DNA from: Cutibacterium modestum
GTDB lineage: Bacteria > Actinomycetota > Actinomycetes > Propionibacteriales > Propionibacteriaceae
Direction of reading: 5' to 3'
Length of the DNA: 64,000 nucleotides
NCBI RefSeq assembly: GCF_008326345.1
Contig: NZ_BJEN01000003.1
Location: forward strand, 372,001-436,000
Below, piece after piece: positions 1-64,000 of this stretch. The stretch's first letter is position 1. Each line of letters opens with the position of its first letter. A model generated the notes under the pieces. The model was not told the DNA's origin. It ran no database searches and worked only from the letters and a program-made list of their open reading frames with translations. A program made the translations under genes and the position numbers.

Positions 1-1002
1 TTCCTGTTGGGCTCGCTGTCCTCGGCCTTGTTCTTGTACGGCATCGTGCTGCTGTACGGATGCGCCGGCAGCTTCAAACTTGGCGACGTGGCCGCGGTGG
101 GCGTCACTCAGGTCGGTTCGTCGAAGCTCATCGTCGCGGGCATGATCCTGGTGGCCGTCGGTCTGCTGTTCAAGATTGGCGCGGTTCCATTCGCCTTCTG
201 GACCCCCGACGTTTACACCGGCGCTCCGACCCCGGTCAGTGGCTGGATGGCCGTCGCAACTAAGCTCGTCGCTCTCGTAGGCCTGATGCGTGTGATGTAC
301 GTCGGTTTGGGCGCGATGAGGTGGGACTGGCAGATCGTGCTGGCCGTTGTGGCTGTTGCTTCGATGGGTATCGGTGCCATCGTAGGTCTTGCGCAGACCG
401 ATATGAAGCGTCTGCTGGCCTACTCCGCTATCGCCCATGCTGGCTTCGTGCTGGTGGGTGTTGTCGGGGCCTGGACGACCCAAACCGGCATGGTTGAGGG
501 CCAGACCGGTTCGGTGTCGTCGGTGCTGGTCTACATGACAGCCTATGGTCTGGCCTCGATCGGTTTCTGGTTGCTCATCCTCATGGTGCGTCGCGCCGGT
601 GGCGAGTCCACCGAGATCGCCTCTTGGGCGGGTATCGGTCGTAGTCATCCGTGGATCGGTGTGCTGGTCGTCATCTTCGTGCTGAGCTTCGCTGGTATCC
701 CGCTGACGGCAGGTTTCACCGGCAAACTGGTGGTCTTCCTGGCCGGGTGGCGAGGCGGATACGCCTGGCTGGTGTTGATTGGAGTCCTATTCTCCCTGGT
801 GGCAGCGGCGTTCTACCTGCGCGTCATCGTCGTCGTGTTTTTCCGATCCCCGAAGGAGGACGACGATCCCGTCGAGGTTGCCGAGCCGTCCATCGCTGGA
901 TGGATTACCCTCATCGTCTGCGCGGTATTCACCGTCGTCATGGGTGTAGTCCCACAGCCGGTTATTGACCTGTTCAACCAGGCAAGCACCTTCCTGCGCT
1001 GA
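1..1002 (+). CDS. nuoN: NADH-quinone oxidoreductase subunit N (partial, 5' end outside window)
   Basis: Membrane proton-translocating subunit of respiratory complex I, related to MrpA/D antiporters. The frame is open from the first base, so the gene begins upstream. The visible 333 codons hold repeated hydrophobic helices and the family signature regions 'FWTPDVYTGAP' and 'DMKRLLAYSAIAHAGF', the latter carrying the conserved lysine of the proton channel. A loop with 'SFAGIPLTAGFTGK' follows, as in NuoN. NuoN is normally the last gene of the nuo operon, and the next gene downstream (polyprenyl diphosphate synthase) fits menaquinone side-chain supply, so the left edge is probably the 3' end of a complete nuo operon. 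Confidence 0.95.
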   Translation, partial: FLLGSLSSALFLYGIVLLYGCAGSFKLGDVAAVGVTQVGSSKLIVAGMILVAVGLLFKIGAVPFAFWTPDVYTGAPTPVSGWMAVATKLVALVGLMRVMYVGLGAMRWDWQIVLAVVAVASMGIGAIVGLAQTDMKRLLAYSAIAHAGFVLVGVVGAWTTQTGMVEGQTGSVSSVLVYMTAYGLASIGFWLLILMVRRAGGESTEIASWAGIGRSHPWIGVLVVIFVLSFAGIPLTAGFTGKLVVFLAGWRGGYAWLVLIGVLFSLVAAAFYLRVIVVVFFRSPKEDDDPVEVAEPSIAGWITLIVCAVFTVVMGVVPQPVIDLFNQASTFLR

Positions 1003-1191
1003 GTTTCAATGGGGCCGGGGCCGCTGTCCGGAAGACGTGCGACCTCGACCCGGCTACATCTTTAGGCCATGGCAACGACATCCCAGCAAGACGGGAGCAC
1101 TGTTGAGCCAGTAGTGTGGAAGATGGCCGGGTCACGTCAAGACGATGGCCAGACGAGCACCGGGCGATCGCCTGGTCGGAAGAGGAGAACC

Positions 1192-2166
1192 GTGTCGTAC
1201 AGCGCAAGCAGCGAGTTCACCGATCTGGTGAGCGCCAAACTTGCCCTCATCGAGGACGAGCTAGGTCGTCAGGCCGGCGCCGACACACCTTTTGTGGCTG
1301 AGGCGGCCAATCACATCATTTCTGCCGGTGGCAAACGATTTCGTCCGTTGTTGGTGGTGTTGTGCTCTCAGTTTGGTCACGAGGCCGACGAGGCCGACCT
1401 CGTGCGTGCCGCCGTTGTGGTGGAGCTCACCCACGTCGCCTCGCTATATCACGACGACGTTATGGACGAGGCATCCAAGCGCCGCGGTGCCCCTTCGGCG
1501 AACCTGAGGTGGGGTAACTCGGTGGCCATTATGGTGGGCGATTACCTGTTCTCTAAGGCTTCTCTGGCTGTGGCAGAGCTGGGCGTCGACTTCGTCAGAC
1601 TGCAGGCCCGGACGTTCTCCCGCCTGGTGCAGGGGCAGATTGCCGAGACCCGTGGCCCGTCCCAGGGGGAGGATCCGCTGGCCCACTACCTCAAGGTCGT
1701 TGCCGATAAGACCGGGTCTCTCATTGCAACCTCTGCTGTTTTTGGGGCGATGGTTTCCCACGCATCCGCAGAAAACGTCACTGCACTGGAGCAGTTTGGC
1801 GAGGACATCGGAGAGGTATTCCAGCTCGCCGATGACCTCATTGACGTCACCTCGACGGCGACCGGCAAGACCCCCGGTACTGACCTGCGCGAGAAGGTCC
1901 CGACCTTGCCTACGCTTCTGTTGCGCGCCTCTGGCGACCCGGCAGACGCCGAGCTTAAGAAAATGCTTGACGCTGACCTTTCCGACGACGCCGTGCTGGC
2001 TGACGTATTGGAGCAGCTGCGCGCCAACCACGTCATCGAAGAGGCTCGTGCCGAGATCCAGCGCCGGGCTGACCGCGCCCGAACCCATTTGGCTCCGCTG
2101 CCTGACGGGGAGGCTAAACAGGCCCTTGACGCTCTGTGTGACGAGGTTGTGTCTCGCTCCTCCTGA
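1192..2166 (+). CDS. Polyprenyl diphosphate synthase (menaquinone side chain)
   Basis: Trans-prenyltransferase that elongates allylic diphosphates with isopentenyl diphosphate, most likely making the menaquinone tail because it follows nuoN. It has the 'GGKRFRP' entry motif, the first aspartate-rich motif 'HDDVMDEA' near residue 85 and the second 'DDLIDVTSTATGKTPGTD'. I place the start at GTG 1192 because AGGAG lies just upstream (1182-1186), giving 324 residues, the normal family length. The frame stays open further upstream to 1069, but that part has no family character. The sequence alone does not fix chain length. Confidence 0.9.
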   Translation: MSYSASSEFTDLVSAKLALIEDELGRQAGADTPFVAEAANHIISAGGKRFRPLLVVLCSQFGHEADEADLVRAAVVVELTHVASLYHDDVMDEASKRRGAPSANLRWGNSVAIMVGDYLFSKASLAVAELGVDFVRLQARTFSRLVQGQIAETRGPSQGEDPLAHYLKVVADKTGSLIATSAVFGAMVSHASAENVTALEQFGEDIGEVFQLADDLIDVTSTATGKTPGTDLREKVPTLPTLLLRASGDPADAELKKMLDADLSDDAVLADVLEQLRANHVIEEARAEIQRRADRARTHLAPLPDGEAKQALDALCDEVVSRSS

Positions 2167-2196
2167 CGCCACGTCCGAAACTACCAAGGAGACATC

Positions 2197-3006
2197 GTGA
2201 CCCGTCATCTTGACCTCATCGGCATTGGCCCCGGCAACCCAGACTGGTTGACCCTGGCTGCCGTTGACGCCATCCAGCACCTCGACGTCTTGTTCGTCGT
2301 CCTTAAGGAGCACGACGTTGACGATCTCGTCGAGTTCCGCCGCGAGGTGCTGCGTCGGCACAGGCGTGGCGTATTTCAGCATGGCCATCGCCCAGACGCT
2401 GAGGCGGTCGGTTTGCGCATCGTCGAATTGCAGGATCCGCCCCGTCCATGGAAGACCGCCGAGGATTACAAAGAGGCCGTCGCGACGTGGCGGCGTCAGC
2501 GCTTGGACCAGTGGACCCATGCCGTCGCAGATAATCTTGCTGACGGTCAGCGCGGCGGCTTCCTAGTATGGGGCGACCCAGGCTTGTACGAGTCGACGCT
2601 GGCCATCGTGAAGAAGCTCATCGCTGCCGTCGACGCCGACGGGGGAGTTCCGATTGAACTCAACGTCATTCCGGGTATTTCGAGTTCGCTGTCATTGGCC
2701 TCGCGACACCAAATTCCGCTCAACCGGCAGGGCCGCGCGCTCCAAATCTCGCCTGCTCGGCTCTTGGCCGACGGCATGCCTGAGGGAGTTGACGACGTCA
2801 TCGTCATGCTCGACGGGCGTCGGACGTTTAGCCTCATTGACCCCACCGGTATCGATATTTACTGGGCCGCCTACATCGGCACTCCCGACGAGATTCTCAT
2901 CAGCGGGGACCTCGCGGAGGTTCGTGAGAAGATCCTGACCGCCCGGGCCGACGCTGAACAGCGTTTGGGGTGGGTGTTTGATACGTATTTGCTGCGTCGT
3001 CGTTGA
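2197..3006 (+). CDS. cobF: Precorrin-6A synthase (deacetylating), CobF-like
   Basis: SAM-dependent methyltransferase of the tetrapyrrole methylase family. CobF methylates C-1 of precorrin-5 and releases the acetyl group in aerobic cobalamin synthesis. Family marks are the N-terminal 'LIGIGPGNPDWLT' glycine loop, 'VWGDPGLYEST' and the 'PGISSSLSLA' region; the length of 269 residues fits. The start is GTG 2197 after AAGGAG. No other cobalamin gene lies nearby. Propionibacteria are cobalamin producers, so an isolated methyltransferase is plausible, but a paralogous role cannot be excluded. The stop codon sits inside the left arm of a large palindrome (3002-3057). Confidence 0.82.
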   Translation: MTRHLDLIGIGPGNPDWLTLAAVDAIQHLDVLFVVLKEHDVDDLVEFRREVLRRHRRGVFQHGHRPDAEAVGLRIVELQDPPRPWKTAEDYKEAVATWRRQRLDQWTHAVADNLADGQRGGFLVWGDPGLYESTLAIVKKLIAAVDADGGVPIELNVIPGISSSLSLASRHQIPLNRQGRALQISPARLLADGMPEGVDDVIVMLDGRRTFSLIDPTGIDIYWAAYIGTPDEILISGDLAEVREKILTARADAEQRLGWVFDTYLLRRR

Positions 3007-3057
3007 AGTCCAGTCAATTTGGCTGTGAGTACTCGGTCAAAATGACTGGACTTCAAC
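3002..3057. repeat. Large inverted repeat / possible terminator over the cobF stop codon
   Basis: Arms 3002-3016 and 3043-3057 are perfect 15-bp reverse complements (GTTGAAGTCCAGTCA / TGACTGGACTTCAAC). Pairing continues past one mismatch with TTTG/CAAA. There is no T-tract after the stem, so it is either a factor-assisted terminator or a dispersed palindromic element. Both strands read a similar short peptide across it, a by-product of the palindrome. Confidence 0.8.
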
Positions 3058-3098
3058 CCGCACCTGGCGCCGGGAGCGGGTACGGCACAATGTGGGAC

Positions 3099-3965
3099 AT
3101 GGATTCTTTGCGCCCACGTCGTTCCGTTTTGTTCATGCCCGGCGCCAATGCTCGGGCGCTGGAGAAGGCTTGCAGCATCGACTGCGACGGCATCATTATC
3201 GATTTAGAAGATGCCGTGGCCCCCGACCTCAAGGTTGAGGCCCGTGGCCGTGCGGCCGATGTGGTGAAGGAGCATCCGTACGGGTATCGAGAGGTCGCGG
3301 TCCGGGTTAACGGGATGGACACCCAGTGGTATGCCGACGATCTCGCTGCCGCAGTTGCTGCCCGGCCAGACGCCATCGCGGTTCCCAAAGTCGGCTCGGC
3401 TGAGCAAGTGCGAGCAATAGTGGCCGATATGGAGGCCGCTGGAGCTGACGAGAACATCAAGCTGTGGGCCATGATCGAAACCCCTGGCGCGGTGCTGGGT
3501 TGTCGGGCCATCGCCGAGGCATCGGATCGCCTGACGGTTCTCATTATGGGCACCAATGACCTCACCAAGGAGTTGCGCGCTTCCCATGTGCCTGGACGTG
3601 CCCCAGTGACGACGGCGCTGCAGTTGTGCATGCTGGCTGCTCGGGCGGCTGGCGTCGTCATCCTCGACGGCGTGTACAACGACGTTCGCGACGTTGATGG
3701 ATTCACCTCCCAGTGCCGCGAGGCCCAGCTTATGGGGTTCGACGGCAAGACCCTGATACACCCCGATCAGGTGGCCCCGGCCAATGAGGTCTTCGCCCCC
3801 GATGCTGACGAGGTCGAGGCGGCCCGCGGCATCATTGATGCCTGGGAGAATGGCAACGGTTCCGGGGTCGTCACCTACCAGGGACGGATGATCGAGAACC
3901 TGCACGTCGACACGGCGCGTCGGGCCCTCGCGATGGCCGAGGCGATCGAGGCACGCGGCCATTGA
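3099..3965 (+). CDS. CoA-ester lyase, HpcH/HpaI aldolase family (CitE-like)
   Basis: TIM-barrel lyase of the citrate lyase beta / malyl-CoA lyase group, which cleaves or forms 3-hydroxyacyl-CoA thioesters. Motifs seen are 'RRSVLFMPGAN' at the N-terminus, the Mg2+-site region 'DLEDAV', 'VRVNGMDT', 'MIETPGAV' and 'MGTNDLTKE'. From ATG 3099 it has 288 residues, a typical length for the stand-alone group; ATG 3090 is an alternative in the same frame. The frame remains open back through the palindrome, but that stretch is not family-like. The substrate cannot be read from the sequence: citramalyl-, malyl- and related CoA esters are all possible, and no citrate lyase alpha or gamma subunits are nearby. 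Confidence 0.85.
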   Translation: MDSLRPRRSVLFMPGANARALEKACSIDCDGIIIDLEDAVAPDLKVEARGRAADVVKEHPYGYREVAVRVNGMDTQWYADDLAAAVAARPDAIAVPKVGSAEQVRAIVADMEAAGADENIKLWAMIETPGAVLGCRAIAEASDRLTVLIMGTNDLTKELRASHVPGRAPVTTALQLCMLAARAAGVVILDGVYNDVRDVDGFTSQCREAQLMGFDGKTLIHPDQVAPANEVFAPDADEVEAARGIIDAWENGNGSGVVTYQGRMIENLHVDTARRALAMAEAIEARGH

Positions 3966-4036
3966 TGCCGCATGCCCTCCCGACCATGGACAGGACGTCG
4001 TCGGGGTGAGCCGATTGCGTCATTATTGTACGCAGT

Positions 4037-4915
4037 ATGTCTTTTCAACGATTTTTGGCGGGGATAGCGGCCGTCTTGCTTCTCCTGCCTACTGCGTGCT
4101 CTCGGCAGGATGATGCACAGGCACCCGTTGTCGATAACCTCGGGACGGTCCTCAGCCCCTCCAACTCCCTCATTCGCGAGCCGGCGAATTCGTCAGTCAA
4201 TGGGACGCTCAAGAGTACATATGAGTACCTCCGGCTCATCGACGGTCACGATCTACCCGACGACGATGGCTACGCTCATGATCATCTGGTCGCGGCTTTG
4301 CGCCCGTATTTGGTGAATGGTGGAGACAGTCGGCAGGCCCACGTCAACCAACTCATGGCGGCGTCATCCCTGAAGACCCTCAACGCGTTGTCCGACAAGG
4401 AGAGATCAGAGGTCGACAAACGTACCCGCCTGCCGAAGGGCTGCATCACGAGAAAGTCGGTGATGACGGATCTGCCCATCGCGACGATAAGGCGGGAGAT
4501 CGGGCTGACCAATGACGGGTTGTGCCTCACGCCGTGGAAGGTCGCGGTGACCGACTACACGACTTCTTCCGAGGACGCTCGTTGGGCGATGCAGGCGTTG
4601 GCCAGTGCCGACCTGTTCGGCAATGTTGACGACGTCGAGGGATCGGGGTGGAGGGCGGTCGCGGACGGGTATCTGCGCCATCTCGACACTTACAGCGGCC
4701 CGGGTACAACCATCGCGATGGCTTTGTCAGCGGCGGATACAGTCTCCGCATTGTCTCGTTCCCAGTTGCAACGCATCGGCGACCGTCTCACGGATGCGCC
4801 ATGCCCGAGGAAGGACCTTGGCCCGGCGCTCATTCGCAATGGAAAGCCGGTCAAGAACAAGTGCAGTATCGAATCGGCGTACCTGCTGAGGTATTCCGGG
4901 AATTGGGCGTGGTGA
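4037..4915 (+). CDS. Putative lipoprotein of unknown function upstream of an ABC transporter
   Basis: A short signal peptide ends in a lipobox ('LPTAC', Cys at about residue 21), predicting a lipid-anchored extracytoplasmic protein of 292 residues. The mature part has no motif I recognise; four further cysteines ('GCIT', 'GLCLT', 'APCPR', 'KCSI') could form disulfides. It ends 1 nt before the ATG of an ABC ATPase, so it is probably the first gene of that transcription unit and may be an accessory or substrate-handling part. A TATTGT box at 4024-4029 sits about 8 nt before the ATG with no Shine-Dalgarno sequence, which suggests a leaderless mRNA. Confidence 0.7.
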   Translation: MSFQRFLAGIAAVLLLLPTACSRQDDAQAPVVDNLGTVLSPSNSLIREPANSSVNGTLKSTYEYLRLIDGHDLPDDDGYAHDHLVAALRPYLVNGGDSRQAHVNQLMAASSLKTLNALSDKERSEVDKRTRLPKGCITRKSVMTDLPIATIRREIGLTNDGLCLTPWKVAVTDYTTSSEDARWAMQALASADLFGNVDDVEGSGWRAVADGYLRHLDTYSGPGTTIAMALSAADTVSALSRSQLQRIGDRLTDAPCPRKDLGPALIRNGKPVKNKCSIESAYLLRYSGNWAW

Positions 4916-4916
4916 C

Positions 4917-5537
4917 ATGACGGTTTCTTGGCAAGGTGTGACCAAGACATTCCCCTCGGGCGATTCCGCGCGTGGGGGCTGCACGATTCATTGCGCCGAT
5001 GCGACCGTTGACGCAGGTCAGGCATGTCTCATCAAGGGAGCATCCGGTCAGGGAAAATCGACCATGATGGCGATGATTGGCGGCCTACTACCCGTTTCCA
5101 GCGGGCACATCACCGTCGCTCATGATGGTGATGACCTGGATCCCATCGACGCTCGACGGGCTGGTTTGGTGGCCTACGCGTTCCAATACCCTTTCCTCAC
5201 GCCGTACCTGACGGTTTTCGAGAATGCTGCACTCTGTGCCGATTCCGAGGAGGCGAACCAGCTACTCATGTCCTGCGGCATGGCAGACCTGGTCGATCAG
5301 CAGGCCAGCACTTTGTCCGGCGGGCAGCAGCAGCGCGTGGCTGTGGTTCGGGCGTTGGCGTCCAAGCCCGCAGTGCTGCTGGCCGATGAGCCGACAGCAT
5401 CTCTTGACGACGACAACCGGTCGGCCGTGGAAAAGCTACTTCAAGAATATCTGGACGACGGAGGAACGATCGTCATGGCCTCACATCAACCGATTGACTT
5501 CCCACACCTGAGCGTCGAGGTGGAGGCGACACGATGA
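4917..5537 (+). CDS. ABC transporter ATP-binding protein (LolD/MacB type)
   Basis: Short 206-residue ATPase with Walker A 'GASGQGKST' near residue 40, signature 'LSGGQQQRVAVVRAL' and Walker B 'VLLADEPTASLD', followed by the switch histidine in 'ASHQP'. Size and the RRA-like signature are those of ATPases paired with FtsX/MacB-fold permeases, and such a permease, now broken, follows 24 nt downstream. Upstream lies a lipoprotein gene 1 nt away. Since the permease reading frame is disrupted, this ATPase may lack a partner in this strain. Confidence 0.88.
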   Translation: MTVSWQGVTKTFPSGDSARGGCTIHCADATVDAGQACLIKGASGQGKSTMMAMIGGLLPVSSGHITVAHDGDDLDPIDARRAGLVAYAFQYPFLTPYLTVFENAALCADSEEANQLLMSCGMADLVDQQASTLSGGQQQRVAVVRALASKPAVLLADEPTASLDDDNRSAVEKLLQEYLDDGGTIVMASHQPIDFPHLSVEVEATR

Positions 5538-5561
5538 GCATGTCAGCATCGCGCCACTCGG

Positions 5562-6752
5562 ATGTCTTTACGACGCTCCAGTCTGCCTCGACAGCGCTGG
5601 TTCATCGTCATACTGGCTCTGTTGGGGGGATGCGCCCTGGCAATGAACACTATCGTCGCAGGCCACGTTCGTGACCAGATCGACACTGCCGATGTCGGCA
5701 AGAGGCTCAACTACGTGGTCGTCGACGGCCCGATTGACGCCGCAGCTCGTCAGCAAATGATGGGTATGAACCATGTGGCCGAGGTCTACGAGTGGTCGCA
5801 GGCGGGGCTGCTCTCCGATGGCGACAATGGCCTTCCGCAGATCGTGTGGGCCACGGCACAGATCCCCGACATTCCGCCCGCCACCGTGTCCTTTGACGGT
5901 CACACTAGGCCGTTGCGGTCCGGGGAGGTCATCGTTCCGGATGCCGTGAACGGCCATGACCTTAAAGACTTGTTGGGGGAGACGATCAACGTCTCCTATC
6001 AGCGCAAGACGAAAGCATCTGAAGCCGAGGCCGTCCCGACGAAGCTCAAGGTCGTCGGCCTTTACGACACCAGCCGTCCGAACAATGACGGTCCTGACAC
6101 GGTCTACGTCAATGTTGAAGACGCCAAGAATTGGGAGGCCGCCAACGCAGGGATGTCCCCTCAAACCTTTGACAGGCAGGGCGTTACAAGGGCCTACGTC
6201 GAGGCAGATTCACGTGCCCACGTCGCGGATGTCCATCGGCAGTTGAGCCAGGCAGGGTTCTCTGCAACCAGCCAGGCCGATGTGGTCGGATACGCCGATC
6301 AGATGACCTCTCATGCCCAGCGGATGCAGACAGTCCTCATCGTCGTCATCCGCTTGGCGGCGTTGGTGCTTGGCGTGAGTGTTGGTTCGACGATCTCTCG
6401 CCAGCGTGGTTCTCAGATTGCCGTTTTCAAGGCTTTCGGCCGTTCTGGGGGAGTGGATTCTCGGTTGCCTTGAAATGGAGGCTTTTCTCATTGGTGTGGT
6501 GATGGCGCTGGGAATCGTTGTTGTTGGACTGGTGTTGTGTGGTGCAGCGATTACATTGACGGCCGCAGGTGTTACCTGGGGCCGGTGGCGATGACCTTGG
6601 TGCCGTTGCCCGATGTGCTGGAGCAGGGAGCATGGTTCCCCTTGGTGTTTCTTGCCGCGGTCCCGTTGGGATGCCTGCCGCGCACCGTGGCCTCGGCGAG
6701 GTCACACAAGCCCTGTGAGTTGCTGCGTGAGCAGTGGCATCGACATGAAAAG
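5562..6752 (+). pseudogene. MacB/FtsX-type ABC permease, frameshifted
   Basis: The first frame (5562-6473) encodes TM1 ('FIVILALLGG'), a roughly 200-residue extracytoplasmic domain and TM2, then 'GSTISRQRGSQIAVFKAFGRS', the typical cytoplasmic loop of these permeases. It then runs into a stop after a G5 run at 6446-6450. Removing one G gives 'GRSGEWILGCLEMEAFLIG' and the next TM helix in the +1 frame, up to 6594. The last TM ('AWFPLVFLAAVPLG') and the tail 'KPCELLRE' are back in the first frame, so at least two shifts separate the pieces. The 3' limit is approximate. An ATG at 5534 overlapping the ATPase stop is in yet another frame. Confidence 0.8.
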
Positions 6753-6781
6753 TGCCCCCGGGTTCATGGAACTCGGGGGCA
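6753..6781. terminator. Bidirectional terminator between converging genes
   Basis: Hairpin with 13-nt arms (6753-6765 and 6769-6781), 12 of 13 pairs, around a 3-nt loop. It lies between the broken permease (+) and the M13 peptidase gene (-) and can serve both; there is no long T-tract on either side. Confidence 0.75.
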
Positions 6782-6787
6782 TCGTCA

Positions 6788-8770
6788 TCACCAGATGGTG
6801 ACTCGCTTCTCGGGAGGCAGCCACATCGGGTCATCCTCGGTGACATCGAAGGCGTCGTGGAAGGCGTCGATATTGCGCACAATTTGGTTGCAGCGGAACT
6901 CGGTGGGCGAGTGGGGGTCGGTAGCAATCTGGGTGCGCAGGGACTCATTGCGCTGTTTTTCGCGCCAAATTCGAGCGTAAGACAGGAAGAACCGCTGCTG
7001 CCACGGCAGGCCTTCAATCGGTTCGGGTTCGGCTCCCGCAAAGGAAATCTGGAGGGCTTTGAAGGCGATTCCAGCCCCGCCAAGGTCCCCGATGTTCTCT
7101 CCGATGGTCAACTCGCCGTTGACGTGTGGGCCGTCGGGGCCGAGTTGCGTGGGAATCAGCTCGTTGTACTGGGCGATGAGACCCTTGGTGCGCTCCTCGA
7201 AGGCCGCGCGATCGTCGATCGTCCACCAGTCACGCAGCAGACCCTTGCCATCACACGTCGAGCCCTGATCGTCGAAACCATGACCGATCTCGTGGCCGAT
7301 GACCGAACCGATCCCGCCATAGTTGACGGCGTCGTCAGCCTCGACGTCGAAGAATGGCGGTTGCAGGATGGCCGCCGGGAAAACGATCTCATTGCGCAAT
7401 GGGTGGTAATAGGCATTGACCGTCTGGGGGAACATCAGCCACTCGTCAGGGTCCATGGGTCCCGAGAGTTTCTCGATGGTGTGATCGAGCTGAAACGAAC
7501 TGCAGGCCAAGGCGGCATCGACGAGACTGCCGTCGGGCAATTGGAACCCTGAGAAGTCCTGCCAGCGCGTGGGGTACCCAATCTTCGGACGGAAAGCCGA
7601 GAGCTTGTCGAGAGCCTCGGCACGGGTCGCTTCGCCCATCCATGTCAGCGTCGAGATGGACTGACGGTATGCCGCCAGCAGATTCGCGACGAGGTTGTCC
7701 ATCCGCTCCTTGGCTGCCGGTGGGAAATGCTGGGCGACGTACAGCTTGCCGACCGCCTCACCCATGGTCGACTCGACGAAGAAGACACCACGCTTCCACC
7801 GCGCTTTGAGCGCAGGGGTGCCGTTGAGGACACGACCGTAAAAGTCGAAGTTCTCGTCGACGAAGGCCGAGGTGAGGTACGGGGCTAAGGACGAGATGGC
7901 ATGCCAGCGAGCCCACGACTTCCATTGGTCCAGGCGCTCATCGGTCAGCATCGGTTCGACCTCGTCGAAGAACGACGGCTGGTTGTCGATGATGGTAGCC
8001 AGCACGGGCTGCGGGATGCGCGCACCCTCTCTCCACAGGTCCAGGTGAAGACCTGGATGAGCCTTCGACAGCTCGTCAAAAGACTTGGGATTAAACGCGG
8101 CCTTCATATCTCGGCAGCGGACCTGATCCCAGTGGTGAGACGCGATCTCGGTCTCGAGATCCAGGATGATCCGTGCCTGATCGTCGGCGTCATCCAGCCC
8201 GGCCAGGGTGAGCATACGGGCAATGTGGCCCTGATAGGCCTCGCGAATTTCAGCCTTGTCGTCGTCACGGTAATAGGCCTCGTCGGGCAGGCCGAGCCCA
8301 GCCTGACCCATCCACGGCACGTAACGCGTGGGGTCGGCGGGGTCCGACTCGTCGGCGAGGTAGAACAGGGCACCCAGAGACTCGCGGTAATGCTGGCCCA
8401 GCAATGTCATGAACTCGGACGTCGTCGTCACGCGGTCGATGCGTGCCAAGATCGGGGCCAGGGGGCCGGTGCCGGCATCCTCGACCGCATCGGCGTCCAT
8501 AAAACGACGGTACAACTCGGCCAAGAGCTCGACCTCGTGGTCGGTTGACTCGCTGGCCGCCTGCCGCAACTCGTGAGCGTTGCCCGAGCTCAATTCAGCA
8601 AGGATGTCGCGGACGGCGGCCTCGGAGTTGTCGCGCAGAACCCGGAACGACCCGGTGCTTGCCTGATCATCGGGGATCGTCGTTGCCGACAGCCACGACC
8701 CGTTGACGTGGCGGAAGAGGTCATCGGCTGGACGGACGCTCGGGTCACGGTCCTCGAAGAATGCGGTCAT
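6788..8770 (-). CDS. pepO: M13 family zinc metallopeptidase (neprilysin/PepO-like)
   Basis: Oligopeptidase of the neprilysin family. The zinc site 'GHEIGHGFDDQGS' (HExxH) is near residue 492, the second zinc ligand motif is 'ENIGDLGG' and substrate-side 'NAYYHP' precedes them. The C-terminus ends in 'VTIW', matching the family's terminal CxxW position without the Cys. ATG 8770 gives 660 residues. No signal peptide or N-terminal TM is present, so it is probably cytoplasmic like actinobacterial and lactococcal PepO. A TATAGG box about 15 nt before the ATG and no Shine-Dalgarno suggest a very short or absent leader. It stands alone, with an AT-rich gene-poor stretch upstream. Confidence 0.93.
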   Translation of the reverse strand: MTAFFEDRDPSVRPADDLFRHVNGSWLSATTIPDDQASTGSFRVLRDNSEAAVRDILAELSSGNAHELRQAASESTDHEVELLAELYRRFMDADAVEDAGTGPLAPILARIDRVTTTSEFMTLLGQHYRESLGALFYLADESDPADPTRYVPWMGQAGLGLPDEAYYRDDDKAEIREAYQGHIARMLTLAGLDDADDQARIILDLETEIASHHWDQVRCRDMKAAFNPKSFDELSKAHPGLHLDLWREGARIPQPVLATIIDNQPSFFDEVEPMLTDERLDQWKSWARWHAISSLAPYLTSAFVDENFDFYGRVLNGTPALKARWKRGVFFVESTMGEAVGKLYVAQHFPPAAKERMDNLVANLLAAYRQSISTLTWMGEATRAEALDKLSAFRPKIGYPTRWQDFSGFQLPDGSLVDAALACSSFQLDHTIEKLSGPMDPDEWLMFPQTVNAYYHPLRNEIVFPAAILQPPFFDVEADDAVNYGGIGSVIGHEIGHGFDDQGSTCDGKGLLRDWWTIDDRAAFEERTKGLIAQYNELIPTQLGPDGPHVNGELTIGENIGDLGGAGIAFKALQISFAGAEPEPIEGLPWQQRFFLSYARIWREKQRNESLRTQIATDPHSPTEFRCNQIVRNIDAFHDAFDVTEDDPMWLPPEKRVTIW

Positions 8771-9243
8771 GGGGCCCAGCCTATAAGGCTTCACGACGGT
8801 GGTGCGGCCATCGTCTCGATGTAGTGCGCCGACTGTAGATGTTGGTCGTACGTGACTAGGACATCAACTGGGTGTCATCCCTAAGCCTGCCAGGTGTCAG
8901 TTCCGGCCAGGAGATAAGCAAGAGTCTCAGATTATCGGGTGGACGAACAATGCAACAAATATTTTTGCACTTAAAGCGGAGTTGTGTAGTACTACGCGAT
9001 CTGCCGGTTTGTCGACGCCGATATAGCAGATAAAGCTAGTGATTAACCCTGCATTAGTCGCAACGATACGCTGATAATTGAAATTATGCAAAGTTACTAT
9101 GCTGGCTTTGTCTATGTATAGGAACTTTTCGGTTATTTAGATGAAAGTAGCATTGGTGCTACTGCCGAAAGGTTGTTGTGACATTTTCTTGACGGTGTCG
9201 TGTGGGTGGTGTATCGATTCTCCTTGTCGTGCTTCGGCGTGTC
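8771..9243. other. AT-rich intergenic stretch without a supported gene
   Basis: I see no reading frame with protein-like content in these ~470 bases. From about 8930 the sequence is visibly richer in A/T than its neighbours (many AATT, TTTA and ATAT runs), a bias that continues to about 9480 and suggests acquired DNA. The only site I can name is a sigma-70-like promoter at 9189-9217. Confidence 0.6.
9189..9217 (+). promoter_or_regulatory. Sigma-A-like promoter pointing into genes on the opposite strand
   Basis: TTGACG (9189-9194) and TATCGA (9212-9217) with a 17-nt spacer, close to consensus. No plus-strand gene follows, so a transcript would run antisense to the 9.2-10.1 kb membrane/TSP3 genes. 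Confidence 0.4.
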
Positions 9244-9375
9244 TTAATGCTCGGAAAAGTAGCGCGTCGTGAGAATGTGTTTAGAACTCAAAAAGAATAA
9301 TATATTTAAAAGTAAGCTAATTGCGAACCAGGCTGCTGTAGACAGGTACAGACCGAGAGCAACCCAGGCGCTCAT
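9244..9375 (-). CDS. Small hydrophobic ORF, possibly a frameshifted tail of the upstream membrane gene
   Basis: From ATG 9375 this encodes 43 residues with one clear membrane segment ('YLSTAAWFAISLLLNILFFL') and a charged tail. The same frame stays open upstream to 9540, overlapping the end of the preceding membrane protein, so it may be that protein's last TM helix after a frameshift near 9430. No convincing ribosome site precedes ATG 9375. Codon use is AT-rich. I do not recognise it. Confidence 0.3.
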   Translation of the reverse strand: MSAWVALGLYLSTAAWFAISLLLNILFFLSSKHILTTRYFSEH

Positions 9376-9409
9376 TTTTGAGATTACTGAGGGACGATCG
9401 CTCGGAGTA

Positions 9410-9859
9410 TTAATTTCTAGCAGTACTGAGCCTCCATCCGGCAATGGGAAACACGAATAAGGGAGCCAGGAACATAATAAAAGCTTTGCAACTGAAAGTG
9501 GAATTATCTGGTATCTCAAAAGTCCCCATGCCTGCAACAAGAGTATAATAAGTGATTGACATAAGTACCCCGATGGTGGTTGTCATGACGATGCCGGTCG
9601 TCTTGACTCTGCGTTTCTTTTTCGCCGGAGTTGTGCAATTGTAGGCTGTTCTGCCCCACAAGCCAGTTATCCATCCAAGCCCAGGTAGCGTCAGGGCAAT
9701 AAAAGCCATTTTGATGTTCCGCGAATACCCGCCCATCGGAAATAAGAAAGGTAGTAAAAACTCAACCGTCCAGAGCGCTCCAACGATGGTGCCGATGGCG
9801 AGGCCGTTGAGGCGCGCGCGACGGTACTGTTCCCTGGTTGTGCTGTTGTGGGTGGTCAT
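9410..9859 (-). CDS. Polytopic membrane protein of unknown function
   Basis: 149 residues with about four hydrophobic segments ('[20 protein letters not shown]', '[18 protein letters not shown]', '[20 protein letters not shown]', '[17 protein letters not shown]') and a basic cytoplasmic loop 'PAKKKRRVK'. The ATG overlaps the stop of the TSP3-repeat gene by 4 nt (ATGA), so the two are translationally coupled. I recognise no family. The small size, AT-rich 3' end and coupling to a secreted-type domain suggest an accessory cassette. Confidence 0.55.
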
Positions 9860-10104
9860 CGCGGTGCCTTCGTGGTGGTGTGGGGGTCGCAGGCGTCTCC
9901 TACGCCATCGTGGTCGGAGTCAACTTGCTCCGGGTTAGCGATGGTGGGGCAGTTATCCCGGGCATCGGGGACACCATCACCGTTACGGGTCATCTCGATG
10001 GGGAAGGTGAGAGTGTCACTGGCGCCACTGTCATCAGTAATACGAAGATGAGCCCGATATGCGCCCACCACTGGCCCGCGCCTCGTCGTCGTTTCCACTG
10101 TCAT
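9856..10104 (-). CDS. Short protein with a thrombospondin type-3 Ca2+-binding repeat
   Basis: 82 residues starting at ATG 10104 behind an excellent ribosome site (AAGGAGGAG). Residues 1-47 look like a fragment of an Ig/PKD-like beta domain ('[14 protein letters not shown]'). Residues 48-76 contain '[11 protein letters not shown]' and '[12 protein letters not shown]', a classic type-3 Ca2+-binding repeat with paired Asp and Cys. Such repeats normally belong to large secreted proteins, but no signal peptide is visible in this frame, so it may be the surviving end of a larger gene. It is coupled by an ATGA overlap to the following membrane protein. Confidence 0.6.
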
Positions 10105-10391
10105 GTCCCGCTCCTCCTTGGAAACGTTCCGAAAGGACACTAACAACACAGGCGCGACACATCGGTGTCGATCCGCAATCCACGGCGGAACCAAGAACCT
10201 CAACCCCGATATGGCTGGTACTCCGACTTCCACACCTTGCGACATGGTCACGGTTGCGGGACAGTGCCGGAATCCCACCGGCTTCCCCAGGCCATCCGGG
10301 CATTAACCCGTCAACCAAGCTGACAGCGAACACAATACTCCATACGCACCGAAATGATGCGGCAGCTCCTGTGTTTCGGTCGTTGGGGGAT
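10105..10391. other. Gene-free interval
   Basis: No reading frame here has protein-like composition on either strand. The interval separates the TSP3/membrane pair from the broken PIN toxin gene; both are transcribed leftwards. Confidence 0.5.
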
Positions 10392-10779
10392 TCACGAGGG
10401 CGCGACAACCGGCATGCCGATTTCGTGCGCCGTCGACTGTAGACGCTGATCGTAGGTGACCAACGCGTCAACGCCAAGGTCTATGGCAGTGGCCAGATGT
10501 AACGCGTCCAGTGAGCGCAGGTTCTGGCCGGGGAGGAGCCCCGCATGCGTGAGCTGCGCTGGTTCGATGAGATACAGGGACACCTTCGTGAGAAGTGAGC
10601 TGATCATGTCTTGTGAGCTGCGGGAAGCGGTGAACCATTCGACGTAGCTCGGTCTCCAGCAACAGTGAGGCCACCAAATGTGGTTGTGAACGGTTGATCT
10701 CGTCAATCAAGGCAGCTGATTCACTCTCTGCCACCATGAGCTTGGCGGCAGCTGAAGCGTCGAGATACCAGCGGATCAT
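10392..10779 (-). pseudogene. PIN-domain toxin (VapC-like), frameshifted
   Basis: ATG 10779 opens with 'MIRWYLDASAAAKL', containing the first catalytic Asp of PIN ribonucleases, and continues to 'LLLETELRRMVHRFPQ'. The rest of the domain, 'SSLLTKVSLYLIEPAQ' and 'RSLDALHLATAIDLGVDAL' (third acidic patch), is in another frame. The shift lies at about 10600-10612, where one base too many is present. Joined, the product would be about 128 residues, normal for VapC. I cannot identify a VapB antitoxin in the 170 bases upstream. Confidence 0.8.
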
Positions 10780-10950
10780 CGTCCGTTGCCATCTCCCGCT
10801 GGCTGATGGTCCGCATGCAGCAAGTGCAGCAATCATGTAGCAACGGGGAAACGGTGTTGCGGGGTGGGCCACATGCCCCAGGTCGTCAAGACCCTGGAAG
10901 CAGCGATGGCGCCGGTCATTGCTCATGATCCGGAGATTCAGTTCGCAGCC

Positions 10951-11345
10951 CTAGACTTGCCAGGTGCCGTTGCCGGTCAGTAGGGTGGCTAGAACGACGT
11001 CGCGGGAGTCTTGGTCGGTGGTGTCCCCGGCGGCGAGCTGGACTTGGGTGCGGGCTTGGTCGTCGTAGGTGGGGCATTCGATGTTGCGTAAGATTCCGAT
11101 TGGGGTCTGGGTGACGAGGTTGCCGTCGTTGAAGATTGGGCAGTTCTGGTACATCTCGACAAATGAGGTGCCGCGGTGTTTGGCGGCTGCTGTGAGTATC
11201 TGGGCGAGGTGTGTGCGGTCGGAGTCTATGGCGCGAGCCACGAAGGAGCATCCGGCACCCAGGGCCACGGCCAGGTCGGTGCGCGGCCATGGAGGAGTGC
11301 ATATCGCAAGGTATTCATGCAGCACGGGAAGCCGATCAGCGTGGA
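10951..11345 (-). pseudogene. Degenerate extra copy of korB (2-oxoglutarate:ferredoxin oxidoreductase beta)
   Basis: Three blocks match the intact korB downstream, in the same order and orientation: about 11281-11336 with 15368-15420, about 11133-11270 with 14968-15105, and about 11025-11132 with 14626-14735. They are joined by two internal deletions that remove the middle of the gene. The shared peptides include 'AVALGAGCSFVARA', 'AAAKHRGTSFVEMYQNCPIF' and 'TPIGILRNIECPTYDDQAR'. The last ~20 codons have diverged. The TPP-binding core is missing, so it cannot be functional. It flanks one side of the ABC operon at 11.4-14.4 kb, with intact korB on the other side. Confidence 0.85.
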
Positions 11346-11412
11346 ACGCCCTGGATCCACGAGGCTGGGGATTGTCCGGATCCACTCAAGGGTGCATGGG
11401 GATCACCAAGGG

Positions 11413-12012
11413 CTACACCGTCTGACGAGGCTTGATAAGCGAGACGAGGATTCCGAGAAGGCAAAGAACCCCGGACAATATCGCCGATACCACGTCCGTC
11501 CGATCCTTGATCGGCCATGACCACCAGGATGTGTAACTTTCCGTTCTCCCCAACAGAAGGCTTGTCAGAACCCAGATGATCGCAGGGATGGATGACAATT
11601 TCTTGATGCCAATGGCGTTTGTGAGAAGGGTGAAACCGGACAACCCAACGATGTTGCGGGTGGAGACCATTCCGAGCGGAAGATCTGCCGACCATGACAA
11701 TATCCCGAAAAGCACCGCAGGTGTCATCGATAGGAGACAATCTGCGTATGTGATCCGTCGCACGGACCCTGATTCTGCTCTCATGTCGCGACGCGAGAGG
11801 CACCAACCTTGTACGACGACCACGCAGAGGGGTATTACGGCGGCATTGGGAACTTCAACACCTCTCCCTGACAACAGTGGAGGAAGCGAAATCATAATCT
11901 CAGATGTGAACGCAATAAGGATGCAACACACCACGGTGGTTACGAGAAGAGATGCCAATGATCGATTGCGCGCCCAGGCTCTCCAACCAAGCGCTATGTG
12001 TCCTCTCAACAT
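11413..12012 (-). CDS. ABC-type membrane subunit / integral membrane protein
   Basis: 199 residues with about six hydrophobic segments ('SLASLLVTTVVCCILIAF', 'VIPLCVVVVQGWCL', 'SMTPAVLFGILSW', 'VGLSGFTLLTNAIGI', 'IPAIIWVLTSLLLG', 'AILSGVLCLLGILVSLI'). The start is ATG 12012, which overlaps the TGA closing the distal frame of the preceding permease (ATGTTGA); the longer open frame upstream is just read-through of that neighbour. Position and topology make it the second permease of the ABC operon. It has no enzymatic motif. If ribosomes reach it by coupling, its translation would depend on the poly-C state of the upstream gene. Confidence 0.65.
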   Translation of the reverse strand: MLRGHIALGWRAWARNRSLASLLVTTVVCCILIAFTSEIMISLPPLLSGRGVEVPNAAVIPLCVVVVQGWCLSRRDMRAESGSVRRITYADCLLSMTPAVLFGILSWSADLPLGMVSTRNIVGLSGFTLLTNAIGIKKLSSIPAIIWVLTSLLLGRTESYTSWWSWPIKDRTDVVSAILSGVLCLLGILVSLIKPRQTV

Positions 12013-13221
12013 TTCTGCAGTCGAGATCGATAACTCTCGACAATCCTGGCTTGATCCTGGATGGGCAGTCGATCCATGGACTTCAGCCATTCGCGCGTCT
12101 CAGGGGAAAACTCCTGACCCGTCATCGCGATTCCCGAATGTTTCGTCAGCCAGGCGACGACGCGATCCTGAGTGTCGAGAACCCAGACTGCCACCTGATC
12201 TTTGTGGTCCTGACACGGGGCGACGGCCAACCCCGAAGCAACGGCCAGAACCGCCTTCGACGGCGACTCAGATGTGGATATCGCAGATGCCGACCACCAC
12301 ACGGTTTCTCGGGTTGAGTCCTGCGTACCTTGCCTATATTCTTCGGGGACGTGAATACCGGAATTTCGCCACGCTGTGTCTGCTTTCCGGATCACGGGGC
12401 CCAACAGCTCGAGATCGTGAGATTCCCACGCGCACACCACGGGATCACTACCTCTCAGACAGATCTGTGGTCTGGTTCGGGGGGGGGGTGGCGGGCAGCG
12501 GACCTATGCCTTTGACTGTGTGAAAGCCGATGAACGTCGTCGCAACCAATCCAATAATCAGGGTCAGGGTCACGGTGATACGTGCGTGATGATTCCGTCT
12601 TCCTGCTACGAGGGCCAGGGCTGACACGATGAGGATCCCACCTGCCATCGTCATTCCAGCTGTGAGGACTCGAGGATTCAACATCTCACCTACGGTGCAG
12701 CAGCCCATGTAGTAGCCAAAAAGATATCGCAGCTCCATGACCGATACGGCTGGTCCATATAAGACGAGGATGAAGGGCAGGAGAAGGGCCGTTGGTGCTG
12801 ACAGTGCCAGCGGCCACGATGCCCCAATGGCAGCACCGAAGACGCCCCATGCGAGCATCCAAACGGCACCGATGGCCGACATTTCCATGATCTGGTTTCC
12901 AGATCCTGACGCCAGAACAGAAATGCCTACGGCCACGGTCGATGGGAGAACGGCGATGGCCCACCATGGAAGGATGATTCGCAGTCGAGACCTCCCGGTC
13001 GGTGTGGTGAGGATGTGACCTTCGGTGAACCTCCGAAGTTCCAGGCAAGCACCCAGAGCCACGGGTCCAGCGATCATCATGAAGGCGTAGAGCACGCTCG
13101 CAGATCGCTCGATGTCTGACGGTGAAGGAGGATTTCCCAACGCCCCGTAACACCATATGAGAATCATGACAGGTAAAAGACGGATGCCATAAGATCGTCG
13201 GAGAAGGAGTCGCCACGTCAT
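12006..13221 (-). pseudogene. ABC permease split at a poly-C tract (probably phase-variable, off state)
   Basis: ATG 13221 overlaps the ATPase stop by 4 nt. The first frame encodes about six TM helices and stops at 12448 soon after a run of ten C on the coding strand (12488-12479). With nine C the frame continues without a stop through 'PQICLRGSDPVVCAWES' into the 144-residue downstream frame (12440-12006), which has the look of an extracytoplasmic domain (paired Cys in 'VVCAWE' and 'AVAPCQD'). The result would be a ~404-residue permease that ends exactly where the next gene starts. I therefore read the two frames as one gene, disrupted by tract length. Confidence 0.75.
12479..12488 (-). repeat. 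Homopolymer tract: 10 C on the coding strand
   Basis: Ten consecutive G on the plus strand, the longest homopolymer I noticed in the window. It lies inside the permease gene at the end of the TM region. A length of 9 or 12 joins both halves; 10 or 11 does not. Confidence 0.95.
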
Positions 13222-13955
13222 TGTGACACCTCTGATTCTCCCACGACATCAAGGAATGCCTCCTCGGCTGCGTGGAGAGAGTTTTCGCCACGCCTCAGAA
13301 AATCATGAGTGGCGCCATCGTAGACAATGTGTCCCTTATCGAGAACGATGACTCTGGTGTACATCGAGTCGATCTCGGATGTGTCGTGAGTCGACACGAC
13401 AAGATTTCGAGTGCTACTAAGGTGCGTCAGCAAATCCCTGAAGACGTGCCTTTGCGCCGGGTCGAGACCGGCAGTTGGTTCATCGAGCAAGATGATTGGC
13501 TGCTCGCCCACCAGGGCTTGGGCCAAACCAACTCGGCGCAGTTGTCCACCGGAGAGCCGATCGGGCTTGTCCGTCAGGTGATCGTCCAACTGAACGGCCT
13601 TCAATGCCGTGACCGCTCGGTCCTCGCTCTCGGGGGAACTGCACCCAGTGAGCCATGCCGAATATGCCACCTGTTCAACCACCTTGAACCCAGGTATTGG
13701 CCTGATTTGCTGTGGCATCAAGGACACGGCAGACCGAGGGGCAATCCCCGCGTCCACGGTGATTGACCCTGCCAAGGGCTTGAGCTGGCCCGCACACAGC
13801 CGCAGCAAGGTGGTCTTTCCTGCACCATTGAGTCCCAAGAGGACGGTTGGACCTTCGGTATCCCCCAGGGTCAGGTTCAACCCATCAAAAAGTGGGGGTT
13901 CTCGTCGAGAATATGAAAAACGAATTCCCCTGAGGGTCAAGGTCTGGGCTACCAT
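13218..13955 (-). CDS. ABC transporter ATP-binding protein
   Basis: 245 residues with Walker A 'GLNGAGKTTLL' near residue 40, Q-loop 'LMPQQIRP', signature 'LSGGQLRRVGLAQAL', Walker B 'IILLDEPTAGLD' and switch 'VVSTHDTSE'. This is the arrangement of ABC-2/bacteriocin-immunity type ATPases. ATG 13955 overlaps the stop of the secreted-peptide gene (ATGGTAG) and its own stop overlaps the permease start (ATGA), so all genes of the operon are coupled. With the two following membrane proteins it should form an exporter or a self-protection pump for the peptide encoded upstream (inference). Confidence 0.9.
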   Translation of the reverse strand: MVAQTLTLRGIRFSYSRREPPLFDGLNLTLGDTEGPTVLLGLNGAGKTTLLRLCAGQLKPLAGSITVDAGIAPRSAVSLMPQQIRPIPGFKVVEQVAYSAWLTGCSSPESEDRAVTALKAVQLDDHLTDKPDRLSGGQLRRVGLAQALVGEQPIILLDEPTAGLDPAQRHVFRDLLTHLSSTRNLVVSTHDTSEIDSMYTRVIVLDKGHIVYDGATHDFLRRGENSLHAAEEAFLDVVGESEVSQ

Positions 13956-14388
13956 CGGATTCTGAAGTCACGTACGGAAAGCTTCAACCAAGTTGGAGAT
14001 CCTCCAGTCAGACCGACCAATCGGAACCTGTAGGTCCCGGCAGGCATGCGTCCGTAATAGGCGGATCCTGTCCTTGCGCATGACAGTGTTCTGTCACCGG
14101 AATTCACGTCAGGCTGGAAACGTCTCACTTTGCGAAGATTGTAAGTTGCGCTCCTAGGGATGACGCCTGCGCTGTCCGGTGCGGGTGAACATTTGGCGTA
14201 GTGTGAAAGGCTTGTCCTGCCATCGTGGTGGTTGGGATCGTCCCATGTTGACGATTCCTTGCCCACCATCCAATTAGAGATTATGTATTCTTGATCCCAT
14301 CCGCTTGTTCCGCCCATCCTGCGAGAGGTGAGAAGGTGACAAGAGCGGTAAGTGCCAGCGTCATGCCTGCAAGCGTTCGATTCCTCAC
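13949..14388 (-). pseudogene. Small secreted peptide gene, frameshifted after the signal peptide
   Basis: GTG 14388 follows AAGGAGAG and opens a clear signal peptide ('TLAGMTLALTALVTF', cleavage near 'AGWA'), which stops at 14281. The mature part, about 105 residues with 'NWMVGKESSTW', 'HYAKCSP', 'TLSCARTGSAYY' and 'MPAGTYRFRLVGLTGG', is in the neighbouring frame up to 13949. One missing base near 14290-14320 explains the break. The two Cys and the Gly/aromatic beta-like C-terminus are typical of small exported actinobacterial proteins of unknown role. Coupling to an ABC ATPase suggests a bacteriocin-like or signalling product; that is a guess from layout. Confidence 0.65.
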
Positions 14389-14544
14389 GCTGTCTCTCCT
14401 TCTGAGTTGATGTCCACGGATTTACGAGATTTAGCATATCCAAATCCCTATGGAAGGTGTGGGTGTGGAGTGCGATTGATGAGTCGGCCCCGGAGGAGTC
14501 GTCTCGCGATGGTGTGTTTGACTTCTCCGGGATGCGTGCCTTGC

Positions 14545-15639
14545 TCAGGCGTTTCGTTCCCGCACCTGCCACGTATCCGTACCGAGGAGCAGGCTTTGGA
14601 GCCCCTTGTCGCGATCCTGCAGCGTGGTGGTGTCCCCGGCGGCGAGCTGGACTTGGGTGCGGGCTTGGTCGTCGTAGGTGGGGCATTCGATGTTGCGTAA
14701 GATTCCGATTGGGGTCTGGGTGATGAGGTTGCCGTCGTCGAGGTGGGCTAGTTCGAAGGCCAGGGATGGGTCGGTGCGGTGGGAATCGTGGACGAGGATG
14801 TGGTCCATACCCACCTCGGCGACGTCTGCGACCGTCAACTCGCCATTGACGGGGTCGCGGACTACGCCACGGGTACCGTCAGCCCCGACGAGGACCGGCT
14901 CGCCGTCAACGAGTCGGATGAGGTGCTGGGCGGCTTCGGGCCCCTTGTAATCGTCGAAAGCCCCGTCATTGAAGATTGGGCAATTCTGGTACATCTCGAC
15001 AAATGAGGTGCCGCGGTGTTTGGCGGCTGCTGTGAGTATCTGGGCGAGGTGTGTTCGGTCGGAATCGACGGCACGAGCCACGAAAGAGCACCCAGCCCCC
15101 AACGCCACCGCCAACGGGTTAAACGGGGCGTCAATCGACCCCATTGGAGACGACTTCGTGACCTTGCCAGCCTCCGAGGTGGGGGAGTACTGGCCTTTTG
15201 TCAGTCCGTAGATCCGGTTGTTAAACATGAGGATCGTCAGGTTGACGTTGCGTCGCATGGCGTGGATGAGGTGGTTGCCGCCTATGGACAAGGCGTCGCC
15301 GTCGCCGGTGATGACGAACACGGCCAGGTCAGGGCGCGAGACTGCGACTCCTGTCGCGATGGCCGGTGCGCGGCCATGGATGGAGTGCATGCCGTAGGTG
15401 CTCATGTAGTACGGGAAGCGTGAGGAGCAGCCGATACCCGAGATAACGACGGCGTTTTCTTTAGCGATGCCCAGGTCGGGCAGCACTCCCTGGAAAGTAG
15501 ACAAAATCGCGTAATCTCCGCAGCCCGGGCACCAACGCACCTCCTGGTCGGAGGCAAAGTCCCGACGCTTGAGCGGCTCGACGGCTAGTGGAACGCCAGC
15601 CAGACCGACGGGATGATTCTCGGGGGTGATGTCGGTCAT
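14545..15639 (-). CDS. korB: 2-oxoglutarate:ferredoxin oxidoreductase, beta subunit
   Basis: Thiamine-diphosphate half of the KOR complex, which oxidatively decarboxylates 2-oxoglutarate to succinyl-CoA and passes electrons to ferredoxin. It has 'RWCPGCGDYAIL' near residue 35, the TPP/Mg2+ motif 'GDGDALSIGGNH' and 'ILMFNNRIYGLTKGQYSPTS'. Length of 364 residues is normal for the actinobacterial type. ATG 15639 lies 1 nt after the korA stop, with AAGGAGG inside the korA end. A decayed copy of this gene lies at 10951-11345. Confidence 0.95.
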   Translation of the reverse strand: MTDITPENHPVGLAGVPLAVEPLKRRDFASDQEVRWCPGCGDYAILSTFQGVLPDLGIAKENAVVISGIGCSSRFPYYMSTYGMHSIHGRAPAIATGVAVSRPDLAVFVITGDGDALSIGGNHLIHAMRRNVNLTILMFNNRIYGLTKGQYSPTSEAGKVTKSSPMGSIDAPFNPLAVALGAGCSFVARAVDSDRTHLAQILTAAAKHRGTSFVEMYQNCPIFNDGAFDDYKGPEAAQHLIRLVDGEPVLVGADGTRGVVRDPVNGELTVADVAEVGMDHILVHDSHRTDPSLAFELAHLDDGNLITQTPIGILRNIECPTYDDQARTQVQLAAGDTTTLQDRDKGLQSLLLGTDTWQVRERNA

Positions 15640-15640
15640 C

Positions 15641-17548
15641 TCAGGCCTCCTTGGTCTCGTCGTTGCAGTACTGGCACAGTTCCTCGCACAGGTCCACCGG
15701 AGAGATCGGTAGTCCGCGCACCCGAGAGATCGTCTTGATGTTGATGAGGTATGTCGAACGCAACAACATGGCGAACTGGCCGGTGTTCATCTCGGGGACG
15801 ACGACGCGTCGGTAGCGATGCAAGATCTTGCCCAGGTCCTCCGGCAGCGGATTGAGGTGACGCACGTGGGCCTGAGCGATGGACAGGCCACGAGCACGGA
15901 CTCGACGCACCGCAGCGGTGATCGGGCCATATGTGGATCCCCATCCGAGGACGAGGACGTCAGCGTCACCGGACGGATCGTCGACGACGGTCAGCGGGAT
16001 GGTCTTGGCGATGCCCTTAACCTTGGCGGCTCGGGTGGCGACCATGCCCTCGTGGTTGGACGGGTCGTAGGAGATGGCGCCGGTGCGAGCCGACTTCTCC
16101 AGACCGCCGATGCGATGCTCCAGACCCTTGGTCCCGGGCAAGGCCCACGGACGGGCCAGGGTCTCCGGGTCGCGGTGGTACGGCATGAATCGCGGTGAGC
16201 CGTCGGCAGCGGAGGAGTTGGGCTCGGTAGCAAAGTTCGGGTCGATGCGCGGGATCTCAGCCAGATCGGGCACCTTCCACGGTTCTGCCCCATTGCCGAG
16301 GTACCCGTCAGACAACATGATGACCGGTGTGCGGTAGGTCACCGCGATGCGACAGGCCTCCAGGGCAGTGTTGAAGCAGTCCGACGGGGACTTTGCTGCG
16401 AGCACCGGGACAGGGGATTCCCCGTTGCGTCCGAACATGGCCTGGAGCAGATCGGCCTGCTCAGGTTTGGTCGGCATGCCAGTGGACGGGCCAGCGCGTT
16501 GCACGTCGACGACCACGAGCGGCAGCTCGGTCATGACGGCCAGGCCGATGGCCTCGGACTTGAGGCTCATGCCGGGGCCAGAGGTCGTCGTCACGCCCAG
16601 GGAACCGGAGAAGGACGCGCCAATAGCCGAGCTGACCCCGGCGATCTCGTCCTCAGCCTGGAAGGTAACGACATTGTGGGCCTTCCGCTTAGACAGCTCA
16701 TGCAGGATGTCGGAGGCCGGGGTAATGGGGTAAGAGCCCAAGAACAACTGCACACCGGCCCTGTTCGCACCGGTGATGAGACCGTAGGCGGTGGCAATAT
16801 TTCCGGTGATCTGACGGTAGGTGCCCTCCGGCATCGGCGCTGGGGCTACCTCGTAGCGCACCCGGAACAGCTCGCAGGTCTCGCCGTAGGCATGTCCGGC
16901 CTTAAGCGCGGCGAGGTTGGCGTCCCGGATCTCGGGCTTGGAGGCGAACTTGCTGGCCAGGAACTTCTCCGAGGGGCCGAGGGGGCGCCCATACAGCCAA
17001 GTCAGCAGACCCAACGCGAACATGTTTTTGGCGCGCTCGGAGTTCTTACGGCCAAGGTTGAAGGGCTCGACGGCTGCTACGGCCAGGCTAGTGAGGTCGA
17101 GCTCGACGACCTGGTAGGACTCCAAGGTGCCGTCGTGGCGTGGATCCTCGGCGTACTCGGCCTTCTTGAGGTTTTTCTTGGTGAACTCGGCGGAGTCGAG
17201 GACGATGAGACCGCCTCGGCGGATGTCACGGAGGTTCGCAGCCAGGGCGGCGGGGTTCATGGCGACCAAGACGTCGGGTTGGTCGCCCGGGGTGGCGATG
17301 TCGTAATTAGCGAAGTGCACCTGGAAACTTGAGACGCCGGGAATAATGCCCTGGGGGGCGCGAATTTCGGCAGGGAAGTTTGGCAGGGTCGAAATGTCAT
17401 TGCCGTGAATGGCGGACTCGGCGGTGAAGCGGTCGCCGGTCAGCTGCATGCCATCGCCGGAATCGCCGGCGAATCGAATGACGACTCGGTCGAGGGACTG
17501 GACCTCTCGCTCGCCAGTGGTGTGATGTGCCGTGTCGGTAGAAGGCAC
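15641..17548 (-). CDS. korA: 2-oxoglutarate:ferredoxin oxidoreductase, alpha subunit (gamma-alpha fusion)
   Basis: The N-terminal gamma domain ('RFAGDSGDGMQLTGDRF', 'FPAEIRAPQG') precedes the alpha pyrimidine-binding domain ('YPITPASDILHELSK', 'GASFSGSLGVTTTSGPG', 'QRAGPSTGMPTKPEQ'), as in actinobacterial KorA. I choose GTG 17548, with AAGAGG upstream, giving 635 residues; ATG 17566 is possible, and the frame stays open to 17707 without family similarity. With KorB it can replace or bypass 2-oxoglutarate dehydrogenase, producing reduced ferredoxin. It is divergent from a ferredoxin/NuoBCI-like set that could take those electrons. Confidence 0.95.
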   Translation of the reverse strand: MPSTDTAHHTTGEREVQSLDRVVIRFAGDSGDGMQLTGDRFTAESAIHGNDISTLPNFPAEIRAPQGIIPGVSSFQVHFANYDIATPGDQPDVLVAMNPAALAANLRDIRRGGLIVLDSAEFTKKNLKKAEYAEDPRHDGTLESYQVVELDLTSLAVAAVEPFNLGRKNSERAKNMFALGLLTWLYGRPLGPSEKFLASKFASKPEIRDANLAALKAGHAYGETCELFRVRYEVAPAPMPEGTYRQITGNIATAYGLITGANRAGVQLFLGSYPITPASDILHELSKRKAHNVVTFQAEDEIAGVSSAIGASFSGSLGVTTTSGPGMSLKSEAIGLAVMTELPLVVVDVQRAGPSTGMPTKPEQADLLQAMFGRNGESPVPVLAAKSPSDCFNTALEACRIAVTYRTPVIMLSDGYLGNGAEPWKVPDLAEIPRIDPNFATEPNSSAADGSPRFMPYHRDPETLARPWALPGTKGLEHRIGGLEKSARTGAISYDPSNHEGMVATRAAKVKGIAKTIPLTVVDDPSGDADVLVLGWGSTYGPITAAVRRVRARGLSIAQAHVRHLNPLPEDLGKILHRYRRVVVPEMNTGQFAMLLRSTYLINIKTISRVRGLPISPVDLCEELCQYCNDETKEA

Positions 17549-17741
17549 TCTGACCTCTTTTCTCATCGCGGGATTCCCTTGTTGACGCGTCATGCGGGTG
17601 TCTAATGACCGCACCCGCGGTGGGCGTCTGGATGCTTCGGAACCGGCTACCAACGCTACCATCGAGCCTCTGCTTATCGAACTTCGGTCGGTGCTGCACG
17701 CTTGCACATAGCGCGAACCTCAGGGTGAATAGCATTCTCGG

Positions 17742-17747
17742 TAGAAT
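17742..17747 (+). promoter_or_regulatory. -10 box for a leaderless nuoB-like transcript
   Basis: TAGAAT lies 6 nt before the GTG start at 17754, which would put the transcription start at the initiation codon. There is no Shine-Dalgarno sequence. The 205-nt korA/nuoB-like interval must hold promoters in both directions. Confidence 0.45.
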
Positions 17748-17753
17748 GACCTG

Positions 17754-18152
17754 GTGAAATTCATCGACTGGTTCGCCGACGGATCCGTGTATGTCGTCGA
17801 CCTCGCCCTGGCCTGCTGCGGGGTCGAGAGCGAGGTGGCCGTGCCAGCCACTGCTGCGGTGCGTGAGGAGATCCCAGACGGAGCCGCGATAGTGGTGTTC
17901 GTCTCAGGGACGGTGACGACTGGTCTGGCCTCCGCGGTGCGTGTCACTGTCGATGAACTGAAGCGTAACCATCCTGTCGACGTTGTGGCTTTTGGAGCAT
18001 GCGCCTGCGCCGGCGGTCCCTACTGGGATTCCGCTGGCGTCGCTGCTGGGCTTCCGAATGCGGGGCTGGACGCCGACCACTGGATTCCGGGCTGTCCTCC
18101 TGGCCCTGACGCGCTCACCGGGTTTATGGCATCCTCCCGGGAGGCCGCATGA
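17754..18152 (+). CDS. NuoB-like [4Fe-4S] subunit (complex I 20 kDa / NiFe hydrogenase small-subunit fold)
   Basis: 132 residues. The four ligands of the N2-type cluster are all present: the vicinal Cys21-Cys22 pair in 'LACCGVE', Cys83 in 'FGACACAGGPYW' and Cys114 in 'PGCPPGPDAL'. It is shorter than ordinary NuoB (~160-180) and lacks its N-terminal helix. Its stop overlaps the next gene (ATGA). With the two following genes it forms a NuoB-NuoC-NuoI-like trio without NuoD, NuoH or antiporter subunits, so it cannot be a whole complex I. It probably binds another complex or acts as a soluble electron-transfer module (inference). Confidence 0.82.
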   Translation: MKFIDWFADGSVYVVDLALACCGVESEVAVPATAAVREEIPDGAAIVVFVSGTVTTGLASAVRVTVDELKRNHPVDVVAFGACACAGGPYWDSAGVAAGLPNAGLDADHWIPGCPPGPDALTGFMASSREAA

Positions 18153-18742
18153 CAACCCGCGATGTCCCCGCAACTGCCTGGCACGATGCCGTCGCCCAGG
18201 CGGTGTCTACTCATCCATGGCTGGCTCATATGACGGCTATCGACGGGGTCGGGGAGCGCGGCCAGGATCCCGACATCATCGTGGTCTGCCGTATGGAGAA
18301 CCATGACGGCGATGACGTCACCGTCTCCACTCGTGTGCCCCGTAATGACGGGACCTTGGACTCGGTTGTCGACGTCCTGGCAGGAGCATCCTGGTATCAG
18401 CGGGAGATCCACGACTTTTTTGGGGTGAGGTTTGTCGGCCCTGGGGCGGATGACCGTGCCCTCCTTATCCATGACGCGCTGAAGCCGCCCCTGCGCAAGG
18501 AGGCTGTGTTGGCGCAGCGAGCCGATACTGTGTGGCCGGGGTCGGCTGACCGGGCCACCTCGAAGTCCGCTAGTCGGCGTTTGCCTGCCGGTGTTCCCGA
18601 CCCTGAGACGTGGCGGCGTATCAAAGGTGGCGAGGGTGTTCCGGATGTTGAGGTTGTCGCGGCTATGACAGGTCGGCGTCCGCGATCAGGCGCCGCGCGG
18701 GCGGCGCACATGACGAGGACGACGTTGGGGAGGCGAGCATGA
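18149..18742 (+). CDS. NuoC-like 30 kDa subunit
   Basis: 197 residues. The middle carries the diagnostic stretch '[16 protein letters not shown]', then '[18 protein letters not shown]', matching the conserved complex I 30-kDa motif (E-R-E-x-x-D-x-F-G-x-x-F ... PLRKD) in degraded form. The C-terminal 60 residues are basic and low-complexity and unlike NuoC. It is coupled by overlaps to both neighbours. In complex I this subunit docks the NuoD/NuoB module; here no NuoD gene is adjacent. Confidence 0.78.
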
Positions 18743-19047
18743 GACATTCGGCAATCGACCTCAACGTCGACGCGTGTACCTCCTGCGTGATCTGCGCCCG
18801 AGAATGTCCGGTCTGGTGCATCACCATTGACGCTCACCACGAATCGGTTCCGAGCTCCGATGTGCGCCGTCCCCGCACGGTAGCCGTTCTTGACGAGTTT
18901 ACTATCGACTGGGGACTGTGCATGTATTGCGGCATGTGTATCGAGTCCTGTCCGTTCGACGCCCTGTCCTGGAGCGACAAGCGTGTTCCAGATTCGGCAT
19001 CGCGCACCGACCTGGTCAGTGTGTGGGGATTGGACGGTGAGCGGTGA
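18739..19047 (+). CDS. NuoI-like 2x[4Fe-4S] ferredoxin
   Basis: 102 residues with two complete 4Fe-4S motifs: '[12 protein letters not shown]' near residue 13 and '[12 protein letters not shown]' near residue 59, spaced as in NuoI/8Fe ferredoxins. It is a likely electron carrier between KorAB, which reduces ferredoxin, and the NuoB/C-like proteins encoded just upstream. The start overlaps the nuoC-like stop, and the mannosyltransferase GTG overlaps its own stop. Confidence 0.88.
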
Positions 19048-20624
19048 AACAGCCGGTTGGCTGGCAGCGACGAATCCATCTCGAATGGCTTGCCTACCTG
19101 CGTGCCTGGCGGTCCCGGTCGGTCCTGGAAGGGCTGGTCGGGACGATTCTCATCACGGCTGGATCACTCACTCCTGCCTATCTGCCGTTGAACTCGCCAT
19201 GGTGGTCTCGGCTGGATGAGGCGGGGTTGCGTGGATCGACGTGGCGCATTGTCGGGACCATACTCGTCCTCGTCGGCGTCGGTCTGCTAGTCGGTTCCTG
19301 GTTGCGGCTGCGGCCAGGTCGCGAGCCGCGCGACCTGGCCGCAGAGCCGCTGCCGAGGCATGTGCGTCGATATTTCAACCACCGTCCGGGTATTCGTGCT
19401 GGGCTTCACCCGTGGGCTGTGCTTGGCGTATGGGGCTTGCCTTTCCTGCTAGCCCCACCCATCTTCAGTCACGACTCCTATTCCTATGCCGCTCAGGGCT
19501 GGCTGCTGGAGAACGGCATCAGCCCCTACGAGGGATATCCGGGGTTGTTGCCGGGGGCCTTCGCCGATCAGGTCGCCCAGGAATGGCGTTACACTAGGAC
19601 CCCCTACGGGCCCCTAGCCCTCGTCGTCCAACATTGGATTGTTCATCTGAGCGGTGACAATCCTTATTGGTCGTCGGTGTTTATGCGTGTCCCGGCTCTT
19701 TTGGGCGTCGTTGCCATAGGGCTGTTGTTGTCCCGGGTGGCGCGTCGAGTCGGTCGAGATCCGCACTTTGCAGCCTGGTTCTCCACCCTCAACCCCATCC
19801 TCGTGGTGGACTTCATTGGAGGAGCGCATAATGACGCCCTCATGATGGGGCTGGTTGTTATCGGGTTGTGGATCGCCTGTATGTCGAGCTGGTCATGGAC
19901 GACTGGCGCGATACTCGTCGGGGGTGCGGCGGCCGTCAAGCAGCCGGCTTTTATGGTCGCAGTTGCCCTGCCACTGATCCGTCACCCTATGGCGTCGTGG
20001 CACCCGCGCCACCTCTTTCCAGCCCTGGGACGAGCAGTAGGGTCCCTGGCGATCTCGGTGGCGGTCTTTGCAGGTATTTCGTGGGCATCCGGTTTGGGAA
20101 TTGGCTGGTACCATGCCGTTGGCGTTCCCGGTATGGTGCTGACGGTGTCCCCCTTCACCCTTGTCGGCATGGGTGTGCGAATGGTGCTCGGTGCCTTGGG
20201 TGCGCATCAGGCGGCGGCGGCCGTCATTCCGATTGCTCAGGCTATTGGTGTGCTCGTTGGTGCGTTGTTGTTGGTGGTTATGGCCGTCCGGTTGTTACCG
20301 CGCAAGCCGCTGTCCTTTCTGGTGTTAGGATTTCTTGCCGTCGCGCTATGTGCCCCGGCCCTGCACTCCTGGTATGTGCTTTGGGGAGCACTGTTACTGC
20401 CGCTGATCGACGAAGCTGCCCGCTTCGTCCGCCCCGCGGTGTGGACCACCGTCATCTTGCTGTCTTTCGACGCCGTCAACCTGTCCTGGCGCAATAGCGC
20501 CGCCGCCCTCGGCATCGCGCTGGTTCTGGTGCTGGCGGCCCGCCTGGTGTGGCATGAACGCAGCCTGGGACAGGGATGGACGCACAAGGACGTCCACGTT
20601 CCGCATCCCCACAAGGTTCACTGA
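19044..20624 (+). CDS. mptB: Polyprenol-phosphate-mannose-dependent alpha-1,6-mannosyltransferase (MptB-like)
   Basis: GT-C fold integral membrane enzyme of 526 residues that extends lipomannan-type glycans outside the membrane using a polyprenol-phosphate sugar donor. Family regions seen are '[27 protein letters not shown]', with the acidic catalytic Asp in a first periplasmic loop, then '[12 protein letters not shown]' and '[20 protein letters not shown]'. About a dozen TM helices follow. GTG 19044 overlaps the ferredoxin stop (GTGA), so it may be co-transcribed with the electron-transfer trio, although the functions look unrelated. Full motif text is at positions 19460-19560 and 19790-19850. 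Confidence 0.85.
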
Positions 20625-20724
20625 CTGCCACAGTGGCGCACTGTGTGGCGCCGGGACGGCGGGTGGCGGGCGTCATGATTGATGGTGCGCGAGGCCTCAA
20701 CCCCCGACGTGGCAGGCTGGGGAC

Positions 20725-21660
20725 ATGGATGAGGTGAAAATCAGCGGTACCGACGATGTGACGATCACCCTGAACCGTCCCCGAGCGATCAACTCGTTGT
20801 CCGGCGAGATGCTGGGGGCTATTGGGAAGGTCGTCAAGGGGTCGCTGCGCAGCATCGACTTGTCGGGGGCAGGGGAGCGCGGCTACTGCTCGGGGGCTGA
20901 CATTCGCGAACTCAGGTCAGTGGCGCTGGAGGATCCCGAGGCAGCCGGTGACTGGCTGGATGCTGAGTACGACGTCGATGCCGCCATTGCCGAGGTGCAC
21001 TCGGGGACCGCGCACCTACACGGTATCTCCATGGGCGGCGGGTTGGGGTTGGCGTTACGGCTCAAACACGTTGAAGCCCGCGACGACCTCGTCTTTGCGA
21101 TGCCGGAAACAGGTATAGGTCTATGGCCTGACGTTGGCGTGTGCTTCGAGCTCTCACGAGCCCCGCGCCTTGTCGGACGCCATTTGGCCATGACCGGGGC
21201 CGCTATTGACGCGGCTTCGGCGCTGTGGGCTGGTTTGGTGGATGAGGTCGTCGACGCCGGCGGCGACCCCGCTGACGTTGATCCGGTCGCGTGTCAGTTG
21301 GCTCGTGACGCGGTGTGGATTCAGGAGTGTTACAACACTGATGACCCCGTCGAGGTGTGCCGTCGATTGGCTGATCGTCCCGAGGAAGCCGCGCGCAAGA
21401 CGGCTGAGCACATTGCGACGCGCTGCCCGTTGTCGGTAGCTGTCGCTTTGGCGGCTGTCATCAAGGCCGAATCCGCGTCAGGCCTCGGCGAGGTATTGGA
21501 GACCGATCGTGCCCTGGGACGGTCCTTCATGCGCAATTCGGACTTCTGTGAGGGGGTGCGCGCCCAGCTGGTCGACAAGGACCGCAACCCGCACTGGTCC
21601 CACGGGAGCTTGGCTAACGTGTCGGCTCGCCAGGTTGAGGGGATGTTCGACCCGTCCTGA
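20725..21660 (+). CDS. Enoyl-CoA hydratase/isomerase family, 3-hydroxyisobutyryl-CoA hydrolase-like
   Basis: Crotonase fold, 311 residues. 'CSGADIREL' and 'GISMGGGLGLALR' form the oxyanion hole, and 'AMPETGIGLWPDVGVC' is the characteristic stretch of 3-hydroxyisobutyryl-CoA hydrolases (valine degradation) rather than enoyl-CoA hydratases. The protein is shorter than the usual ~345-380 residues. It stands alone after the mannosyltransferase and converges with xthA (1 nt between stops). Substrate range beyond the family is not readable. Confidence 0.85.
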   Translation: MDEVKISGTDDVTITLNRPRAINSLSGEMLGAIGKVVKGSLRSIDLSGAGERGYCSGADIRELRSVALEDPEAAGDWLDAEYDVDAAIAEVHSGTAHLHGISMGGGLGLALRLKHVEARDDLVFAMPETGIGLWPDVGVCFELSRAPRLVGRHLAMTGAAIDAASALWAGLVDEVVDAGGDPADVDPVACQLARDAVWIQECYNTDDPVEVCRRLADRPEEAARKTAEHIATRCPLSVAVALAAVIKAESASGLGEVLETDRALGRSFMRNSDFCEGVRAQLVDKDRNPHWSHGSLANVSARQVEGMFDPS

Positions 21661-21661
21661 C

Positions 21662-22555
21662 TTACACATCGTAGTCGACGACGACTGCGGCGTGGTCGGA
21701 GGTGCGCTCGGCGTAAGAGGAGTCACGGTCGATTTCGGTCGTGACGGCCCTTTTCGCTAATTCTGGTGATGCCAGGTGATAGTCGATGCGCCAGCCCGCG
21801 TCATTGATGAAGGCCTTGCCGCGCCAGCTCCACCATGAGTAGGGTCCGTTGATGTCAGGGTGTTGGGCGCGCAGGACGTCAACGAGGGTGTCGGGGGAGA
21901 CAATGGTGTCGAACCACTGTCTTTCCTCGGGCAGGAATCCTTCGTTGTGCTGGTTAGCTTTCCAGTTCTTGAGGTCGGCGTTCTCGTGGGCGATGTTGAA
22001 GTCGCCTATGACGAGGAAGTGACGACCCTGGGCTGCGCATTCCTGACAGCGTCGGGTTAGGTGATCGCGGAACCCTGCCAAGAAAGCCATTTTACGGTCC
22101 TGCTTGGCGATGGCTTTCTCGTTAGTCGGATCCGGGGTGGCTCCCTTGGGTAGGTAGAGGCAGGCGACAGTGAGGAGAGAATCGGCCAGGTCGACTTCGA
22201 TGTAGCGTCCCTCCTCGGCGAAGGGCAGCAACTCGGTGGGGAGGCCGTCAGTGTTGCCGGTGACTACCTCATCTAGGTTGGGAGTCTGGCCGGGAGCCAT
22301 GACGAGGTGGGTTCCCCAGGACCGGACCTCGGCTGGGGCGGTACGGGTGAGTAGCGCGACGCCGTTGCGTCCGGCCAGCGAGCCGGGTGCCCATGAGACG
22401 TGACGGTCGCCGAAGGCTCCCTCGGGTAGGTCGGCAGGTCGACAGCGCACTTCCTGCAGCCCGACGACGTCACAGTCGCGAGCTGCCATCCACTCGGAGA
22501 ACCCCCGCTTCAGGGCGGCTCGGATGCCGTTGATGTTGAAGCTGGCGATGCGCAT
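21662..22555 (-). CDS. xthA: Exodeoxyribonuclease III
   Basis: AP endonuclease/3'-5' exonuclease of base-excision repair, 297 residues, EEP fold. It starts 'MRIASFNINGIRA' with the metal-binding Glu in 'GLQEVRC'. 'GDFNIAHENADLKN' and the C-terminal 'RIDYHLAS' and 'SDHAAVVVDYDV' hold the catalytic Asp/Asn/His. ATG 22555 is preceded by TATATG only a few bases upstream, again hinting at a leaderless or very short leader. It is a single gene with its own promoter, converging with the crotonase gene. Confidence 0.95.
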   Translation of the reverse strand: MRIASFNINGIRAALKRGFSEWMAARDCDVVGLQEVRCRPADLPEGAFGDRHVSWAPGSLAGRNGVALLTRTAPAEVRSWGTHLVMAPGQTPNLDEVVTGNTDGLPTELLPFAEEGRYIEVDLADSLLTVACLYLPKGATPDPTNEKAIAKQDRKMAFLAGFRDHLTRRCQECAAQGRHFLVIGDFNIAHENADLKNWKANQHNEGFLPEERQWFDTIVSPDTLVDVLRAQHPDINGPYSWWSWRGKAFINDAGWRIDYHLASPELAKRAVTTEIDRDSSYAERTSDHAAVVVDYDV

Positions 22556-22741
22556 ATACAGAGTGTGTCACAACGATGGTGCGCGGAGGTGGTTGTTTCG
22601 GTCTCACCTGCGAAGATGTCTGAGGAATGCCGTGCTTACGAGCGATGCCGCGCGGCCGGAAATACGCCCGTGAGGCTGTCTGGATTGGTCATGGCTGCGG
22701 TCTGCCTGCTAGCATCAGCGATCGTTGGCTAGCGCCAGCAT

Positions 22742-22822
22742 GGCAGGTTGCCCGAGTGGCCAAAGGGAGCGGTCTGTAAAACCGTCGGTTCGCCTACGTT
22801 GGTTCGAATCCAACACCTGCCA
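22742..22822 (+). tRNA. tRNA-Tyr (GTA)
   Basis: Class II tRNA with a long variable arm. The acceptor GGCAGGT pairs with ACCTGCC, the anticodon loop is CTGTAAA (anticodon GTA), and the T-loop GGTTCGAATCC is intact. CCA is not encoded. Confidence 0.95.
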
Positions 22823-23026
22823 CACAACCCCCGGGGTCGGATGGATTCGGGGGTTGGTTTCGCTATGGCTGGGTCTTGGGCTGGCATTTGTTCGGTCGGA
22901 GATGTGATTGTGGTGGGACGACTCGGTTCGGCTGAAAGCCAGTCTCAGGGGTTTAATCCCCGGCGTCAGGGGAGTCGGGTTCTGATTTGCCAACGGTCGG
23001 AAGCTCGTGTAGCTTTCTCATCCGTT

Positions 23027-23099
23027 GCCCCTATAGCTCAGTAGGCAGAGCGTCTCCATGGTAAGGAGAAGGTCAGCAGTTCGATTCTGCTTGGGGGCT
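23027..23099 (+). tRNA. tRNA-Thr (GGT)
   Basis: Acceptor GCCCCTA pairs with TGGGGGC. The anticodon stem TCTCC/GGAGA encloses ATGGTAA (anticodon GGT). The T-arm has TTCGATTC. CCA is not encoded. First of a Thr-Met-rpmG cluster. Confidence 0.95.
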
Positions 23100-23165
23100 C
23101 TGGGTGTGAATCGGCCCCACTTGCCCGGTGGGTCGGGCCAATAAAGTGGTGCCGAGGATCACATT

Positions 23166-23240
23166 GGCGGGGTAGCTCAGGGGTAGAGCAAGCGGCTCAT
23201 AATCGCTGTGTCGCGGGTTCGATTCCCGCTCCCGCTACCA
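23166..23240 (+). tRNA. tRNA-Met (CAT), elongator type
   Basis: Acceptor GGCGGGG pairs with TCCCGCT; loop CTCATAA gives anticodon CAT; CCA is encoded at 23238-23240. The anticodon stem AGCGG/TCGCT lacks the three G-C pairs of the initiator, so it is the elongator. It lies 56 nt before rpmG. Confidence 0.95.
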
Positions 23241-23296
23241 ACCTAAACCGGGGAAACCCGGGAGTGCCCACTCCGCACGGCTCGAAAGTAGGAAAG

Positions 23297-23467
23297 ATGG
23301 CCAAAAAGTCCGGCGACGTTCGCCCGAAGATCACGCTCGCCTGCACCGAGTGCAAGGAGCGCAACTACATCACCAAGAAGAACCGCCGCAACAATCCTGA
23401 TCGCATGGAGATGGCGAAGTTCTGCCCGCGCTGCCGTAAGCACACGGCGCACCGTGAGACCCGCTGA
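23297..23467 (+). CDS. rpmG: Ribosomal protein bL33
   Basis: 56 residues, basic, with the zinc-ribbon cysteines kept (C-x-x-C in '[10 protein letters not shown]' and '[10 protein letters not shown]'), i.e. the C+ form of L33. ATG 23297 follows AGGAAAG. It shares the tRNA-Thr/tRNA-Met unit and is followed by a hairpin (23496-23526). Downstream of this spot in actinobacteria one expects hadAB-murB-secE, which is what follows. Confidence 0.97.
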
Positions 23468-23495
23468 CATCGGGATCTAGATCCAAGAACCTTAA

Positions 23496-23526
23496 ACGAG
23501 GGGTCGTCTTTAGAGCGGTCCCTCGT
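23496..23526 (+). terminator. Hairpin after rpmG
   Basis: Stem ACGAGGG / CCCTCGT (7 bp) with a 17-nt loop, 28 nt after the rpmG stop; no T-tract. Confidence 0.5.
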
Positions 23527-23661
23527 GCTGTGTGTGGAGCGGAGAGCGTGTTCCGGCGGGCTCTGTGATTTGGCGGCAGAAGGGTAGAAGCACACATGGG
23601 GGCTTCGTGTAGCCGGCAGCAGCCCTCTGGCCACTGTGGGCGCCGCTTGTCTTTCGGATGG

Positions 23662-23737
23662 TGTCCGCTAGCTGCCAAAACTACCTTGGATTCGTGACGG
23701 TAACGTTACCGTCGGCTTTTTTGGGCAGCTACGGACA
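23662..23737. repeat. Nested dyad with an 18-bp perfect palindrome
   Basis: The inner palindrome GACGGTAACGTTACCGTC (23696-23713) is followed by GGCTTTTTT. Outer arms TGTCCG-TAGCTGCC (left, from 23662) and GGCAGCTA-CGGACA (right, to 23737) pair with single bulges. The inner hairpin plus T6 fits an intrinsic terminator; the outer arms make the whole a ~76-nt cruciform in an otherwise empty 470-nt interval. Confidence 0.6.
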
Positions 23738-23927
23738 GTAAACGCTGGTATCGGGCCTCACATACACCACATTGCGGATAGTTCTTTGCGACTTGCCCTA
23801 CCATGCTCTCGCAGTATGTTCACCCAACATCACGCCTAGCCGGCTAGATGAAGAAGAGGTCCCACACATATCTGTGCTGCTTGCTTTGTTCCATCTCGAA
23901 GCGCTCCGCGGCGTCGGGGGTCTGGGA

Positions 23928-23933
23928 TAGCCT
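23928..23933 (+). promoter_or_regulatory. -10 box for a leaderless hadA transcript
   Basis: TAGCCT ends 6 nt before ATG 23940 and no ribosome site is present, so transcription is expected to begin at the start codon. Confidence 0.4.
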
Positions 23934-23939
23934 GACAGC

Positions 23940-24368
23940 ATGTCGATCAGTCCTGATGTCGTCGGGCGCACCTACCCGACGACAGACCCCTACCTCGTTA
24001 CAGCGGAGAAAATCCGTGAACTTGCCACTGCTTTGGGTGACACCGCTCCGGCCTATCAAGGCGACGACCCGATTGCCCCGCCCACATTCGCGATGGTGCT
24101 GGCGTCTCGGGCGTGGGAGGCGTTGTTCGACGATGAGCAGCTTGACCTGCACCTGGAGCACATGATCCACACCGACCAGTCTTTTAACTGGATCCGTCCG
24201 CTCCACAAGGGCGACGAGGTGACAGCCACCCTCACGATCACTTCCGTACGTATCCGAGGCAATAGCGACATCATCGGTATCGACGTCTCTTTGGATCACG
24301 TCAACGGCGAGCATTTGGGCAATGCCACCTCAACGTTGTGGCACACCCGTCCGAAGGGGGACGCGTGA
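23940..24368 (+). CDS. hadA: HadA-like (R)-hydratase, N-terminal MaoC-type subunit
   Basis: 142-residue single hot-dog domain of the UPF0336/MaoC_N type ('GRTYPTTDPYLVTAEKI', 'APPTFAMVLA', 'DQSFNWIRPLHKGDE'). In mycobacteria HadA pairs with HadB to dehydrate 3-hydroxyacyl-ACP in FAS-II. Here the same pair lies in the conserved place between rpmG and murB. This organism has no known mycolates, so a role in another acyl pathway is likely (inference). Its TGA overlaps the GTG of hadB. Confidence 0.82.
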   Translation: MSISPDVVGRTYPTTDPYLVTAEKIRELATALGDTAPAYQGDDPIAPPTFAMVLASRAWEALFDDEQLDLHLEHMIHTDQSFNWIRPLHKGDEVTATLTITSVRIRGNSDIIGIDVSLDHVNGEHLGNATSTLWHTRPKGDA

Positions 24369-24778
24369 GCCTTGAGCTGACAGAGGGCCAAACGTTCGGA
24401 CCGCGCACCATCAAGGTCACTCGGACCACTCTGGTCCGCTACGCAGGCGCGTCCGGCGACTTTAACCCTATTCACTACAGTGATTGCGCCGCCCGTGAGG
24501 CCGGCATGGACGGAGTGATCGCCCATGGCATGTGGACTATGGGTGCGACTCTTGGTGCTGTCATCGACTGGGTTGGTGGCCCTGAGCGGGTTATTTCGCA
24601 GCGGGCCCGCTTTACCCGACCGGTTCAGGTTCCGGATACCAAGGAGGGCGCAGCCATTGAGGTTGCCGCCATGGTACGCAAGGTCAGTGATGAAGCGGCG
24701 ACCCTTGCCGTCGACGTCAAATGCAATGGCCAATCGGTCCTCGGCCGCGTCGAGGTCGGCGTCAGGCGGGGGGAGTAA
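24365..24778 (+). CDS. hadB: HadB-like MaoC dehydratase
   Basis: 137 residues from GTG 24365 (GTGA overlap with hadA). The hydratase-2 motif is clear: 'GDFNPIHYSDCAAREAGMDGVIAHGMWTMG' (positions 24455-24545) with the catalytic Asp and His. It is the active partner of the HadA/HadB heterodimer. The stop overlaps the murB ATG by one base, so hadA-hadB-murB form one tightly coupled operon. Confidence 0.87.
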   Translation: MSLELTEGQTFGPRTIKVTRTTLVRYAGASGDFNPIHYSDCAAREAGMDGVIAHGMWTMGATLGAVIDWVGGPERVISQRARFTRPVQVPDTKEGAAIEVAAMVRKVSDEAATLAVDVKCNGQSVLGRVEVGVRRGE

Positions 24779-25908
24779 TGAGTACCACTGTCATCGGCCC
24801 TTACGAGGACGACGATCCCGCGGAGGCATGCAGCACTATCCACCATGAGGCCATTGGGGCAACATCCGCACTGTCTGGTGGCGACAGCGTCTCGTTGGCC
24901 CCATTGACAACCTTGAAGGTAGGCGGCCCGGCCCGTCGCCTCGTCATTGCGACGACCAACGATGAACTCCTGGGGGCTGTTCGCGACTGTGATCGTTGCG
25001 GCGAACCATGCCTGGTGCTCGGTGGCGGCTCGAATGTCCTCGTTGGTGACGGCGGGTTCGACGGTACTGTTGTCCGCGTCGCTACCTCGGGGCTGTCCGC
25101 GGAGGTCTCGTCGTGCGGGGGTGCTTTGGTGACGGTCGCTGCGGGCCAGGTTTGGGATGACTTTGTCGTCCACGCCATCGAGCAGGAATGGATCGGCCCG
25201 GAATTCCTCTCCGGTATCCCCGGTCTCGTCGGGTCGACGCCCATTCAGAACGTCGGTGCGTACGGCGTCGAAGTGAGCGAGTTCATCGCGAGGGTGCGTA
25301 CTTGGGACCGTGTCGACGACACCCAGCGCACTTTTACCGCTGATCAGTGTGGCTTCGGGTATCGCTCTAGCCGTTTCAAGGCTGAGCCTGATCGTTACGT
25401 CGTCCTTGACGTCACCATGCAATTTAACCTCGGTACCCGCTCTTTACCAGTCCGCTACGCCGAGCTAGCGCGACGTTTGGGCGTCAAGCTGGGGGAGAGG
25501 GTCAATACGTCCACGGTGCGCGAGACGGTACTGGCGGTCCGTGGCGGCAAAGGGATGGTCCTCAATCCCGATGACTATGACACCTGGAGTGCCGGATCTT
25601 TCTTTACCAACCCGCTGGTGGCTCCGGATCAGGTTCCCGACGGAGCTCCGGCCTTCGCCCAGCCCGACGGTCGGGTCAAGACGAGCGCGGCTTGGCTCAT
25701 CGACCACGCCGGTTACGGCAAGGGGTTTAAGGTGGCTGGCGACGCCCCGGCAAGTCTGTCGACCAAGCACGTGCTGGCTCTGACGAATCGTGGAGGTGCC
25801 AGTTCCGACGATCTCACCACCCTGGCACGCACCGTTATCGACGGAGTCCGCGACGCCTATGGGATCACCTTGGTGCCGGAGCCGCGCCTGATCGGCTGCA
25901 CGATCTGA
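24778..25908 (+). CDS. murB: UDP-N-acetylenolpyruvoylglucosamine reductase
   Basis: FAD-dependent reductase that makes UDP-MurNAc for peptidoglycan. The FAD-binding part includes 'TTLKVGGPARRLVIA' and 'VLGGGSNVLVGD'. 'GIPGLVGSTPIQNVGAYGVE' and 'GYRSSRFK' are in the core, the catalytic Ser is in 'WSAGSFFTNP', and 'KTSAAWLIDHAGYGKGF' follows. It is the type I, longer form (376 residues). ATG 24778 is preceded by GGGGGGAG. An in-frame upstream extension to 24721 overlaps hadB and is not supported. Confidence 0.95.
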   Translation: MSTTVIGPYEDDDPAEACSTIHHEAIGATSALSGGDSVSLAPLTTLKVGGPARRLVIATTNDELLGAVRDCDRCGEPCLVLGGGSNVLVGDGGFDGTVVRVATSGLSAEVSSCGGALVTVAAGQVWDDFVVHAIEQEWIGPEFLSGIPGLVGSTPIQNVGAYGVEVSEFIARVRTWDRVDDTQRTFTADQCGFGYRSSRFKAEPDRYVVLDVTMQFNLGTRSLPVRYAELARRLGVKLGERVNTSTVRETVLAVRGGKGMVLNPDDYDTWSAGSFFTNPLVAPDQVPDGAPAFAQPDGRVKTSAAWLIDHAGYGKGFKVAGDAPASLSTKHVLALTNRGGASSDDLTTLARTVIDGVRDAYGITLVPEPRLIGCTI

Positions 25909-26012
25909 CCGTTCCCATCACGGTTGGTCCCAGCATGGCAGATGACCCTTCATGCCCGGCTGTAGGGGAGGGTCGCGTATCATTTTGACCGGCGGGGGGA
26001 GACAATTGGGCC

Positions 26013-27278
26013 ATGACCACCCCGCTAATTGACCTGTCCTACGATGACCTATCCGCCTTGCATCAACAGTTGAGTAGCGAGCATGCCGACCTCGCCGCTC
26101 GTGGTGTCTCTCTTAATATCACCCGCGGCAAACCCTCCCCAGCTCAGCTCGAACTCAACGCAGACTTGCTGACGATCGACGTCCCTTCCCATGCCGAGGA
26201 TGGCCAGGACGTCCGCAATTACGGCGGTAACCGAGGCCTCCCCGAGATTCGCCGTATTTTCGGCGAACTTCTGGGCGTCGACGTCGACCACATCATCGCT
26301 GCCGATAATTCCAGCCTGTCGATCATGCACGACCTGGCGATGTTTGCCTTCGTTCATGGCATCGCCGGACAGCGGCCTTGGTCTGGCGAGAACGTCAAGT
26401 TCATCGCCCCGGTTCCCGGTTACGACCGCCACTTTGCCATCTGCGAGCATCTGGGTATCGAGATGATCCCGGTGGAGCTGGGAGAGCACGGACCTGACGT
26501 CGACGAGGTCTCGAAGCTTGCCGCCGATCCGTCGGTCAAAGGCATGTGGGTTGTACCGATGTACGCCAACCCGAACGGCGTCATCTATGACGAACAGACA
26601 ATCCGGGCCTTAGTATCCATGCCGGCAGCGCCAGATTTCCGCATTTGGTGGGATAACGCTTACGCCCTGCACCACCTCACCGACACCGAGCGTCCCGCCC
26701 TACCGGTGCTCCGATGGGCCGAGGAGGCAGGCAATCCCGACCGTGTGTTCGAGCTGGCCTCAACGTCCAAGATCACCTTCGCCGGTGATGGCATTTCCTT
26801 CCTTGCCTCCTCCAAGGCCAACCTGGACTGGTACTTGGGACATGCAGCGATTCGCTCGATCGGTCCTGACAAGGTCAATCAGTTGCGTCACGCGCAGTAT
26901 CTGCGTGACGCCGAGGGGGTTCGCAAGCTCATGCGTGCTCATCGTGAGATCCTCGCTCCGAAGTTCGTGCTTGTCGACGAGATCCTCACGCATCGCTTGG
27001 GCGGACGTGGTGTCGCATCTTGGACCCACCCGACTGGCGGTTACTTCATCACCCTCGACGTTATGGACGGTACTGCATCGCGGGTTGTTGCTTTGGCTAA
27101 GGAGGCTGGAATCGCGCTGACCCCGGCTGGAGCGTCTCACCCGCTGCACCACGATCCGCACGATCGCACGATTCGTCTGGCCCCGTCGTTTCCGGGCATG
27201 GGCGAGCTGCGAGATGCCATGGAGGGTGTTTCGACCTGCGTTCTGCTCGCAGCTAGCGAGAAGCTGTTGAAAGACTAA
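26013..27278 (+). CDS. Class I aminotransferase, subgroup Ic aspartate aminotransferase-like
   Basis: PLP enzyme of 421 residues. Marks are 'NITRGKPSPAQLEL' at the N-terminus, 'YGGNRGLPEIRRIFGELLG', 'DNSSLSIMHDLAMFAF', 'VVPMYANPNGVIYDEQT', the PLP aspartate region 'WWDNAYALHHL' and the Schiff-base lysine in 'STSKITFAGDG'. This is the pattern of the corynebacterial/mycobacterial subgroup that uses aspartate/2-oxoglutarate. ATG 26013 follows GGGGGGAGA. Substrate assignment is by family only. Confidence 0.85.
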   Translation: MTTPLIDLSYDDLSALHQQLSSEHADLAARGVSLNITRGKPSPAQLELNADLLTIDVPSHAEDGQDVRNYGGNRGLPEIRRIFGELLGVDVDHIIAADNSSLSIMHDLAMFAFVHGIAGQRPWSGENVKFIAPVPGYDRHFAICEHLGIEMIPVELGEHGPDVDEVSKLAADPSVKGMWVVPMYANPNGVIYDEQTIRALVSMPAAPDFRIWWDNAYALHHLTDTERPALPVLRWAEEAGNPDRVFELASTSKITFAGDGISFLASSKANLDWYLGHAAIRSIGPDKVNQLRHAQYLRDAEGVRKLMRAHREILAPKFVLVDEILTHRLGGRGVASWTHPTGGYFITLDVMDGTASRVVALAKEAGIALTPAGASHPLHHDPHDRTIRLAPSFPGMGELRDAMEGVSTCVLLAASEKLLKD

Positions 27279-27308
27279 TTTCGGTCACGAAAGCAGCCTG
27301 ATTAAACA

Positions 27309-27533
27309 CGGTGCAGCGGCCCTGCGCTCACCAAGGAGGTGTGCAAACTTGCGACCAGCCTCAAGTTTGACTCTGGTGACGACATCGTGTCCGTTGAGGC
27401 CCCCAGTTAAAGGTTTGGCAAGTCGAAGGATGGACAGCAGTACGACGTCGTTGATGAAGCCGGGATGCAGGAGTTGGCGCAGGCGATGGGCACCGACACG
27501 ATGGATAAGTACGTGGCCAGCCGTTTGGCGTGA
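27309..27533 (+). pseudogene. Fragment of an unidentified protein with an in-frame stop
   Basis: One frame reads 'ALTKEVCKLATSLKFDSG...VEAPS', then TAA (27408-27410), then 'RFGKSKDGQQYDVVDEAGMQ...YVASRLA', then TGA. Both halves have natural protein composition but no start codon with a ribosome site. The pattern faintly recalls the end of LytR-CpsA-Psr wall-ligase domains, a weak guess. I treat it as a gene remnant between the aminotransferase and tRNA-Trp. Confidence 0.4.
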
Positions 27534-27601
27534 TGGATGGTTGGCAGGGAGTTTTGTAGGTGTCTTCCGTGCCTGATTCGACGCGGGACCGGATTCTCTC
27601 C

Positions 27602-27607
27602 TATACT
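27602..27607 (+). promoter_or_regulatory. -10 box of the tRNA-Trp/secE unit
   Basis: TATACT matches the consensus at five of six positions and lies 35 nt before tRNA-Trp; the -35 element is not clear. Confidence 0.4.
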
Positions 27608-27641
27608 CCCTGTGCTGGTGTTGTCACCCAGGCAACGCTGA

Positions 27642-27714
<73 letters not shown>

Positions 27715-27806
27715 CGGGACGCTTGTGCGGGGCGTTTCCCTGGTGCATAGCCGTGGCGAAGTCCTGTCCACGGCACCAACCGTCAGGCAGGACCCGAAGG
27801 AATAGC

Positions 27807-28454
27807 GTGACCGACGAGAAGCGAAACCTCAGTGACGGAGACGATCCTTCCGTCAAGGGCGAGCTGTCTCCGAGGGGCGAGGATCTCGCATCCAACAACC
27901 TTCCGGAGGCTGACGAATATGACGTCGTTGACTCAGAGGCTGAGAAGTTGACGAGCCCAGATGATGTCGTCGATGAGACTCCGGATAAAGCCGATCCTGG
28001 AGACGTGGTCATTGACGATCCTAACCAACTTGAGGAAGCGGAGGGGGCCGCCGCATCGGCTCGTTCTTCCCGCCCAGTGCATAAGAAGGATTCTGCTGGC
28101 AAACCTGCCCGCCGCGGCAAGCCCGTGCGCAAAGCGGCTAACGCGAGCGATGAGAAGCCCGCTGCGTCTGCTGCTAAATCTACTGGCCCTACGCCGAAGC
28201 GTGAGCTAACGAAGGCTCCGATTCGCAAGGCGAGCTCTCAACATAAGCCCGTCGACCAAGACAAGCATCGCGCTGGCCCGGTGATCTTTACTAAGCAGTC
28301 GGTTGCTGAGTTGCGTAAGGTCAAGTGGCCTACTGGCGACGAGTTGGGCCAGTACTTCATCGTCGTCCTCGTCTTTGTTCTGCTCATCATCGCCTACGTC
28401 AGTAGTTTGGACGTCCTCTTCGGATGGATCGTCATCAAGCTCTTTGGCAACTGA
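27807..28454 (+). CDS. secE: Preprotein translocase subunit SecE
   Basis: The C-terminal ~60 residues are SecE: 'SVAELRKVKWPTGDEL', the amphipathic helix, then one TM helix ('FIVVLVFVLLIIAYVSSL'). The first ~150 residues are an acidic then basic low-complexity extension unique to actinobacteria, making 215 residues in all. GTG 27807 follows GAAGG. The frame is open back into tRNA-Trp but cannot start there. It sits upstream of nusG, as in most bacteria. Confidence 0.93.
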   Translation: MTDEKRNLSDGDDPSVKGELSPRGEDLASNNLPEADEYDVVDSEAEKLTSPDDVVDETPDKADPGDVVIDDPNQLEEAEGAAASARSSRPVHKKDSAGKPARRGKPVRKAANASDEKPAASAAKSTGPTPKRELTKAPIRKASSQHKPVDQDKHRAGPVIFTKQSVAELRKVKWPTGDELGQYFIVVLVFVLLIIAYVSSLDVLFGWIVIKLFGN

Positions 28455-28477
28455 CGATCACATTGGAGAATTGACCT

Positions 28478-29380
28478 GTGACTGACAGCCCCCATTTCAG
28501 CGAGAATGACGACGTCGAGATCAACCTCGACGTGTTGACCCCCGACACCGACGAGGAGAAGGACGACGAGGCCGAGATCGACCTTGGAGACCTCAGCGAG
28601 GAGAGCTCCGCTCAGGAGCCCGAGGTCACCCTTGATCTTGGTGACGATGAGTCTGCTGAGGCTTCAGACGACGACATCGCTCGCAATCTCGGCATCGGGC
28701 AGGCAGCTGACGATGAGGAAGGCGCCGACGAGGATGAGCCGGCTGAGGCTGGTAACCAGGATGTCGTTGACGCTGCCATCGAGGAGTTGCGCGACGAGCT
28801 GTCCTCGAAGTTCGGCGAATGGTACGTGCTGCACACCTACTCCGGCATGGAGAACAAGGTGAAGCAGAACCTTGATGCCCGGGTACAGAACTTCAATATG
28901 GAGGACTACATCTTTGAGACGGTCGTTCCTACTGAGGAGGTCGTCGAGATCCGCAATGGCGCACGCCGCACGATCACCAGGGTGTACCTGCCTGGTTACG
29001 TGCTGGTGCGGATGGACCTGACTGACGACTCGTGGGGCATCGTGCGTCATACTCCGTCGGTGACTGGGTTCGTCGGGCAATCTACTACTCCGATCCCGCT
29101 GACGTTCGACGAGGTCGTCAAGATGCTGACGCCGTCGGTCATCGCCAAGGCTAGTCGCGAGAATGCGGACAAGGCTCCCTCACCGAAAGCCAAGCCGAAG
29201 GTTGAGGTTGCCGATTATGAGGTTGGCGAGTCGGTGCAGATTACTGATGGCCCGTTCGCTGGTGTCCCGGCCCAGATCACTGAGATCAACACCAATAACC
29301 AGCGCGTCAAGGCTCTAGTCGAGATTCTTGGCCGCTCCACACCAGTGGACCTCGAGTTCAACCAGATCGAAAAGATCTGA
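28478..29380 (+). CDS. nusG: Transcription termination/antitermination protein NusG
   Basis: An NGN domain begins at '[22 protein letters not shown]' near residue 112 and includes '[16 protein letters not shown]' and '[18 protein letters not shown]'. The KOW domain follows near residue 248 ('[21 protein letters not shown]'). The first ~105 residues are a highly acidic extension, common in actinobacterial NusG. The start is GTG 28478. It couples RNA polymerase with ribosome/Rho and is transcribed with secE. Confidence 0.96.
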
Positions 29381-29510
29381 ACCTGATTTTGGCCCCAACC
29401 GGCCGAGATGCTTAGACTTGGCCGGTGCGTCTGTGTCCGGGTGCTCGTCACACTCGGATTCGCACTGACCGCACCGACCGGTGCTGTCACCACCGAAAGA
29501 AGGACCCAAC

Positions 29511-29942
29511 ATGCCTGCTAAGAAGAAAGTAGCGGCCGTCGTTAAGGTCGCACCGCAAGCGGGACAGGCCACCCCAGCCCCGCCCGTTGGTATGGCTCTT
29601 GGCCCCCATGGTGTCAACATCATGGAGTTCTGCAAGGCCTACAACGCCCAGACCGAGGGACAGCGCGGGAACATTGTCCCGGTCGAGATCACCATCTACG
29701 AGGACCGTACCTTCAGCTTCGTCCTTAAGACCCCTCCGGCGGCCGAGCTCATCAAGAAGGCTGCTGGGATCAAGAAGGGTACCGAGAACACTCTGACTCA
29801 CAAGGTCGGCAAGATCACCACGGATCAGGTCCGTGAGATCGCTGAGACCAAGATGCCCGACCTTAATGCCAACGACATTGAGGCCGCCATGAAGATTGTG
29901 ACCGGTACCGCTCGTTCCATGGGCGTCGAGGTTGAGGCCTGA
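29511..29942 (+). CDS. rplK: Ribosomal protein uL11
   Basis: 143 residues. The N-terminal domain has '[13 protein letters not shown]'-like sequence and '[20 protein letters not shown]'; the RNA-binding C-terminal domain has '[18 protein letters not shown]'. It binds the GTPase-associated centre of 23S rRNA. ATG 29511 follows AGAAGGA. The open frame upstream to 29481 is not needed. First gene of the L11-L1 pair. Confidence 0.97.
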
Positions 29943-30034
29943 GCTCCCCCGAACCCTCAGACAGTTTTTCGCATAAATAGTTTTTGTGGAGGGGCACGCG
30001 CCGCCCTCACCACACCTGGTGAAAGGAACCAGAT

Positions 30035-30733
30035 ATGAAGCGCAGCAAGGCTTATCGCGCAGCCGTCGAGAAGGTGAACCTCGACCAGCTCTACTCTCCG
30101 GAGGAGGCCTTGTCCTTGGTGGCTGCCGGTGCATCGGCCAAGTTCGACGAGACCGTTGACGTGGCTATCCGGCTCGGTGTCGACCCTAAGAAGGCCGACC
30201 AGATGGTTCGCGGTACCGTCAACCTTCCCAACGGTACTGGCAAGACGGCACGGGTCCTCGTCTTCGCCACTGGTGAGAAGGCCGAGGCGGCCCGCGAGGC
30301 GGGCGCCGACGAGGTCGGTGACGACGATCTCATCGCCAAGGTTCAGGGCGGGTACCTGGACTTCGATTCCGTGGTTGCTACCCCGGACATGATGGGCAAG
30401 GTCGGCCGTCTGGGCCGCGTCCTCGGTCCGCGTGGTCTGATGCCGAACCCCAAGACCGGCACCGTCACCATGGACGTTGCTAAGGCTGTCTCCGACATCA
30501 AGGGCGGCAAGATCGAGTTCCGCACTGATCGTTACGCCAACCTCCACTTCCTCATCGGAAAGGTGTCTTTCGGATCGGAGAAGCTAACCGAGAACTACTT
30601 CGCTGCTCTCGACGAGATCCTGCGTCTCAAGCCAAGCGCTGCTAAGGGTCGCTATCTGCGCAAGATTACCGTCTCCTCGACGATGGGTCCCGGTGTGCAG
30701 ATCGATACTGCTGCCGCTCGCGACACAGAGTGA
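30035..30733 (+). CDS. rplA: Ribosomal protein uL1
   Basis: 232 residues with '[11 protein letters not shown]'-type text ('[15 protein letters not shown]'), '[23 protein letters not shown]' (positions about 30385-30455) and '[10 protein letters not shown]'. L1 stalk protein that assists tRNA exit and represses its own operon in many bacteria. ATG 30035 is preceded by GAAAGGA. A strong hairpin at 30748-30780 follows. Confidence 0.97.
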
Positions 30734-30747
30734 CTAACTGAACTACT

Positions 30748-30780
30748 GATGGCCCTCACCACATCGTGGCGGGGGCCATC
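30748..30780 (+). terminator. Terminator after rplA
   Basis: Hairpin GATGGCCC ... GGGCCATC (arms 30748-30755 and 30773-30780) with further inner pairing, followed by ATTCTTTTCT. Confidence 0.75.
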
Positions 30781-31051
30781 ATTCTTTTCTCGTGGCCAAG
30801 CTCAGCGCGGGCAACTCAGATGCGAGCGTGGTTGTGACGGCATCATGACGCAAGGCGAGTTCCTGGGCACACATCCCACCGGTTCTTGCCTGTTTTGCTG
30901 AGGCGGCGGGAGCCTGTCTATTACGTGATTTGGTGCTATGGCCCCAGTCAGCTACCCTTTATACGTTGCCGTAGACCGTTGGTCGGGGTTCCCCGCCAAG
31001 CATCCGGAGTGACGGATGGCCCGCGCAGGTGAATGCCGAGATGACTCTGTT

Positions 31052-31088
31052 ACCCCGTCGTGCGCCTGTGCACCGGGGTTTTCTTTTT
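31052..31088 (+). promoter_or_regulatory. Attenuator in the rplJL leader (L10 leader)
   Basis: Hairpin ACCCCG (31052-31057) / CGGGGT (31074-31079) with inner GTGC/GCAC pairing and a T-rich tail TTTTCTTTTT (31079-31088). It is a good intrinsic terminator located inside the ~380-nt untranslated region before rplJ. In many bacteria this leader binds L10-L12 and controls read-through. I can see the terminator but cannot verify the L10-binding fold by eye. Confidence 0.65.
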
Positions 31089-31160
31089 GTCCTCCGCTAC
31101 GGCTCCGGCGCTAGCAGCTCGACTGCCAGCGCGACATACGAGAAGTGGGAAGGAGACCCA

Positions 31161-31772
31161 ATGGCTAGGCCTGACAAGGTCGCTGCGGTCGCCGAGCTGA
31201 AGGAGAAGTTCTCTTCGGCCGACGCCACCGTACTGACCGAGTACCGCGGTCTCTCCGTGTCGGCGCTCAAGGATCTGCGCCGTTCGCTGGGGAGTGAGGC
31301 CACCTATGCCGTTGCGAAGAACACCCTCACCCGCATCGCCGCCAAGGAGGCGGGTATTGAGGGACTTGATGAGCAGCTCGTCGGCCCCACCGCCCTCGCC
31401 TTCATTAACGGTGATGTGGCCTCCGTGGCCAAGGGTCTGAAGAACTTCGCAAAGGACAACCCGCTCCTAGTTATCAAGGGCGGTGTGATGGACGGTAACG
31501 TCCTCGACGCCGACCAGGTTAAGAAGCTCGCCGATCTCGAGTCCCGCGAGGTCCTCCTCGCTAAGCTCGCCGGTGGCCTCAAGGCCAACCTCACGAAGGC
31601 CGCCGTGGTCTTCAATGCCCTGCCGTCTAAGGCTGCTCGCGGCCTCGGCGCCCTGCAGGACAAGGCTGCTGCTGATCCGTCCGTGATCGGTGGAGCTGGA
31701 GAGGCTTGCGACCAGGAGCCCAAGACAACCACCCCTGAGGCGTCCGCCGCCCAGGACAACACCAACGAGTGA
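31161..31772 (+). CDS. rplJ: Ribosomal protein uL10
   Basis: 203 residues from ATG 31161 (AAGGAGA upstream). The N-terminal rRNA-binding domain shows '[20 protein letters not shown]' and '[17 protein letters not shown]'. The C-terminal helix that binds L7/L12 dimers is followed by a ~25-residue low-complexity tail, so the protein is longer than the ~165-180 of most bacteria. It forms the stalk base with L12, whose gene is next. Confidence 0.96.
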
Positions 31773-31785
31773 AAGGACGCCCATC

Positions 31786-32181
31786 ATGGCGAAGCTCAGC
31801 AACGAAGAGCTCCTTGACGCTTTCAAGGAGATGACCCTTATCGAGCTCTCTGAGTTTGTGAAGCAGTTTGAGGAGACCTTCGACGTCTCCGCCGCCGCTC
31901 CGGTGGCTGTTGCCGCTGCTGCCGGTGCTCCGGCTGCCGGTGGCGAGGCTGCTGCTGCCGAGGAGGAGAAGGACGAGTTCGACGTCATCCTCGAGTCGGC
32001 CGGCGACAAGAAGATCCAGGTCATCAAAGAGGTCCGTGGCCTCACCAGCCTGGGCCTGAAGGATGCCAAGGACCTCGTCGAGGGCGCCCCGAAGCCCGTC
32101 CTCGAGAAGGCCAAGAAGGAAGACGCCGAGAAGGCTAAGGAGGCCCTTGAGGCCGCCGGCGCCACCGTCACCCTCAAGTGA
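31786..32181 (+). CDS. rplL: Ribosomal protein bL12
   Basis: 131 residues. An N-terminal dimerisation segment ('[19 protein letters not shown]') and an Ala/Gly-rich hinge are followed by the factor-binding C-terminal domain ('[20 protein letters not shown]', '[16 protein letters not shown]'). The start is ATG 31786, 14 nt after the rplJ stop, with GAAAGGA upstream. Flexible stalk protein that recruits EF-G and EF-Tu, both encoded downstream. Confidence 0.97.
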
Positions 32182-32216
32182 CGATCCTCGCGTAGCGACT
32201 GTTTCAACAGGTCAAT

Positions 32217-32252
32217 AGATCCGCGTCAACTCGGTTGGGTTGGCGCGGATCT
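32217..32252 (+). terminator. Hairpin between rplL and rpoB
   Basis: AGATCCGCG ... CGCGGATCT (9 bp) extended by CAAC/GTTG, followed by TCATT. It probably acts as the partial terminator that lowers rpoBC relative to rplJL transcription. Confidence 0.7.
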
Positions 32253-32499
32253 TCATTACCCCAAAGGAGTGGTTACGTGCGCTCTAATCCGCGCCCATGA
32301 GCGCGCCGGATTGCTTCCCCAGCTGTGATCGGGCGCAGTTTAAGTGCAGCAGTGGTGCTGATTTGCAAGACTCGTTAATGTCGACGTACACTTACTCTCT
32401 GCATCATTGCCAGCAATCGCCCGTGCTTGACATGGGCGGTTTGTCATGCCCCAGACCGGCCGACGGGTCGGTTGTAGGAGTTCTCGGAAGGACCGCACA

Positions 32500-35400
32500 T
32501 TGGCCGCCACGCGTACTGCGTCGAAGAACACCAACGTCATTTCTCCCCAGTCGGGACGAATTTCATTCGCCAAGATTCACGAGCCGTTGGAAGTTCCCAA
32601 CCTTCTCGACCTGCAGGTTGAGTCGTTCAACTGGCTCGTTGGCAACGAGATATGGCAGTCCCATGTGGACGCCGCCCTTGCAGAGGGGCGCACCGACATC
32701 AACACCAAGTCTGGTCTCGAGGAGATCTTCGAGGAGATCTCTCCGATCGAGGACTACTCCCAGACGATGTCCCTGTCTTTCCGGGACCACCGGTTTGAAG
32801 ATCCTAAGCACAGCGTCGACGAGTGCAAGGATCGTGACACCACTTACGCGGCCCCGCTGTTCGTGACCGCGGAGTTCATGAATAACGAAACCGAGGAGAT
32901 TAAGTCCCAGACGGTCTTCATCGGCGATTTCCCGCTTATGACTTCGAAGGGCACCTTCATTATCAACGGCACCGAACGTGTCGTCGTCTCCCAGTTGGTG
33001 CGTTCCCCAGGTGTCTATTTCGAAAAGACTTCCGACAAGACCTCCGACAAAGACATCTTCACCTGCAAGGTGATTCCGTCGCGTGGTGCCTGGCTTGAGT
33101 TCGAGATCGACAAGCGCGATACCGTCGGTGTCCGTTTGGATCGTAAGCGCAAGCAGAACATCACCGTCTTCCTCAAGGCTCTCGGCTGGACTGCTGACCG
33201 GATCCTTGAGGAGTTCGGCGACCACGAGTCGATCCGCCAGACCCTTGAGAAGGATCACGGCGTCGAGACTCAGGATCAGGCCCTCCTCGACATCTACAAG
33301 AAGTTGCGCCCCGGCGAACCGCCGTCCCGTGACGCCGCACAGCAGCTGCTTGAGAACTACTACTTCAACCCGAAGCGCTACGATCTGGCCAAAGTTGGCC
33401 GTTACAAGATCAACAAGAAGCTTGGCCTGGACCTGCCCTTCGACCAGCAGGTGCTGACGATCGACGATCTTGTTGCTGCCATCCACTTCGTGTGCGCTTT
33501 GCACGAGGGTACCGAGGTCCTGCCGCGTGAAGGTCGCGACGACATCGTCGTTGAGCCCGACGACATTGACCACTTCGGTAATCGTCGTCTGCGCACCGTC
33601 GGCGAGCTTATCCAGAACCAGTTGCGTACCGGCCTGGGCCGCATGGAGCGTGTCGTGCGGGACCGCATGACTACTCAGGACATTGAGGCCATTACCCCGC
33701 AAACCTTGATCAACATCCGCCCGGTTACGGCGGCGATCAAGGAGTTCTTCGGGACCTCCCAGCTGTCGCAGTTCATGGACCAGAACAACCCGCTAGCCGA
33801 GATGACTCACAAGCGTCGTCTGTCGGCTTTGGGCCCCGGTGGTCTGTCCCGTGATCGTGCTGGCATGGAGGTCCGCGATGTCCACCCGTCGCACTACGGC
33901 CGTATGTGCCCAATTGAGACCCCTGAGGGTCCAAATATCGGTCTGATTGGTTCGCTGGCCTCCTTCGCTCGCGTCAACGCTTTCGGGTTCATTGAGACCC
34001 CGTACCGTAAGGTCGTTGACGGGCACGTTACCGACGAGGTCGTCTACCTCACTGCTGACGAAGAGGATCGTCACGTCATTGCTCAGGCTAACGCCAAGCT
34101 TGATGACGAAGGTCATTTCGTCAACGACCGCGTCTTGGTGCGCCAGCGCCACGGCGAGGCCGACGAGGTCCCGAGTTCCGACGTCGACTACATGGATGTT
34201 TCCCCGCGCCAGATGGTGTCGGTGGCGTCCGCTCTCATCCCGTTCCTTGAGCACGATGATGCCTCCCGAGCCCTCATGGGCGCGAACATGCAGCGTCAGG
34301 CCGTGCCGCTGGTGCGCACTGAGGCTCCGTTCGTTGGAACCGGTATGGAGTACCGCTGCGCGGTCGACGTCGGTGACGTCACCCTTGCTGAGAAGGCCGG
34401 TTCTGTCCTGTCAGTGAGCGCTGACCTTATTGATATCGCTTGCGATGACGGCACGTACCAGACCTACAAGCTGGAGAAGTTCCGCCGCTCGAATGCCGGC
34501 ACCTGCATTAACCAGCGTCCGCTGGTTAAGGTGGGGCAGCGCGTTGAGGTTGGTACCCCCCTGGCCGACGGGCCGTCGACCGACAAGGGTGAATTGGCCC
34601 TGGGTCGTAACATGTTGGCCGCATTCATGCCTTGGCAAGGCCTCAACTATGAGGACGCCATTATCTTGTCCCAGCGAATCGTCTCTGACGACGTTCTCAC
34701 CTCGATCCACATCGAGGAGCATGAGGTCGATGCCCGTGATACCAAGCTGGGTGCCGAGGAGATCACTCGGGATATTCCAAACGTTTCCGAGGACATGCTG
34801 GCCAACCTGGACGAGAACGGCATCGTGCGTATCGGCGCTGAGGTCGGCACTGGTGACATCTTGGTGGGGAAGGTTACCCCGAAGGGCGAGACCGAGTTGA
34901 CCCCTGAAGAACGGCTGCTGCGCGCAATCTTCGGCGAGAAGGCCCGTGAGGTTCGTGACACCTCCCTCAAGGTTCCTCATGGCGAGGAGGGCACTGTTAT
35001 TGGGGTGCGCATCTTCGACACTGAGGACGGTGACGAGTTGGCCCCTGGTGTCAACCAGATGGTTCGCGTCTACGTTGCCCAGAAGCGCAAGATCTCGATC
35101 GGTGACAAGCTTGCCGGACGCCACGGTAACAAGGGCGTCATCTCGAAGATCCTACCTGTTGAAGATATGCCATTCTTGCCGGACGGCACCCCCGTCGACA
35201 TCATCCTCAACCCGCTGGGCGTGCCCTCGCGAATGAACGTCGGTCAGGTGCTTGAGATGCACCTGGGCTGGATCGCTCACTCCGGCTGGGATATCACCCA
35301 GGCTGAGGGCGATTGGGCTGAGCGTTTGCGTGAGGTCGGCCTTATTGACGTCCCTGAGGAGTCTCGCCTGGCCACCCCGGTCTTTGACGGCGCTACCGAG

Positions 35401-35979
35401 GAGGAGATCACCGGTCTACTGGAGTACGGTCACCCGACCCGCGATGGCGAGATGCTCGTCGACACCGACGGTAAAGCGACTCTTTTCGATGGCCGTACTG
35501 GCGAGCCGTTCCCCTCGAAGGTTGGTGTCGGCTACATGTACATGCTGAAGCTGCACCACCTGGTCGATGACAAGATCCACGCCCGCTCCACGGGCCCGTA
35601 CTCGATGATCACCCAGCAGCCGCTCGGCGGTAAGGCCCAGTTCGGTGGTCAGCGATTCGGTGAGATGGAGGTGTGGGCCATGGAGGCCTATGGCGCTGCC
35701 TGGGCCTTGCAGGAGCTGCTCACCATCAAGTCCGATGACGTTCCGGGCCGTGTCAGGGTCTACGAGGCGATCGTCAAGGGCGAGAACATTCCTGAGCCGG
35801 GTATTCCTGAATCTTTCAAGGTGCTTGTCAAGGAGATGAAGTCACTCTGCCTGAATGTGGAGGTGCTCAACTCGGAGGGTCAGGAGATCGACCTGCGCGA
35901 CTCTGAGGAAGACACCCGGTCCGGTCTGGGTATCGACATTGGGCGTCGTCCCGGAGCCGATAACGCCATGGCCAACTGA
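32500..35979 (+). CDS. rpoB: DNA-directed RNA polymerase subunit beta
   Basis: 1159 residues from the TTG at 32500, chosen because GGAAGGA precedes it and the following '[11 protein letters not shown]' resembles other actinobacterial N-termini; ATG 32446 would give 1177. The rifampicin-resistance region is wild-type in appearance ('[18 protein letters not shown]', '[13 protein letters not shown]', about residues 417-447). The C-terminal clamp region includes '[18 protein letters not shown]'. Forms the catalytic core with RpoC, encoded next. Confidence 0.97.
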
Positions 35980-36147
35980 CCTGCCCATATGTCGGGGGCG
36001 GCAACGTCGCCTCCGACCCCCGAACACAGTCCGTTTGACGGGGGTGGGGACGGGCCCGGACAACCCGACCCACATAGACACCCCGACTGGAACCCCTTCT
36101 GACGAGGAGGGGCCACCACCCACCCGAGTGGGGGAAAGAGAACAATC

Positions 36148-39100
36148 GTGCTGGACACCAACTACTACGACCGGTTGCAGATCGGCCTGGCCACGGCCGA
36201 CCAGATCCGTGCGTGGAGCCACGGCGAGGTCAAGAAGCCCGAGACCATTAACTACCGCACCCTCAAACCCGAGCGTGACGGCTTGTTCTGCGAGAAGATC
36301 TTCGGCCCGACCCGTGACTGGGAGTGCTACTGCGGCAAGTACAAGCGCGTGCGCTTCAAGGGCATCATCTGTGAGCGCTGCGGCGTTGAGGTGACTCGCT
36401 CCAACGTGCGTCGTGAGCGTATGGGACACATCGAGTTGGTCGCGCCGGTGACCCACATCTGGTACTTCAAGGGAGTTCCCTCCCGGCTGGGGTACTTGCT
36501 GGATATCGCCCCGAAGGACCTCGAGAAGGTCATCTACTTCGCGGCCTACATGATTACCGCCGTCGATGAGGAGGCTCGCCATCGCGACCTTCCGTCGCTG
36601 GAGGCCAAGGTGCAAACTGAGCGGTCGCGCCTGGAGCAGCGCCGTGACTCTGAGTTGGAGGCCCGCCGGGTCAAGCTCGAAGAGGATATGGCTCAGCTTG
36701 AGGCTGACGGTGCAAAGGCTGACGTCCGACGCAAGGTTAAGGACGGCGCCGAGAAAGAGCTTAAGCACATCGAGACTCGCGCTCAGCGCCAGATTGACCG
36801 TCTGGATGCCGTGTGGGATCGCTTCAAGAACCTTAAGGTCCAGGATCTTGAGGGTGATGAGATTCTTTACCGCGAAATGAAGTCACGCTTCGGTAAATAC
36901 TTTGAGGGCTCGATGGGTGCTGAGGCGATCAAGCGTCGCCTGCACGATTTTGACCTCAATGGTGAATCTGAGAAGCTGCGCGAGATCATCAAGACTGGTC
37001 GCGGCCAGAAAAAGACCCGCGCCCTCAAGCGCCTCAAGGTAGTACAGGCTTTTCTTGATTCCGGCAACTCGCTGGAGGGCATGGTGCTGGACTGCGTCCC
37101 GGTGATCCCGCCGGACCTGCGCCCGATGGTGCAACTCGACGGTGGCCGCTTCGCGACGTCTGACCTTAATGATCTTTACCGTCGCGTCATTAATCGAAAT
37201 AATCGGCTCAAGAGGCTGGTTGATCTTGGCGCTCCCGAGATCATCGTCAACAACGAGAAGCGGATGCTCCAGGAAGCCGTTGACTCGCTGTTTGACAACG
37301 GTCGTCGCGGGCGTCCGGTGAGCGGCCCGGGCAACCGTCCGCTGAAGTCACTGTCCGACATGCTTAAAGGCAAGCAGGGCCGTTTCCGTCAGAACCTGCT
37401 CGGTAAACGCGTCGACTATTCTGGCCGCTCGGTCATTGTCGTTGGCCCGCAGCTCAAGATGCATCAGTGCGGTCTGCCGAAGACGATGGCCTTGGAGCTG
37501 TTCAAGCCCTTCGTTATGAAGCGGCTCGCTGACCTTGAGCATGCTCAGAATGTGAAGTCCGCCAAGCGAATGGTTGAGCGTCAACGCCCGGTCGTGTGGG
37601 ATGTCCTCGAAGAGGTCATTAAGGAGCATCCGGTTCTGCTGAACCGCGCACCTACGTTGCACCGCCTGGGTATTCAGGCCTTCGAGCCTCAACTCATTGA
37701 GGGCAAGGCTATCCAGCTTCACCCGCTTGTCTGCTCGGCTTTCAACGCCGACTTCGACGGTGACCAGATGGCTGTGCATCTGCCACTGAGTCCCGAGGCC
37801 CAGGCTGAGGCCCGCGTCCTTATGCTGTCGACAAACAACATTCTCAAGCCGGCTGACGGCCGCCCGGTCGCTCTACCTTCGCACGAGATGATTATCGGCG
37901 CTTACTACTTGACGATGGCCCTTGACGGTCTTAAGGGCGAGGGCCGTGCCTTCAGCTCGTTGGCCGAGGCTATCATGGCCCATGATCTCGGTGAGCTTGA
38001 GGTCGGTGCGAAGATCAAGCTCCGTCTTCAGGGTATTGTGCCGCCGCATGACGAGACGGTTCGTGCTGACGGCTCGGTCATCCTCGACACTACTCTCGGA
38101 CAGGCACTGTTTAACGAGGTACTTCCGGATGACTACCCGTACGTTGATTTCTTGGTCGGAAAGAAGCAGATCGGCAAGATCGTCAACGATCTCAGTGAGC
38201 GCATGACCCAACTTGAGGTGGCCCACGTCCTTGACAACCTTAAGGACATCGGCTACAAGTGGGGCTCTTTGTCCGGTGTGACCGTCTCTATCGGTGACGT
38301 CCAGACCCCGCCAACCAAGCCGCAGATCCTGGCTGGTTATGAGGCTCGGGCTGCCAAGGTTGACCGCGAGTACGACCGTGGTGCTGTGACTGAGGAAGAG
38401 CGTCGTCAGGATCTGATCCAGATCTGGACTGAGGCCACTGCCGAGCTGACCGCCGCCATGGAGGCTAACTTCACTCAGACCAACCCGATTCATATGATGG
38501 TCGATTCGGGGGCTCGAGGCAGTATGACGCAGATGCGCCAGATTGCCGCTATGCGTGGTCTGGTGGCGGACCCGAAGGGTGACATTATTCCTCGCCCGAT
38601 TAAATCGAACTTCCGTGAGGGCTTGACGGTTCTGGAGTACTTCATTTCCACCCACGGCGGTCGTAAGGGACAGGCTGATACCGCTCTGCGTACCGCTGAC
38701 TCGGGTTACCTGACTCGTCGTTTGGTCGATGTTTCGCAGGACGTCATCGTCAGGGAGAAGGATTGCGGTACGACCCGCGGCATGCCTAAGACCATCGCTA
38801 TTGATGATGGCAACGGCAACCTGGTACGTGCCGAGGGGCTAGACACTGCGGTGTACGCTCGCTGTCTGGCCGTCGACGCCGTCGACGCCAACGGCAACGT
38901 CGTGGTGGAGGCCAACTCCGATCTTGGTGACGAGGAAATCTCTAGGCTCATCGCCGCCGGCATCGCGCAGATCAAGGTGCGCTCGGTGCTCACCTGCACT
39001 GCTGCCCAGGGCTGCTGCGCTCGCTGCTACGGGCGTTCGTTGTCGACCGGACACCTGGTCGACGTTGGCGAGGCCGTCGGTATCATCGCTGCACAGTCGA

Positions 39101-40029
39101 TTGGTGAGCCCGGGACCCAGCTGACGATGCGTACGTTCCACACTGGTGGTGTTGCCGGTGACGACATCACCCAGGGTCTTCCCCGTGTCGTCGAGCTCTT
39201 TGAGGCTCGTAGCCCGAAGGGTAAATCGCCGCTGGCCGAGGCTGCTGGTGTCATCCGCATTGACGAGTCCGATAACCGTCGCAAGCTTGTGTTGGTGCGT
39301 GACGACGGCGAGGAGGACGTTGAGTACGCGATCCCGCGTCGTGCCCGTCTTGAGTTCGATCTCGACGGTACCCACCGTGTCATCCGTGACGGTGTGCGGG
39401 TCGCCGCTGGTGAGCAGCTCATGGGTGGTACCGCCGACCCGCAGGACGTGCTGCGTATTTCCGGTGTTCGTCGGGTGCAGGAGTACCTCGTTAAGGAAGT
39501 CCAGAAGGTCTACAACACGCAGGGTGCGGGTATCCACGAGAAGCACATCGAGATTGTCATTCGCCAGATGTTGCGCAGGATCACCGTTATTGAGTCTGGT
39601 GACACCCAGATGATGCCTGGCGAACTCGTGGACCGCAGCGTCTATGAGGCCGCTAACCGTAAGGCGATTTCCGAGGGTGGTCGTCCAGCCGAGGGCCGCC
39701 CGGTGCTTATGGGCATCACCAAGGCGTCGTTGGCTACCGAGTCGTGGTTGTCGGCGGCCTCCTTCCAGGAGACCACCAAGGTTCTCACCGATGCTGCGAT
39801 TAACGGGAGGACGGACACCTTGGTTGGTCTCAAGGAGAATGTCATCCTTGGTAAGCTCATCCCGGCCGGTACCGGTCTGGAGGTCTATCGCAATATGCGT
39901 GTGGAGCCGACCGCAGAGGCCAAGGCTGCCGCGTTCACGATGAACTACGACCCGTTCGATTACGACTTCGGCTCGAGTTCGGGCGCGGCTGTTCCGCTGG
40001 AGGATCTGGACCTGGGCGATTTGGGTTGA
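36148..40029 (+). CDS. rpoC: DNA-directed RNA polymerase subunit beta'
   Basis: 1293 residues. The N-terminal zinc site is '[20 protein letters not shown]'. The catalytic Mg2+ motif '[15 protein letters not shown]' is near residue 533. The second zinc site with Cys pairs ('[13 protein letters not shown]') is near residue 950. An actinobacterial coiled insertion is present at residues ~150-240. Start GTG 36148. A perfect terminator follows at 40046, ending the rplJL-rpoBC unit. Confidence 0.98.
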
Positions 40030-40045
40030 GGTGATGTCAATCCTG

Positions 40046-40083
40046 GGCCTCTCTTCCCTCATTGAGGGAAGAGAGGCCTTTTT
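40046..40083 (+). terminator. Intrinsic terminator after rpoC
   Basis: A near-perfect stem GGCCTCTCTTCCCTCA / TGAGGGAAGAGAGGCC (40046-40078) followed by TTTTTA. Confidence 0.93.
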
Positions 40084-40280
40084 ATATGTGAAAGGGTCAC
40101 TGCCCGATTCTTGCCGGGCTTTTTGAATGGAACGTCGCAACGAGGCGGCCCACCTCCAGTAGTGCGAATGAGTCCCAATACCATGTACCATGGTCATGGT
40201 TCTCCCGTCGATGATGTGCGCGGACAATCTCCCGGGCCGTCTACCGAGGTGAACCGCCTGTCTCGTGGGAAAGAAGTGAT

Positions 40281-41847
40281 ATGCAGACTAGGAAGAGCCG
40301 GCGGAGGCTGGTGGTGCTAGCCGTTCTCATGACCCTGATTGCGTCGATGTTCGGACCGGTGTCATGGGCCACGGACGCAAAGGTGATTTTGAGGAAAGAT
40401 CACACCGACGTCTTTTACATCACCACCGACACCGGCGCCCCCGTCGTCAGGGTCGACAATGGCCTCCATTCGCGGATGTGCGACCCAAGCAAGGTCGAAT
40501 TCCAGATTCAGTCGGACACGTACGGACGGTACAAGCTCACAGGACTGAGTGAGTTGCCCCTTGAGGGTTATTACACCGGCAACGAGGATGCCGACGAATG
40601 GTTTGAGCCTGGTTGGAATGCCCCGGGCTTCAAAAACAATGGATTCGACGCACTGCGCGTCGACTTCACTGCGATTACGGGTCCAGGAAAGGTATATCTT
40701 GCCGTTCTCACCCGAGGAGGATGAGAACGGCAAGCTCGGTGCCTTTCTTGCCGATGACACATATCAGGTTGCCAAAGGGGCCTCACTGCCGATCAATGGT
40801 CATCAGCATGCCCACTGGTTCTTTACTCGGGCCGGTAAATACACGATGAGCGGGGTTGCCGTCGGTAAGAGGACCGACGGAAAGGAGGTCTCCTCGAAGC
40901 CGTTCACATTTTCGTGGGACGTCCTGAAGTCTGATGACGACAAGCGCGCTGATGCTGCGGATGATCCGTCTGAAGAGCCATCTGGCAACCCCTCGGCTAA
41001 GCCCTCTTCTGAGCCGGTGAAGGATCCGTCTGGGGAACCGAGCGACGCAGCAGCCCCGAAGATTGACGACACCAAAATCGAGATCGCTCAAGGTCATCTT
41101 GACGTATTCGCTGGTATCGCCCACAACCGCAAGCTATTGATGGCCATCAAGGATGACCGAAGTGGCGAGGTCATTTACCGGGCACCCGAGGCAGTGACAC
41201 TGCGTGTCGGTGAGAACGCCTACCGGAGATTACCGAAGAACATGCACGACCGCTTCGCGCCTGAGGGGTACCTTCTGGCTCAGAATGGTGAGAATCAGCA
41301 GGAGGTCTTGTTCCCGGGCTGGGACACCTATGGCGTTGCACCAAATTTCGAGGCTGTTGCTCTCGAGTTTGTCGATGTGAAAGGGCCGGGAAAGGTATAC
41401 ATGTTCATGCAAAGGATCGGTAAGCTGCGATCCCCGCTAGCCTCTGGCTCGTGGGTACTGGCCTTGGGAGAATCCATCTCACAAAAGAAGCCGGGTCATG
41501 TCCACGCCAACTGGTTATTCGAGAAGCCAGGTACTTAGACCATGAAGGTCCGTCTTAGGGGAGTCCCAGTGAAGGCGACTGATGGCAAGGCTATCGTCTC
41601 TGAGCCGGTGACCTATACGTGGGTTGTTGGCGACCGGCGCCGCGGCCAGCCGGCTGCTGGATCGATTAGTCAGCCGTCTATCGCGGCGCCGACCAGTCAG
41701 CTTGTCGAGGGGGCCAGTGAGAAGGCTGCTTCCGATGCGGAGCCAGCCCCGATGCCGACTCATGCCCCTGATATGCCATCGATGAACGTACCGGGCCCCT
41801 CGAAACCGATGACGACCGCGAGGGGCTTGCCATATACGGGCATCTGA
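40281..41847 (+). pseudogene. Surface-anchored protein with choice-of-anchor-M type repeats, frameshifted and with an internal stop
   Basis: ATG 40281 opens a signal peptide ('LVVLAVLMTLIASMF', cleavage near 'SWA'). The first repeat begins 'KDHTDVFYITTDTGAP'. A shift at ~40705-40724 moves to the +1 frame ('DENGKLGAFLADD'). A Pro/Ser-rich linker (40960-41050) leads to a second repeat ('GHLDVFAGIAHNRKLL', 'FPGWDTYGVAPNFEAVALEF'). An amber TAG at 41536-41538 stands where the first repeat has Tyr ('GKYTMSG'), and the frame continues 'TMKVRLRGV' to a Pro-rich tail ending 'LPYTGI'. This resembles the actinobacterial wall-protein repeat described from propionibacteria. At least two lesions inactivate it here. 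Confidence 0.8.
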
Positions 41848-42042
41848 GGAGCATATAAACCACGTCATCTCCGGCCTTGGCCTGGCGAGTGGGGCCCAGT
41901 CAGGTCTGGTCACCGTGCTTACGGTGGCCAGACCTATCCGTTGGTTGGCCGCGCCGCGATGGACTGGCGGTGCGTGGATGAAGGCGTAAGCTAGGTGATG
42001 GCGCTTGCCAAGGTACCTGCTGTGCTACGAGGGGATGACGGG

Positions 42043-42615
42043 ATGAAGCGAACAATTCTGACGGGTGCGGTCGCGGCGTGCCTGGGAATGGCCGCCTTCG
42101 TGACGGTGGCTCCTGGTGCGAGAGCAGAGGGTGTTCCGGTTCCAGTCCCGACGTCCAAGGTGCCTGTAAGCGGCGGTCCGACTGATTATCTACCGGTGCA
42201 TGGGGGCGACGGAACCACCCGGTTATCTTGCCACCACACTATTCTGCCCCCGGAGATTCGCGGTGGCACGATTTACCTACCTGATATTAGCGCCGGGCCG
42301 ATCATTTTACCGGCCATCAAGGGTGGCACGATTTACTTGCCCGACATCAGTGCCGGACCGGTCATTCTACCGACAATCAAGGGTGGCACGATCACCCTTC
42401 CCGATATCAGCGGACGTCCCATTGTTCTTCCCAAGATCAAGGGCGGGACGGTGAGTATTCCGCCGATCACTTTCCCGTCGCTCCGTGCTGCGGGCAATAT
42501 TCGGGTTAACGGCATCGCCCGAGGCCTGACCAACGGTCGGGGGAACTTCCTTGCTGCAGGTGGAATGGGTGCCCCCGCGAGTCGCCCGATGGCTCTTCCT
42601 CGGACTGGTGCTTAA
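42043..42615 (+). CDS. Secreted repeat protein ending in LPRTGA
   Basis: 190 residues from ATG 42043 (GAGGGG upstream). A signal peptide ('ILTGAVAACLGMAAFVTV', cleavage after 'GARA') is followed by three 20-residue repeats beginning GGTI ('GGTIYLPDISAGPIILPAIK' and two variants), then a half-repeat. The regular alternation of small and aliphatic residues suggests a beta-solenoid or extended fibre. It ends 'MALPRTGA' and stops, with no hydrophobic tail after the sortase-like motif. An upstream in-frame start (41995) would bury the signal peptide. Function unknown; a small cell-surface protein is likely. Confidence 0.72.
   Translation: MKRTILTGAVAACLGMAAFVTVAPGARAEGVPVPVPTSKVPVSGGPTDYLPVHGGDGTTRLSCHHTILPPEIRGGTIYLPDISAGPIILPAIKGGTIYLPDISAGPVILPTIKGGTITLPDISGRPIVLPKIKGGTVSIPPITFPSLRAAGNIRVNGIARGLTNGRGNFLAAGGMGAPASRPMALPRTGA
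42262..42441 (+). repeat. Three 60-bp tandem repeats
   Basis: Units 42262-42321, 42322-42381 and 42382-42441 each begin GGTGGCACGAT and end ATCAAG. A partial unit precedes (42232-42261) and another follows (42442-). Being in multiples of three they keep the reading frame, so copy number could vary without disrupting the gene. Confidence 0.9.
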
Positions 42616-42632
42616 GGCCTCCGGGAGAGCCT
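42615..42632 (+). terminator. Short hairpin at the repeat-protein stop
   Basis: AGGC-CTCC / GGAG-A-GCCT stem; no T-tract; weak evidence for termination. Confidence 0.4.
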
Positions 42633-42942
42633 CTCCTTACCTGAAGAAGTCTGCAGGAAATTTTGACTCGCTGCTGCCGCGCCTCACGTGGTGCCACCGA
42701 GTTTGACCCCCGCAATGCGGGGAGATACCCTGTTAAGGCATGTCCGGTTCGTCCGGACGTTTGTGCGTGCCCTGGCATGGCGATTTACGACCGCTCGAGT
42801 TGCTGCGAGAAGGTCTGCCCGTGCGGAGTTCGCACGGCACTCCCAGATCTGCAGCGAGGGACAGCGGTGATTCCGACCCAGCGATGGAGGGGTGCGAAAC
42901 CAGGGAATTCCGAACACACCAGACGGAAAGAGATACCAGCCG

Positions 42943-43314
42943 GTGCCTACAATCCAGCAGCTGGTCCGCAAGGGCCGCACTGACAAGATCAGCAAGAACA
43001 AGACGCCTGCCCTCAAGGGCTCGCCGCAGCGTCGTGGCGTGTGCACCCGTGTGTACACCACGACGCCGAAGAAGCCGAACTCGGCGCTACGAAAGGTTGC
43101 CCGTGTGCGCCTCTCGTCGGGCGTTGAGGTCACGGCTTATATTCCCGGTGTCGGACACAACCTTCAGGAGCACTCCATGGTGCTCGTGCGTGGCGGTCGT
43201 GTGAAGGACCTCCCGGGTGTGCGTTACAAGATTGTCCGCGGCTCCCTCGACACCCAGGGCGTTAAGGGTCGCAAGCAGGCCCGTAGCCGTTACGGCGCCA
43301 AGAAGGAGAAGTGA
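42943..43314 (+). CDS. rpsL: Ribosomal protein uS12
   Basis: 123 residues from GTG 42943. Streptomycin-relevant lysines are intact in '[15 protein letters not shown]' and '[15 protein letters not shown]'. The ORF is open for 51 nt upstream, but family length and the GGAAAGAG ribosome site favour this start. First gene of the str operon (rpsL-rpsG-fusA). Confidence 0.97.
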
Positions 43315-43317
43315 TTC

Positions 43318-43788
43318 ATGCCTCGTAAGGGACCCGCGCCAAAGCGTCCAGTGATGGTCGATCCTGTCTACGGATCTCCCCTCGTCTCCCAGCTCGTGAG
43401 TAAGATCCTTCTTGACGGTAAGAAGACTGTCGCCCAGAACATTGTCTACACCGCCCTTGAGGGCTGCCGCGCCAAGAATAACACCGATCCGGTGCAGACC
43501 CTCAAGCGTGCGCTTGACAACATCAAGCCCTCGCTAGAGGTCAAGTCCCGTCGCGTTGGCGGTGCCACCTATCAGGTGCCGGTCGAGGTCAAGCCTGCCC
43601 GTCAGACAACCTTGGCGATGCGTTGGCTGGTGGCTTTCTCCCGTGAGCGCCGTGAGAAGACCATGGCTGAGCGCCTTATGAACGAGATCCTTGACGCCTC
43701 CAACGGCCTTGGTGCTTCGGTGAAGCGCCGTGAGGACACTCACAAGATGGCTGAGGCCAACCGCGCATTCGCCCACTACCGCTGGTGA
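43318..43788 (+). CDS. rpsG: Ribosomal protein uS7
   Basis: 156 residues, begins '[20 protein letters not shown]' and includes '[19 protein letters not shown]' and '[14 protein letters not shown]'; ends '[15 protein letters not shown]'. Assembly nucleator of the 30S head and, in many bacteria, repressor of the str operon. ATG 43318, 3 nt after rpsL. Confidence 0.98.
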
Positions 43789-43919
43789 TTGTGAGCCCTC
43801 TTCCCGCCTGGGAAGGGGGCACAGTCACGTCCAGCCCAGAAACCTGCGGTTTACCGTAGGTTCATTTGCGTCGAGCATCATACGAAGACCACTTACTCCA
43901 AGATTCGAGGTCAAGCACA

Positions 43920-46013
<2,094 letters not shown>

Positions 46014-46038
46014 GCCTGCAGTTATAGCTGGCTGAATG

Positions 46039-46074
46039 ATCGGTCCGGTCCCACATATGTGGAGCCGGGCCGAT
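46039..46074 (+). terminator. Terminator after fusA
   Basis: Near-perfect 18-bp stem (ATCGGTCCGG ... CCGGGCCGAT) centred on CACATATGTG; no strong T-tract. Confidence 0.75.
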
Positions 46075-46622
46075 TGTCATGTGGTGGCCGAAGTTCTCGG
46101 TATGTTGCAGGGGCGTAAGAGGTTTGCAATTCTGATGAAGGTTGTCGTGCGGGCTGGGTGACAGGAATCACGGACCGAGGCGAACATCGTGATGGCTGGC
46201 CCCACCGAGGATGTCCCATGGCCGACAAATGTAGACCCGAAGGTCCAAGGTCAAGGGCGTAGGTCGCGCAGTCGCATACGAGGGTTTCACTTTTCTTTTC
46301 GCTTGTCCCGCATGTGATTGCCGCGGCGTCGCTGACGGTGGCTCTTTCCTGGATGGAGAATGTGGCACAAGATGCTCAGCGATCTCGTTCATTCATTGTG
46401 ATCGATATGGGGCGTGCAGCCAATCTGGTTTCACTGGGGATAGACAATAAGTCCTGTCAGAATACGTCGATTTCTTCACAGAGCATCATTATCTGCGCCG
46501 AGAATGTAGTACGACCATCTTGGGAGCCCGTGACGAGGATGGTAACCCAATGACCCGAGCGATTGTCCACGTCGTCACCCGGTCCGGGTGTGGAGTGGTC
46601 TTCTCCAGATGGCGGTGATGCC
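46075..46622. other. Gene-free interval between fusA and the lipoprotein gene
   Basis: About 550 bases in which I find no reading frame with natural composition or a ribosome site on either strand. It interrupts the usual fusA-tuf adjacency together with the lipoprotein gene that follows. Confidence 0.55.
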
Positions 46623-46658
46623 ATGAATTCCGATGTGACAAATGAAAGGCCTGAGGGG

Positions 46659-48699
46659 ATGACCCAGAGAAGCTCGATCAGTTCGCCGCTGCGGCGTGTC
46701 GTCGTGATGCTGTGTGCGATGACGGCGTTCGTGTTGTCGGGATGCGGTGCCGTCGTCACGACGAGCCTGACCGTCAAGGATGATGGTTCGGGTTCGCGTG
46801 TCATGACGGCGACGTTCACCAACGATGATTCCGACGAAGCCAAGAAGGTCTTCGCCGTTGGCTCGGGGGTGCTCGAGGGTAGCATCAAGAGACATATTCC
46901 ATCGCAACTGGCGTTCAAGGGTCTTAAAATCAGTGGCAAGACTATGACGGCCACTTTCGAGTTGGATTTCTCGAATCATGACGACTATATGGCCAAGGTT
47001 CGTGCCCTTACCGCTGGGTCCTCGAAAGAGGTCCACTCCGATGTTCAGAAGATCGATACCCCTCTCGTCCAAGGAGCGGTGGGCGACGAGGACTTTGATT
47101 CCAGTGATCTGCTCGCATGGTTGGCCGACGGGTTAGCCCAGGATGGTCTCATCGACAAGGACAACACCAATTCAGTGTTCGATAATGATGGGAACGTTGA
47201 GTTCTCGATCGGGGGGGCAGAGGCTCAATTCTCCTTCACCGCTGAAGGTCGAGCAGGTCGTCGATAATGGGTTCGACGATGTCGTCCTCAAACTCGACGT
47301 CAAGAGCACCGAGTCCATTGGTGCGACCATCTGGTACTTCTCGACGCAGGCCTTGGGATCGGACAAGCAGGCTAAGGTCAACCAATTTCTTCAGCAGGCC
47401 ACCAAGGATGGCAACGGCAAGGTGTCTGATGCCACCGTTGGCGAGCTTCCCGAAAAATTGCGTGATGGGAGAACGGACGATGCCTTCGTCAAGAAGGTCG
47501 CCATCGATCCCACGAATCTGAAGACCCTGAACAAGCGCATCGCACAGGCCTTGGGTAATCCATCGAGTGACATCAGGCTTCAAACCGGCAAGGTGGATCT
47601 GGTGGACCCCGAACAAGAGCCGGGTCATGCCTGGTTTGGAGTGCCGGTGAAGTTGACGGGCAGACCGACGTGTGCGGCCATCTGCGCGCGTAAGAAAGAC
47701 GACAACGACCTTGGCAGCTTCTCGTCGAGCAACGACAACCGCTCGCCTTCCGACACGTCTATCGACACCTTCGTCGAATACCCCGCCTCATGGTCGGACT
47801 CCTCAGAATCTAACTCGTATGACGCCGACTCAAGCGCCCAGCACATGGCGTTTTCCGATGGCTCTAGCGGTTTGACGGCGCAGATGACGATGCCTGCTGA
47901 GATCAAGGGCAGTGCCGTCACCGCGACGATCGATCCCGAGGGGGAGGTTTCCTATCAGGCCCAGTGGGATTTCGACAAGGCGACTGTTGCTGCCTACAAG
48001 GATTCCCTCAAGTCGTTCCTGGGTGAGGAGCTGAGTGGGTGGAAAGCCGAAGAAAAGACTGATGACAAGGTCCTCCATCTCACCTACACCGCCAAAGCGG
48101 ACTCTGTGGAGGCGTTCAACAGGAAGTTCTCGAAGCAAGAGAATGGTGCAGTCCGTGTCGGTGTGGTGCAGACCGACGAATCAACCTTCAAGAGGCAGTG
48201 GAGGATCGAGGCGACTGCGTTGTCCCTCGTTCCCGACAATGCGACCTCTAAGGTAGTGCTGAGTCATGGCAAGTTTGTTGACGGTGACAAAGAGGCGACC
48301 TGGGACCTCCGTCACGCCCAGGATGGCGAATTCAAAGCCATTGCCTCTACGTGGAGGACGACTCCCCTGATCATTTGGGGCGTGGTCGTGCTGATCGTGG
48401 TTGGAGGCATTATTTGGGCAATCGGGAAGCGTGCGACAATCAAGCGCTGGTTCAATCGTCCAACCCAGGCGTCACGCGTGGCAGCCGACCAGCAGCGGTA
48501 CATGAATCGGCAGTATGCCCCCGACCAGCAGGGCTATCCAAACCAGTTGGGTTACCCGGGTCAGCCGGGATATCTGAACCATCCAGGTCAGCCGACGCCT
48601 CGCAGTGGCCAAGGGTGGCAAAACCAGGCTCCCATGCCCCCGAACTCGCCCCATGGGCAGTCCTGGAATGGTCCGCAGAATGGCTCGGACATGAGTTGA
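46659..48699 (+). pseudogene. Membrane-tethered lipoprotein (LppM-like N-terminus) broken at a G7 tract
   Basis: ATG 46659 (GAAAGG upstream) encodes a signal peptide with lipobox 'LSGCG' (Cys near residue 28), then 'AVVTTSLTVKDDGSGSRVM', reminiscent of LppM-type lipoproteins. The frame runs off at 47267 after seven G (47211-47217). With six G it reads 'EFSIGGQRLNSPSPLKVEQV' and continues uninterrupted to 48699: a long extracytoplasmic region, one TM helix ('LIIWGVVVLIVVGGIIWAI'), a basic stop-transfer and a Gln/Tyr/Pro-rich cytoplasmic tail with 'QQGYPNQLGYPGQPGY' repeats. The joined product is ~679 residues. Probably tract-length variation rather than old decay. Confidence 0.72.
47211..47217 (+). 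repeat. Homopolymer tract: 7 G
   Basis: Seven G at the frameshift point of the lipoprotein gene; one G fewer restores the long frame. Confidence 0.9.
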
Positions 48700-48797
48700 T
48701 CGGATTGCGATGTGGTGGCGAGTCGAGATGCAGGACACGACGTTCCCTGTCATTCAATCGGGGTGATGAGGCCATTCGTATCTTTGCTCGCTTTGGT

Positions 48798-48826
48798 TTG
48801 ACTATCGCGGGCATGTGCAGAACAAT
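48798..48826 (+). promoter_or_regulatory. Promoter of tuf
   Basis: TTGACT (48798-48803), 17-nt spacer, AACAAT (48821-48826), about 110 nt before the tuf start. It gives tuf a promoter of its own, since fusA is 2.9 kb away. Confidence 0.5.
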
Positions 48827-48945
48827 AGAACAAGTTCCCTGACCTCTGGTTGGGGGCCCGTCCAGAAACATTCCTGGGAACCTCCCAGGAATATCCACAT
48901 GACGCGTCCCGTGCACAAGCGGGCGACATTCCAGAAGGAGCCCCA

Positions 48946-50139
48946 GTGGCAAAGGCCAAGTTCGAGCGGACCAAGCCGCACTGCAACATCGGCACCATCG
49001 GACACATCGACCACGGCAAGACGACCCTCACCGCGGCGATCTCCAAGGTGCTGCACGACAAGTACCCGGAGCTGAACGAGGAGTCGCCGTTCGACCAGAT
49101 CGACAAGGCTCCCGAGGAACGTCAGCGCGGTATTACCATCTCGATCGCCCACATCGAGTACCAGACCGAGAAGCGTCACTACGCTCACGTCGACTGCCCC
49201 GGGCACGCTGACTACGTCAAGAACATGATCACCGGTGCTGCCCAGATGGACGGCGCCATCCTCGTGGTTGCTGCTACCGACGGCCCGATGCCCCAGACTC
49301 GTGAGCACGTCCTGCTCGCTCGTCAGGTTGGTGTGCCGGCTATCGTCGTCGCCCTCAACAAGTGCGACATGGTTGACGACGATGAGCTCATTGAGCTCGT
49401 CGAGATGGAGGTCCGCGAGCTGCTGACCTCGCAGGAATTCGACGGCGACAACTGCCCTGTCGTTCGCATCTCCGCTTTCCAGGCCCTCCAGGGCGACGAG
49501 AAGTGGACCCAGTCGATCCTCGACCTCATGGACGCCGTGGATGAGTACATCCCGCAGCCCGAGCGCGATCTCGACAAGCCCTTCCTCATGCCGATTGAGG
49601 ACGTTTTCACCATCACCGGTCGTGGCACTGTTGTCACCGGACGTGTTGAGCGCGGCGTCGTCAAGACCGGCGAAGAGGTCGAGATCGTCGGCATCCACGA
49701 CAAGATTCAGAAGACCACCGTTACCGGTGTCGAGATGTTCCGCAAGATCCTTGACGAGGGTCGCGCTGGTGAGAACGTCGGCGTTCTGCTCCGTGGCACC
49801 AAGAAGGAAGACGTCGTTCGCGGCATGGTCCTCTGCAAGCCCGCTTCCACCACTCCACACACCGATTTCGAGGGCCAGGTCTACGTCCTCAAGAAGGATG
49901 AGGGTGGCCGTCACAAGCCGTTCTTCTCCCATTACAGCCCCCAGTTCTACTTCCGTACCACGGACGTGACTGGTACCGTCGAGCTCCCCGAGGGCACCGA
50001 GATGGTTATGCCTGGTGATAACACCGACATGTCCGTGCATCTGATTCACCCAATCGCTATGGAGGAGCAGCTCAAGTTCGCTATCCGCGAGGGCGGCCGC
50101 ACCGTTGGTGCTGGTCGAGTCACCAAGATCATCAAGTGA
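48946..50139 (+). CDS. tuf: Translation elongation factor Tu
   Basis: 397 residues from GTG 48946, with GAAGGAG upstream. GTPase motifs '[10 protein letters not shown]', '[13 protein letters not shown]', '[12 protein letters not shown]', 'NKCDMVDD' and the switch histidine are present. It delivers aminoacyl-tRNA to the ribosome. The frame is open upstream but without family similarity. A perfect terminator follows. Confidence 0.98.
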
Positions 50140-50158
50140 TGTGATCTGAGCTTTTCGT

Positions 50159-50188
50159 GAGGCCCGTTCCCCATGGGGAACGGGCCTC
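50159..50188. terminator. Terminator after tuf
   Basis: Perfect 30-nt palindrome GAGGCCCGTTCCCC ATG-type centre GGGGAACGGGCCTC. It also faces the oppositely oriented hydrolase gene and can act in both directions. Confidence 0.88.
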
Positions 50189-50337
50189 ACTGCATGTCTG
50201 AAGTGACTAACGGTAAGTCGACGCCTTGTGTGAGCCGGTGATCAAGGCGCTGTGAGATCGACGAGGATGGCAGTTGTCGTTGCCAGGGTTAGGGCGACGG
50301 TCCCCGGGCCTAGGTGGTGACAGCAGAGCCCGGCCTC

Positions 50338-51996
50338 CTATCGAGGGGCTGACGTTTTCGGAATTGCCCTAGCGACTGCATTTACTGTGCCGTCGTCGCA
50401 GAAGACTCCCAACACGGCAGCCCAGATGGGGATGAACTCACTGTGGTAATTGTGCCCGTGGCCGCCCGGAGGGGTGGTTGATAAAGCCATATCGGCCGTC
50501 ACCTGCCAAAAGCTCGACCATGGGGTCCACCTAATATGAGGGTTGACGTCCTCGCCAGCCCTCTCGCGCATCCAGTCAGGCTCAGCCCAAATCATTTCGG
50601 GGGACCACCACGCCACCGGGTCCGAAGGGTGCTGGACATACGCAATGCGGGTGTGCGAACTCCACGGTGGATAGGGGGCACCCCAATGATCATGGGTGAT
50701 TTCGCGTGGATTCCCTATGAAACGCACGATTCGGCCATTGTTAATAACCGGGACGATTTCAGGGGATCCCTCGCGCCGATTCTCTTCGAGGCTTTTCCAA
50801 ATTGGCGTGAAACCGGGCGTACCAACCCATACAGCGCCATTGACCTTCGACACCATGTCGTTGATTGACGCAAAGGCAGCCTGTCCTCCGAAAGACCCCA
50901 GAGAAACTCCGCTGGTGTACAGCTTGGGACGGTTCTGCGGATCGAGACTCTTCCAGTAGTTATAGATAACGGTGAACAGGGCCCGAGCCCCTTGTTTAGG
51001 TGACTCACGGTCAAGGAGGAAGGCCCCGACACTGCCCAAGTACGAGTACTGCATGGTGGCGGTGGCGCAGTCGCCCAGAGTCAAATACTCGACCGCAGAC
51101 ACTGACCATTCCTCCACCCAGCCGGAACCTGTGCCGTTCTGAATGACGAGCACCTTACGGTGAAACGCTCCAGTGCGAATGAGCTCGGCTAGAACGCCAT
51201 TAGCTTCCGCGGTGTAATCACGCTGAGCGTTGAGGCCGGCATATACCCGGATTGGCTCTTTCGCCGGTTTTCCCATGACATTGCTGATCATGGTAGCGCT
51301 CGGCCCGTCGGTGACGACGTCTTTGCCTTCCCGGCCCAGACTTTCCCAGGTCTGGAGGGAATCCGGGGAGCCTGACCTTAACGGAGATGTCGGCGGGGTA
51401 CGTCCGGCCGCTGTTTGAGCATTCGCCCGCGCCATGATATGTGCGACGCCATTGGCGGTGGTTCTCACGATGACGTTGTTAGTCGCCCAGAGCAATAGAG
51501 CGATGTTTAAGACAACGACGACGACGGCGAGAACTGGCTGGGCAATGAAACGGTGCACACCGGTGTACAGAGTTCGGATGCCGTGAGTGATAAGACGCAT
51601 GAGTAGCACTGCTGCGACGAAGAGGATGAGGCCCGTCAGCACCCCAATGGTCTGCGCGAACCACACCTTACGCGGCAGCCCGACAGCCTCAGATACAGAG
51701 CGTTGCTGGCGAGTGCACCAGATAAACATTCCAAGCGATATAAGGGTGAGGATTGCGTACCAACTACGTCGTATCCCCCGGACAGCGCTGGTCGATACTG
51801 TCACCCGTAACCGAGTGATCTCTGCCAGCCATCGTGAAATGCGGCCGATGAATCCACCGATCCCGTACGCGAAAAAGGTTGATAACCATACGTTAATGGC
51901 GACCATCCACCACGTCCGGGGAACGAGCGACGGAGTCAAAGCCGTCCAAAGACCAAAGAGGGCAAAGATGAGGCCAGCGATGCTGGCACGACGCAA
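50338..51996 (-). CDS. Membrane-anchored alpha/beta-hydrolase (Abhydrolase_9 family)
   Basis: About 552 residues. The first ~200 hold five to six TM helices ('FALFGLWTALTPSLVPRTWW', 'IGVLTGLILFVAAVLLM'). The rest is a hydrolase domain with 'IRVYAGLNAQRDY', the nucleophile elbow 'LYTSGVSLGSFGGQAAF', and a C-terminal His in 'GGHGHNYHSEF'. This matches an actinobacterial family with a membrane N-terminus and unknown substrate. No good ATG start exists; the open frame begins at TTG 51996 with GAAGG nearby, and the true start could lie slightly upstream. It runs toward the tuf terminator. Confidence 0.82.
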   Translation of the reverse strand: MRRASIAGLIFALFGLWTALTPSLVPRTWWMVAINVWLSTFFAYGIGGFIGRISRWLAEITRLRVTVSTSAVRGIRRSWYAILTLISLGMFIWCTRQQRSVSEAVGLPRKVWFAQTIGVLTGLILFVAAVLLMRLITHGIRTLYTGVHRFIAQPVLAVVVVVLNIALLLWATNNVIVRTTANGVAHIMARANAQTAAGRTPPTSPLRSGSPDSLQTWESLGREGKDVVTDGPSATMISNVMGKPAKEPIRVYAGLNAQRDYTAEANGVLAELIRTGAFHRKVLVIQNGTGSGWVEEWSVSAVEYLTLGDCATATMQYSYLGSVGAFLLDRESPKQGARALFTVIYNYWKSLDPQNRPKLYTSGVSLGSFGGQAAFASINDMVSKVNGAVWVGTPGFTPIWKSLEENRREGSPEIVPVINNGRIVRFIGNPREITHDHWGAPYPPWSSHTRIAYVQHPSDPVAWWSPEMIWAEPDWMRERAGEDVNPHIRWTPWSSFWQVTADMALSTTPPGGHGHNYHSEFIPIWAAVLGVFCDDGTVNAVARAIPKTSAPR

Positions 51997-52161
51997 CGCC
52001 TTCGCCGGCCAACGTCGGTTAGCCAGCCGAGCCGGGAGCCGATGCTTTGGTTCCCATGGGACGATTTGGGTTGTCAGTGCTGCATCCTTTCAATGTCGGC
52101 GACGCGACGGTCTTCACCTACCATATGGTCATACTCTTCCACGTTGCCCGGATGAGAAGAA

Positions 52162-52190
52162 CCTCGACATACCCTGTGAGTGGGTCGAGG
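52162..52190 (-). terminator. Terminator for the 5'-nucleotidase remnant
   Basis: Stem CCTCGAC / GTCGAGG (7 bp) with a 15-nt loop, followed on the minus strand by TTCTTCTC, 22 nt past the stop. Confidence 0.6.
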
Positions 52191-52211
52191 CTCGACAATA
52201 TTCAAAATTGG

Positions 52212-52935
52212 TCAGACGCCGGTGCGCGGCAGGATTGTCGGATGACTTGCCGAGCCAGACCCCGGTTGGGACCTGCCATTGCCGGGTTTGCCGCCGATTG
52301 GCCATGACTTGCCGGTCGTGGTGAGAAACCAGTTGCGATCGAAGAAGCCCTTGGGATCGATCGTCTTCATCTTCGTGGCAGTGTCGATGATCAATTGGCG
52401 GATTTCAAGAATCTCGTTCCAGACAACCGGGGTCTCAGTGACATGCGGGTCGCCGCCACCACCGCTCATGCGATAGTCATCGATGGCCAGCACGAACTTC
52501 TGGTCATCAGCGACCGGCTTCCCCAGCCACGACAGGCCCAGGATGCGCTTGCCGACCGGCTGGGAATATGACCCCCGTAACGACGTCATAGTTATGGTCC
52601 CACACCATCGAGCCGGGGGTCGTGACTGCAGCTACACCAGCCCTCACCTCGGGACCGGAAACGGTCTTAGTAGGCATGAGATTGCCCTGGGTGAGAGGCT
52701 TGCTAGTTTTGACATTAATGACATTGGCGCACAGCAGCGGGGTCTTCAGATCGTTGTGGTAACGAAGGAATTCTTTGATTCCGTAATAGACTCGTGATTG
52801 CCGATATTTGCAGCGTCATAACCCACCAGGTTGACGGCGACGCGAAGGGTCATAGCGAGTCCAGTGCCAAGCGGGCCGGCCAACAGGGCGCGACGTGACA
52901 GGCTTGTACCAGGTTGTCAGGCATGGCCCCCCAAC
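52212..52935 (-). pseudogene. Secreted 5'-nucleotidase / cyclic-nucleotide phosphodiesterase remnant with LPRTGV end
   Basis: Pieces of one gene in different frames. A Tat-like signal 'SLSRRALLAGPLGTGLAM' is fused directly to 'LVGYDAANIGNHE' (52774-52920), the metallophosphatase motif. After a 1-nt shift come 'YYGIKEFLRYHNDLKTPLL' and 'AAVTTPGSMVWDHNYDVV'. After a large internal deletion near 52585 comes the C-terminal domain 'QPVGKRILGLSWLGKPV' and 'AIDDYRMSGGGGDPHV', which ends 'ILPRTGV'. No start codon precedes the signal. The parts fit the UshA/CpdB family, exported and wall-attached, that salvages phosphate and nucleosides. It is non-functional here. Confidence 0.82.
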
Positions 52936-53018
52936 GAGTTGAGAAGCGACACCATGGATACCGAATGAGGTGACGGTGGGTGACAAATCAATGGATCACT
53001 GTTGTCAGCATTCCCTTA

Positions 53019-54716
53019 TCAGGCCTGGCGTTTCTGTAGCTGGGCCCATTCATCACGCAGGCCAACAGTGCGATGGAATACGGCAATGTCGTGATCTGCG
53101 GCGAAATATCCCAATCTTTCGAATTGCACCACCTCGCCCGGAGCCACATCGGCCAGGGCTGGCTCGGCCATGACCTCGGTGAGGATTTCGCGGGACTGTG
53201 GGTTGAGATCGTCAAGGGCTTCCCCGGTCTGAGACCCAGGAATTTCGGCGCTGAATAAGCGGTCGTACAGATTAGCAGTCACGCTAATGGCATGGGCAGC
53301 CGAAACCCAGTGCATTGTCGACTTCACCTTGCGACCGTCTGGGGCGGTCCCGCCGCGCGATTCTGGGTCGTAGCTGGCGTGGACCTCAGTAATCGTTCCG
53401 TCAGGACTCTTGACGACGTCGGTTGCTGTCACTAGGTAGGCGCCACGCAGGCGCACCTCACGTCCGGGCGAGAGCCGGAAGAACTTCCGGGGAGGGTCTT
53501 CGCGAAAATCATCGGCCTCAATCCAGAGCTCGCCGGTGAAGGGTACTCGACGGGTGCCGTCGTCAGGATTCTCCGGATTGTTGATGAGCTCGAACCATTC
53601 CACCACCGGGTTACCGGTGTCGTCAGTCGGCCAGCCGTCGAGGACAAGTTTAAGGGGATGTAACACGGCCATCCGCCGCTGAGCAGTGGCGTTGAGCTCG
53701 CGACGCACGAAGGACTCGAACTCTTCAATGGCCTTGACCGAGTTGTTCTTGGTAGTGCCGACGGCCTGGCAGAAGGCTCGAATAGCGGCAGCCGGGTATC
53801 CACGACGACGCATACCGCGAAGGGTGGGCATGCGTGGATCATCCCATCCGTCAACGACGCCGTCGGTCACCAAGGATTTGAGCCTACGTTTCGAGGTAAT
53901 GGTGTGGGTCAACTCGAGACGGGCAAATTCGCGTTGCTTGGGGGCAGGGCGATCCAGAGGCAGGTGGGCGAGGAACCAGTCATAGAGCGGACGATGACTG
54001 TTGAACTCCAGGGAGCACAGTGAATGGGTCACGCCCTCAATCGCGTCAGACTGGCCATGTGCCCAGTCATAGGTGGGATAGATGCACCATCCGGTACCGG
54101 TGGAGTGATGGGCTTGGTGGCGGATGCGGTACATGACTGGGTCGCGCAGCCACATATTCTCGGCTTGCATGTTGATACGAGCGCGCAGACAGCGGGAACC
54201 GTCGGGGAATTCCCCGAGACGCATCCGCTCGAGCAGATCAAGGGATTCTTCGGCAGGACGGTTGCGATAGGGGCTTTCAATGCCTGGTTTGCCATAGCCG
54301 CCCCTTTGCTCCCGGATAGTTTCGGGGGACTGGTCGTCGACGTACGCTAACCCTTCGCGCACGAGATATTTTGCCCATTCGTAAAGCTGCCCGAAGTAGT
54401 CGGAGGCATGAACCACATGGGCCGGGGAGTAGCCCAGCCACTCAATGTCCGCAATGATCGACTCGACGTATTCGGTTTCCTCGGTGCCTGGGTTGGTGTC
54501 GTCAAGTCTCAGGTTACAGATGCCGTCGAAATCCTGGGCCACGCCGAAATCGGTGACGATGGCCTTGGCGTGGCCAATGTGGAGGTAGCCATTAGGCTCA
54601 GGTGGGAACCGGGTCTGGACGCGGCCGCCATAGGTGTTCTGCTGGATGTCCGCGCGAACAACCTGATGAATGAAGTCCGAACCGGACTCAGCCGGGTTTT
54701 CAATAGGTTCTGCCAT
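53019..54716 (-). CDS. glnS: Glutaminyl-tRNA synthetase
   Basis: Class I synthetase, 565 residues from ATG 54716. HIGH motif 'PEPNGYLHIGHAKAIV' near residue 40; 'LRLDDTNP'; the second signature is 'TITSKRRLKSLV', where the usual MSK is TSK. 'WCIYPTYDWAHGQSDAIEG' and the C-terminal anticodon-binding beta barrels follow. Most actinobacteria lack GlnRS and use GatCAB, so its presence is noteworthy. It is divergent from gltX with 53 nt between starts. Confidence 0.95.
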   Translation of the reverse strand: MAEPIENPAESGSDFIHQVVRADIQQNTYGGRVQTRFPPEPNGYLHIGHAKAIVTDFGVAQDFDGICNLRLDDTNPGTEETEYVESIIADIEWLGYSPAHVVHASDYFGQLYEWAKYLVREGLAYVDDQSPETIREQRGGYGKPGIESPYRNRPAEESLDLLERMRLGEFPDGSRCLRARINMQAENMWLRDPVMYRIRHQAHHSTGTGWCIYPTYDWAHGQSDAIEGVTHSLCSLEFNSHRPLYDWFLAHLPLDRPAPKQREFARLELTHTITSKRRLKSLVTDGVVDGWDDPRMPTLRGMRRRGYPAAAIRAFCQAVGTTKNNSVKAIEEFESFVRRELNATAQRRMAVLHPLKLVLDGWPTDDTGNPVVEWFELINNPENPDDGTRRVPFTGELWIEADDFREDPPRKFFRLSPGREVRLRGAYLVTATDVVKSPDGTITEVHASYDPESRGGTAPDGRKVKSTMHWVSAAHAISVTANLYDRLFSAEIPGSQTGEALDDLNPQSREILTEVMAEPALADVAPGEVVQFERLGYFAADHDIAVFHRTVGLRDEWAQLQKRQA

Positions 54717-54753
54717 GGCGGGAACCTTACCGGAGTCCGTCAACGGATCCCGA

Positions 54754-54759
54754 TAGACT
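54754..54759 (+). promoter_or_regulatory. -10 box of gltX (leaderless)
   Basis: TAGACT lies 10 nt before ATG 54770, with no ribosome site; the expected transcription start is within a few bases of the ATG. The 53-nt glnS/gltX interval must carry both promoters. Confidence 0.4.
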
Positions 54760-54769
54760 TGGTACCATC

Positions 54770-56263
54770 ATGACTCATTTGCATCCCGCGCGTACGCGCG
54801 TTGCCCCTTCACCCACTGGTGACCCTCACGTCGGCACAGCCTACATGGCCTTGTTCGACAAAGCGTGGGCGCAGCGCACTGGTGGCCAGTTCGTGCTGCG
54901 CATCGAGGACACTGACCGCAATCGTCTGGTGGCGGACTCGGAGGATCAGATTTATCAGTCGCTCGAGTGGCTGGGATTGTCTCCTGATGAGTCACCGCTC
55001 GTCGGTGGCCCGTATGAGCCGTATAAGCAGTCTGAGCGCTTGGACACGTACAGGCCGCTCGTTGACAGGCTCATCGAGTCCGGTCACGCCTATCGTTGCT
55101 GGTGCTCCCAGGAGAGACTCAAACAGTTGCGTGAGGAGCGTGCTGCGGCGAAATCGTCGGAGACTGGCTACGACCGGATGTGTCTGGGGATGGCGAAAGA
55201 GGAGAGGGCCAAGCTGCCGGGCTTCACCGACACCCCGGTGGTTCGGATGCTTATCCCTGAGGATGTCGATCTGGAATTTGATGACCTTATCCGGGGCAGC
55301 GTACACGCTCCTCGCCCTGGCGACCAGGTAATCCTCAAGGCTGACGGGTTTCCGACTTATCACATGGCCGTCGTCGTTGATGACCATCTGATGGGTATCG
55401 ATACCGTTGTGCGCGGTGAAGAATGGATTTCGTCTACGCCCAAGCACCTGTTGCTCTACAAGTGGCTGGGATGGGAGGCGCCGAGGTTCGCTCACATGCC
55501 GCTGCTGCGCAATACCGACAAGTCTAAGATTTCTAAGCGTAAGAACCCAGCCGCCCGGTTGATGTGGTTCCGTGAACAAGGCTATCTGCCTGAAGCGTTG
55601 CGTAATTTTCTTCAATTGCTGGCCTACCCAACGATTGCCGAGGGTCAGGAGATGGAGGACTTTGACTCCTTCGTGTCCCGGTTTGATTGGGGAAATATCT
55701 CCATTGGCGGCCCGGTTTTCGACGTCACCAAGCTGGACTGGCTCAACGGTCAGTATATTCGCAGTCTTGACGCCGAGGACCTCACCGATCGTGTCCTCGA
55801 ATACGCCGACCGGATGGGCCAGGCGCAACAGGTGCTGGGCCGTGATCTCACCGAGGGGGATCGTTCCGTTATCCACGCCGCCATGCCGCTGGTTCGTGAA
55901 AGGTTGACGTTGTTGTCTGAGGCCTTGCCCAAGCTGGCCTTTTTACTTATCGACGATGACGCCCTGGCCTTCGATGAGGATTCCGTGGCCAAGCTCAAGG
56001 CAGGTGCCGACGAAATCCAGCATGCCGCTGTCGGGGTGCTCAAGGGGCTCGACGATTTCTCGGCTGATGCTATCCAAGCCGTTCTGCGCGCCAAACTATG
56101 CGACGAGATGGGCGTCAAGCCCCGACTGGCCTTTGCGCCGGTGCGGGTGGCAGTGACGGGGTCACGGGTGTCGCCGCCCCTGTTTGAAGCTATGGAGATT
56201 CTGGGTAAAGAATCGACGCTTCGCCGGATGCAAAGGTTCGAGGCCGAAATAGAATGGCAGTGA
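54770..56263 (+). CDS. gltX: Glutamyl-tRNA synthetase
   Basis: 497 residues. HIGH-equivalent 'RVAPSPTGDPHVGTAYMAL' at residues 8-26; 'RIEDTDRNR'; KMSKS-equivalent 'SKISKRKNPAA' near residue 253; discriminating GluRS type. The anticodon-binding helical domain is complete. Start ATG 54770. It charges tRNA-Glu, which also feeds haem/cobalamin synthesis through glutamyl-tRNA reductase in such bacteria. Confidence 0.97.
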   Translation: MTHLHPARTRVAPSPTGDPHVGTAYMALFDKAWAQRTGGQFVLRIEDTDRNRLVADSEDQIYQSLEWLGLSPDESPLVGGPYEPYKQSERLDTYRPLVDRLIESGHAYRCWCSQERLKQLREERAAAKSSETGYDRMCLGMAKEERAKLPGFTDTPVVRMLIPEDVDLEFDDLIRGSVHAPRPGDQVILKADGFPTYHMAVVVDDHLMGIDTVVRGEEWISSTPKHLLLYKWLGWEAPRFAHMPLLRNTDKSKISKRKNPAARLMWFREQGYLPEALRNFLQLLAYPTIAEGQEMEDFDSFVSRFDWGNISIGGPVFDVTKLDWLNGQYIRSLDAEDLTDRVLEYADRMGQAQQVLGRDLTEGDRSVIHAAMPLVRERLTLLSEALPKLAFLLIDDDALAFDEDSVAKLKAGADEIQHAAVGVLKGLDDFSADAIQAVLRAKLCDEMGVKPRLAFAPVRVAVTGSRVSPPLFEAMEILGKESTLRRMQRFEAEIEWQ

Positions 56264-56312
56264 AGACTGAATACAGTGAGGAGAGAGAGCGGGCTTCCTG
56301 CGGCGTCCCGTA

Positions 56313-57932
56313 GTGTGGTTCTGGGCCCTCGTCACCTGCTATTGGGCTCTGGTGTGGCGGACACCTGTATGGGACATTGATGATTTGTATTTCGCCACCA
56401 GATCGGGCACGCTAGGCGGTCGTATCGATTGGGCGGATTTTGCACGGCTCACCAGATACGATCTGATCGAGCGCAACGGTCGTTTCTCGGACATGATGGT
56501 GCAACTCGTCATGGCCATGGGTGGATGGATCCGTGTCCCCCTCGTGCTTTCCTCCCTGTCGATGTCGTTAGCGCTGTGGCTCATGCTGCGGTCTCTCATC
56601 CGGGACCTGCGGGGAGTGGTGTCTGCCGGTGCCGATCTCTTGGCGGGTGTGGGTGCATTTTTCGTACCGATGATGCTCATCGGGCTCGACCCACACATGG
56701 GTGGGGACACGATTATGTTCGTTGCTGCGAACATCGGTTACATGTGGGGCCTGGCGCTCGGGATCGTGTCCATCCTTCTGTTGTGGTCCCAGCGCGGGCC
56801 GAACGTCAAGCACGGCTGGGTGCTGTGGGTGGCGGTGGTGCTGTCGCTCGTCGCAAGTATTCACCATGAATTGAATGTCCCGGGAATTGTCGGGGCAATT
56901 GTCGCCATGGCCCTCATCACTCCTGCCGGGAAATGGACTGCCCGGTGGGCCGTGGCTCTGACTGTGGTGGCGGTGGGCAACACCGCGAGAATGGGTATGC
57001 CGGGTTTGTGGGCGCGTAGGCTCCGAATGGGCGGCCCATACCCGTACCCGCAGTCAACTGGGGAGATTCCCAAACGGGTGTCGTTCGTCATCCATTCCGT
57101 GAGTCATTCATTCGCGCATTACCCCGTCGTGTTCGTTGGGATCATGCTCTCAGTCATCGTCATGTGTTTGGTGGCCATGAAGCGTGGATTCCATAGCCGC
57201 GTCGTCGGTATTTTGCTCGCGCTGTTCTGTGTGGCATCCATCGGGCTGGTTGTGACCAGCCTGAGAATTGTCATGCTGCTTGCGCGACGGAATATGAGCG
57301 GGGACATTTACCTGTACCTGTCGTCCACTGGCTTGCTGACCTGGGTGTTCTTCAGTGTTGTGATGGTGATCCTTGTCGTTCTTGCTGCGATGTTTAGCCG
57401 AATACCGGGATGCGGCATGGTCGGAGTCTCGACCGGTGCGGCTATTGGTTATTACGCGCTGCCGGTGATTCAAGGTTTCCCAGGGGGGCGAATGTCCTTC
57501 CTTGGCCTGGTGGTCTTCACCGTGAGCGCGCTGGTGTGGGCCTGGACGGCGGTCGTACTGACGGATGGCGGTACAGACGGGGGTGATGGCGTGGTTCCAG
57601 TCTCGGAATTTGGCGCGCGGTCTGAGGTTGTAAAACCGTGGCCGCAACTCGCCACGGTTCTGGCCATCATCACAGCAGTGTCATGTCTGGGCGCTGGATC
57701 GCGAGGAGCGTGGGGATTGCTCTATGGGGCGACGGTCAATGGCAGTGTCTGGCGAACGGTCAACGCCCAGGCGGATGCGGCACGCCGTGGGGAGCGTAAT
57801 ACGGTTGTCGTCCCGAAGGCGTTGCCTGCTCCGGACTGGTTGCCTGACTACGCGGGCCACCGTCAGTCCAGCGAGGACCGGCTCCATCAGTACTATGACC
57901 TCCCGAAGAACGTCACCGTGGTGCGTCGGTGA
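56313..57932 (+). CDS. Polytopic membrane protein, DUF6056-like (GT-C-like)
   Basis: 539 residues with about 11-12 TM helices. It starts at GTG 56313 right after an in-frame TAG, 46 nt downstream of gltX. A first loop with 'PVWDIDDLYFATRSG' places an acidic D-D pair where GT-C glycosyltransferases keep their catalytic Asp; 'ASIHHELNVPGIVGA' and the C-terminal soluble tail 'RHQSSEDRLHQYYDLPKN'-like region (57860-57930) also resemble the family of large bacterial membrane proteins of unknown function. Related proteins often lie in surface polysaccharide loci. It ends convergent, overlapping the bioWF stop region by about 20 nt. Confidence 0.6.
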   Translation: MWFWALVTCYWALVWRTPVWDIDDLYFATRSGTLGGRIDWADFARLTRYDLIERNGRFSDMMVQLVMAMGGWIRVPLVLSSLSMSLALWLMLRSLIRDLRGVVSAGADLLAGVGAFFVPMMLIGLDPHMGGDTIMFVAANIGYMWGLALGIVSILLLWSQRGPNVKHGWVLWVAVVLSLVASIHHELNVPGIVGAIVAMALITPAGKWTARWAVALTVVAVGNTARMGMPGLWARRLRMGGPYPYPQSTGEIPKRVSFVIHSVSHSFAHYPVVFVGIMLSVIVMCLVAMKRGFHSRVVGILLALFCVASIGLVVTSLRIVMLLARRNMSGDIYLYLSSTGLLTWVFFSVVMVILVVLAAMFSRIPGCGMVGVSTGAAIGYYALPVIQGFPGGRMSFLGLVVFTVSALVWAWTAVVLTDGGTDGGDGVVPVSEFGARSEVVKPWPQLATVLAIITAVSCLGAGSRGAWGLLYGATVNGSVWRTVNAQADAARRGERNTVVVPKALPAPDWLPDYAGHRQSSEDRLHQYYDLPKNVTVVRR

Positions 57933-59880
57933 GAGCGGCGTCAAGGACGTCGCAGAGGGACGCGACGAGAAACTGAATATGTTCGTCGGTGTGATGTGCC
58001 GTGAGGCAGATACGCAGAATTGCATCGCCTCTCCCAACGGCGGGGTAGCGGATCGCACCGACCATGAGGCCGCGACGAGCCAGCTCGTCCTGGACCGCGA
58101 CGGCACGAGATTCGGGTCCAACGGGGACGCGGATAATCGGTCCAAGATCATTGGCGGTCGGGGGTGGGATGAGGCCGGCTTCGGCTAGGAGGCGACGTGC
58201 CTGGGTGACGTTGGCCTGAAGGCGACGGACCCGATTCGTGTCAGCTCGTAGATACTGCACAGACGCGGCCACGGCTGCCGCGACGACGGGGGAAGAAGCG
58301 CTAGAAAACGCGTATCCTCGTGCACAGTTACGGATCAGGTCGGCCAGAGTCTCGTCGACGCATGCGAAACCACCTTCGACTCCGAGAGCCTTGCTCGCGG
58401 TTGCTAACAAGACGTCGGGTCGTTGTGATGCTGGGAGTCCCTCGGTCACGCCGCGGCCAGTAGGCCCAACCGTGCCAATCCCGTGAGCGTCATCGACGAC
58501 GGCGAGAGCACCGTGGTGGTGCGTAATCTCCACGAGTTTCGCGACTGGGGTGACGTCGCCGCCCATGGAGTAGACGCCTTCGGCGAGCACGAGTGCTCTA
58601 TTGGTCGTGACGCGCTCGAGGGCGGCTTCGATGGCGTCGAGGTCTGCGTGTGGAACGACGACGGTACGCGCTCGTGCCAAACGGCATCCGTCGATGAGAC
58701 TGGCGTGGTTGTCAGCATCGGAAATGACGGTGACATCAGGGCCAGCAAGTAACTGGATGGTTGCTATGTTGGCCTGGTATCCGCTGGCCATGAACACGGC
58801 TTGTGGGTATCCCAACCATGCGGCGGTCTCATGTTCAGCCCGCTGGTGAGCTAGGGAAGTGCCTGTCGTGAGGCGAGAGCCACCCGAACTACATCCGAGT
58901 CTCCTAACAGCGGTGATCATGGCCTGCTGAACTTGAGGCTCAGTCGACATGCCGAGGTAATCCGATGACGAAAAGAGCAGGGCAGGTCCGTCAGTTGTGA
59001 GGGCGTTGGGACTCTGGGGAGAACAGAAGGTGCGGGGGCTGCGGTCGAGGCCGGCCGTGCGCCACGCGTTGAGACGGCTGCAGATGTCATCCTGCCAGGA
59101 GGTCGTCCTTTGGCTACTGGCTGTGGTGGGGCCGATAAGAACGGGGTGGTTTTCGAGCCATTCTGTGGTCATAGTCGCGTCAGCACGTGCTGTGTCGACG
59201 AGGATGATGCGGCCACCATTAGGGTCACCGTCAGTCTTGACGTTGGTCACCGTCGTGTAGACGCCGTCGATACAAACGTAACCACGGGTGTAATGGGGGT
59301 CATCGGAGATACACAATTCCGCGAGGACTCCAGGTGCGGCTGCGACTTTACTGGCCAATAACACAGCCTCATGGTGGTGCTTCTTGTGTGCTAAAGACGC
59401 TCCCGGGGCCGACTCAGTGAGATCTCCGAACCGCGTGACGCGCACCCCACGCAGAGTGTCTGCCTCTACTCGTCGACCGGTTCCTACCTCAATCATGGCA
59501 GCCCCGCGCATGGTCGGGCCTTCGGTGAGAATACGCAGTGCTTCGGCGGGATTGGGGACGAAGTGGGACAGGACGTCGACGAAGTGCTGATGAGCCGCGA
59601 TGACGTCGGGGCATTCCTTAAGTTCGGTGGGTAGGGTAGGAATAACGGTGGGCTCGACGTCGAGTTGATCCAGACTGAGTCGCACCTGCTGGGCCTCGAC
59701 GGTGTGGCTCGGTGCTAGGGCGCGTCGTGTCAGGCCAGCTACGGTCTGCTCAATCATTCCCGGGGCAACAAGCGACTCGGCTCCGCTGACGTGATAGGGC
59801 GCGTCATCGAGGGTTCCGGTGGCCCTCATGCGCACACTCCACCACGCCGAGGTCGTGGAGTGTGATGGTGACATTGGCAT
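57913..59880 (-). CDS. bioWF: Bifunctional biotin synthesis protein: pimeloyl-CoA synthetase (BioW) fused to 8-amino-7-oxononanoate synthase (BioF)
   Basis: 655 residues from ATG 59880 (GAGGAA upstream). Residues ~12-245 are BioW: 'WWSVRMRATG', 'HVSGAESLVAPG', 'MRGAAMIEVGTGRRVEAD', 'RGVRVTRFGD' and the 'HHHEAVLLASKV' stretch; it activates pimelate to pimeloyl-CoA. Residues ~275-650 are BioF: 'FSSSDYLGM', 'GGSRLTTGTSLAH', 'VVDDAHGIG' and the PLP lysine in 'LLATASKALGVEGG' near residue 497. Fusing them channels pimeloyl-CoA to the next step. A 7-5-7 dyad at 59947-59965 is a likely operator. Confidence 0.9.
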   Translation of the reverse strand: MPMSPSHSTTSAWWSVRMRATGTLDDAPYHVSGAESLVAPGMIEQTVAGLTRRALAPSHTVEAQQVRLSLDQLDVEPTVIPTLPTELKECPDVIAAHQHFVDVLSHFVPNPAEALRILTEGPTMRGAAMIEVGTGRRVEADTLRGVRVTRFGDLTESAPGASLAHKKHHHEAVLLASKVAAAPGVLAELCISDDPHYTRGYVCIDGVYTTVTNVKTDGDPNGGRIILVDTARADATMTTEWLENHPVLIGPTTASSQRTTSWQDDICSRLNAWRTAGLDRSPRTFCSPQSPNALTTDGPALLFSSSDYLGMSTEPQVQQAMITAVRRLGCSSGGSRLTTGTSLAHQRAEHETAAWLGYPQAVFMASGYQANIATIQLLAGPDVTVISDADNHASLIDGCRLARARTVVVPHADLDAIEAALERVTTNRALVLAEGVYSMGGDVTPVAKLVEITHHHGALAVVDDAHGIGTVGPTGRGVTEGLPASQRPDVLLATASKALGVEGGFACVDETLADLIRNCARGYAFSSASSPVVAAAVAASVQYLRADTNRVRRLQANVTQARRLLAEAGLIPPPTANDLGPIIRVPVGPESRAVAVQDELARRGLMVGAIRYPAVGRGDAILRICLTAHHTDEHIQFLVASLCDVLDAALTDAPR

Positions 59881-59946
59881 GATGATTCCTCGGCGTGGGG
59901 CGATTGGACAGTGTTGGCAACCGCGCAGTGTTGGCCACCAAGCCAT

Positions 59947-59965
59947 AATTGAACACCATTCAATT
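59947..59965. promoter_or_regulatory. Probable biotin-responsive operator upstream of bioWF
   Basis: AATTGAA CACCA TTCAATT is a perfect 7-bp dyad with a 5-nt spacer, 67 nt before the bioWF ATG. The half-site TGAAC resembles the TGAAC-N3 half of BioQ sites reported for other actinobacteria. The sequence shows only the dyad; the regulator is inferred. Confidence 0.5.
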
Positions 59966-60434
59966 TCAAGGCTGGCATGGGGGTCTGCCGATCTCGATTT
60001 GCCTTGCCGGTTCGTCGATGACACACTGTACAAGTTGCTCCGAACGGGGCTGCAGTGCGTCGCGCTCAGGATCCTCGAGATCAGGCTCGGTCACTGGAGT
60101 CAACGGCAGAGGTGTCATCACCAAGGTGAGTCCGCTGCCGGGCCCACGGAAGTGGGTCGGCATCGGGTGATCGCAGATAAATTCACAGTGTTCGCGGGGT
60201 CCTCAACGACTGGTGAGCGGTGGTGTTCTGCGGTTTGCGATGCACGACACACCCGAGCGCGTGGGTCGGAGAGGGGCGACGTGACCTTGCCGTCTGCGCA
60301 TGTTCTCCACATGTGTCGAATCGTGAGGTTGGGACCAATGAGGAGTTCGCTCCTCACGCCGGAACCCTCTGGGCGTACCGGACTCCCACGTCAGGGAATC
60401 TTGGACGCGGCAGAGACGAGTAGAAGGAACAACT
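59966..60434. other. Leader/intergenic region between bioWF and the S10 operon
   Basis: No coding region is supported here. Long frames on both strands run into rpsJ or bioWF without family similarity. It must contain the bioWF promoter and the rpsJ promoter/leader, but I cannot mark a convincing -35/-10 pair. Confidence 0.55.
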
Positions 60435-60746
60435 GTGGCGGGACAAAAGATCCGCATCAGGCTGCGGGCCTACGACCACGAGGTCATCGACTCGTCGGCG
60501 CGCAAGATCGTCGACACGGTGACCCGCACGGGCGCCAAGGTCGCCGGCCCGGTGCCGCTGCCGACCGAGAAGAACGTGTTCTGTGTGATCCGTTCGCCCC
60601 ACAAGTACAAGGACAGCCGCGAGCACTTCGAGATGCGCACCCACAAGCGGCTCATCGACATTCTCGAGCCGACCCCGAAGACAGTCGATTCGCTGATGCG
60701 TCTTGACCTGCCTGCTGGTGTCGACATCGAGATCAAGCTTCCGTGA
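60435..60746 (+). CDS. rpsJ: Ribosomal protein uS10
   Basis: 103 residues from GTG 60435 (GAAGGAA upstream): '[19 protein letters not shown]', '[19 protein letters not shown]', '[14 protein letters not shown]'. Also the NusE subunit of antitermination complexes. First gene of the S10 operon, which continues past the window edge. Confidence 0.98.
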
Positions 60747-60757
60747 GGTTGAGCACC

Positions 60758-61429
60758 ATGACCAATGAACGCACTGTCAAGGGCGTGCTGGGCACCAAGC
60801 TCGGCATGACCCAGCTGTGGGACGAGCACAACAAGCTCGTCCCCGTGACCGTCATCCAGGCCGGGCCGTGTGTCGTCACCCAGGTGCGCACCCCCGAGAC
60901 GGATGGCTACTCCGCCGTCCAGCTTGGCTACGGGGCCGTCAAGGCCAAGAACGTCACCAAACCGGAGGCTGGCCACTTTGAGAAGGCTGGCGTGACCCCT
61001 CGACGTCACCTCGTCGAGTTGCGCACCGCTGACGCCTCCGAGTACACCCTGGGTCAGGAGATCACCGCTGGCGTGTTCTCCGAATCCGATTTCGTCGACG
61101 TCACCGGCACGAGTAAGGGCAAAGGCACCGCTGGCGTCATGAAGCGTCACGGCTTCGGTGGCCTGCGTGCTACCCACGGTGTGCACCGCAAGCACCGCTC
61201 GCCGGGCTCTATCGGCGGCTGCTCGACGCCAGGCAAGGTCATTAAGGGCCTCCGCATGGCCGGCCGCATGGGTACCGATCGCGTGACTGTCCAGAACCTG
61301 CAGGTTCACTCCGTCGACGCCGAGCGCGGGATCATGCTGGTCCGCGGCGCAGTTCCCGGCCCGAAGGGTTCCCTGCTCGTCGTCCGCAGCGCCGCCAAGA
61401 AGGCCGCCAAGAATGGGGATGCCGCATGA
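60758..61429 (+). CDS. rplC: Ribosomal protein uL3
   Basis: 223 residues from ATG 60758 (GAGG upstream); an earlier in-frame GTG at 60743 is less likely. It carries '[20 protein letters not shown]', '[19 protein letters not shown]' and '[20 protein letters not shown]'. The stop overlaps rplD by 4 nt. Confidence 0.97.
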
Positions 61430-62331
61430 ACGAGACCAAAACCATCGACGTCCTTGACGTCAAGGGCAAGAAAGCCGGATCGGCCGAGCTTCCGGGTGAC
61501 GTCTTCGACGTGAACACCAACATTCCGCTGATCCATCAGGTCGTCGTCGCCCAGCTTGCGGCTGCCCGCCAGGGCACCCACGCCACGAAGACTCGTGGCC
61601 AGGTCTCTGGTGGCGGCAAGAAGCCGTGGCGCCAGAAGGGCACCGGTCGTGCTCGTCAGGGTTCGACTCGTGCACCGCAGTGGGTCGGTGGCGGCACCGT
61701 TCACGGTCCGCAGCCGCGTTCTTACGCCCAGCGCACCCCCAAGAAGATGGTGGCCGCTGCGTTGCGTGGGGCCCTGTCGGATATGGCTCGCGACAACCGC
61801 ATTTTCATTGTGACCTCGTTGGTTGACGGTGACAAGCCCTCGACCAAGCAGGCTAAGGCTGTGCTCTCCGGTCTGGCTGAGCTCAGTAAGGTGCTCGTTG
61901 TCCTGGCTCGCAGCGACGAGGTCGATTGGCTGTCCGTGCGTAACCTTTCTGAGGTTCACGTCCTGGCTGCTGATCAGCTCAACACCTACGACGTCGTCAA
62001 TTCCCGGACCATCGTGTTCAGCCAGGCTGGCTTTGACGCTTTCGTCGGCGCTCGCAGTGCCAGCGCTCAGGCCCTGACCGCTGAGCCTGAGGTCCCCGAG
62101 ACTGATGTCGCCGACCAGCACCCCTACGGTGAGGACTCCTTCCGTGGCGACAACCCACCGGCTGGATTCGACATCAAGGGCAGCGAGGACTCCAAGAAGT
62201 TCCACGATCCATCGTCTCCGTGGTATGGACGCACCATCGCTGAGGTGTGGTTCCGTTCCGCTGCGGCTGCTGAGGCCGCGGGCTTCGTCAATGCCGTCAA
62301 GTCCGACTCCGAGAAGGAGGACGCCAAGTGA
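61426..62331 (+). CDS. rplD: Ribosomal protein uL4 with a C-terminal 'sunset'-like extension
   Basis: Residues 1-~212 are a complete L4 ('[20 protein letters not shown]' tip of the tunnel loop, '[14 protein letters not shown]', 'AQRTPKKM', '[19 protein letters not shown]'). Residues ~213-301 are an added acidic linker and a compact module: '[20 protein letters not shown]', then '[18 protein letters not shown]'. This pattern (KG-x(6)-FHxPxSPxY ... EVWFxSxxxAxxAGF) resembles the sunset domain seen in assorted actinobacterial proteins. L4 is normally ~200-220 residues. The extension is in the same frame as, and ends within, the rplW start (GTGA overlap), so it is not a sequencing artefact at the end. 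Confidence 0.93.
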
Positions 62332-62636
62332 GCGAGTTGAAGATCCGAGATCCCCGGGACATCATTCTCGCCCCGGTCGTCTCCGAGAAGAGCTACAGTC
62401 TGCTCGACCAGAACACTTACACGTTCTTGGTCAAGCCGACTGCCAATAAGACCGAGATCAAGATTGCGATCGAGCAGATCTTCGGTGTGAAGGTCACCTC
62501 GGTGAACACGATGAATCGCAAGGGAAAGGTCCGCCGCACCCGCACCGGCATCGGCAAGCGTCCTGACACCAAGCGCGCCATCGTGACTGTTGCTGAGGGT
62601 GATCGCATCGACATCTTCACCGGCCCGGTCGCCTGA
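62328..62636 (+). CDS. rplW: Ribosomal protein uL23
   Basis: 102 residues from GTG 62328, overlapping rplD by 4 nt: '[20 protein letters not shown]', '[20 protein letters not shown]', '[18 protein letters not shown]'. Docking site for trigger factor and SRP at the exit tunnel. Confidence 0.97.
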
Positions 62637-62662
62637 GCCGCGAGAGAAGGAACGAAGTACCA

Positions 62663-63499
62663 ATGGGTATCCGCAAGCACAAGCCCACCACTCCGGGCCG
62701 CCGCGGCTCGAGCGTGTCAGACTTCGTCGAGCTCACCCGCTCGACCCCTGAGAAGTCCCTGCTTGTTGCCAAGCCGAAGACCGGTGGACGCAACAACACA
62801 GGCCGCATCACTACCCGCCATATCGGTGGCGGACACAAGCAGGCCTACCGCATCATCGATTTCAAGCGTTATGACAAGGACGGCGTGCCGGCCAAGGTCG
62901 CTCACATTGAGTACGACCCAAACCGCACTGCTCGCATCGCCCTGCTCCACTACGCCGACGGTGAGAAGCGTTACATCATCGCTCCCGACGGTGTTGGTCA
63001 GGGAAGCGTCGTGGTATCTGGACCTGAAGCTGACATCAAGCCGGGTAATAACCTGCCGTTGCGCAACATTCCGGTCGGTACCACGGTTCACGCTGTGGAG
63101 CTGCGTCCGGGTGGTGGCGCCAAGATGGGCCGCTCTGCCGGCGCGTCGGTGCAGCTGGTCGCCCGCGAGGGCAAATACGCCACCCTGCGCCTTCCCTCTG
63201 GTGAGATGCGCATGGTCGACATTCGTTGCCGCGCCACCATCGGCGAGGTCGGCAATGCCGAGCAGATCAACATCAACTGGGGTAAGGCCGGCCGTAACCG
63301 CTGGAAGGGCATCCGCCCGACCGTTCGTGGTGTGGTCATGAACCCGATCGACCACCCACATGGTGGTGGCGAAGGTCGTACCTCCGGTGGTCGTCACCCG
63401 GTGAGCCCTTGGGGTAAGCCCGAGGGTCGCACCCGTAACAAGAAAAAGGCGAGCAGCCGTCTCATCGTGCGTCGCCGCAAGTCCGGCAAGAAGCGCTGA
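62663..63499 (+). CDS. rplB: Ribosomal protein uL2
   Basis: 278 residues from ATG 62663: '[16 protein letters not shown]', '[20 protein letters not shown]', '[19 protein letters not shown]', '[20 protein letters not shown]' with the conserved His near the peptidyl-transferase centre. Spacing of 26 nt from rplW with GAAGGAA. Confidence 0.98.
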
Positions 63500-63514
63500 T
63501 TGGGAGTCTGAGAC

Positions 63515-63796
63515 ATGCCACGCAGTCTGAAGAAGGGCCCCTTCGTCGACGAGCATCTGGCCAAGAAGGTCACTGCCCAGAACGAAGCGGGCACACACAA
63601 CGTCATCAAGACCTGGTCGCGTCGCTCCATGGTCACCCCCGACATGATCGGGCACACCATCGGCGTGCACGATGGCCGCAAGCACGTCCCGGTTTTCGTG
63701 ACCGAGTCGATGGTCGGGCACAAGCTCGGAGAGTTCGCCCCGACCAGGACCTTCAGGGGTCACGTGAAGGACGACAAGAAGGCGCGCAGGCGCTGA
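63515..63796 (+). CDS. rpsS: Ribosomal protein uS19
   Basis: 93 residues from ATG 63515: '[15 protein letters not shown]', '[20 protein letters not shown]', '[20 protein letters not shown]'. 15 nt after rplB. Confidence 0.98.
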
Positions 63797-63813
63797 CGAG
63801 AGGGATCTGATTC

Positions 63814-64000
63814 ATGAGCAACACTGAGAGGCCCAGCCGTCGCGCCGCCCTGCTCGGCGATCGACCCGGCTCGTACGCCATCGCGCGTCACATCCGGATG
63901 AGTGCCAGCAAGTGCCGTCGCGTTATCAACCTGGTTCGCGGCATGGACGCCGTTGAGGCTGTGACCATGCTGAAGTTCCAGCCGCAGGCCGCGGCCGAGC
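63814..64000 (+). CDS. rplV: Ribosomal protein uL22 (partial, 3' end outside window)
   Basis: ATG 63814 with GAGAGGGA upstream. The visible 62 codons read '[20 protein letters not shown]' and '[18 protein letters not shown]', the L22 N-terminal half. The gene runs off the right edge. Confidence 0.95.

What the first reader, a model, noticed from the sequence alone, without database searches (positions are those of the whole stretch)
12006..13221. Poly-C tract that decides whether an ABC permease is full length
Ten C on the coding strand (12479-12488) terminate the permease after its TM region. With nine C the frame reads through, stop-free, into a 144-residue Cys-containing domain. That domain ends exactly at the start of the next permease gene (ATGTTGA overlap). 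Tract-length switching would toggle the permease C-terminus and, by translational coupling, possibly the next gene. I computed both frames by hand from the sequence. C-tract variation in cell-surface genes is reported for C. acnes.
Basis: partly seen in the sequence, partly recalled or inferred. Interest (0 to 1): 0.8.

Follow-up and report, generated by a model that had tools for sequence, protein, structure and literature searches.

The report
C10 run splits transporter permease gene
A run of ten C really does cut a skin bacterium's transporter gene in two, and related species carry the gene whole, but the evidence points more to a gene cassette falling apart than to an on-off switch.

Summary
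G10 on the + strand (12479-12488) is C10 on the coding strand. The permease frame 13221-12448 (257 aa) stops just after its membrane segments. An open second frame runs to 12006 and overlaps the next permease start by 7 nt. The distal frame is real protein: it matches Pfam DUF7224 (E 1.4e-7). In 4 of 4 congeneric orthologues found, the two parts are one 401-403 aa protein with no C run at the junction.
The window is probably Cutibacterium modestum, not C. acnes. The window is 4 nt longer at the junction than those relatives. The cassette (secreted Cys protein, ATPase, permease-DUF7224, small permease) is eroding: the window's secreted-protein gene is also frame-broken, away from any homopolymer, and 1 of 5 species (C. 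avidum) has all four genes intact. The genome's other two G10 runs also interrupt genes (leuC, an oxidoreductase). Best reading: a recent slippage frameshift in a decaying bacteriocin-type cassette, revertible in principle, not shown to switch. A true phase switch and an assembly miscount stay open; no second strain or reads could be examined.

The parts
12479..12488 (-). C10 tract on the coding strand (G10 on +); splits the permease reading frame; 4 nt longer here than 4 orthologues, none of which has a C run
12448..13221 (-). Permease 1 as it stands: 257 aa, six hydrophobic segments by a simple scan (seven in the G004 orthologue), stop (TAG) shortly after the last one
   Evidence: 68-71% identical to 4 orthologues over 251-252 residues
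12006..12503 (-). Second open frame across and beyond the tract; coding part 12006-12440 is DUF7224 (PF23866), the C-terminal domain of the permease, three Cys
   Evidence: (E 1.4e-7, 32.1 bits, cut-off 27)
11413..12012 (-). Permease 2, 199 aa, ATG overlaps the stop of the distal frame by 7 nt
13218..13955 (-). ABC ATPase, 245 aa; stop overlaps the permease 1 start (ATGA)
   Evidence: PF00005 E 2.3e-24
13949..14388 (-). Gene of a small secreted Cys protein, frame-broken near 14281-14284: signal-peptide-like part in one frame, mature part (13952-14281, 84% identical to C. avidum) in another; no homopolymer at the break
10951..11332 (-). Decayed partial copy of korB (2-oxoacid:ferredoxin oxidoreductase beta subunit) on the far side of the cassette; the whole korB is at 14545-15639

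Best explanation
The permease gene of a four-gene bacteriocin-type cassette (secreted Cys protein, ABC ATPase, permease with C-terminal DUF7224 domain, small permease) carries a recent frameshift made by slippage growth of a C run to ten. The ribosome stops after the membrane part, so the Cys-bearing DUF7224 domain is not made, and permease 2 probably loses its translational coupling. It is one lesion in a cassette that is eroding across the genus, in a genome that keeps a second, whole cassette of the same type. Being a C10 run it should mutate often and can revert, so the line between lesion and switch is one of rate and selection. Shown: the split, the joined orthologues, the absence of the tract in them, the second lesion, the paralogous copy. 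Inferred: slippage as the cause, recency, loss of function, bacteriocin/self-protection role, outside location of DUF7224, polarity on permease 2.
For: Joined 401-403 aa orthologues without any C run in 4 of 4 congeners that have one. DUF7224 lies in a long open frame in 23 of 24 places found. Secreted gene frame-broken in the window too, away from homopolymers. Of 5 species with the orthologous cassette, 1 (C. avidum) has all four genes whole: G003 keeps 22 residues of the secreted protein and has an in-frame stop in the ATPase; in G007 no secreted gene was found; in G004 only its first 39 residues align, with an in-frame stop. The secreted protein is found in 3 of 9 genus genomes, the permease (either copy) in 7 of 9 (the window genome and 6 of 8 congeners). 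The own paralogous cassette on contig C2 has four open genes. The other two G10 runs also interrupt genes: an oxidoreductase, which also lacks its first 109 residues, and leuC. C. acnes tract HPT_21 likewise marks deteriorated leuC remains (PMC4746626, section 17).
Against: The distal frame shows no sign of long disuse: no other stop or frameshift; dN/dS against G004 is 0.28 versus 0.19 for the membrane part; window-only residue changes are 2 of 115 sites, versus 14 on the G004 side and 31 on both. leuC likewise has a single break, exactly at its tract, and is otherwise 91-92% identical to C. avidum leuC. So these breaks are very recent, or the products are still sometimes made, or the assembly is wrong. 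No second strain was available.
Confidence: 0.56

Rival explanations
1. Phase variation: the C run is a contingency locus. Slippage toggles the DUF7224 domain of the permease, and by coupling the second permease, on and off in subpopulations; the window caught the off state.
For: Run length is outside the genome's normal spectrum; the distal frame is intact and conserved; overlap with permease 2 conserved in 4 of 4 orthologues; the genus has variable G/C tracts (54 polymorphic tracts in C. acnes, PMC4746626), and cell-to-cell differences of DsA antigens within one strain are reported as tentative phase variation (PMC6560440, passages).
Against: No tract at this place in 4 of 4 orthologues; tract lies about 60% into the gene, not at a promoter or 5' end; a second, non-slippage lesion upstream; most C. 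acnes tract lengths follow clades, read as slow accumulation (PMC4746626).
Confidence: 0.17
2. Assembly or sequencing miscount of the homopolymer: the real gene is uninterrupted.
For: All three coding G/C runs of 10 in this genome have the same length and each breaks a frame that is open in at least one relative; leuC has no other lesion; distal permease frame conserved; the sequencing platform of the assembly is unknown to me.
Against: Runs of 12 and 13 stand in the same assembly; the secreted-gene break nearby is not in a homopolymer and the oxidoreductase gene also lacks its first 109 residues, so real decay exists; tract variation in C. acnes was Sanger-checked in six genomes (PMC4746626).
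Confidence: 0.17
3. Recoding: ribosomal +1 slippage on the C run, or transcriptional slippage, makes some joined protein from the C10 gene.
For: The C run is a plausible slippery sequence and the frames overlap across it; the distal frame is conserved.
Against: No run in orthologues, so recoding is not conserved; no unusually stable structure in the 91 nt tested downstream (z-score +1.14).
Confidence: 0.05
4. The gene is split but both halves are made: the distal part restarts at GTG 12440 behind an AGAGG-like sequence and keeps permease 2 coupled.
For: AGAGG-like sequence just before the stop, ten bases ahead of GTG 12440 (read by eye).
Against: The distal part alone would have no membrane or signal segment; stand-alone DUF7224 was not seen among 23 intact places.
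Confidence: 0.05

Closest known systems
C. acnes homopolymeric tracts HPT_06 (oxidoreductase PPA0378) and HPT_21 (leuC remains), Scholz et al. 2016, PMC4746626
   Same: G/C runs inside coding sequence whose length breaks the frame; this genome has G10 runs in genes of the same two kinds (leuC and a Gfo/Idh/MocA oxidoreductase; that the positions are the same was not tested)
   Different: The permease tract is not named in the parts of the text I read (supplementary tables could not be opened); no strain comparison here
DsA1 (PPA2127) C tract of C. acnes (PMC6560440, passages)
   Same: C run in the gene of a cell-envelope protein, frame-dependent product
   Different: DsA1 tract is at the 5' end of an adhesin gene; here it is about 60% into a permease
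PF23866 (DUF7224) permeases of Propionibacteriales
   Same: The distal frame is this domain; same gene order ATPase, permease-DUF7224, small permease in the paralogue and in sets of other genera (by eye)
   Different: Here the domain is cut off by the frameshift
Lactococcin 972-type and other Sec-secreted bacteriocins with an ABC self-protection set (recalled)
   Same: Small secreted protein next to an ABC ATPase and permeases; in several genomes the transporter is present without the secreted gene
   Different: No Pfam, NCBIfam or PDB sequence match of the secreted protein to a bacteriocin

Membership tests
Phase-variable (contingency) locus | Repeat tract in a coding or promoter position whose length sets expression | tested here: met
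   C10 sets the reading frame; effect on expression itself not tested
Phase-variable (contingency) locus | Tract length varies between strains or within a culture | not testable with these tools
   One genome per species held; viral contigs gave one unrelated chance match and none
Phase-variable (contingency) locus | Tract kept by selection in related lineages | tested here: not met
   0 of 4 orthologues have a run at the junction
Pseudogene by frameshift | Intact homologues exist without the interruption | tested here: met
   4 of 4 orthologues joined, 401-403 aa
Pseudogene by frameshift | Relaxed constraint after the break | tested here: not met
   Distal dN/dS 0.28 against G004; 2 window-only changes in 115 sites; expected if the break is recent
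DUF7224 permease (PF23866) | Score over the Pfam cut-off | tested here: met
   32.1 bits, cut-off 27
DUF7224 permease (PF23866) | Domain joined to an N-terminal membrane part | tested here: not met
   Split in the window; in a long open frame in 23 of 24 places elsewhere, the membrane part itself compared for 8 proteins
Lactococcin 972-type bacteriocin cassette | Secreted protein matches the bacteriocin family | tested here: not met
   No Pfam family at E up to 1, no relevant NCBIfam or PDB relative
Lactococcin 972-type bacteriocin cassette | Antibacterial activity and self-protection | not testable with these tools
   needs experiment

The most novel reading that the evidence does not exclude
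The C run is a true switch that removes and restores the outer DUF7224 domain of a bacteriocin-type self-protection transporter and, by coupling, its partner permease, so that a skin commensal varies its response to a neighbour's secreted protein cell by cell.
Probability: 0.15. Interest if true: 0.55.

Novelty: new member of a known kind. Interest (0 to 1): 0.3.

Why it matters
If it switches, it would extend Cutibacterium tract variation from surface antigens to a transporter domain inside an operon. As a lesion it is a clean example of how G/C slippage runs break genes in this genus: all three coding runs of ten in this genome interrupt a gene that is open in at least one relative. It also points to an eroding cassette (secreted Cys protein plus DUF7224 transporter) shared by Cutibacterium and some other Propionibacteriales, for which I found no description (DUF7224 in 0 papers of the library).

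Tried and rejected
Strain comparison: the search for related loci with the 257-aa part found no relative in genome contigs; with A2 it found three named congeners. A tract-edge pattern in viral contigs gave one hit (L045), unrelated to the window by blastn; a tract-free neighbouring pattern gave none. The joined permease of C. avidum has no match in plasmids or phages and no PHROG. Lactococcin 972 idea for the secreted protein: no bacteriocin family or PDB match (the three weak PDB hits at E 0.07-1.1 I take as chance). Structure comparison was not possible (predictions switched off). Searches for print on the site: 8 papers, 8 listed; 12 of 21 listed; 8 of 127 listed; I saw listings, and parts of PMC4746626, PMC6560440, PMC8620323 and PMC8286925. 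PADLOC hits of the ATPase I take as the shared ATPase fold.

Results against my reading: conservation of the distal frame; leuC with a single break at its tract and none elsewhere; dinucleotide shuffles give a 10-run in 20 of 100 windows. The DUF7224 genome search missed the window's own distal frame and the G003 and G007 orthologues, so its counts are lower bounds. dN/dS rows that could not be used were dropped: the four ATPase pairs with G003 (not-a-number; the in-frame stop upset the alignment), and rows with saturated dS. On checking I corrected my first idea that the oxidoreductase continues in the next long frame: that frame is a different gene; and after I lowered the lesion reading from 0.60 to 0.56 and raised the miscount reading from 0.13 to 0.17.

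Full report
What is there. Ten G on the + strand at 12479-12488 lie in a permease gene read on the - strand. The first frame, 13221-12448, gives 257 aa ending after the last hydrophobic segment. A second frame is stop-free from 12503 down to 12006 and so overlaps the first across the tract. Its stop overlaps the ATG of the next permease at 12012 by 7 nt.

Is it more than chance? By dinucleotide shuffles of the window a 10-run occurs in 20 of 100 (mean 0.39). But the genome's own spectrum of G/C runs is 32 of length 7, 3 of 8, none of 9, then 10, 10, 10, 12, 13 (counted by hand), so the long runs stand apart from the tail; extrapolation gives about 0.3. The run matters because of where it sits.

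The distal frame is protein. 12006-12440 matches Pfam PF23866 (DUF7224) at E 1.4e-7, over its cut-off. They have no C run at the junction; the window is 4 nt longer there. In 245 genomes of the order DUF7224 was found at 24 places in 19 genomes; 23 lie in open frames of 412-831 aa and one is degenerate. That search missed the window's own copy and two orthologues, so it under-counts.

The cassette. Order: small protein with a signal-peptide-like start (by eye) and two conserved Cys, ABC ATPase (PF00005), permease-DUF7224, small permease; the ATPase-permease and permease-permease starts and stops overlap. A paralogous cassette with four open genes is on contig C2 of the same genome. Similar sets, some with a secreted-looking neighbour, occur in other genera (by eye: L084, L088). 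The secreted protein matches no relevant family. It is found in 3 of 9 genus genomes, while the permease of either copy is found in 7 of 9 (the window genome and 6 of 8 congeners). Keeping the transporter where the secreted partner is gone is what one expects of self-protection genes (inference).

Erosion. In the window the secreted gene is itself split between two frames near 14281-14284, where no homopolymer lies. In G004 only its first 39 residues align, with an in-frame stop; in G003 22 residues are left and the ATPase has an in-frame stop; in G007 it was not found; C. avidum, 1 of the 5, has all four genes open. In the window the cassette sits between korB and a decayed partial korB copy. 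In the four congeners that have the orthologous cassette, korB lies elsewhere: on another contig in G004 and G007, over 800 kb away in G003 and G006.

Timing. Against G004, dN/dS is 0.16 (ATPase), 0.19 (permease membrane part), 0.28 (distal part), 0.15 (permease 2). At sites where the other species agree, window-only changes are 2 of 115 in the distal part and 11 of 201 in the membrane part (G004-only 14 and 27; both 31 and 31). So the distal part was under constraint until very recently. This fits a recent lesion, a switch, or an assembly miscount, and does not separate them.

The other long runs. Of the five runs of 10 or more in this genome, three are in coding sequence and all three interrupt a frame. 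One is this permease. One is leuC (NCBIfam leuC model E 3.7e-88): open in 4 of 9 genus genomes (frames of 482-800 aa; G003 has stops, G002, G005 and G007 gave only weak matches to another protein). Its two frames change over exactly at the run and it has no other break against C. avidum. One is a Gfo/Idh/MocA-type oxidoreductase, found in 1 of 8 congeners (C. namnetense, open frame 414 aa); against that protein the window genome's copy changes frame at the run and lacks residues 1-109, so it is decayed anyway. The aligned junctions show the window genome 4 nt longer at each of the three: permease against 4 orthologues, leuC against 3 of the 4 open copies (G001, G006, G004; the G008 junction was not displayed) and the oxidoreductase against its single relative. 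The 12-run overlaps only small frames (106 and 157 aa) and the 13-run lies about 55 bases before the first listed start of a thioester-domain/TQXA surface-type protein. Scholz et al. 2016 (PMC4746626; abstract, sections 9 and 17 and passages read) report 54 polymorphic tracts in 90 C. acnes genomes. These include HPT_06 in an oxidoreductase gene and HPT_21 at deteriorated leuC remains; they read the variation as slow accumulation over time. That is the known kind to which this tract belongs.

Host. G000 has 2,626,218 bases in 9 contigs. PMC8286925 (passages read) says that the C. modestum M12 assembly is in nine contigs, and its own isolate gave 2.6 Mb. I infer C. modestum, probably M12, by this match only.

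Verdict. The sequence observation and the joined protein are confirmed. Switching is neither shown nor excluded. A recent slippage lesion in an eroding cassette explains more of what was seen, including the second lesion; the single clean break in leuC keeps the miscount and switch readings alive.

Noticed in passing
window 10951-11332 and 14545-15639: A decayed patchwork copy of korB (pieces 83-95% identical) flanks the cassette on the side opposite the whole korB, suggesting that the cassette arrived with or caused a partial duplication.
   Followed up: partly
L038 5324-5333 (G000:C1:37323-37332): A G10 run breaks leuC (3-isopropylmalate dehydratase large subunit) with no other lesion; leuC is open in 4 of 9 genus genomes.
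   Followed up: partly
L039 5325-5334 (G000:C2:525324-525333): A G10 run interrupts a Gfo/Idh/MocA-type oxidoreductase that also lacks its first 109 residues against C. namnetense; perhaps the counterpart of C. acnes HPT_06.
   Followed up: partly
L041 5415-5427: A G13 run lies just upstream of a thioester-domain/TQXA surface-type protein gene, a position like those reported for C. acnes surface antigens.
   Followed up: partly
window 13949-14388: The secreted Cys protein belongs to a small family without a relevant Pfam, NCBIfam or PDB match; relatives lie beside DUF7224 transporters (L018 in the same genome, L084 in another genus).
   Followed up: partly
L036 6662-7390 (G003): The ATPase of the orthologous cassette in the probable C. 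acnes genome has an in-frame stop after residue 81.
   Followed up: partly
L008, L009, L010: Permease genes of C. avidum, G003 and C. namnetense are close (dS 0.03-0.26), which may mean transfer of the cassette between species; not tested against core genes.
   Followed up: no
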